A stretch of 32,964 nucleotides of DNA from Aggregatilineales bacterium (lineage in GTDB: Bacteria; Chloroflexota; Anaerolineae; Aggregatilineales; Phototrophicaceae): NCBI GenBank assembly GCA_029975765.1, contig JARKOK010000101.1, forward strand, positions 1-32,964, given 5' to 3'. The notes under the pieces were generated by a model, which was given only the letters and a program-made list of their open reading frames with translations, made no database searches and was not told the DNA's origin. Numbering within the stretch: position 1 is the first letter of the stretch; each line of letters opens with the position of its first letter. Positions 1 through 32,964 of this stretch are shown here, in pieces. Made by a program: the position numbers and the translations under genes.

Positions 1-137
1 CCTTTTGGGGCTTGTGTACCCGCTTGTTGACCAAATTGACCGCTCATACCTTGTCCATTTATCTTAATCGTCTTCTCGGTTGGCCTCAGCCCTTGCAGAT
101 CAAGGCTTTGGCTTTCCCTATCTAGCATAAGGCCCTA
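1..137. repeat. Left copy of a 137-bp perfect terminal inverted repeat (partner 32828-32964)
   Basis: Reverse complement of 1-137 equals 32828-32964 base for base; first mismatch at 138/32827. Confidence 0.97.
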
Positions 138-388
138 ATAAATTCTTCGTAGACCGCTCTAGGAGCACCTAGAGTAATCTCATAAGTCGGGAACCATGCA
201 TCTGGATCGTCGAAATTTCCGCCATCTGATAACCTGCTGCTTTCGTGAATGGATGTAATATCACACAAGGCTAACCTTCTAGCCTGCTCAATATCACCAT
301 CTTCCATAAGGTATTGAACAGCAGTTGCGAGATACCGCTCGTACTCTTTATTAGTCTTGGTCATGCTGTTAGGTATGTAGGAAACCAT
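122..388 (-). CDS. Hypothetical protein, 88 aa; last four codons and stop lie inside the terminal repeat, so possibly truncated
   Basis: Open frame MVSYIPNSMTKTNKEYERYL...; lower GC than neighbouring genes; no recognised family. Confidence 0.5.
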   Translation of the reverse strand: MVSYIPNSMTKTNKEYERYLATAVQYLMEDGDIEQARRLALCDITSIHESSRLSDGGNFDDPDAWFPTYEITLGAPRAVYEEFIRALC

Positions 389-430
389 TATCTCCTAGAA
401 TAAAATACTCCCATTGCAGCGTCAACTACC

Positions 431-1810
431 TCACTCCTTCGGCACGGCCAGCGTCAGCGCCTCGGCCAGATTACGCGCTTCCAGCAGCTTAAGGGTGGGC
501 GGCAGGCCGTCAATCTTGCGGCGGGTTTTTGGCAGCAGCACGCGCTTAAAGCCCATCTTGGCCGCTTCGTTCAGCCGCGCGGGAAGCTGCCCGACCGCGC
601 GCAGTTCCCCGCTGAGGCCGACTTCACCCACCACCGCCAGATCAGCGGGAATCGCCCGGTCGTAATAGCTGGAGGCCATCGCCACCGCCATCGCCAGATC
701 GGCGGCGGGTTCGCTCACCGTCAGGCCGCCGATGATGTTGATAAACACATCCTGCTCGTGCAGCTTGAGGCCGACCCGTTTGCTCAGCACGGCGCTGATA
801 ATCAGCAGGCGGTTGATATCCACGCCGTTCGGGGTGCGGCGCGGGTTGCCAAAGCTGGTCGGGCTGGTGAGCGCCTGCACTTCGACCAGCAGCGGGCGCG
901 TGCCTTCCATCGTCACGGCGATGGCCGACCCCGGCGCATTGACCACGCGCTCGGCTAAAAATGCCTCGGACGGATTCGGCACTTCGACCATGCCGTCGCC
1001 CGCCATTTCAAACACGCCGACCTCGCTGGTCGCGCCGAAACGATTTTTGACGCTCCGCAGCAGCCGGAACGCCTGGAATGGGTCGCCTTCCAGATACAGC
1101 ACCGTGTCCACGATGTGTTCCAGCACGCGCGGCCCGGCGATGTTGCCCTCTTTGGTGACGTGGCCGACCAGAAACACGCTGATACCGCTCGATTTGGCGA
1201 GGTGCTGCAAGCGGCTGGCGCACTCGCGCACCTGCGTCACGCTGCCCGGCGACGACTCAATTTCCTCCATGTAGGTCGTCTGAATTGAGTCAATCACGAG
1301 AATCACAGGATTCAACTGCCGGACGTGTTCGAAGATGCTGCCGAGGTTGGTTTCGGTCAGCAGGTACAGGTTGTCGGATTGCAGGTTCATGCGGTCGGCG
1401 CGCATCTTGATCTGCCGCGCCGATTCTTCGCCGCTGACGTATAACACTGTCCCGGCGGTATCAGCCAATAAAACACTGACCGAAAGCAGAATGGTTGACT
1501 TTCCAATGCCCGGATCGCCACTCAGCAGGATGATACTGCCCGGCACGATGCCGCCGCCGAGGACGCGGCTGAACTCTTCGACCGGCACGTACAGCCGTTC
1601 GCCCACTTCGCCGCTGATTTCGTTCAACCGCTGCGGGCGCGATTGGAGTGCGCCAACCGGGGCAGGCCGCCGTGAGTTTGCCGGCTTCGCCACCTCGACA
1701 ATTTCTTCCACCATCGTATTAAACTGCCCGCAGCCGGGGCAGCGGCCAAAGCCTTTGGGCGACTGGTAGCCGCAGTTCTGGCAGACGAATTTGGTGCGCG
1801 TTTTAGGCAT
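431..1810 (-). CDS. radA: DNA repair protein RadA/Sms
   Basis: N-terminal zinc finger CQNCGYQSPKGFGRCPGCGQFNT, Walker A GDPGIGKST, KNRFG motif, Lon-like C-terminal domain. Confidence 0.97.
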   Translation of the reverse strand: MPKTRTKFVCQNCGYQSPKGFGRCPGCGQFNTMVEEIVEVAKPANSRRPAPVGALQSRPQRLNEISGEVGERLYVPVEEFSRVLGGGIVPGSIILLSGDPGIGKSTILLSVSVLLADTAGTVLYVSGEESARQIKMRADRMNLQSDNLYLLTETNLGSIFEHVRQLNPVILVIDSIQTTYMEEIESSPGSVTQVRECASRLQHLAKSSGISVFLVGHVTKEGNIAGPRVLEHIVDTVLYLEGDPFQAFRLLRSVKNRFGATSEVGVFEMAGDGMVEVPNPSEAFLAERVVNAPGSAIAVTMEGTRPLLVEVQALTSPTSFGNPRRTPNGVDINRLLIISAVLSKRVGLKLHEQDVFINIIGGLTVSEPAADLAMAVAMASSYYDRAIPADLAVVGEVGLSGELRAVGQLPARLNEAAKMGFKRVLLPKTRRKIDGLPPTLKLLEARNLAEALTLAVPKE

Positions 1811-1847
1811 AGCGATCTCTCATCACTGAACACTTGTGCTAATTGAT

Positions 1848-1860
1848 TTCATTATAGCAT
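1848..1860 (-). promoter_or_regulatory. Possible extended -10 promoter for radA (TGCTATAAT on the minus strand)
   Basis: Minus strand reads ATGCTATAATG about 40 nt upstream of the radA ATG; no clear -35. Confidence 0.4.
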
Positions 1861-1967
1861 GTTCGCGCAGGCACACCCACCACCCCTGACAAAAGCTCTA
1901 GCCTTTCTCACAAACAGGCCGTGTTACACTGGTTGAGCACGTAAGCGAAGTAATCGAGGCCCGAACA

Positions 1968-2381
1968 ATGGAGTTCACCGCCAGTATTTCAATTGATGCC
2001 TGCCGCCGCCGCCTGACCAGCCATGAAACCCGGATCGCCGCGTTTGCCGATACCCGGGTGGTGCTGAACCGCCTGCCAGATAACCGCACCCAGTTTGCGG
2101 TACGGCGGGTCTGGACCGGCGTGCAAAACTGGTTTCAGTATCCGATTTTGCAGGTGACCGGGATGCTCACCCCGACCGGCAGCGCCCGGACGACCATCAC
2201 GGTTTACTTCGAAGTACGCGAACTGGGATTACTGCTGCTGGGGCTGCTGTTCCTGCTGCTGCTGCTGGCGCTGTCTCATCCACAGGTGGTATCCGCCTGG
2301 GTGATGATCCTCGCGCTGGCCGCGCTGCTGGTGTATGAGACATATGTCCTGCGCCGCGTCATACGTGACCTGCGGGCTTAA
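1968..2381 (+). CDS. Hypothetical membrane protein, 137 aa, two C-terminal hydrophobic helices
   Basis: ORF with hydrophobic segments LGLLLLGLLFLLLLLALSH and WVMILALAALLVYETYVL. Confidence 0.7.
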   Translation: MEFTASISIDACRRRLTSHETRIAAFADTRVVLNRLPDNRTQFAVRRVWTGVQNWFQYPILQVTGMLTPTGSARTTITVYFEVRELGLLLLGLLFLLLLLALSHPQVVSAWVMILALAALLVYETYVLRRVIRDLRA

Positions 2382-2550
2382 CCCACACGCCGCTCAAAAC
2401 CGAAATCGTTTTTTCGCAGGGGCGCGGCAGCCCACTGCCGTAATCCCACTGTGCTTATCCGCCAGCGAACAGCCAGGCCACCCACCCTGACAGCGGGTGT
2501 GGTATGATGGTTGCCATTTATGTCTCAGTCTCAATAAAGGAACGATTCCC

Positions 2551-2940
2551 ATGTTCACCGATGAAATCCGCGCTTTCCTGCAAAAACCGCTGATTGCGCG
2601 GATGTCCACGATTGACCCGGACGGCTGGCCGCACACCGTACCGGTCTGGTTTATGCTTGATGGCGATGAAATTGCCATCATCAGCGTGCGGCAAACGGCG
2701 AAGATCGGTCACATCCAGGCCAATCCCAAAGGAGCGGTGCAGGTGGGTGGTGACGACAGCGCGGGTTACATGCTGAAAGGCACCTTCCGCATCGAAGAAG
2801 ACCCGGATCGCGCGTGGATGAAGAAACTGACCTACCACTACGAAAGTGGCGAAAAGGCCGAGAAGGATATTGCCGACTGGACGCCGCTGGATATGATCGT
2901 ACTGCGTTTCACGCCGAAATCCGTGTTTAAAGTGGCGTGA
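2551..2940 (+). CDS. Pyridoxamine 5'-phosphate oxidase (PPOX/F420-type) family protein
   Basis: MFTDEIRAFLQKPLIARMSTIDPDGWPHTVPVWFMLDGDEI...; internal ATG at 2551 with upstream AAAGGAA preferred over 2497. Confidence 0.85.
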   Translation: MFTDEIRAFLQKPLIARMSTIDPDGWPHTVPVWFMLDGDEIAIISVRQTAKIGHIQANPKGAVQVGGDDSAGYMLKGTFRIEEDPDRAWMKKLTYHYESGEKAEKDIADWTPLDMIVLRFTPKSVFKVA

Positions 2941-2970
2941 TATAATCAGAACCAATCAGGAGGCAGGCGC

Positions 2971-3450
2971 ATGTTTGACGCGACTACCATTGACGCGACC
3001 GTCGCCGCGTCGCTGGAATACTTCAACGACGGTTACAATTGTGCCGAAGCGGTGCTGCTGGCGGTCAGCCGGGCGGCAGGCTACGACTCCCCGCTCATCC
3101 CGCGCATTGCCTCCGGTCTGGGGGGCGGCATCGGGCGGCAGGGCGAAGTCTGCGGCACGTTGAGCGGCGGCGCGCTGGTCGTTGGTCTGCTGCACGGGCG
3201 CGACCGGGCCGACGAAGTGGAGAAAAAAGAAGCGGTCACCGCCAAAGCCGCCGAACTGGTGCGGCGGTTCGCTTATCTCAACGGCGCGATCTGCTGTCGG
3301 GACATCCTCGGCGTGGAACTGAACACCGAAGCCGGTTCGCGTGAATTCCATGACCGGAATCTGAAAAGCACCACCTGTTCGGTGGCGATGATTCACGCGG
3401 TGCGAACTTTAATGGAACTCCTGAACGAATGGGAAGTGGAACGAGGGTAA
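2971..3450 (+). CDS. C_GCAxxG_C_C family putative redox protein
   Basis: YNCAEAVLLAV...GLGGGIGRQGEVCGTLSGGALVVGL...CCRDILG...CSVAMIHAV matches the Cys/Gly pattern of the family; AGGAGG SD upstream. Confidence 0.88.
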   Translation: MFDATTIDATVAASLEYFNDGYNCAEAVLLAVSRAAGYDSPLIPRIASGLGGGIGRQGEVCGTLSGGALVVGLLHGRDRADEVEKKEAVTAKAAELVRRFAYLNGAICCRDILGVELNTEAGSREFHDRNLKSTTCSVAMIHAVRTLMELLNEWEVERG

Positions 3451-3456
3451 ACGTAG

Positions 3457-4497
<1,041 letters not shown>

Positions 4498-4554
4498 AGT
4501 AATGAGGGATGAGTAAAACGGCGCTGCACTCATACCCGGTATCTGGAGAGACTA

Positions 4555-5346
4555 ATGGAAGCAACTGACCACCTGCACCAACACGAATACCACGACGAGC
4601 ACGAGCACGACCACCGCCGCGAAACGGCGCAGGCGTGGCTGAAAACGGCGATCCTGCTGGCGCTGGGCGCGTATTTTGCCTACAACATCGTGACCGGCAA
4701 TCTGGCGAATTACATCAACCAGCGGTTCGCGTGGCTGTCGTATGTTGCCGTCGTGTTATTTCTGGTGCTGGGCGCGGCCAGCGCGTGGGCATTAGTCCGT
4801 AATCGCGGTCAGGCTGCCTGTGCCTGTGACGATCATGACCACGAGCATATCACCTGGCGGGCGCTGGCCGTCGTGGCGATTCCGCTGGTGCTGGGCACGC
4901 TCATCCCGTCGCGCCCGCTGGGGTCGGCGGCCATCAACGGCGATATCAGCGTGAATGCCGCCGTCAGCGCGAACTTCACCGCTTTCAACAGCGACCCGCT
5001 GAAATGGAACGTGCTGGACTGGCTGCGCGCTTTTAACGGCGCGGAGGGCGCCGCCAGCTTCGCCGGCAAGCAGGCCGACGTGGTGGGCTTCGTATACCGC
5101 GAAGCGACCTTCCCGGCAGGCAGCTTCATGGTGGCGCGTTTCACGGTAAGCTGCTGCGTGGCCGATGCGTCCGCTATCGGGCTGCCGGTGCTGTGGGAGG
5201 CTGCCGGCGATTTCCCGCAGGATACCTGGGTGCGCGTGCAGGGGACGTTCGAGGTGGGCGAGTTCCGGGGCGACACCGTGCCGGTGCTGCGCGCCGCCAG
5301 TGTGGAACGGGTCGAGCAGCCCGAACACCCGTATCTGTACCCGTGA
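4555..5346 (+). CDS. TIGR03943 family putative permease subunit (YcgQ type), His-rich
   Basis: TM segments, His/Asp-rich N-terminus MEATDHLHQHEYHDEHEHDHRR and loop ACACDDHDHEH, downstream of the permease. Confidence 0.85.
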   Translation: MEATDHLHQHEYHDEHEHDHRRETAQAWLKTAILLALGAYFAYNIVTGNLANYINQRFAWLSYVAVVLFLVLGAASAWALVRNRGQAACACDDHDHEHITWRALAVVAIPLVLGTLIPSRPLGSAAINGDISVNAAVSANFTAFNSDPLKWNVLDWLRAFNGAEGAASFAGKQADVVGFVYREATFPAGSFMVARFTVSCCVADASAIGLPVLWEAAGDFPQDTWVRVQGTFEVGEFRGDTVPVLRAASVERVEQPEHPYLYP

Positions 5347-5349
5347 TGG

Positions 5350-5634
5350 ATGGAGAAAGGAAACACGCTGATGGCCGTCGCGCCAATATTTACTCCGAAT
5401 CCGTTGTTTGATGAGATATTGGATTTCCTTGCTTCCGGCCCATCTTCAGAGCAGATTATCGCGTTCCAGCCATCTAACACGCTTGACCAACGCCTGCATG
5501 ATCTGCTAGATCGCAACAGTCGTGATCGGCTGACAGCCGAGGAGCGTACTGAACTGGACGAGTTCTTACGGCTGAACCAGTTTATGAACCTGCTGAAGAT
5601 TCGCGCTCGCAAAAAATTAACTGAGGGGTCATGA
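5350..5634 (+). CDS. Small hypothetical protein paired with HNH endonuclease; start may be 5380
   Basis: 94-aa ORF overlapping the HNH gene by ATGA. Confidence 0.75.
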   Translation: MEKGNTLMAVAPIFTPNPLFDEILDFLASGPSSEQIIAFQPSNTLDQRLHDLLDRNSRDRLTAEERTELDEFLRLNQFMNLLKIRARKKLTEGS

Positions 5635-6068
5635 CCGCTGTCAGTGATGAACTGCGATGCCTGGTTATAGAACGAGCCGGAAACTGCTGCGAGTACTGTT
5701 TGCTGAACCAGGCGGATAACACGTTTTCCTTCCATATTGACCACATCATTTCGGAAAAACACGGTGGCGAAACAGCCGCGCAAAATCTGTGTCTGAGCTG
5801 TCCGATTTGTAACAGCTTTAAGGGCAGCGACATCGGCTCAATTGATCATCAGACGAAGCATTTAACACCCTTGTACAATCCACGCCAACAGGTATGGTCA
5901 GAACACTTCCAACTTAATGGTGGGGTCATTGAACCACGAACACCTGAAGCGCGAGTAAGGATATTCCTACTGCGTTTGAACCAACTGGATCGTGTGTTTG
6001 AACGCCAGGAACTATCGTCATTAGGACGTTACCCCTGTCACCCACCTTCCCAAAACCACGAGACATAA
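5631..6068 (+). CDS. HNH endonuclease
   Basis: CEYCLLNQ...FHIDHIISEKHGGETAAQNLCLSCPICNSFKGS: HNH core with CxxC pairs. Confidence 0.93.
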   Translation: MTAVSDELRCLVIERAGNCCEYCLLNQADNTFSFHIDHIISEKHGGETAAQNLCLSCPICNSFKGSDIGSIDHQTKHLTPLYNPRQQVWSEHFQLNGGVIEPRTPEARVRIFLLRLNQLDRVFERQELSSLGRYPCHPPSQNHET

Positions 6069-6069
6069 T

Positions 6070-6888
6070 ATGCTCGACTTTTCCTGTCACACCTGGGGTT
6101 TTACCGATCTGACGCTGCCGGAGGCGCTGGGCACGATGGCGCGGTTGGGCTTCCGTTATGTGGACATCGGCAGCGGCGCGAATTTCAACGCCGCCCGCGC
6201 CGCCGCTAACCCGCGTAAAGCCGCGCTGGAAATCCGCGCTGACCTTGACCTGTTTGACCTGCAAGTGAGCGATGTATACCTGCTGCTGCCGCGCATCTCG
6301 TCGGCTGATGAGCGCCGCCAGCGCGAACTGGACCTGTATCACGCGCTGGTGCGGTTCGCGGTCGAACTTGGCACGCCGGGCATCACGCTGTCGCCGGGGC
6401 TGCCGCAGCCGGACGACGAAACCGGCGCGGTCGAGCGGGCCGCCGCCGCGTTACGTGACATGGTGGCACAGGGCGCGGACGCCGGTTTGCGTGTCAGCAT
6501 CGAACCGCATCTGGACTCGCTGGCCGCCACGCCGGAAGCGGCGCTGCAACTGGTGAACGACGTGCCGGGGCTGGCGCTCACGGTGGATTGGGCGCATCTG
6601 GTATGCCAGGGCATCCCGCATGAAACGATTCTGACGCTGCTGCCCCACGCCCAACACATCCAACTGCGGCAGGCCGCCAGAGGGCGGCTGCAAACGCCGT
6701 TTGAGCAGGGGGAGATTGATCTGCCGCGCGTGGTAGCGGACATGCTGGCGGCGGGTTATGATGGGCGGTTGTGTGTCGAAGTGCTGCAAACACCCGGCTG
6801 GCATGGTCTGATAGCCGTGAATTCCATGCGCGAGTGCGCCCGCCTGCGTGACGAACTGCGCGCCGCGCGGGATAAGATTAAAGCGTAA
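6070..6888 (+). CDS. Sugar phosphate isomerase/epimerase (xylose isomerase-like TIM barrel)
   Basis: Overall pattern GTMARLGFRYVDIGSG...RVSIEPHLDSL...LALTVDWAHL. Confidence 0.82.
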   Translation: MLDFSCHTWGFTDLTLPEALGTMARLGFRYVDIGSGANFNAARAAANPRKAALEIRADLDLFDLQVSDVYLLLPRISSADERRQRELDLYHALVRFAVELGTPGITLSPGLPQPDDETGAVERAAAALRDMVAQGADAGLRVSIEPHLDSLAATPEAALQLVNDVPGLALTVDWAHLVCQGIPHETILTLLPHAQHIQLRQAARGRLQTPFEQGEIDLPRVVADMLAAGYDGRLCVEVLQTPGWHGLIAVNSMRECARLRDELRAARDKIKA

Positions 6889-6912
6889 CACAGAGCGACA
6901 GAGAAAAGATTC
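6886..6912. repeat. Partial copy of an 'ACACAGAG..CAGAGA' dispersed repeat
   Basis: gtaacacagagcgacagagaaaagattca, resembling the left arm of the repeat at 7425-7517. Confidence 0.55.
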
Positions 6913-6915
6913 AAT

Positions 6916-7413
6916 ATGTCTCAACGATGGATCTGGATTGGGCTGGCGGTGATCGTGCTTGCCGTCGGCGTGGTCGTGGTGGTGACTCTGGCGCTGGTGC
7001 CGCAGGAGACAAACCCGGCATTCGCGGCGGCGGTCGAATTTGCCGAGGCCGCCGGTAAAGGTGATGATGCGACCGCTTTCGCGCGGCTGAGTCCGGCGCT
7101 GCAAGACTATGTCGAAGCGAACTGCGCCGACGGGGTATCGGCCTGTATTCAGAGTTACATTCCGCCGGAGTGGGGGCAGTTTCTCAGCGTGGTATTCCGC
7201 CGCGCCGCGCCCGATGGGGCCGCCTGGAATGTGGACTTGATCGCTACCTATGAGAAGGACAAGGGCTTCAGCGGCGTGTGCATTTACCAGCGCATGGAGC
7301 AGGACAGCGCGGGTGAGTGGCGCGTCACACGCTGGGCGGGATATGTCTCCTGCGGCGATCCGCTGTCGCGTAATATGGCGGCCAACCCCGACGCGCCCCA
7401 CACCGCGCCATGA
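6916..7413 (+). CDS. Hypothetical membrane-anchored protein
   Basis: N-terminal TM WIWIGLAVIVLAVGVVVVVTLALV followed by a soluble domain. Confidence 0.75.
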   Translation: MSQRWIWIGLAVIVLAVGVVVVVTLALVPQETNPAFAAAVEFAEAAGKGDDATAFARLSPALQDYVEANCADGVSACIQSYIPPEWGQFLSVVFRRAAPDGAAWNVDLIATYEKDKGFSGVCIYQRMEQDSAGEWRVTRWAGYVSCGDPLSRNMAANPDAPHTAP

Positions 7414-7898
7414 CGATCAAAAGATTTAACACAGAGGTTCAGAGGCTCAGAGACTTGAAGAGAAAAACTTTGTTAAACTCTCTGTGGCTCTGCGTCTCCG
7501 TGTCTCTGTGTTATATTTTTGTATTATGTAGCTGTATACCGGCGCAAACGCCGCCGCAGTTGGCCTTCACACCCGGCGCGCCCGCCGTCATTACCGACGA
7601 ACTGTTTACCAACAGCGCCTTCAGCGTGCGCTACCCGACCGGCTGGCGCGTCGTGACTGGCGCGGCGGACGCCCCGCCCTCGGTGACGTTCGTCGCCGCC
7701 GATGATGTGTCCACGATTACCCTCACGGCGGCTGACCCCGGCGAACCGGAGCGCGACCCGGCGTTCCGGGTGGAAACTCGCCAGCTGTCGCTCGAAGGGC
7801 GGCGGATATATGTTGTCGCCCGCGTGCCGGTCCAGGACTGGCCGCGTTTTCAACCCACGTTTGAACGCCTGCTGGCGTCCGTCAAACCGGCTTCGTGA
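7410..7898 (+). CDS. Putative lipoprotein
   Basis: ATGA overlap with upstream gene; basic N-region, hydrophobic LLNSLWLCVSVSLCYIFVL, lipobox-like LCSC. Confidence 0.65.
   Translation: MTIKRFNTEVQRLRDLKRKTLLNSLWLCVSVSLCYIFVLCSCIPAQTPPQLAFTPGAPAVITDELFTNSAFSVRYPTGWRVVTGAADAPPSVTFVAADDVSTITLTAADPGEPERDPAFRVETRQLSLEGRRIYVVARVPVQDWPRFQPTFERLLASVKPAS
7425..7517. repeat. Imperfect palindromic dispersed repeat (TTAACACAGAGG...CTCTGTGTTATA)
   Basis: Left arm ttaacacagaggttcagaggctcagag and right arm ctctgtggctctgcgtctccgtgtctctgtgttata are imperfect reverse complements. Confidence 0.75.
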
Positions 7899-7968
7899 AA
7901 CTTTTCACGCCCCCCTGCGTATAAGGATTGAACAACCCGTTCGATAATCTCACCGGAGGGGCATTACC

Positions 7969-8433
7969 ATGACGGTTCAGCAGCAAGTGACCGAGTTTCT
8001 GGCGCAAGAGCGGATTGCGATTGTCGGTGTGTCGCGGGATGAAAAAGACTTCACGCGCACAATTTTCAACGAATTCGTTAAACGCGGCTACGATGTTGTG
8101 CCGGTGAATCCCAATGCCGCCGACATCGCCGGGCAGAAGTGTTACGCCCGCGTTCAGGAAATTCAGCCGCCGGTGGGCGGCGTGCTGGTTATGACTCCGC
8201 CAGCCGCCAGCGAGCAGGTGGCGCGGGACTGTGCGGCGGCAGGTGTGAAACACGTGTGGCTGCATCGCGGCGAGGGTATCGGTGCGATGAGTGACGCGGC
8301 GCTGGCCGTCTGCCAGCAGAACGGCATCGGCGTCGTGCCGGGGTTCTGCCCGTACATGTTCCTGGATAACACGGCGTTCTTCCATCGCATTCACGCCTTT
8401 TTCCGCAAGCGCAGCGCCGATTACCGGAATTAA
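7969..8433 (+). CDS. CoA-binding protein
   Basis: RIAIVGVSRDEKDFTRTIFNEFVKRGYDVVPVNPNAADIAGQKCY, typical Rossmann CoA-binding start. Confidence 0.9.
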   Translation: MTVQQQVTEFLAQERIAIVGVSRDEKDFTRTIFNEFVKRGYDVVPVNPNAADIAGQKCYARVQEIQPPVGGVLVMTPPAASEQVARDCAAAGVKHVWLHRGEGIGAMSDAALAVCQQNGIGVVPGFCPYMFLDNTAFFHRIHAFFRKRSADYRN

Positions 8434-8451
8434 CACCCTGCCAATCTGGCA

Positions 8452-8485
8452 CCGGGGCGCATAGCGGTGCGCCCCGGCGTTTTCT
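8452..8485 (+). terminator. Rho-independent terminator
   Basis: Perfect 10-bp stem CCGGGGCGCA/TGCGCCCCGG (8452-8461/8468-8477), loop TAGCGG, then CGTTTTCTCT. Confidence 0.75.
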
Positions 8486-8579
8486 CTCCCTGATCTCAGC
8501 CTTTCGATGTATTGACACCTGTAACGCAGTTGTGATAGTCTGTCGTTCGGATATTTATGCCATCAGGAGGCAGGTTTCT

Positions 8580-8639
8580 ATGTCAGCCAGCCGGTACATT
8601 GTGTGGTTCGCTCATCAGGGTGTCGAGGAGCGCGCTTAA
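8580..8639 (+). CDS. Putative 19-aa leader peptide MSASRYIVWFAHQGVEERA upstream of MFS gene
   Basis: ATG about 9 nt after an AGGAGG Shine-Dalgarno; ends TAA; sits 135 nt before the MFS gene. Confidence 0.5.
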   Translation: MSASRYIVWFAHQGVEERA

Positions 8640-8695
8640 CCGCCGTCCGTCTGTTTTGCCTCTGGCTTAACCGCCGCCGGCCTGGCCCGGCACGC

Positions 8696-8763
8696 TCACT
8701 CGTGGGGTGTTCCCCGTTAACACCACCGCTGTTTTCGTTTTGACCCTTACAACACGAGTGAGA
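8696..8763 (+). promoter_or_regulatory. Stem-loop overlapping the MFS translation-initiation region (candidate attenuator)
   Basis: CTCACTCGTG (8696-8705) pairs perfectly with CACGAGTGAG (8754-8763), 11 nt before ATG 8775; nested hairpin GGTGTT/AACACC (8707-8712/8720-8725). Confidence 0.5.
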
Positions 8764-8774
8764 GAAACCCATCC

Positions 8775-10034
8775 ATGTCTCGTTTGACATCCCGGAAGAT
8801 GGATGCTTACCGCCTGTATCTGCTGATGACGGGCGCATCATCCCTGTTTATCACGTTCGTATTTGCCGTCAACATGGTCTACCAGGTCGAGCGCGTCGGC
8901 CTGTCGCCGCTGCAACTGGTGCTGGTCGGCACGACGCTGGAAATCGCAGTCTTTCTGTTTGAAGTGCCAACGGGCATCGTGGCCGACGTTTACAGCCGCC
9001 GCCTGTCTCTCATCATCGGTTATGCGCTGATGGGCGCGGGTTTCATCGTCGAAGGGGCGGTGCCGTCATTTGCCGCGATTGTGCTGGCGCAGGTAATGTG
9101 GGGCATTGGCTATACCTTCACCAGCGGCGCGCACCAGGCCTGGATTACCGACGAAATCGGCGAGGAAAAAGTAGGCCGCGCCTTCCTGCGCTCGTCGCAG
9201 ATCGGCAGTCTGCTCGGAATCGTCGGCACGCTGATCGCCATCACGCTCGGCAGCCTGCAAATCAACCTGCCGATTGTGCTGGGTGGGGCGCTGCACATCT
9301 GGCTGGCGCTGCTGCTGGCGCTGAAGATGCCGGAAACGGGGTTCAAACCGACGCCGCGCGAAGATCGTAACACCTTCCAGCAGATGGGGCATACCCTGCG
9401 CGCGGGGGTGAAACTGATACGGGTGCGCCCGGTGCTGCTGGCGATTCTCGGCATTGGCTTTTTCTTTGGCCTGTTCAGCGAAGGGCTTGACCGCCTGGGC
9501 ACGGCGCACCTGCTGGAAAGTTTCACCCTGCCGGACTTCGGCGGTTTGCAGCCCGTCGCCTGGATGGGACTGATTGGCATTATCGGCGGCCTGCTGTCGG
9601 CGGGCGCGACACAGATCATGATGAAACGCCTGAATCTGGACAACAGCACGGCCTTAGCCCGCGTCTCGTTTGCCTTCAGCGGGGTGATGACCGCCGCCGT
9701 TTTTGTCTTCGCTATCGCCGGGAACTTTGTGCTGGCGGTGCTGGCGAACTGGGTTATTGCCGTGATGCGCTCGCTGATCGGCCCGGTTCAATCCACCTGG
9801 ATGAACCAGCATCTGGACTCCAACGTGCGGGCGACGGTGATTTCGATGAGCGGCCAGGTGGACGCTGTCGGCCAGATCGCGGGTGGGCCGCCGGTGGGTT
9901 TCATCGGCAACACCTTCGGCATCCGCGCGGCATTGGTGACGAGCAGCCTGATTCTGTCGCCGGTGCTGCTGCTGTACGCCCGCTTTTTGCGGCGGGAACG
10001 CCAGCCGGTTGAAGTGGGCGAGGTGGCTGGATAA
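8775..10034 (+). CDS. MFS transporter
   Basis: About 12 hydrophobic helices; FEVPTGIVADVYSRRLSLIIGYALMGAGF motif. Confidence 0.92.
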   Translation: MSRLTSRKMDAYRLYLLMTGASSLFITFVFAVNMVYQVERVGLSPLQLVLVGTTLEIAVFLFEVPTGIVADVYSRRLSLIIGYALMGAGFIVEGAVPSFAAIVLAQVMWGIGYTFTSGAHQAWITDEIGEEKVGRAFLRSSQIGSLLGIVGTLIAITLGSLQINLPIVLGGALHIWLALLLALKMPETGFKPTPREDRNTFQQMGHTLRAGVKLIRVRPVLLAILGIGFFFGLFSEGLDRLGTAHLLESFTLPDFGGLQPVAWMGLIGIIGGLLSAGATQIMMKRLNLDNSTALARVSFAFSGVMTAAVFVFAIAGNFVLAVLANWVIAVMRSLIGPVQSTWMNQHLDSNVRATVISMSGQVDAVGQIAGGPPVGFIGNTFGIRAALVTSSLILSPVLLLYARFLRRERQPVEVGEVAG

Positions 10035-10058
10035 ACCCATAAACATTCGCCTGATGTC

Positions 10059-10088
10059 GTCGGGGCGGGTTTCGAAACCTGCCCCGAC
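10059..10088. repeat. Long near-perfect hairpin (REP-like or bidirectional terminator)
   Basis: GTCGGGGCGGGTTT-cg-AAACCTGCCCCGAC, 14-bp stem with one G-T pair. Confidence 0.7.
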
Positions 10089-10216
10089 AACGACCACACC
10101 CGTAGGGCGCGGTCTGGTTCGGTTGTCCTACACACCCCGAATGTTCGCCTCGTTTTACAGCCGCGCCCCACCGCGTTATAAACGTGCCCGTTCCATTACA
10201 CGCAAAGGCGGGCGGC

Positions 10217-11581
10217 ATGACTTACGATCTGGTCATCAAAAACGGCACGATTGTCACGGCGGAAGCAACCTACACGGCAGACATAGGCATACGCGGCGAA
10301 CGGATCGCGGCCATTGGTGAAGGCCTGTCCGGCACGCGGGAACTGGACGCGGCGGGCAAGCTGGTCACACCCGGCGCGGTGGATGTGCATGTCCATCTGG
10401 CGCTGAATCTGGGCGGCGGGCTGGTGTCATGTGATGACTGGTTCACCGGCACGCGGGCGGCGGCCTTCGGTGGCACAACGACGATTGTGGATTTTGTGCA
10501 TCCCGAAGCCGGCGAAACGCTGGCACAGGCTTACGACCTGCGCCGCGCCGAGGCCGACCCGCAGACGACGATTGATTACGCGCTGCATATGGCGCTGGGG
10601 CCGGCGCAAATCCCGCAGTTAGGCGATCTGCCGCAGATTGTCGAACGCGGCATCACGACGTTTAAGCTGTACCTGGCCTACGGCTACTGCCTCAAGGATG
10701 GTGAACTGCTGCAAGCCCTGGAAGCGATCCGCGACGTGGGCGGCCTGCCGGTGGTTCATGCCGAGAACTGGGACGTGATTACCACGCTGATCCGGCGCCA
10801 TGTGGCGGCGGGTCGCACCGAACCGCGCTGGCATCCCCGCAGCCGTCCCGCGCCGCTGGAAGCCGAAGCCGCCGGGCGGGTAATTGATCTGGCGGCGTGG
10901 GTGGGCGTGCCGGTGCACATCTTCCACATCGGCTGCCGCGAGGTCGTGCAGCGGGTGGCGGCGGCGCGGGCCAAAGGGCTGCCGGTCTACGGCGAAACCT
11001 GCCCGCAGTATTTGTTCCTGACCGAAGCCGCCTACGACGCGCCCGGCGTGGCCGGGGCGCTGCCGGTGTGCGCGCCGCCCTTACGGACGGAAACCGACCA
11101 GGATGTTCTGTGGGCCGCGCTGGCGCAGGATGTCCTGCAACTGGTGACCACCGACCACTGCCCCTTTACGACCGAACAGAAGGCGCGCGGCTTGCAGGAT
11201 TTCAGCCGTATCCCCGGCGGCGTGCCGTCCATCGAAGCGCGATTCCCGCTGCTGTACACTTACGGCGTGCGTGCCGGGCGCATCAGCCTCAACCGCTGGG
11301 TAGACCTGTGCTGCACTACCCCGGCGCGGCTGCATCATCTGGAGCGTAAAGGCGCGCTGGCCGTTGGCTGTGACGCGGACATCGTGATTTTTGACCCCAA
11401 CCAGACCGTCACGCTGTCCACCGGCACGCTGCATGAAAATGTGGACTGGACGCCCTACAACGGCTTCACGGCGCAGGGCTGGCCGAGTGTGACGATTCAG
11501 CGCGGCGCGGTGCTGGTGGACAACGGCAGCTTTCACGGGCAGGCGGGGCAGGGGCGCTACGTGGCGCGGAAAACAAAGTAG
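10217..11581 (+). CDS. Dihydropyrimidinase / D-hydantoinase family amidohydrolase
   Basis: TYDLVIKNGTIVTAE..., DVHVHLAL metal site, GGTTTIVDFV, TTFKLYLAY, TTDHCPF; ATG at 10217 preferred over GTG 10184. Confidence 0.9.
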   Translation: MTYDLVIKNGTIVTAEATYTADIGIRGERIAAIGEGLSGTRELDAAGKLVTPGAVDVHVHLALNLGGGLVSCDDWFTGTRAAAFGGTTTIVDFVHPEAGETLAQAYDLRRAEADPQTTIDYALHMALGPAQIPQLGDLPQIVERGITTFKLYLAYGYCLKDGELLQALEAIRDVGGLPVVHAENWDVITTLIRRHVAAGRTEPRWHPRSRPAPLEAEAAGRVIDLAAWVGVPVHIFHIGCREVVQRVAAARAKGLPVYGETCPQYLFLTEAAYDAPGVAGALPVCAPPLRTETDQDVLWAALAQDVLQLVTTDHCPFTTEQKARGLQDFSRIPGGVPSIEARFPLLYTYGVRAGRISLNRWVDLCCTTPARLHHLERKGALAVGCDADIVIFDPNQTVTLSTGTLHENVDWTPYNGFTAQGWPSVTIQRGAVLVDNGSFHGQAGQGRYVARKTK

Positions 11582-11586
11582 GCTGA

Positions 11587-12036
11587 TTACCGACCGCGCA
11601 GGTAGGCATCCAGATTGGTCTGATTCTGTTTCAGCACGCCGCTGAGGGCGCGGTTCATCAGCAGGCGTTCCAGCGCGCGGCTGACGATGCCCAACCGGGG
11701 CAGCAGCCGGTAGTCCACCCGCATGTGCAGCCGCGTGCCATCTGTTTCCGGCGTGAGCGTGAGCGTCATCGTCGTCGGCAGCACCTTCGACTTCGACTCG
11801 TGTACCTGCCGTCGCAGCGGCTCGAAGGCCGTTACGCGCCAGGCAGTCACCTGCGGGAACGGCCCCAGACGGTTGTGATCGTGATACACCGCACCCAGAC
11901 CATATTCACCCGGCGTCACCACTTCCGCCCCGACCAGACCCACCACCCAGTCCGGCGTGTGGGTGATGTCGTTCAGGCTGTCCCAGACCGCCGCTGCCGG
12001 CGCATGAATGATGGTTGCCGCTTCTGCTCGTCCCAT
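11587..12036 (-). CDS. SRPBCC family protein
   Basis: EAATIIHAPAAAVWDSLNDITHTPDWVVGLVGAEVVTPGE is a typical START-like N-terminus. Confidence 0.88.
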   Translation of the reverse strand: MGRAEAATIIHAPAAAVWDSLNDITHTPDWVVGLVGAEVVTPGEYGLGAVYHDHNRLGPFPQVTAWRVTAFEPLRRQVHESKSKVLPTTMTLTLTPETDGTRLHMRVDYRLLPRLGIVSRALERLLMNRALSGVLKQNQTNLDAYLRGR

Positions 12037-12152
12037 GATTTGGTTCCCTCCATCTGATCCCCTTCATTAAACAGCGGCCAGCCGGTTTTGCCATCACACA
12101 CACGGCGTAATCAGCCCTCCGCCTTTGGGCGGAACTGGCGTACAATCAGAGG

Positions 12153-12941
12153 GTGTGGGTGAGTGGAGCAGACCGCGTGAAGTTTGATGAACTCGATGCC
12201 AGGATGCGAGTGTACGAAACGGCGCACGATCACTGCGTGCTGCCGGGGATTCACATGGTGGCGCGGCTGGATGGCCGCAGTTTCACGCGGCTCACCCGCG
12301 AAACGCACCCGTTTGCCGCGCCCTATGACGAACGTTTCCGCGATCTGATGGTGGCGACGGTTGAACACCTGATGAACTGCGGCTTTAACATCATCTACGG
12401 TTACACGCAGAGCGACGAGATTTCGCTGCTGTTTCACCGGGATGACAGCACCTTTGGCCGCAAGCTGCGGAAGATCATCTCGGTGCTGTCTGGCGAGGCC
12501 AGCGCGCAGTTTTCGCTGCGCTTGGGGCAGGCCGCCTGTTTCGACTGCCGGGTGGCGCAGCTTCCGAACAGCGAAACGGTGATTGATTATTTTCGCTGGC
12601 GGCAGGAAGACGCCAATCGCAACGCGCTCAACGGCCACTGTTACTGGACGCTGCGGCGCGATGGCCTGGACGTGGACGCGGCGACGGCAGCCCTCAAACG
12701 TATGTCGGTCGCCGATAAAAATGAGCTGTTATTTCAGCATGGCGTCAACTTCAACGACCTGCCCGACTGGCACAAACGCGGCGTTGGCCTGTACTGGGAA
12801 CTGTACGACAAACCCGGCCTGAACCCTCTGACTGGCGCGGCGGTGGTATCGAAACGCTGGCGCATCACGATTGACGACCACCTGCCGCGTAAGGATGATT
12901 ACGATACGTTTGTGCGGAAAATCATCCGGCGGGCAAATTAG
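12153..12941 (+). CDS. tRNA(His) guanylyltransferase Thg1-like protein (3'-5' polymerase family); start possibly 12177
   Basis: ARLDGRSFTRLT and YTQSDEISLLF metal/palm motifs of the Thg1 family. Confidence 0.92.
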   Translation: MWVSGADRVKFDELDARMRVYETAHDHCVLPGIHMVARLDGRSFTRLTRETHPFAAPYDERFRDLMVATVEHLMNCGFNIIYGYTQSDEISLLFHRDDSTFGRKLRKIISVLSGEASAQFSLRLGQAACFDCRVAQLPNSETVIDYFRWRQEDANRNALNGHCYWTLRRDGLDVDAATAALKRMSVADKNELLFQHGVNFNDLPDWHKRGVGLYWELYDKPGLNPLTGAAVVSKRWRITIDDHLPRKDDYDTFVRKIIRRAN

Positions 12942-12950
12942 GAGAAGTTG

Positions 12951-12974
12951 CCAGTTACCAGTTTTCAGTTTGTG
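12951..12974. repeat. Short run of CAGTT-type heptamer repeats
   Basis: gccagttaccagttttcagtttg: three successive 7-nt-spaced CAGTT units. Confidence 0.45.
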
Positions 12975-13116
12975 ATGGGCTTTTTGCCCTCAGAGTGTGA
13001 ATGTTGTTGAGGATAATGATCTGTCGAGGATTCCCCGGCGGGTTCGAGTCGGCTTTAGCCTCTGGCGGTGCGGGGCGACCGTGTAGGGTCACCCGGCGTG
13101 CGGTCATAGGGTGAGG

Positions 13117-14271
13117 ATGAATACAACGATGCCCAAAAAAGTCTTTGTCAGCGGGTGCTTCGACATGCTGCACAGCGGCCACGTCGCCTTTTTGCAGGAA
13201 GCCGCCACCTACGGCGACCTGTACGTGGCGCTCGGTTCGGACGCCACCGTGTACGACTTAAAAGGCCGCCTGCCGGTCAATAATCAGGACGAGCGCCTGT
13301 ACATGATGCAGTCGCTCACCTGTGTCAAGGAGGCGTTCATCTCCAGCGGGTCGGGGATGCTGGACTTTGTAAACGAACTGCGCCAGATCAGGCCGGATGT
13401 GTTCATCGTCAATGAAGACGGCAACACCCCGCAGAAGGAAAATCTGTGCCGCGCGGAAGGCATCGAATACCGGGTGCTGCGCCGCGAACCGTATTCCGGC
13501 CTGCCGCCGCGCTCCACAACGGCGCTGCGCTCGATTGACCTGATGCCGTACCGCATTGATCTGGCGGGCGGCTGGCTGGATCAGCCGTTTGTGTCCGAAC
13601 TGTATCCGGGGCCGGTGCTGACCATTTCGCTGGAGCCAACCATCGCTTTTAACGAACGCAGCGGGATGGCAACCAGCACGCGCAACCGCGCGCTGGATCT
13701 GTGGGGGCCAAAACTGCCGCCCGGCGACCCCGAAAAACTGGCCTATACGCTGTTCTGTTATGACAATCCGCCGGGTAAACAGATGATCTCCGGCTCGCAG
13801 GATTCTATCGGGATCGTGATGCCCGGCCTCAACCGCGCCGATTATGCCGGACAGTACTGGCCGGAGCGAATCACCACCGTACACGATGAAAACACGCTTC
13901 AGTGGATCGAGCGGACGCTGTATCTGATTCCATTGGGGCCGCGTGATGAGGATTATAATCCACTGGCGGAACGGCGCATCACCCGCGACGGCGCGAAGGC
14001 ACTGGCAGATGCCGCCAACGCCGCGTGGGATGCGATTTTGCAGCACGATCTTAAGGCGTTTGGCGCGGCGGTGCGTGGGTCGTTCGAGGCACAGATAACC
14101 ATGTTCCCGCACATGGTCAACGATCAAATTCATGATCTCATCTGCCGGTATCAGAACACGGCGCTGGGCTGGAAACTCTCCGGCGCGGGCGGTGGTGGTT
14201 ATCTCATTTTAGTAGCGGATGCTCCGGTTGACAGCGCGGTGCGGGTTGTCATCCGGCGCGGAATGGAGTGA
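13117..14271 (+). CDS. Cytidylyltransferase-like nucleotidyltransferase fused to a GHMP-kinase-like domain
   Basis: N-term VFVSGCFDMLHSGHVAFLQEA (HxGH); C-half PYRIDLAGGWLDQPF and WKLSGAGGGGYLILV (GHMP motifs 1 and 3). GTG at 13111 and ATG at 13117/13129 are alternative starts. Confidence 0.85.
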   Translation: MNTTMPKKVFVSGCFDMLHSGHVAFLQEAATYGDLYVALGSDATVYDLKGRLPVNNQDERLYMMQSLTCVKEAFISSGSGMLDFVNELRQIRPDVFIVNEDGNTPQKENLCRAEGIEYRVLRREPYSGLPPRSTTALRSIDLMPYRIDLAGGWLDQPFVSELYPGPVLTISLEPTIAFNERSGMATSTRNRALDLWGPKLPPGDPEKLAYTLFCYDNPPGKQMISGSQDSIGIVMPGLNRADYAGQYWPERITTVHDENTLQWIERTLYLIPLGPRDEDYNPLAERRITRDGAKALADAANAAWDAILQHDLKAFGAAVRGSFEAQITMFPHMVNDQIHDLICRYQNTALGWKLSGAGGGGYLILVADAPVDSAVRVVIRRGME

Positions 14272-14273
14272 AC

Positions 14274-14828
14274 ATGACGGCCAAACTGATGTGGGGCGAA
14301 CGGGTGCGGCTGGCCGCCCACGAAAAAGAGGACAATCCGATTATCCGGCGCTGGTATGATGACCCGGAATTTCCCCACCTGCTGGAATACTTCCCCGCCC
14401 GCCCGCAGCGGTTGGAGGCGGTTGAAACCGCGCTGGACAGGATGGATCATTCCGAGAAGGACTTCCTGTTCGGTATCCGCCGGCTGCCGACCGATGAATT
14501 AATCGGCCTCATCTCGCTGGAACAGATTGACTGGCCGAACGGCACGGCCTGGATGGGCATCGGCATTGGCGAGCCGCAGCACCGGGGGCAGGGTTACGGC
14601 ACGGAAGCCATCCGGCTGCTGCTGAAGTATGCCTTTCACGAAATCAACCTCCACCGCGTGCAGCTGACGGTGTTCAGCTATAACCCGGCGGCGGTCGCCA
14701 TCTACGAGAAGCTGGGTTTTGTGAAAGAAGGCGTGATGCGCGAGCGCCTGCACCGCGACGGCCAGCGCCATGATGTGCTGCTGTACAGCCTGCTGCGCCC
14801 GGAATGGGAAACACGGAACGGATTTTAG
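14274..14828 (+). CDS. GNAT family N-acetyltransferase (RimJ/RimL-like)
   Basis: GIGEPQHRGQGYGTEAIRLLLKYAFHEINLHRVQLTVFSYNPAAVAIYEKLGFVKEGVMRE. Confidence 0.93.
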   Translation: MTAKLMWGERVRLAAHEKEDNPIIRRWYDDPEFPHLLEYFPARPQRLEAVETALDRMDHSEKDFLFGIRRLPTDELIGLISLEQIDWPNGTAWMGIGIGEPQHRGQGYGTEAIRLLLKYAFHEINLHRVQLTVFSYNPAAVAIYEKLGFVKEGVMRERLHRDGQRHDVLLYSLLRPEWETRNGF

Positions 14829-14891
14829 CGATTTTAAAGCTTTCTATATATCATATTTAAAGGGGAGCGATTAAACGAAGGCTGCGGAATA

Positions 14892-17800
14892 ATGGATAAG
14901 CTCATCGGCCACCAGGTGCGCGGATACGAAATAAGCGAACAGTTGGGGGGTGGTGGTTACGGCGCGGTGTACCGGGCGTTTCAGCCTGCCGTTGGCCGGG
15001 ATGTAGCGATCAAAGTCATTCTGCCGCAGCACGCCAGCAACCCGGAATTCACCCGCCGGTTCGAGGTGGAAGCGCAGCTTGTCGCGCAGCTTGAACATCC
15101 CCACATCGTGCCGCTGTACGATTACTGGCAGGATGATCACGGCGCTTTTCTGGTGATGCGGCTGGTCAGGGGCGGCAGCCTGCGCGACCGGCTGGCCGTA
15201 CAGGGGCGGCTGGATTTAAAACAGGTGCTGCGGGTATATGACCACATCGGCGCGGCGCTGGATGTGTCTCACGCTGCTGGTGTCATTCACCGGGACATCA
15301 AGCCGGATAACATCCTGCTGGATCAGTACGACAACGCCTACCTGACCGATTTTGGCATCGCCAAAAATCTGAATCTCAACACCCAGCTTACCTTTAACGA
15401 AGACTCCATCATTGGCACACCGGCCTATCTCGCGCCGGAACAGATCCGCAACGAACCGCTGTCGTCGCAGACCGATATCTATTCCTGCGGCCTGATGCTG
15501 TACGAACTGGTCACCGGCAAACAGCCGTTTGACAGCCCCGGCATGGGCATTATTATCAGCCATCTGGAACAGCCCGTCCCCTCGGTGCTGGAGACCGACC
15601 CGGATTTACCGCCCGCCCTGGACGACATCATCCACCGCGCGGCGGCGAAAAAGGCCGCCGACCGCTATGCCAGCGTGACCGACCTGGTGCAGGAACTGCG
15701 CGAAGTCTGCGCCCCGGCTATCGTGCCGATCCTGCCCTACGAGGCGCAGCCGCGCTTCCGTGACCCCAACCGCCACGTTTTTATTGCTTATTCGGCGGGG
15801 GATACCGAGTTTATTCAACGGCTGGTCTACGATCTGGAAAGCGAGGGCATCGCGGTCTGGGCGGACAAGCAGCATTTAAAACCCGGCACACGCGGCTGGG
15901 AAGACTCCCGGCGCGAAGCGATCCGCAGCGCCTACGCGGTGCTGCTGGTCGCCTCGCCGGAAACGCGCCGTTCCAACTATGTGCTGGATGAACTGGCGAT
16001 TGCCGATATGTACGGCTGTCCGGTTTATCCGGTCTGGGCGGCGGGCGACCGCTGGGACAACCTGCTGCCGCCGGATGTCATTACCGCCGAGTACATTGAC
16101 GCGCGCGCCGACCAGTACGACTCGGCTCTGAGAGAACTGGTCATGCTGCTGGGCGTCCCGTCCGCCGTGGATGACGCCGGACGCTATGCCGAGGACGGCG
16201 CGGCGGCGGCTGAGGCGTTTGTGCCGCGCAACCCTTACAAAGGGCTGCGCGCATTCCGGGAAGCTGATCTGGCGGATTTCTTCGGGCGCGGCAGTCTGGT
16301 GAACACGCTGCTGGATACCCTGAATGACCTGTTACAACCCGGTGAAAGCCGGCTGCTGGCCGTGATCGGTCCCAGCGGCAGCGGCAAATCCAGCGTGGTG
16401 ATGGCCGGTCTGCTGCCCGCGCTGCGGCAGGGGCGGCTGCCCGACAGCGACCGCTGGACGCTGCTGCCGCCGATGGTGCCCGGCGCGCGGCCACTGGAAA
16501 ATCTGGCGCTGGCGCTGGCCGGCGTGCTGCCGACCAAAAGCACGCTGGCGCTGGAAGACGACCTGCGCAGCCCGTCGGCGCGCGGGCTGCACCTGCTGGC
16601 GCGGCAGGCGGTTGACCGCCAGAATTCGCGGCTGGTGCTGTACGTGGATCAGTTCGAGGAACTGTTTACCCAGACCGATGATGAAGCCGAACGGCAGCAG
16701 TTCATCAATCTGCTGCTGACCGCCGCCAGCGAACCGGGCGGGCCGGTAGTAGTGCTGCTCACGCTGCGCGCCGATTTTTACGACCGCCCGATGAATTATC
16801 CCGAACTGGGGCGGCTGATCGAACGCAACAGCAAGGCCGTTCTGCCCCTGTCGCTGGCGGAACTGTACAGCGTCATCCAGAAACCGGCGACCCTGCCCGA
16901 TGTGCGGCTGCAATTCGATACCGGGCTGGTGGCGGAACTGGTGTTTGAAGTACGCGGGCAGCCCGGCGGCCTGCCGCTGCTGCAATTCACGCTCGACCAG
17001 TTGTTTGAACGGCGCAGCGGCCTGCGGCTGACCAACGCCGCCTACGAAGACATCGGCGGGGTGCGCGGCGCGCTGGCAAAACACACCGAAGCAACCTATG
17101 AACGCCTGCCCTCGGACGAACACCGGCGCATGGTGCGGGGGTTGTTCCTGCGGCTGATCGAACCCGGCACGTCCGAGCAGGATACCACCCGCCGGCGCGC
17201 GCCGCGCAGCGAGCTGGTGCTGGCAGACGACCGGCAGAACCGCATCATGGATGACGTGGTGAACGCGTTCGTGACCGCCCGCCTGCTGCTGGCCGACCAG
17301 TCCAAAGGTATCACCACGATTGAACTCAGCCATGAGGCGCTGATCCGCGAATGGCCGCGCCTGAATGAATGGCTGGTGGAAGCGCGGGCGGATATTTTTA
17401 CCCAGCAGAACATCAGCGCGGATACCGCCGCCTGGATCACACGCGGACGGCGCGCCGACGACGACGGCCTGTATCGCGGGATGCTGCTGGAAGACGCGCA
17501 GAACTGGGCGGCGCGCAACCTGCCCAGCAGCGACGAAATGGCCTTCATCCAGGCGTCGGCGCAGGCCCAGGCGGCGCGGCAGGCGCGGGATGCCGCGATT
17601 GCCCGGCGGGTGCAGAATTTCCGGCGGGCGGCGGCGCTGCTGGGGGTGATGAGCGCCGTTGCGATCATCGCCTTCATCGGCGCGGTGGTGCAGGTTGGCG
17701 GGGCGCAGTCGCAGCTTGGCACGGCCACCGTCGCGCAGGGGCTGGCGATCATCTCCCAGAGTACGGCAGTCGCCCAGGTGGACGCCGCGCAGACCGATGT

Positions 17801-20800
17801 GGCCGATGTCGGACAAACGCTGACGCCGATCAGCCAGATATTAGCCGTCGCGCAGACCGATGTCGCCGGCGTCGCGCCAACGGTGCAGGCCGCCAACCAG
17901 GCCGTCGGTGACGCGCGCACCCAGGTCGCCGGCGCGGAAGTCATCCTCACCCGCGTACCGCAGACGCTCACGCCGATTGGCGCGACCCTGGTCGCGGCGG
18001 AAACCGGCGTTGCGGCGGTTGGGCCAACCGTCAACGCCGCGAACTTCGCGGCGGATACGGCGCGGACGGAAGTGGCTCACGCCGGGCTGACGCTGACCCC
18101 CATTCCACGAACCCTCACCCCCATCGCCGGGACGCTGGCCGCCGCCGAACAGCAGGTCGCCGGGGTGCAGCCTACGCTCAACGCGGCGAATACGGAAATC
18201 GCCGGTATCGCGCCCACCGTGCAGGCAGCGAATCAGGCCGCCGACATCGCCCGCACGCAGGCCGCCGACGCCGCGCAAACCCTGACGCCTGTCCCGCAGA
18301 CGCTGACGCCGATCAGCCAGACGCTGGTCGCCGCCGAACAGCAGATCGCGGGGGTGCAGCCCACGCTGGCTTCGGCGCAGACGCAGGTGGCCGGCATCCA
18401 GCCGACGGTCAACGCGGCGAACTTCGCGGCGGATACAGCGCGCACCGCGGTTGCCGATACCGGCCTGACGCTGACACCGATTCCGCTCACGCTCACGCCG
18501 ATTGGCGGCACGCTGGCGGCGGCGGAAACGCAGGTCGCCGGGGTGCAGCCCACCGTACAGGCGGCGGATACCCAGGTCGCGGCCATTCAGCCGACGGTGC
18601 AGGCCGCGAATCAGGCCGCCGACATCGCCCGCACGCAGGTCGCTGATGCCGGTCTGACGCTGACGCCCATCCCGCTCACGCTCACGCCGATTGGCGGCAC
18701 GCTGGCAGCAGCGGAAACGCAGGTCGCCGGCGTGCAGCCCACCGTGCAGGCCGCGAACTTCGCAGCGGATACGGCGCGCACCGCCGTTGCCGATACCGGG
18801 CTGACGCTGACCCCGATTCCGCTCACGCTCACGCCAATTGGCGGCACGTTAGCGGCAGCGGAAACGCAGGTCGCCGGCGTCCAGCCGACGGTCAATGCTG
18901 CCGGGACCGAAGTCGCGGCGGTGCAGCCGACGGTGCGGGCCGCGAATCAGGTGGCGGATACGGCGCGCACCGCCGTTGCCGACGCCGGGGAAACCCTGAC
19001 TCCGATTGGCGGCACGTTAGCGGCGGCGGAAACGCAGGTGGCGGGCGTGCAGCCCACCGTGCAGGCGGCTGGCACGGAAGTCGCCGCTGTGCGACCGACG
19101 GTGCAGGCCGCGAACCGCGCCGCCGACGCGGCCCGGACCGAAGTGGCGAATGCTGGTCAGACGCTGACGCCCATCCCACAAACCCTGACTCCGATTGGCG
19201 GCACGCTGGTCGCCGCCGAAACGCAGGTGGCGGGCGTGCAGCCCACTGTCCAGGCCGCCGGTACGGCAGTCGCGGCGGTGGAACCCACCGTCAACAGCGC
19301 CAGCACGCAGGTCGCCGCCGCCGGGGCGGCGCTCACCCCGCTGGCAAGCACGCTGGTCGCGGCGAATACGCTGGCTGCCGAAAACGCCAGTCAGGCGCTC
19401 AGCCAATCGCTGGCGGTGAACGCGGAACAGGCGGTCAGCAACGAAAACTACGATCTGGCGCTGGTGCTGGCGCTCGAATCCCTGCGCGCCAACCCGGAAC
19501 TGGTGCAGTCGCAGCGCCTTCTCAGCCAGTTGGTCTATGCCAGCGCGCGTTTTAGCTTCGACCAGACGCCGCTGGCAAAACTCAGCCCCGATGGCCGCAC
19601 GCTGGTAACGGTCAGCGGCGCGGCAGTAACGCTGTGGGACATCGGCACGCGGACAACCCGGCTGGCCTTCACCGCCAGCAGTCCGATTAACACACTCGAC
19701 CTCAGCCCGGATGGCACGCGCCTGGTGACCGGCGCCGCCGACGGTAAGCTGGCGCTGTGGGATATGGCCTCCGGTCAGATACTGCGGGAACTGGCGGGGC
19801 ATACGGGCGCGGTGAACGCGGTGCAGTTCAGCCCGGACGGCGGCTCGATCCTCTCCGGTGGTGATGACAACGTGAACATCATCTGGTCGGCGGCTGATGG
19901 GGCGGAACGCTCGCGGTACTCATTGATAACAGGCCGCCAGATCATCCGGGTGCAGTACGATGTGGGCGGGCAGAGTTTCTGGTCGTGGGAGCGCGCCAAT
20001 CAGGAAGTGGTGCAGGTGTACTGGCTGGTGGGACGCAACGCCCCGCGCTGGAGTTCCGCCGACCCGATTTTTGACGCCTTCGACCCGCGCAACCGGCGTT
20101 ACGCCTTCAGCCAGACCGACCGCGCGCTGGTCATCTGGGATGGGCTGGCGCTGAACAAGGTGCGCGAATTTCAGGACAGCACGGTCAGCGGCCTGACGCT
20201 CACCGCGCGCAGCTTCAGCCCGGCTGGCAGTCTGGTGCTGGCCGCCTACCGCGTTCCCGGCACGGCAGCCAACCGCGTCGTGGCGTGGGATTTCAGCACC
20301 AGCACGGTGCAGGCCGCGTTCGAGATTCAGAACGACAGCAGCATCAACGCGATTGCCTACAGCCACAACGGCTCGCTGGCGGCGCTGGCCGTTGGCCGAG
20401 CCATCGCCCTGTATGATATGGCGAATTTCCGCGAATTACAGCGTTTCGCGGCGCATACCGATCTGATTTCGCGGCTGGAGTTTGACCCGACCGGACAGTA
20501 TTTACTGTCGTTTTCCAGCGATGGCAACGCGCGGGTGTGGGATGTCACCGGCGGCGACCCGGCGGAAGCCAACCGGATCATCGCCCGAACCCAGAATAAC
20601 CGCATCGCGTTCCCCGGTTACAGCCCGGACGGGCAGACGGCGTTCGGCGTGCTGCGGGTCAGCCTCTTTGCCTGGAACACCACCACCGGCCAGCAGGTCA
20701 ACCGGATTGACATCGGCGGTGACATCCTCGGCGCGGCCTACAGCGCCACCCAGCCTTATGCGCTCACCATTCTTGCCAACAGCGCCGCGCTGTGGGATTT

Positions 20801-21635
20801 GAGCAAACCGCCGAATCAGGCGTTCGTGCGGTACTTCGGCGGCCAGAATGATGTCTTCAAGGGGACGGTGGACAGGGGCATTGGCCTGAACGCCATCGCC
20901 GCCTTCAGCCCGGATGGGCGCTATCTGGTGACGGACAGCCGCACCTTATCGCTGCGGGACATCACCACCAACGGGCGGCTGATGGACTTTGATCGTTCGC
21001 TGATTCCGTCCGGCAGCGGGCTGGTCAGCCTGGCGGTTTCGCCGGATAACCGCTACCTGCTGGGCGCTTACGCCCAGTCGTATGCCCCCGGCACGCCGCA
21101 TGACCCTAACGAACCTGCCGGCGGGGTTATCGTCTGGGATATCAGCACCGGACAGGCGCTGCGCCAGTTCGGTTCGCCGGAACACAACCGCCGTATCAAC
21201 CATGTTACCATCAGCCCGGACAGCCGGTTAGCCCTGACAGCTTCCGGCGACGGCACGCTCATCATCTGGGACATCGAAACCGGTCGCTTACAGCGGCGGC
21301 TGGCCGGGCATCGCGCCGGGGTTAATCTGGCCTATTTCCTGCCGGACGGCCAGTATGCTGTATCCGCGTCGGACGATACGACGCTGGTCCTGTGGAATGT
21401 GGTATCCGGCCAACTGCTGCGCCGCTTCTACAGCCACACCGCGCCGGTCACGGGTCTGGCTGTCCGGTCGGATGGTACGGGTTTCATTTCCAGCACGGGC
21501 GACGATCAGATCATCGTCTGGGAACTGGAGTCGGTAGAACAGACGATCAACTGGACGCTCCAGAATCGTTTCGTCCGCATCCTGACCTGCGAGGAAGGGC
21601 GGCAGTTCAACCTTGACCGCTTCTGCTCGACGTAA
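14892..21635 (+). CDS. Multidomain STK-TIR-nSTAND-TM-heptad stalk-WD40 receptor-like protein, 2247 aa
   Basis: Kinase LGGGGYGAVYRA/VAIKVI/HRDIKPDNILL/LTDFGIAK/GTPAYLAPEQ; TIR RHVFIAYSAGDTEFIQRLVYDLESEGIAVWAD...SNYVLDELAIA from about aa 294; nSTAND NPYKGLRAF from about aa 447 with GPSGSGKSS and LVLYVDQFEELF; TM about aa 913-935; heptad repeats; WD40 from about aa 1559. Confidence 0.93.
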   Translation: MDKLIGHQVRGYEISEQLGGGGYGAVYRAFQPAVGRDVAIKVILPQHASNPEFTRRFEVEAQLVAQLEHPHIVPLYDYWQDDHGAFLVMRLVRGGSLRDRLAVQGRLDLKQVLRVYDHIGAALDVSHAAGVIHRDIKPDNILLDQYDNAYLTDFGIAKNLNLNTQLTFNEDSIIGTPAYLAPEQIRNEPLSSQTDIYSCGLMLYELVTGKQPFDSPGMGIIISHLEQPVPSVLETDPDLPPALDDIIHRAAAKKAADRYASVTDLVQELREVCAPAIVPILPYEAQPRFRDPNRHVFIAYSAGDTEFIQRLVYDLESEGIAVWADKQHLKPGTRGWEDSRREAIRSAYAVLLVASPETRRSNYVLDELAIADMYGCPVYPVWAAGDRWDNLLPPDVITAEYIDARADQYDSALRELVMLLGVPSAVDDAGRYAEDGAAAAEAFVPRNPYKGLRAFREADLADFFGRGSLVNTLLDTLNDLLQPGESRLLAVIGPSGSGKSSVVMAGLLPALRQGRLPDSDRWTLLPPMVPGARPLENLALALAGVLPTKSTLALEDDLRSPSARGLHLLARQAVDRQNSRLVLYVDQFEELFTQTDDEAERQQFINLLLTAASEPGGPVVVLLTLRADFYDRPMNYPELGRLIERNSKAVLPLSLAELYSVIQKPATLPDVRLQFDTGLVAELVFEVRGQPGGLPLLQFTLDQLFERRSGLRLTNAAYEDIGGVRGALAKHTEATYERLPSDEHRRMVRGLFLRLIEPGTSEQDTTRRRAPRSELVLADDRQNRIMDDVVNAFVTARLLLADQSKGITTIELSHEALIREWPRLNEWLVEARADIFTQQNISADTAAWITRGRRADDDGLYRGMLLEDAQNWAARNLPSSDEMAFIQASAQAQAARQARDAAIARRVQNFRRAAALLGVMSAVAIIAFIGAVVQVGGAQSQLGTATVAQGLAIISQSTAVAQVDAAQTDVADVGQTLTPISQILAVAQTDVAGVAPTVQAANQAVGDARTQVAGAEVILTRVPQTLTPIGATLVAAETGVAAVGPTVNAANFAADTARTEVAHAGLTLTPIPRTLTPIAGTLAAAEQQVAGVQPTLNAANTEIAGIAPTVQAANQAADIARTQAADAAQTLTPVPQTLTPISQTLVAAEQQIAGVQPTLASAQTQVAGIQPTVNAANFAADTARTAVADTGLTLTPIPLTLTPIGGTLAAAETQVAGVQPTVQAADTQVAAIQPTVQAANQAADIARTQVADAGLTLTPIPLTLTPIGGTLAAAETQVAGVQPTVQAANFAADTARTAVADTGLTLTPIPLTLTPIGGTLAAAETQVAGVQPTVNAAGTEVAAVQPTVRAANQVADTARTAVADAGETLTPIGGTLAAAETQVAGVQPTVQAAGTEVAAVRPTVQAANRAADAARTEVANAGQTLTPIPQTLTPIGGTLVAAETQVAGVQPTVQAAGTAVAAVEPTVNSASTQVAAAGAALTPLASTLVAANTLAAENASQALSQSLAVNAEQAVSNENYDLALVLALESLRANPELVQSQRLLSQLVYASARFSFDQTPLAKLSPDGRTLVTVSGAAVTLWDIGTRTTRLAFTASSPINTLDLSPDGTRLVTGAADGKLALWDMASGQILRELAGHTGAVNAVQFSPDGGSILSGGDDNVNIIWSAADGAERSRYSLITGRQIIRVQYDVGGQSFWSWERANQEVVQVYWLVGRNAPRWSSADPIFDAFDPRNRRYAFSQTDRALVIWDGLALNKVREFQDSTVSGLTLTARSFSPAGSLVLAAYRVPGTAANRVVAWDFSTSTVQAAFEIQNDSSINAIAYSHNGSLAALAVGRAIALYDMANFRELQRFAAHTDLISRLEFDPTGQYLLSFSSDGNARVWDVTGGDPAEANRIIARTQNNRIAFPGYSPDGQTAFGVLRVSLFAWNTTTGQQVNRIDIGGDILGAAYSATQPYALTILANSAALWDLSKPPNQAFVRYFGGQNDVFKGTVDRGIGLNAIAAFSPDGRYLVTDSRTLSLRDITTNGRLMDFDRSLIPSGSGLVSLAVSPDNRYLLGAYAQSYAPGTPHDPNEPAGGVIVWDISTGQALRQFGSPEHNRRINHVTISPDSRLALTASGDGTLIIWDIETGRLQRRLAGHRAGVNLAYFLPDGQYAVSASDDTTLVLWNVVSGQLLRRFYSHTAPVTGLAVRSDGTGFISSTGDDQIIVWELESVEQTINWTLQNRFVRILTCEEGRQFNLDRFCST
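17730..19370 (+). repeat. Intragenic heptad-phased (21-nt) repeat array, higher-order units 147/168/189 bp
   Basis: Landmark IGG/IGA/ISQ codons at 17829, 17976, 18123, 18312, 18501, 18690, 18837, 19005, 19194: all spacings are multiples of 21 nt. Confidence 0.9.
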
Positions 21636-21641
21636 AGGCGA

Positions 21642-21659
21642 CCGGCAGGTGGCTGCCGG
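21642..21659. terminator. Hairpin between convergent genes, possible weak terminator
   Basis: CCGGCAG-GTGG-CTGCCGG; no T-tract. Confidence 0.35.
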
Positions 21660-21674
21660 ATTCCGCCGCGCCGA

Positions 21675-22166
21675 TCAGGCATGATCCGGCGGCCACGCGC
21701 CGACGACCTGCCGTAAAATCGCCAGTTCGCCGATGTGGTACGCATTGTGATCGGCCACCAGCAGTGCCTCGCGCAGCACCGTATGGCCGGCGTAGCCGTG
21801 TGGAATCGGCGCGAGCAGATTCACCGCCGGGTCAGCCACCAGCGCCTTCATCGTCGCCAGATCATCCCGAAACTGCCGCAGGCTGTCCTGCCAGGCGGCA
21901 GCGTCGGCCAGCGCATCCGGCGCCGGCCAGTAGCCGGACGGCCATTCGGGCGAGACATGCGCCGGGCTGCGCACGTATTCCAGAATATCCCACTGCGCCA
22001 GCCGCAGGTGTTCCACCAGATGCCAGAACGTATACGACACCGCCGGCGGCTTCACATTGATAAATGCTTCCGGGAAATCCGCAACCGCGTCATCAAAACT
22101 CATGTGCGCCTGCCGTTCACCCAGCAGCGCCAGAACATGATCGCGCAGCGCCTGATCGGTCAGCAT
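21675..22166 (-). CDS. DinB family protein
   Basis: YTFWHLVEHLRLAQWDILEYVRSP...LVADHNAYHIGELAILRQVVGAW: His metal triad pattern; start at MLTDQALRD preferred over 22208. Confidence 0.87.
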   Translation of the reverse strand: MLTDQALRDHVLALLGERQAHMSFDDAVADFPEAFINVKPPAVSYTFWHLVEHLRLAQWDILEYVRSPAHVSPEWPSGYWPAPDALADAAAWQDSLRQFRDDLATMKALVADPAVNLLAPIPHGYAGHTVLREALLVADHNAYHIGELAILRQVVGAWPPDHA

Positions 22167-22214
22167 GTGTGTCCTTCCTTTCTCATGAAGGGGAAGCAGG
22201 TCGAACATCCGTAA

Positions 22215-22236
22215 GGGACACGGCGGGACGTGTCCC
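22215..22236. repeat. Intergenic palindrome
   Basis: GGGACACG-GCGGGA-CGTGTCCC, 8-bp stem. Confidence 0.55.
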
Positions 22237-22250
22237 CAATCACCGCGCCG

Positions 22251-22997
22251 TTAATCCAGCGCGGCGGCAGGTGATTCCTGCATCGCTTCCTGCACCGCTT
22301 CGTCCAGGGCGGGCTGCTTCAGCCGCATCACGCGGAAGGATTCGGCATAGGCGCAGCCGTGTTTCAGGCCGTCTTCCGCGTCCCATTTGCGTACCATGTC
22401 GCCCACTTCCGGCCCCACCTGCGACCGGTGGCACAGCAGCGCCGCGATTTTGCGGTCTTCCTGCGCCGAAACATCAACAAAGGTGTCCGGGTGATCGGAG
22501 AATTGCAGCCACAGTTCATCTACGTCGTGCGGCTCGTAACCTTCCGCCAGCAGTTCCGGGAAAATCGGACGTGTTCCCGCGCTAGGGAACACCGCGTACA
22601 GGGCGGCTTCGGCGGCGGCGCGGTGATCGGGGTGGTTGATGTAATAGTTGCCGGCAAAAACCATCGTCGGATCGCTGATGACCACGCGCTGCGGCTTCAG
22701 TTCGCGGATCAGGCGCGTCAGATCACGGCGCAGTTCGAGCGTCGGCTGAAGCGTGCCGTCGGGATAACCCAGAAACCGCACGTCCGTCACGCCCACGCAG
22801 GCCGCCGCTTCCCGCTGCTCGACCTTACGGACGCGCACCAGTTCGGCCAAGTCGGCGTCCGGCGCGTTGCTGCCCGCGCCGCCGTCGGTCACCAGGCAGT
22901 AGCTCACGTCATGGCCTTCGTCCGTCCACTGCGCCACCGTACCCGCCACGCCAAACTCAATGTCATCGGGATGCGCTGCAATCACCAGAATCCGCAT
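22251..22997 (-). CDS. PIG-L family deacetylase (LmbE-like)
   Basis: MRILVIAAHPDDIEFGVAGTVAQWTDEGHDVSYCLVTDGGAGSN; HPDHRAAAEAAL. Confidence 0.95.
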   Translation of the reverse strand: MRILVIAAHPDDIEFGVAGTVAQWTDEGHDVSYCLVTDGGAGSNAPDADLAELVRVRKVEQREAAACVGVTDVRFLGYPDGTLQPTLELRRDLTRLIRELKPQRVVISDPTMVFAGNYYINHPDHRAAAEAALYAVFPSAGTRPIFPELLAEGYEPHDVDELWLQFSDHPDTFVDVSAQEDRKIAALLCHRSQVGPEVGDMVRKWDAEDGLKHGCAYAESFRVMRLKQPALDEAVQEAMQESPAAALD

Positions 22998-23077
22998 GAG
23001 ATCAATCCTTGTTGTATCGCTTCCGTCATTTCGAAGACTGTGCGGAATCTAGACGCGGTGACAGGCGTCAGGCTTAC

Positions 23078-23182
23078 GCCGGCTGGCCGCCCTGATAGAG
23101 GATCAGCGGCGGATGGCTCAGGCCGCCCAACTGTTCGGCAGTCGCATACAGATCGAGTGCTGCGTTTTTCTCCCCCTCTCAA
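23078..23182 (-). pseudogene. Possible 3' remnant of a gene (...EKNAALDLYATAEQLGGLSHPPLILYQGGQPA*)
   Basis: Short protein-like frame without a start codon between PIG-L and GAF genes; upstream in-frame stop. Confidence 0.35.
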
Positions 23183-23257
23183 TGAGGTGTCGGGGGATAA
23201 GGGCTTAGGTTCACAACAGCGTCCGGGAGCAGTGATGCGGCTGTACCAGCGCCAGCC

Positions 23258-23872
23258 TCAGGGCGCGGCCTGCGGCGGGCTGATGCGTTCAATATCGGCC
23301 AGCGCCTCACCCGCGAACCGGCACAGCAGCCCCAGCAGCGCCAGATCGGTGTCGTTAAACGGCTGGTCGCCGGGTTTGTTCAGCGCCTCGATCACGCCCA
23401 GCACTTTACGATCCCCTACCAGCGGTGCGGCGACAATAGACTGGGTGTGAAAGGTAAACTGCTCGTCCACCGTATGCGAGAAACGCGGGTCGCGGCGCAC
23501 ATCCCGTACCAGCGTCGGTTCGGCATTCTCGATCACCCAACCGGCGATGCCTTCATTGGCCGGAATGCGATAACCTTTCAGATTCGCGGCCAGCGCGCCC
23601 TTGACCAGCACAAATACCAGTTCGCTGCTTTCATCATCCAGCAGCATTAGCGAGCCATCCGGGGCGTTCAGCAGGTTCAGCGCCTTCGTGAAGATATGTT
23701 CCAGCAGCGGCAGCAGTTCGGCGTCACTGGTGATGGTCTTGCTGGCCTGGGTCAGATCATTCAGGATTTGCACAAAGTCGCGCAGGTTGCGCAGCTCTTC
23801 CTCCAGCCGTTCATTTTCAGCTTGCAGACGGGCATTCTCACGCCGCATAATGGCAACCGGATTCGTAACCAT
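23258..23872 (-). CDS. GAF domain-containing protein with N-terminal coiled coil
   Basis: Coiled coil MRRENARLQAENERLEEELRNL; GAF core LLNAPDGSLMLLDDESSELVFV...GIAGWVIENAEPTLVRDVRRDPRFS...SIVAAPLVGDRKVLGVIEALNK. Start at MVTNPVAIM preferred over 23899. Confidence 0.9.
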   Translation of the reverse strand: MVTNPVAIMRRENARLQAENERLEEELRNLRDFVQILNDLTQASKTITSDAELLPLLEHIFTKALNLLNAPDGSLMLLDDESSELVFVLVKGALAANLKGYRIPANEGIAGWVIENAEPTLVRDVRRDPRFSHTVDEQFTFHTQSIVAAPLVGDRKVLGVIEALNKPGDQPFNDTDLALLGLLCRFAGEALADIERISPPQAAP

Positions 23873-23973
23873 AAGAGGCTCTCCGTATCTCATACGCATA
23901 CGAATATAGCCCCATTGTAATCACATTTAAATTATGGGCGAACGGTTCGTTGGGAAATCGTTAGGAAATCGGA

Positions 23974-25239
23974 TTATATGGTGCCTAATGCCGTCTGAAT
24001 CAGCGGTGACAGATGGCTTTCCAGGGCGTTAAACGAATAGTGGCGGCGGCCTAACTGGAAGTTGTGCGCCACCATCTCCTCGGTCTGGGAGGCATCTTCC
24101 AGCAGCCGGCGCGCGGCCTCGACGGTTTCATTCGTCACAAAATCCTCAAACGCCACGACGCGGAAGCCTTTCGGCTGGATGTCGCTGCGGAAGATTTCGT
24201 AGCTGCTCATCACAATCGGGCGGCGGTAGTAGATCGTTTCCAGAAAAGCGTTGCCGAAGCCTTCAACGCGCGACGGGTACGTAACCAGATCGGCCTGCTC
24301 GTAGGCATCGGCCAGCGAAAAAATCAGCCGCCCGTCCGCCGGCTGGTGGCGCACATGGTTAATCCGGTCAGCCGCAAACAGCACGCGCACCCCCACCGCC
24401 TCGGCATATTCGCGCAGAAATTCCTCGTAGGCTTTGCCCTCGTCCCCGGCAGCATGAGAAATCACCAGCACGCAGGGGCGCTCCAGCCGCCGCGCCAGAT
24501 TGATCGCCAGTTCGATGCGTTTGCGCGGCACGATGCGTGTCGGCTGCAATAACAGCCGCTCGCCGGGGGTGATGCCCAGTTCCGGGCGCAGCCGCGCGGT
24601 TGTGCTGTCCATCGTCTGCGGCGGCGTCTCGAAATCCATCACATTCGGGATCAGCGTGGAACTCACCCCGGCGCGCAGGGCAAGCTGGCGACCGGCAAAC
24701 GAATTGATGACCACGTGGAAAACGCTGGGCAGCGTGGGCGGAAAAGCGGCACGCAGGTAGTCATCAGCCGCCCCGACCGCGAACCGTTCGCGTTCCCAGG
24801 TAAAGTCATGATGATGCCCGATGGTAGGCCGGTTCGTTTCGGCGATAAATTCGGTGATCGCCAGGCCCAGCGGGATATTCATGGGAATCGCCAGCGCGTT
24901 TTCAACAATCAGCAGGTCTATATCAAACCGGCGCTGGAAAGCATACAGGTGCTGTTTGATATGCGCCTTGATCTTCTGCACGCTGTCGGAGGTTTCGGGG
25001 GAACGGGTGTAATCATCAAATAGGTCAGCTTGCAGTTTCAGGATGTCCGGGTGGTGGAAGTGCGCTTCCGGCACGAGGTACGAATACTCATCCGGCCATT
25101 CCAGTTCACCGGCGAAGTAAAAACATTCATGATTCAGCGCCCGCAGGATGTTCACCCATTTCACGGTTTCGAGCGAAACCCCATCCATGCCGGCCAGCCG
25201 CGTTGCAACAAAGCCAATGCGTTTCCCGGATGCGCTCAT
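23974..25239 (-). CDS. Glycosyltransferase, GT4-like
   Basis: LLLQPTRIVPRKRIELAINLARRLERPCVLVISH...QADLVTYPSRVEGFGNAFLETIYYRRPIVMSSYEIF: GT-B C-terminal domain with EGFGNAFLE. Confidence 0.9.
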   Translation of the reverse strand: MSASGKRIGFVATRLAGMDGVSLETVKWVNILRALNHECFYFAGELEWPDEYSYLVPEAHFHHPDILKLQADLFDDYTRSPETSDSVQKIKAHIKQHLYAFQRRFDIDLLIVENALAIPMNIPLGLAITEFIAETNRPTIGHHHDFTWERERFAVGAADDYLRAAFPPTLPSVFHVVINSFAGRQLALRAGVSSTLIPNVMDFETPPQTMDSTTARLRPELGITPGERLLLQPTRIVPRKRIELAINLARRLERPCVLVISHAAGDEGKAYEEFLREYAEAVGVRVLFAADRINHVRHQPADGRLIFSLADAYEQADLVTYPSRVEGFGNAFLETIYYRRPIVMSSYEIFRSDIQPKGFRVVAFEDFVTNETVEAARRLLEDASQTEEMVAHNFQLGRRHYSFNALESHLSPLIQTALGTI

Positions 25240-25371
25240 GCTCCCACTGCTTCGCGCTGCTTCAGGTTCTTATATCATCCGATTATAACCGGATTTAGTT
25301 TTTTGCGCGACTGTACCGCCGCACCGGGATACAAAAATGAAGGCTCTTGTTCAAAACGAGTGATTCTCTGT

Positions 25372-25395
25372 AGGGGCGCACCGCCGTGCGCCCCT
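25372..25395. repeat. Perfect GC-rich palindrome of the GTAGGGGCGCAC..GTGCGCCCC type
   Basis: AGGGGCGCAC-cgcc-GTGCGCCCCT, 10-bp stem. Confidence 0.75.
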
Positions 25396-25430
25396 GCAAC
25401 GAGGCCATTTTCACGCAATCTGGACATGAG

Positions 25431-25461
25431 CTAAAATGAAAATCCCTCCACCAATGGAGGG
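25431..25461 (-). terminator. Rho-independent terminator for the minus-strand 2TM/kinase cluster
   Basis: Minus strand: CCCTCCA-TTGG-TGGAGGG followed by ATTTTCATTTTAG, about 30 nt after the stop of 25493-25915. Confidence 0.75.
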
Positions 25462-25492
25462 CTTGCCAGCGAAGTTTGTTTCAACAGGTGGT

Positions 25493-25915
25493 TCAGGCGC
25501 GGCGCTGGCGGCGGCGATATTCGCGTTCGTCGTCCTCGTCATCGTCGTCGTCATACCGCACGATTTCCAGTTCGCCGTCGGCACTCAGGCGGGCGAACTC
25601 CTCACGTTTGGGTTTCTCATCCAGCGTGCCAGCGCGCCAGGCGCGCTCGCGCTCGATTTCTCGCTGGACTGCCTTTTCGCTGGCTTCCTTCATCAGGTAA
25701 TCAATCAGATGGCCGATATACCCTGCGCCCCAGCCGCCGCTCACCAGCAGCGGCCACACCATACTGAAGTGGATTTTCAGGTCCGTAAATGCCCAGGCGA
25801 ACCACATCATTACATTGATGATCACAAAGACCGCTGTATGAATGAAAATATCCTTGCGGGCGTTGTATAACCGTTCGACCCGGTGGCGAATTTCCTTGTA
25901 ATTGTCGTCAGACAT
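25493..25915 (-). CDS. 2TM domain-like small membrane protein with conserved KPKR...RLSxDGE tail
   Basis: RHRVERLYNARKDIFIHTAVFVIINVMMWFAW...DEKPKREEFARLSADGELEIVRYDDDDDEDD. Confidence 0.85.
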   Translation of the reverse strand: MSDDNYKEIRHRVERLYNARKDIFIHTAVFVIINVMMWFAWAFTDLKIHFSMVWPLLVSGGWGAGYIGHLIDYLMKEASEKAVQREIERERAWRAGTLDEKPKREEFARLSADGELEIVRYDDDDDEDDEREYRRRQRRA

Positions 25916-25994
25916 GGCAGACCCTTTGCGCTTGCGACAGCCGTTCTATCGTCTGTACGCACCAGCCGGACGGAAAGTTGCAGGCAGGCGGCTG

Positions 25995-27608
25995 TTAACG
26001 ACTGCGCCGCCCGCGTTTGGGTTTGTCGTAGTCGGTGTAATCGTCGTCGTCCGGCACTTCTTCCAGTTCGCCGTCTTCGGTCAGGCGCACGCGCCGGTCA
26101 CGTTTGGGCTTTTCGTCATAGTACGCGCCCAATTTACGCTGGCGTTCGCGTTCCAGTTCTTCCTGCACCATCCGTTCACGTTTTTCAGCACCTGCGCCGT
26201 ACTTGTTGTAATAATCCATGAAGTTCGCCACGACGCCGATTCCCCAGAAGAACGTTACAATCGCCGGCCAGGGGAAGTCCAGCGCCTCAAACGAAATCTG
26301 CCCGTTGGACAGCATCGAGATGAACAAATCCTGGGAATTGGCCCACATGCCCCAGAACACCAACTGCATCACAATATAAATGGTGACGTGGATGATCAGG
26401 CCGGTGCGTTCTTCGTACCGCTTCTGAATACGCTTGCGGATACGTTCCTCATCGCTGACCGGTTTTTTGCTCTCGTCCACCGCTTCCTGGATCGAACGCG
26501 CGATTTCGGCCATCACACCGCCGCCGCGTTTCACACCTTCTTCAATCTTCCGCCCTACCTCATCCCATTTGACGTTGCCCATATCAAGGCGCGCTTCGAT
26601 CCGGGGCGGAACGGGCGGCCTGGGTGGAACCGGCGCGGGGATGGACACGTACCGTCCGGCTTTCGCCGGGGTGTTGGCTGGCCGCGCCTGGGGATCGCTC
26701 AGCGTGGGCGAATCGTCCATCAGGTGTGACGGCGCTTCAGCCTGCGTCCAGACCTGCGCGGTCGGCAGCGCCCGCAGGCCGGACTCGGTGAGCGCCTGCC
26801 GGAAATCGGCCATCAGCTCATTGGCCGAGGCGTACCGTTCGGCGGGGTCTTTTGCCAGCGCCTTCACCAGCACCCGCTCGACCGCCGGGGGGATGTTCGG
26901 GTTCAGGCTGCTGGGCGCGGGCAGAGGACTGTAAATGTGGTCATGAACAATGGCATAGGGGGTGTCGGCATTAAACGGCACGCGCCCTACCACCAGTTCG
27001 TACAGAATCACGCCAAAGGAATAAACATCCGTGCGCGCGTCCAGATTACGCTCGCCGCGCGCCTGCTCCGGCGAAATGTACTGCGGCGTGCCTAAAATCA
27101 TGTCCTGGCTCATCGTGCTTTCGCCCGCCTGGGCGATCCGCGCCAGTCCAAAGTCCGTCAGGTAGGGCGTACCCTGAGCGTCCATCACGATATTCGAGGG
27201 TTTAATGTCGCGGTGCAGCACCCCGCGCTGGTGAGCATAGGTCAGCGCATCGGCAATAGGTGTCATAATCTGCACCACCTGATCGAGCGGCAGCGGCCCA
27301 TCGGCCAGCAGCCCCTTCAGCGTGCGCCCTTCGATGTGCTTCATGACCAGATACGGCTGGCCGTCAGTTTCGGCAAAGTCGTAGACCGGAACGATGTGCG
27401 GATGTTCCAGCCGGGCGACAATCTGCGCCTCGCGCTCGAAGCGGCTGTGAAAGTTCGGGTCTTGCAGAAAAGCCGCGTGCATCACCTTCACGGCCACGTA
27501 GCGGTCAAGTCTGGCGTGGTGTGCCCGGTAAACAGTCGCCATTCCACCCTGACCGATCAGCCCCACGATTTGATACGGGCCGAGCATCTGCCCTTCGTAC
27601 AGCGCCAT
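25995..27608 (-). CDS. Ser/Thr protein kinase (PknB-like) with C-terminal 2TM domain and KPKR...RLTxDGE tail
   Basis: IGQGGMATVYRAHH, VAVKVM, HRDIKPSNIVMD, LTDFGLAR, GTPQYISPEQ; C-term RKRIQKRYEERTGLIIHVTIYIVMQLVFWGMW...DEKPKRDRRVRLTEDGELEEVPDDDD. Start at MALYEGQMLG preferred over 27728. Confidence 0.95.
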   Translation of the reverse strand: MALYEGQMLGPYQIVGLIGQGGMATVYRAHHARLDRYVAVKVMHAAFLQDPNFHSRFEREAQIVARLEHPHIVPVYDFAETDGQPYLVMKHIEGRTLKGLLADGPLPLDQVVQIMTPIADALTYAHQRGVLHRDIKPSNIVMDAQGTPYLTDFGLARIAQAGESTMSQDMILGTPQYISPEQARGERNLDARTDVYSFGVILYELVVGRVPFNADTPYAIVHDHIYSPLPAPSSLNPNIPPAVERVLVKALAKDPAERYASANELMADFRQALTESGLRALPTAQVWTQAEAPSHLMDDSPTLSDPQARPANTPAKAGRYVSIPAPVPPRPPVPPRIEARLDMGNVKWDEVGRKIEEGVKRGGGVMAEIARSIQEAVDESKKPVSDEERIRKRIQKRYEERTGLIIHVTIYIVMQLVFWGMWANSQDLFISMLSNGQISFEALDFPWPAIVTFFWGIGVVANFMDYYNKYGAGAEKRERMVQEELERERQRKLGAYYDEKPKRDRRVRLTEDGELEEVPDDDDYTDYDKPKRGRRSR

Positions 27609-27684
27609 CAGCGCCCCCTTGTCTCTGCCTGCTGTCTGAATTATAGACGACCTGTGGCGGGGGTTCAATTCAAAGTCCGGGCGG

Positions 27685-28194
27685 TTAAGCGCGCTTCTGC
27701 TCGCCATCGGTGTCCCATTCGTCGTCAATCACGTCCAGCACTTCGCCATCGTCCGACAGGCGCACGTACCGGTCGCGTTTGGGTTTCTCGGCGCTGTCGG
27801 CCTGCCCCTGCTCGCGCTCGATGGCGCGTTCAATCGCGCGGTCGGTCGTTTCGGCAAACACCACCTGCAAGCCATGCACCACCAGCACCAGCGCCCAGAC
27901 GCCGCCCAGCAGCGCCAGGGCCGTGGGCGGCACACGCAGCAGCAGCAGACCCACCGTGATGAACAGGAACATCACAATATGCGCGGCCAGTTCATACCGC
28001 CGCCGGTAGCGCCGTTCGATGCGGGCGCGCAGGCTCTCAAAATCGGCGCTGGCTGGTTCAGCCGCCGCTCCATAACCAGGCATCGCGCGGTGTTTTGCCT
28101 CACGCCGCGTTCGCGTCAATGCCAGCGCCATCAGCAGGCCGCCAATGGCAACGACGGTTATCAGTAAAATTTCGGCTATGCCAATTACTAACAA
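27685..28194 (-). CDS. Small membrane protein paralog with KPKR...RLSxDGE tail
   Basis: RARIERRYRRRYELAAHIVMFLFITVGLLLL...AEKPKRDRYVRLSDDGEVLDVIDDEWD; extra N-terminal TM. Confidence 0.82.
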   Translation of the reverse strand: MLVIGIAEILLITVVAIGGLLMALALTRTRREAKHRAMPGYGAAAEPASADFESLRARIERRYRRRYELAAHIVMFLFITVGLLLLRVPPTALALLGGVWALVLVVHGLQVVFAETTDRAIERAIEREQGQADSAEKPKRDRYVRLSDDGEVLDVIDDEWDTDGEQKRA

Positions 28195-28212
28195 GGCTGC
28201 CTCCCGGAAATC

Positions 28213-28683
28213 TCATCCCTGCCGCTGGCGGTGTCGGGCTTCACCGGCATACTCGTCATCCACGATGTCCAGCAGTTCGCCCTCATCGGACAGACGCAGT
28301 GTGCCGCGTTTTGACTTTTCCAGCGGTTCGTCCAGCAGTTCATCGTCCAGCCCCAGCCGCGCGTATTCGATTTCGCGCACCATCAGCCGCTTGCGATGCC
28401 GGTCGCTCCAGCCTTTGGAACTGAGCGAAAAGGCCGACAGCCCGTGCATGAACAATCCGGTCGCCCAGCCGATGGACAGCATAATCAACATGCCGAGGGT
28501 ATCGTCCGACAGGAAAAAGCTGGAGGAAGTATTCGGCACCAGCACCCACGCCAGCAGCATGAAGATAAAAAAGATCAGGCTGTTAGCCATAAACAGCGCC
28601 ATCTGTCCCCGGCGGCGTTCCTGCTGAAGTTCCACCTCGACCCGGCGACGGATCGCGGCATAGTCCAGATGATCATTTTGCAT
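28213..28683 (-). CDS. Small membrane protein paralog with KSKR...RLSxEGE tail
   Basis: MQNDHLDYAAIRRRVEVELQQERRRGQMALFM...LEKSKRGTLRLSDEGELLDIVDDEYA; start at 28683 by alignment with the upstream paralog. Confidence 0.82.
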   Translation of the reverse strand: MQNDHLDYAAIRRRVEVELQQERRRGQMALFMANSLIFFIFMLLAWVLVPNTSSSFFLSDDTLGMLIMLSIGWATGLFMHGLSAFSLSSKGWSDRHRKRLMVREIEYARLGLDDELLDEPLEKSKRGTLRLSDEGELLDIVDDEYAGEARHRQRQG

Positions 28684-28694
28684 GGCGTTCCTCA
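28621..28694. repeat. Tandem-duplicated gene-junction segment, copy 1 (partner 29093-29166)
   Basis: 74-bp segment near-identical to 29093-29166, spanning a stop/start overlap in both cases. Confidence 0.75.
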
Positions 28695-29155
28695 CGTTTC
28701 GATTTGTCGTCCGGCCAGCTGTCTTCGATAATATCCAGCAGTTCCCCTTCATCGGTCAGGCGCAGTCTGCCGCTGGCCGGGGATGGATTCTGGTGCGTTA
28801 GCCGCTCCGCCAGACCGGCATCCTGGTCGAGCCGCAGATCTTCGATGATCTGGACCGTCAGCCGCCGGCGCATATTCCGTGCCCAGCCGGGCGAATTGAT
28901 GACGAAGGTGGACAGCCCGTGAAACACCAGCGCCACGATCCAGCCGGCCGCCAGGAAATAAACGACCGACAGCACGCTGTCCCGATTAACAAAATCGGTG
29001 GCATCAGGCAGCGCCAGCAGCAGCATGACCACAAACAGCACAAAGATAAAACCACTCAGCAGGAACAAGACCATCTGGCGCTGGAAACGTTTCTGCTGGA
29101 GTTCCACTTCGACGCGGCGGCGGATCGCGGCATAGTCCAGGTCATCGTTGTACAT
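28673..29155 (-). CDS. Small membrane protein paralog with degenerate RLTxEGE tail
   Basis: MYNDDLDYAAIRRRVEVELQQKRFQRQMVLFLL...SGRLRLTDEGELLDIIEDSWPDD. Confidence 0.82.
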   Translation of the reverse strand: MYNDDLDYAAIRRRVEVELQQKRFQRQMVLFLLSGFIFVLFVVMLLLALPDATDFVNRDSVLSVVYFLAAGWIVALVFHGLSTFVINSPGWARNMRRRLTVQIIEDLRLDQDAGLAERLTHQNPSPASGRLRLTDEGELLDIIEDSWPDDKSKREERHAK

Positions 29156-29166
29156 GGCGTTCCTCA
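29093..29166. repeat. Tandem-duplicated gene-junction segment, copy 2 (partner 28621-28694)
   Basis: Near-identical alignment at a 472-bp offset. Confidence 0.75.
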
Positions 29167-29516
29167 GTATAGAGGTCGTCTTCGACTACTTCCAGCACTT
29201 CGCCGTCTTCGCTCAGTTCCAGGCGTTTGGGCTTCTCTGGCGGCTGGCTGGCTTCCAGTTCGCGGCGGGTGGCGCGGTCAACGAGACGGTTGAAAACGTT
29301 AAAGGCCAGCGCGCCATGTACCAGCAGCACGCTGCCAAAGATGAAGGTCGCAAACAGCGCGCCGATGTCATCCTCGCCGCCTGGTGTCCGGCTCACACTC
29401 AGCCACAGCACCCACATCAGCAGCAGGAAGAAGATCACGTCCAGCACAAACGACAGCCGCCAGATGAGCCGCAGCATCACCCGGCGCCGCGCGGCCTGGT
29501 AACGTGTGTCGTCCAT
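29142..29516 (-). CDS. Small membrane protein paralog with KPKR..ELSxDGE tail
   Basis: ARRRVMLRLIWRLSFVLDVIFFLLLMWVLWLSV...PEKPKRLELSEDGEVLEVVEDDLYTEE. Confidence 0.8.
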   Translation of the reverse strand: MDDTRYQAARRRVMLRLIWRLSFVLDVIFFLLLMWVLWLSVSRTPGGEDDIGALFATFIFGSVLLVHGALAFNVFNRLVDRATRRELEASQPPEKPKRLELSEDGEVLEVVEDDLYTEERHVQR

Positions 29517-29586
29517 ACGCCCTCCCCGACAACGGGCTGTAAAATCTATTGTAGTGTACGTAACAGCGGGGCAGAAAGTTGTACGT

Positions 29587-29778
29587 TTAACCTCGATTGC
29601 GGTCTTCGTCCCAGCGAATCAGTTCGGCCAGGAAGCTGTCTACCCAGATGTAGGTAAACCCAAACACCAGCGAGGGCAGCACCAGGCCAGGCAGGCCGTA
29701 GGCGCGGCTGAGGGCAACGGACAGCAGGGTGAGGAGCAGGCCGAAAAAAACGAAGATACAACCGCGATAAAGTCGCAT
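29587..29778 (-). CDS. Short two-TM hypothetical protein, tail-less, first gene of the cluster
   Basis: MRLYRGCIFVFFGLLLTLLSVALSRAYGLPGLVLPSLVFGFTYIWVDSFLAELIRWDEDRNRG; AGGAGA upstream of ATG. Confidence 0.6.
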   Translation of the reverse strand: MRLYRGCIFVFFGLLLTLLSVALSRAYGLPGLVLPSLVFGFTYIWVDSFLAELIRWDEDRNRG

Positions 29779-29833
29779 GGCAATCTCCTATCTCTGGCGC
29801 TCCTCTTTTATACCCTGAGCGGCGGGGAAACGT

Positions 29834-30694
29834 TCAAATCAGGTCTTCGACCAGCTCCATCGGCAGCGCGCCCGCGCCGACCAAACCCGGCCCGGTATGC
29901 ACGCCCAGCACCGGCGCGGCACGAATCACGTCCAGGCGAGCGACATTCAAGCGCGCGCGCAGGTCGGCGGAAAATGTCTCGGCTTTATCCGGCAGTTGGC
30001 CGTGTACGACTGTCACCCAGACCGGCTGGCTGGTGAAAGCCGACGCCAGATAGGTGCTCATAAAATTCATCGTCTGGCTGAGGGTGCGGCCTTTGCTGAG
30101 GTTGTTGTATTTACCGTCGCTCTTTTCAACGGTGATGACCGGCTTGATCTGAAGGATGCTGCCAGCCAGCGCCTGCACCCGCCCGATGCGCCCGCCGCGC
30201 GCCAGGTATTCCAGCGTTTCCAGCGTGAACACAATTTCGGTCGCCGCGCGGATCGCGTCCAGCCGTTCGATAATGCGGCGGCGATCCCAGCCGGCGCGCA
30301 CCGCCCACGCCGCCGCCAGCACCTGAAACCGCTGCGCGCAGGAGAGCGTCAGTGTATCCACCAGCGTCACGCTGGCATCCGGCATCTGGCGCTGCGCTAA
30401 CTGGGCCGTATTAAAGGTGCCGCTTAAACCCGACGAAATATGAATGGACAGCACTTCCCGCCCGGCGTCCGCCGCCTGCTGGTACAGGTGGGTGAACGTA
30501 CCGACCGATGGCTGCGAGGTGGTGGGAATCTGCGGCGACATGGCGCGCAGGCGGTTGTAAAAATCATCGGCGGAAATATCGGAGGATGAGACTTCCCCCT
30601 CTGGAAACTGGATCAACAGCGGCACAACCTGAATGCCAAACTCACGAATTTCGGCGGCGCTGAGGTCGGCGGCGCTGTCGGTGATAATCTGCAT
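29834..30694 (-). CDS. DegV family (fatty acid-binding) protein
   Basis: IITDSAADLSAAEIREFGIQVVPLLIQFPEGEV...PTTSQPSVGTFTHLYQQ...SIHISSGLSGTFNTAQLA. Confidence 0.95.
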   Translation of the reverse strand: MQIITDSAADLSAAEIREFGIQVVPLLIQFPEGEVSSSDISADDFYNRLRAMSPQIPTTSQPSVGTFTHLYQQAADAGREVLSIHISSGLSGTFNTAQLAQRQMPDASVTLVDTLTLSCAQRFQVLAAAWAVRAGWDRRRIIERLDAIRAATEIVFTLETLEYLARGGRIGRVQALAGSILQIKPVITVEKSDGKYNNLSKGRTLSQTMNFMSTYLASAFTSQPVWVTVVHGQLPDKAETFSADLRARLNVARLDVIRAAPVLGVHTGPGLVGAGALPMELVEDLI

Positions 30695-30841
30695 GGTGAC
30701 TCCCTGTATATGAAATACTGCCGCCAGAAAATTAATCTATTTTGACCATAAGCACAATGGTGAATCGTGAGGGGCTGGCAAACGCGGAACAAAAGCCGCG
30801 CCGGGACACGATAAATCATATCCCGGCAGCAGGACAACCAT

Positions 30842-32080
30842 CTACCCACCTTCGACCGTCAGCAGGCAGTTGTGCAGCAGGACGCGGCCATTGGGTGCGA
30901 TGCGTTGCAGAAAACGCGGCATCCCGCGCAGGTTCGTCACCCGGCAGTCCGGTGTTTCGGCCAGCAGCACCGGCGTGCCGGCAGGCGGCAGCGGCAGCCG
31001 CGAGAGTCCCGGCTGATCCTGCCCGTAGGGATCGTAATGGGTAAACAGCACACTCGCGCCGTCCGCCGCGATCAGTACGCTGCGCGGCATGGCGTACATC
31101 GGTGAATGACCGTCGTCGCCGGCCTGGAACAGATCGCTCTGTTCGGCCACGCCGCTCATATCCACCAGCGGCGTGATCGTGCCCGTTGTGAGGTCAGTGA
31201 TCTGTGTCCCCCACGAAACGCCGGTGCTAAAGGCGGAGTTGAGCAGATTCACCAGCAGCGTATGGTTATCCACCCAGGCAAGCTCGCGCGGCATCGTATA
31301 CTGCTGGTCCTGCCATTCGGGGAAGCCGGATCGCCGCAGGTTCGGCAGGTTGGCGATGATCTCCGCGCCGCCGTCTTTCAGGTCAATCATCCACACGCCG
31401 TTGCGCAGGTCGTCCAGTTTTTGCCCCAGCACGATCACCGCCAGCCGTGTCCCATCCGGTGATATCTGCGGCGGGAAGTAGACGCTGAGGGTCGGCAGAC
31501 CCACATCATACGAACCGATCTGTTCAGCTTCATAGCTGCCGGGCGTGGTGCGGTACAGATCGAGCGTCCATCCGTCCGCCAGCGGTTCGCTGTGGAAATA
31601 ATACAGATCGCCGTTCACCGGATTCCACGTCAGCGCATAGTCCAGCGCGAACCCGGCGTTTTCTGTTTTCGATTGCAGCCACCCGCCTTCCAGACCGTCG
31701 TCGGTCAGATTGGTGAATTCGCCGGAAGCCAGCTTGTACACCCACACATCGCTCTCGTTCAGCAGCCGGAACGGGTCTTCGGTAAAGGCGATGGCCGTGC
31801 TGTCCGGCGACCAGCGCAGCGGATTATACTCACCAAACGAGTCCGCAAACCTGTCCGGGAAGGCGTGACACTCGCCCGCTTCGGCATCGAGATCATACAG
31901 GCACAGGCCGCCGGGCGCGGCCCAGGCCGCACGCGTGCCGTCCGGCGACAGCGTGAGTGACGCGTTCACCGGCGCGAGGGCTTCCAGCGCGGGCAGCAGA
32001 TCATCTGTTTGTTTAACCTGGGCGCTCACCACGCCGGCCAGCAGCAGCGCCGCCAGCAGCGCCCCCCAAATTCGCAGCAT
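30842..32080 (-). CDS. Exported TolB-like beta-propeller protein
   Basis: Signal peptide MLRIWGALLAALLLAGVVSAQ; repeated SPDGTRAAWA / SPDSTAIAFTEDP / SPDGTRLAVIV motifs. Confidence 0.8.
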   Translation of the reverse strand: MLRIWGALLAALLLAGVVSAQVKQTDDLLPALEALAPVNASLTLSPDGTRAAWAAPGGLCLYDLDAEAGECHAFPDRFADSFGEYNPLRWSPDSTAIAFTEDPFRLLNESDVWVYKLASGEFTNLTDDGLEGGWLQSKTENAGFALDYALTWNPVNGDLYYFHSEPLADGWTLDLYRTTPGSYEAEQIGSYDVGLPTLSVYFPPQISPDGTRLAVIVLGQKLDDLRNGVWMIDLKDGGAEIIANLPNLRRSGFPEWQDQQYTMPRELAWVDNHTLLVNLLNSAFSTGVSWGTQITDLTTGTITPLVDMSGVAEQSDLFQAGDDGHSPMYAMPRSVLIAADGASVLFTHYDPYGQDQPGLSRLPLPPAGTPVLLAETPDCRVTNLRGMPRFLQRIAPNGRVLLHNCLLTVEGG

Positions 32081-32187
32081 AACAACCTCCGTTAAGAGCA
32101 GTCCGTCCTGCCTTCATTATGCGCGATTTAACAGGGGCTGCCATGCGGCTTTGGATGGAGATTTAGAGGAAAAGGGAACTGCTGAAA

Positions 32188-32811
32188 TTACAGCGCCAGC
32201 GTTGCTACGCCGTTGAGTTTTTCGGCGCGGGCGGCGGGCAGCACCACCAGCGGCGACTCGTCGCGGTAGTCCAGCGCCAGCGTGGTAAAGGCCACCGGCT
32301 CTGACCGCAGCAGCAGGCCGGGCGAGGTCGCCAGCTTGAGTGTGATCGCTTCGGCGGTCTGCCAGGCATCGGGCGTGGTGTAGGGGTACACACACACGGT
32401 CTGCGCCGCGCCGCGCACGCCGCGTCCCAGCAGCCGCTGGCGCTGACCGAAACTCGGCCAGCGTTCAACCTGCGCCAGCACTACGTCAGGGTAGCGCCGC
32501 AGCCGGTCTTTGAGATACTCGGTGAACGCGCCGGGGTACATCACCTGAATCACCGCCCGCCGGATGCCGCCGCGCCCGCTTTCGTCGCGCAAATCCGTCA
32601 CCGTTACCTCGGACAGCGCCACGCGGCCATCATCCAGCGGAAAACTTTTAAGCGACCGCGCCCCGATATACGTATTCCAGCCCTGGCCGCGTGGCATCGC
32701 GCTGCGCCAGATGGTCTTGAGCAGCGTTTCAGGGTAGCCCCGCGTGGGCGAGGTGAAATTGTAGCCGCGTTCGTGGCCTTCAAACACGTATTCGAGGACA
32801 AGTGGCTGCAT
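32188..32811 (-). CDS. Hypothetical protein; start codon 16 nt from the terminal repeat boundary
   Basis: 207-aa ORF MQPLVLEYVFEGHERGYNFTSPTRGYPETLLKTIWRS...; faint resemblance to GTPase-associated (GAP1-N) domains, not relied upon. Confidence 0.65.
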   Translation of the reverse strand: MQPLVLEYVFEGHERGYNFTSPTRGYPETLLKTIWRSAMPRGQGWNTYIGARSLKSFPLDDGRVALSEVTVTDLRDESGRGGIRRAVIQVMYPGAFTEYLKDRLRRYPDVVLAQVERWPSFGQRQRLLGRGVRGAAQTVCVYPYTTPDAWQTAEAITLKLATSPGLLLRSEPVAFTTLALDYRDESPLVVLPAARAEKLNGVATLAL

Positions 32812-32827
32812 GGTCGCCGCTTTCTAA

Positions 32828-32964
32828 TAGGGCCTTATGCTAGATAGGGAAAGCCAAAGCCTTGATCTGCAAGGGCTGAGGCCAACCGAGAAGACGATTA
32901 AGATAAATGGACAAGGTATGAGCGGTCAATTTGGTCAACAAGCGGGTACACAAGCCCCAAAAGG
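32828..32964. repeat. Right copy of the 137-bp perfect terminal inverted repeat
   Basis: Direct comparison with 1-137. Confidence 0.97.

What the first reader, a model, noticed from the sequence alone, without database searches (positions are those of the whole stretch)
14892..21635. Single-chain STK-TIR-nSTAND-TM-stalk-WD40 protein: a candidate transmembrane STAND receptor with two effector domains
Seen: an apparently active kinase (HRD, DFG, APE and invariant Lys), a TIR domain keeping a Glu in a DEL context (catalytic Glu position of NADase TIRs), an nSTAND module with Walker A GPSGSGKSS and Walker B LVLYVDQFEELF, one TM, then repeats and WD40. Established: TIR and STAND modules are common in bacterial conflict and antiphage systems, and kinase-WD40 proteins are known in Chloroflexota and Actinobacteria. 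Inference: combining kinase and TIR effectors on one STAND switch with a membrane-separated propeller is unusual. I cannot tell whether this exact architecture has been described.
Basis: partly seen in the sequence, partly recalled or inferred. Interest (0 to 1): 0.78.

Follow-up and report, generated by a model that had tools for sequence, protein, structure and literature searches.

The report
Two-effector membrane STAND receptor protein
This bacterial gene encodes one long membrane protein that most likely senses something outside the cell with a propeller-shaped head and switches on two enzymes inside, a protein kinase and an NAD-destroying TIR domain; its parts belong to two common sister receptor families, and only their fusion into one chain appears to be new.

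Summary
One uninterrupted 2247-aa frame (14892-21635 +) encodes Ser/Thr kinase, TIR, nSTAND1 NTPase, one transmembrane helix, a ~520-aa repeat stalk and about two WD40 propellers. Kinase, TIR and P-loop catalytic residues are intact and invariant in relatives. AlphaFold gives a confident TIR-nSTAND model whose best PDB match is the plant TIR-NLR RPP1. The genome is a Chloroflexota (Anaerolineae) MAG. Two sister receptor families are common there: STK-nSTAND1-TM-WD40 (three more in this genome) and TIR-nSTAND1-TM-WD40. The window's nSTAND sits inside the TIR clade (100/99). Its kinase clusters with the STK-nSTAND kinases. It is therefore a TIR receptor that gained the sister family's kinase. 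No second kinase-TIR-nSTAND1 protein appeared in any whole-genome search, including all 154 genomes held for the order. Dual N-terminal effectors are not unique, because a relative carries CHAT-TIR-nSTAND1-TM-WD40. The neighbourhood is metabolic, not a defence island. Most likely role: an outward-looking STAND receptor driving a conflict or cell-suicide response. Topology is well supported; ligand and function are inferred. Verdict: new variant of a known kind.

The parts
14892..21635 (+). Whole gene: STK-TIR-nSTAND1-TM-stalk-WD40 protein, 2247 aa
14925..15668 (+). Ser/Thr protein kinase domain (Pkinase, aa 12-259) with K41, HRD133-135, DFG153-155, APE181-183
15777..16142 (+). TIR domain (TIR_2, aa 296-417)
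15990..15992 (+). Codon of Glu367, aligned with the catalytic Glu of AbTIR, SARM1 and Cat1
16233..17456 (+). nSTAND1 NTPase module (aa 448-855)
16368..16394 (+). Walker A GPSGSGKSS (aa 493-501)
16632..16667 (+). Walker B LVLYVDQFEELF (aa 581-592)
17628..17696 (+). Single transmembrane helix (aa ~913-935), preceded by a basic segment: N-in/C-out
17724..19301 (+). Ala/Thr/Val/Gln/Pro-rich stalk (aa ~945-1470), 63-aa repeats clearest at 18023-18765
19551..21524 (+). WD40 ectodomain (aa ~1554-2211), strand count fits two propellers
21588..21626 (+). C-terminal Cys pair (C2233, C2245), the only Cys after the TM, in a family-conserved L-x-C-x-E-R...C motif

Best explanation
The gene encodes a single-pass (N-in/C-out) STAND receptor. 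A double WD40 propeller on a long stalk is held outside the cell, and an nSTAND1 NTPase inside works as an oligomerisation switch. Ligand binding outside would let the NTPase exchange nucleotide and assemble. That would bring two sets of N-terminal enzymes together: the TIR, expected to cleave NAD+, and the kinase, expected to trans-phosphorylate itself, the TIR/NTPase or downstream targets. The likely outcome is a dormancy or suicide-type conflict response. By descent it is a TIR-nSTAND1-TM-stalk-WD40 receptor that gained the kinase of the sister STK-nSTAND1-TM-WD40 family. Shown here: domain order, intact catalytic residues, conserved TM and charge pattern, and the mixed descent. Inferred: catalytic activity, oligomerisation, ligand, and the conflict role.
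For: Domains and catalytic residues. Fold: model pLDDT 89.4, pTM 0.85; best PDB matches are the RPP1 TIR-NLR tetramer (2.9e-12), with APAF-1 and CED-4 among the hits. WD40 model pLDDT 83.8; matches a repetitive propeller and APAF-1. Topology: TM in the same place in 27/27 long relatives, mean 7.1 K+R before against 2.9 after, and an even number of Cys after the TM in 20 of the 24 that have any. Descent: nSTAND tree puts the window in a 15-row TIR clade (100/99), with STK-nSTAND1 a separate 36-row clade (100/99); the kinase falls in a 38-row set (99/94) holding all 35 STK-nSTAND kinases; pre-TM and stalk best match TIR-nSTAND proteins L123 and L125. Conflict link: close relatives carry EAD8 or CHAT, domains of the conflict systems of Kaur et al. 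(PMC8195603; PMC7159879). TIR-nSTAND1 is patchy, listed in at least 27 of 98 family genomes. The closest syntenic relative G399 keeps the upstream genes but lacks this gene.
Against: No defence-island context. The combination is a singleton in the genomes searched, so its joint function is not shown to be under selection; the single kinase and TIR parents may each work alone. No ligand is known. Known antiphage STANDs sense phage proteins inside the cell, whereas this sensor faces out. Topology rests on hydropathy, charge and Cys counts, not experiment. STK-nSTAND1 proteins look nearly universal in the family, which fits ordinary signalling. The kinase tree has many open forks and two long-branched solo kinases fall inside the window's set.
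Confidence: 0.55

Rival explanations
1. It is an ordinary membrane signalling kinase (PknB-like plan: kinase inside, TM, sensor outside). The nSTAND1 regulates the kinase, and the TIR is a protein-binding scaffold or vestigial effector with no role in conflict.
For: The STK-nSTAND1-TM-WD40 family occurs in nearly all genomes of the family, with three TIR-less copies in this genome. The neighbourhood is metabolic. Many TIR domains are scaffolds (established knowledge).
Against: The TIR Glu is invariant in 38/38 relatives and aligns with the NADase Glu. By its nSTAND the protein belongs to the patchy TIR clade that carries EAD8 and CHAT, not to the kinase clade.
Confidence: 0.25
2. It is a recent, non-selected gene fusion: the kinase was joined to a TIR receptor by recombination between sister paralogs and contributes little. 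The working unit is the TIR receptor alone.
For: It is a singleton in the genomes searched. The tree topologies differ between the kinase and nSTAND parts.
Against: The kinase keeps every catalytic residue, and its branch is long (0.71), so the fusion may be old with relatives unsampled. Codon usage is uniform.
Confidence: 0.15
3. It is an assembly artefact joining a kinase gene to a TIR-nSTAND gene.
For: The genome is a fragmented MAG (594 contigs, 6.65% contamination), and each part exists separately.
Against: The two families share no sequence at the kinase-TIR joint on which an assembler could recombine. The join is in frame, with normal linker length and homogeneous codon usage.
Confidence: 0.04

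Closest known systems
nSTAND1 conflict proteins of Kaur et al. 2021 (PMC8195603)
   Same: nSTAND1 core; N-terminal slot filled by TIR, caspase, S/T/Y kinase or EADs, EAD8 included
   Different: There the effectors are listed as alternatives in front of an FGS lectin sensor; here two stand in tandem, and the sensor is a WD40 propeller beyond a membrane helix
APAF-1 / apoptosome
   Same: N-terminal signalling part, STAND switch, double WD40 propeller sensor; fold matches for both halves
   Different: Cytosolic, CARD adaptor instead of enzymes, NB-ARC rather than nSTAND1, no TM or stalk
TEP1 / NWD1 (DUF4062 TIR-like NADase + NACHT + WD40, PMC13174449)
   Same: NADase-type domain before a STAND NTPase, with WD40 repeats in some members
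   Different: DUF4062 TIR-like domain rather than TIR_2, cytosolic or vault-bound, no kinase
Plant TIR-NLR (RPP1)
   Same: TIR + STAND NTPase; best fold match of the TIR-nSTAND model
   Different: LRR sensor, soluble, no kinase
PkwA-type kinase-WD40 proteins and PknB-type membrane kinases
   Same: Kinase + WD40 in one chain (PkwA); kinase inside, TM, sensor outside (PknB)
   Different: No STAND NTPase or TIR there; no PASTA repeats here

Membership tests
nSTAND1 STAND NTPases | nSTAND1 domain above the curated cut-off | tested here: met
   382.8 bits against cut-off 27.1, full model length
nSTAND1 STAND NTPases | Intact Walker A and Walker B | tested here: met
   K499 and D586 invariant in 78/78
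nSTAND1-FGS conflict systems (Kaur 2021) | C-terminal FGS lectin sensor | tested here: not met
   C-terminus is WD40, no FGS hit in the families shown
nSTAND1-FGS conflict systems (Kaur 2021) | Nearby reverse transcriptase (DGR) or EAD partner genes | tested here: not met
   None among the Pfam-scanned window genes; elsewhere in the genome not tested
NADase TIR domains | TIR fold | tested here: met
   TIR_2 7e-18; model pLDDT 89; profile matches Cat1, AbTIR, SARM1 at 1e-10 to 1e-11
NADase TIR domains | Catalytic glutamate | tested here: met
   E367 aligned with the catalytic Glu position of AbTIR and SARM1, 38/38 conserved
NADase TIR domains | NAD+ cleavage | not testable with these tools
   Needs an enzyme assay
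Bacterial Ser/Thr kinases (PknB-type) | Kinase domain with K, HRD, DFG | tested here: met
Bacterial Ser/Thr kinases (PknB-type) | Extracellular PASTA repeats (PASTA kinase equivalog) | tested here: not met
   NF033483 294.8 bits against cut-off 450, kinase part only
Known antiphage systems (PADLOC) | Full-length match to a defence protein | tested here: not met
   The 25 best PADLOC hits all cover the kinase domain only (PD-T4-6, MAD6 and others)
Known antiphage systems (PADLOC) | Location in a defence island | tested here: not met
   Neighbours are metabolic or general genes by Pfam; PADLOC was not run on them
Single-pass N-in/C-out membrane receptors | One TM with positive-inside flank, sensor outside | tested here: met
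   27/27 relatives, K+R 7.1 before and 2.9 after; Cys parity. Prediction only

The most novel reading that the evidence does not exclude
Anaerolineae hold a widespread class of outward-looking, membrane-spanning STAND receptors (inside effector slot, nSTAND1 switch, TM, stalk, extracellular WD40 or other ectodomain): in effect apoptosome-like switches triggered from outside the cell. The window protein is a two-output version in which one external signal drives both an NADase and a kinase, possibly with the kinase setting the threshold of the NADase.
Probability: 0.35. Interest if true: 0.75.

Novelty: new variant of a known kind. Interest (0 to 1): 0.5.

Why it matters
Characterised bacterial STAND immune proteins mostly watch the cytoplasm. 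A common family whose sensor sits outside the membrane while the switch and death-type enzymes sit inside would be a bacterial counterpart of transmembrane immune receptors, and would raise the question of how a STAND oligomer is triggered across a bilayer. The kinase-TIR fusion links phosphorylation signalling and NAD+ depletion on one switch and gives a single-gene handle to test whether one controls the other. It also shows effector capture between sister receptor families.

Tried and rejected
Assembly chimera: unlikely (codon usage uniform, no shared sequence at the joint). Defence island: rejected for this window. First phmmer alignments put the AbTIR catalytic Glu three residues off, opposite V364; the profile alignment from 40 relatives corrects this to E367. 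G400 C269 showed a stop in its TIR hit and was checked for a split upstream kinase: none found. An adjacent kinase gene beside TIR-nSTAND genes (unfused partner) is not a pattern: only 5 of the TIR/nSTAND loci had any separate kinase ORF in the stretch held. The genome-contig scan found only two relatives. Plasmid records gave TIR-nSTAND (Caballeronia, Rhizobium) and kinase-nSTAND (Deinococcus) matches; none of the 450 records covered 80% of the STK-TIR-nSTAND query. Papers holding the terms searched did not describe this exact architecture in the passages read, but the library is incomplete.

Full report
**What is there.** The window carries one uninterrupted frame, 14892..21635 (+), of 2247 aa. 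Pfam gives Pkinase at aa 12-259 (2e-52), nSTAND1 at 448-855 (3.6e-114) and six WD40 stretches. TIR_2 lies at aa 296-417 (7e-18) when the segment is scanned alone. One hydrophobic segment lies at aa ~912-936. It is followed by a stalk rich in Ala, Thr, Val and Gln, with a 189-bp (63-aa) tandem period. The only Cys residues are three before the TM and two at the extreme C-terminus (C2233, C2245).

**Catalytic state.** K41, HRD133, DFG153, APE181, Walker A 493 and Walker B 581 are present. In relatives the kinase Lys, His, Asp, Asn and DFG are invariant in 36/36 rows, the TIR Glu in 38/38, and Walker A Lys and Walker B Asp in 78/78. A profile built from 40 TIR-nSTAND relatives (A1) matches Cat1, AbTIR and SARM1 (1.7e-11 to 8e-10) and aligns E367 with the Glu of AbTIR NYEL, SARM1 HKEI and Cat1 WDEL. 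That these are the catalytic Glu residues (E208 in AbTIR, E642 in SARM1) is from my own knowledge. Activity itself is untested.

**Structure.** The TIR-nSTAND model has mean pLDDT 89.4 and pTM 0.85. Its best PDB matches are the plant TIR-NLR RPP1 tetramer (2.9e-12), with APAF-1 and CED-4 lower in the list. The WD40 region model (pLDDT 83.8, pTM 0.70) starts with a ~45-residue helix and has roughly the strand count of two propellers. It matches a highly repetitive propeller (9.2e-41) and APAF-1 (3.8e-32). Whole-model TM-scores are low because the domain arrangement differs.

**Topology.** All 27 nSTAND1-WD40 relatives longer than 1300 aa have a TM just after the nSTAND. The 25 residues before it hold on average 7.1 K+R and the 25 after it 2.9. 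Of the 24 with any Cys after the TM, 20 have an even number. The alignment of 22 WD40 regions keeps a C-terminal L-x-C-x-E-R...C motif. This fits N-in/C-out with a disulfide-closed ectodomain. It is prediction, not experiment.

**Relatives and descent.** The window is contig C430 of a 594-contig MAG, completeness 95.7%, contamination 6.65%. A same-genus genome (G404) has a contig of the same length and content as a record titled Anaerolineae bacterium (L021/L124). The window genome holds three TIR-less STK-nSTAND1-TM-WD40 paralogs (C262, C403, C67). Such proteins of ~1500-1600 aa are common across the order. TIR-nSTAND1 proteins, many with TM and WD40, are listed in at least 27 of 98 family genomes (my count of listed rows; architectures). 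In a maximum-likelihood tree of 78 nSTAND domains the window lies in a 15-row set that is otherwise all TIR (100/99). The STK-nSTAND1 rows form a separate 36-row set (100/99). In a kinase tree the window's kinase falls in a 38-row set (99/94) with all 35 STK-nSTAND1 kinases and two long-branched solo kinases, apart from the solo kinases of its own genome. The segment before the TM and the stalk best match TIR-nSTAND proteins L123 and L125; the WD40 part matches both families. The simplest history is that a TIR-nSTAND1-TM-stalk-WD40 receptor gained the sister family's kinase.

**How rare is the fusion?** No other kinase-TIR-nSTAND1 chain appeared in the family (98 genomes), the order (154), a 396-genome class sample or a 400-genome phylum sample. 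Each search scored only a few candidates per genome, so misses are possible, and other phyla were reached only through plasmid records. Dual effectors as such are not unique: L054 is CHAT-TIR-nSTAND1-TM-WD40, while L053, L126, L130 and L132 are EAD8-TIR-nSTAND1. Other members swap the sensor: L021 is TIR-nSTAND1-PAS-histidine kinase.

**Surroundings.** Neighbours by Pfam are radA-like, PNPOx, ArsP permease, DUF1980, HNH, a TIM-barrel protein, CoA-binding, MFS, dihydropyrimidinase, a polyketide-cyclase-like protein, Thg1, a nucleotidyltransferase/GHMP protein and GNAT upstream. Downstream are DinB, PIG-L, GAF, a glycosyltransferase, a second kinase and DegV. No defence genes were recognised. 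In the same-genus genome G399 the cyclase-nucleotidyltransferase-GNAT group is kept (72/78/87% identity) but the receptor and DinB are absent, so the gene is accessory.

**Mechanism and confidence.** The best reading is an outward-facing STAND receptor in which ligand binding by the propeller head triggers nSTAND1 assembly. TIR NADase and kinase domains would then be activated by proximity, as in TIR-NLRs and APAF-1. The conflict role rests on the TIR itself, on EAD8 and CHAT in the clade, and on the published rule that this N-terminal slot holds TIR, caspase, kinase or EADs (PMC8195603). The steps from ligand to outcome are inferred. The main rivals are an ordinary signalling kinase with a scaffold TIR, and a neutral fusion.

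**Novelty.** The parts and the plan are known kinds. The kinase+TIR tandem on one nSTAND1 is a new variant, found once. The more general point, a common class of membrane-spanning nSTAND1 receptors with extracellular propellers in Anaerolineae, did not appear in the passages I read. A membrane-associated conflict system (EACC1) is described (PMC7159879), and nSTAND1 sometimes occurs in it (PMC8195603).

Noticed in passing
L054:7611-13391 (+): CHAT (caspase-like)-TIR-nSTAND1-TM-WD40 protein in G270: a second two-effector member of the same clade.
   Followed up: partly
L108:1299-2549 (-): Short EAD8-TIR-TM protein (417 aa) in G415, possibly a membrane TIR effector recruited through EAD8 by EAD8-TIR-nSTAND1 receptors.
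   Followed up: no
L021:7959-10901 (+): TIR-nSTAND1 fused to PAS-HisKA-HATPase: a STAND switch coupled to a histidine kinase module.
   Followed up: no
L132:2561-10040: Cluster of three TIR genes (307 aa, 1075 aa, and an EAD8-TIR-nSTAND1) in G440.
   Followed up: no
window 25998-29155 (-): Second Ser/Thr kinase with a C-terminal 2TM domain (PF13239), followed by two small 2TM proteins: a possible kinase-2TM module.
   Followed up: no
window 12153-12941 (+): Bacterial Thg1-like tRNA(His) guanylyltransferase with both Thg1 and Thg1C domains.
   Followed up: no
L109:3287-5425 (+): 714-aa protein in G440 with more than one TIR-type match (two TIR_2 stretches and a ThsB_TIR match) in one chain.
   Followed up: no
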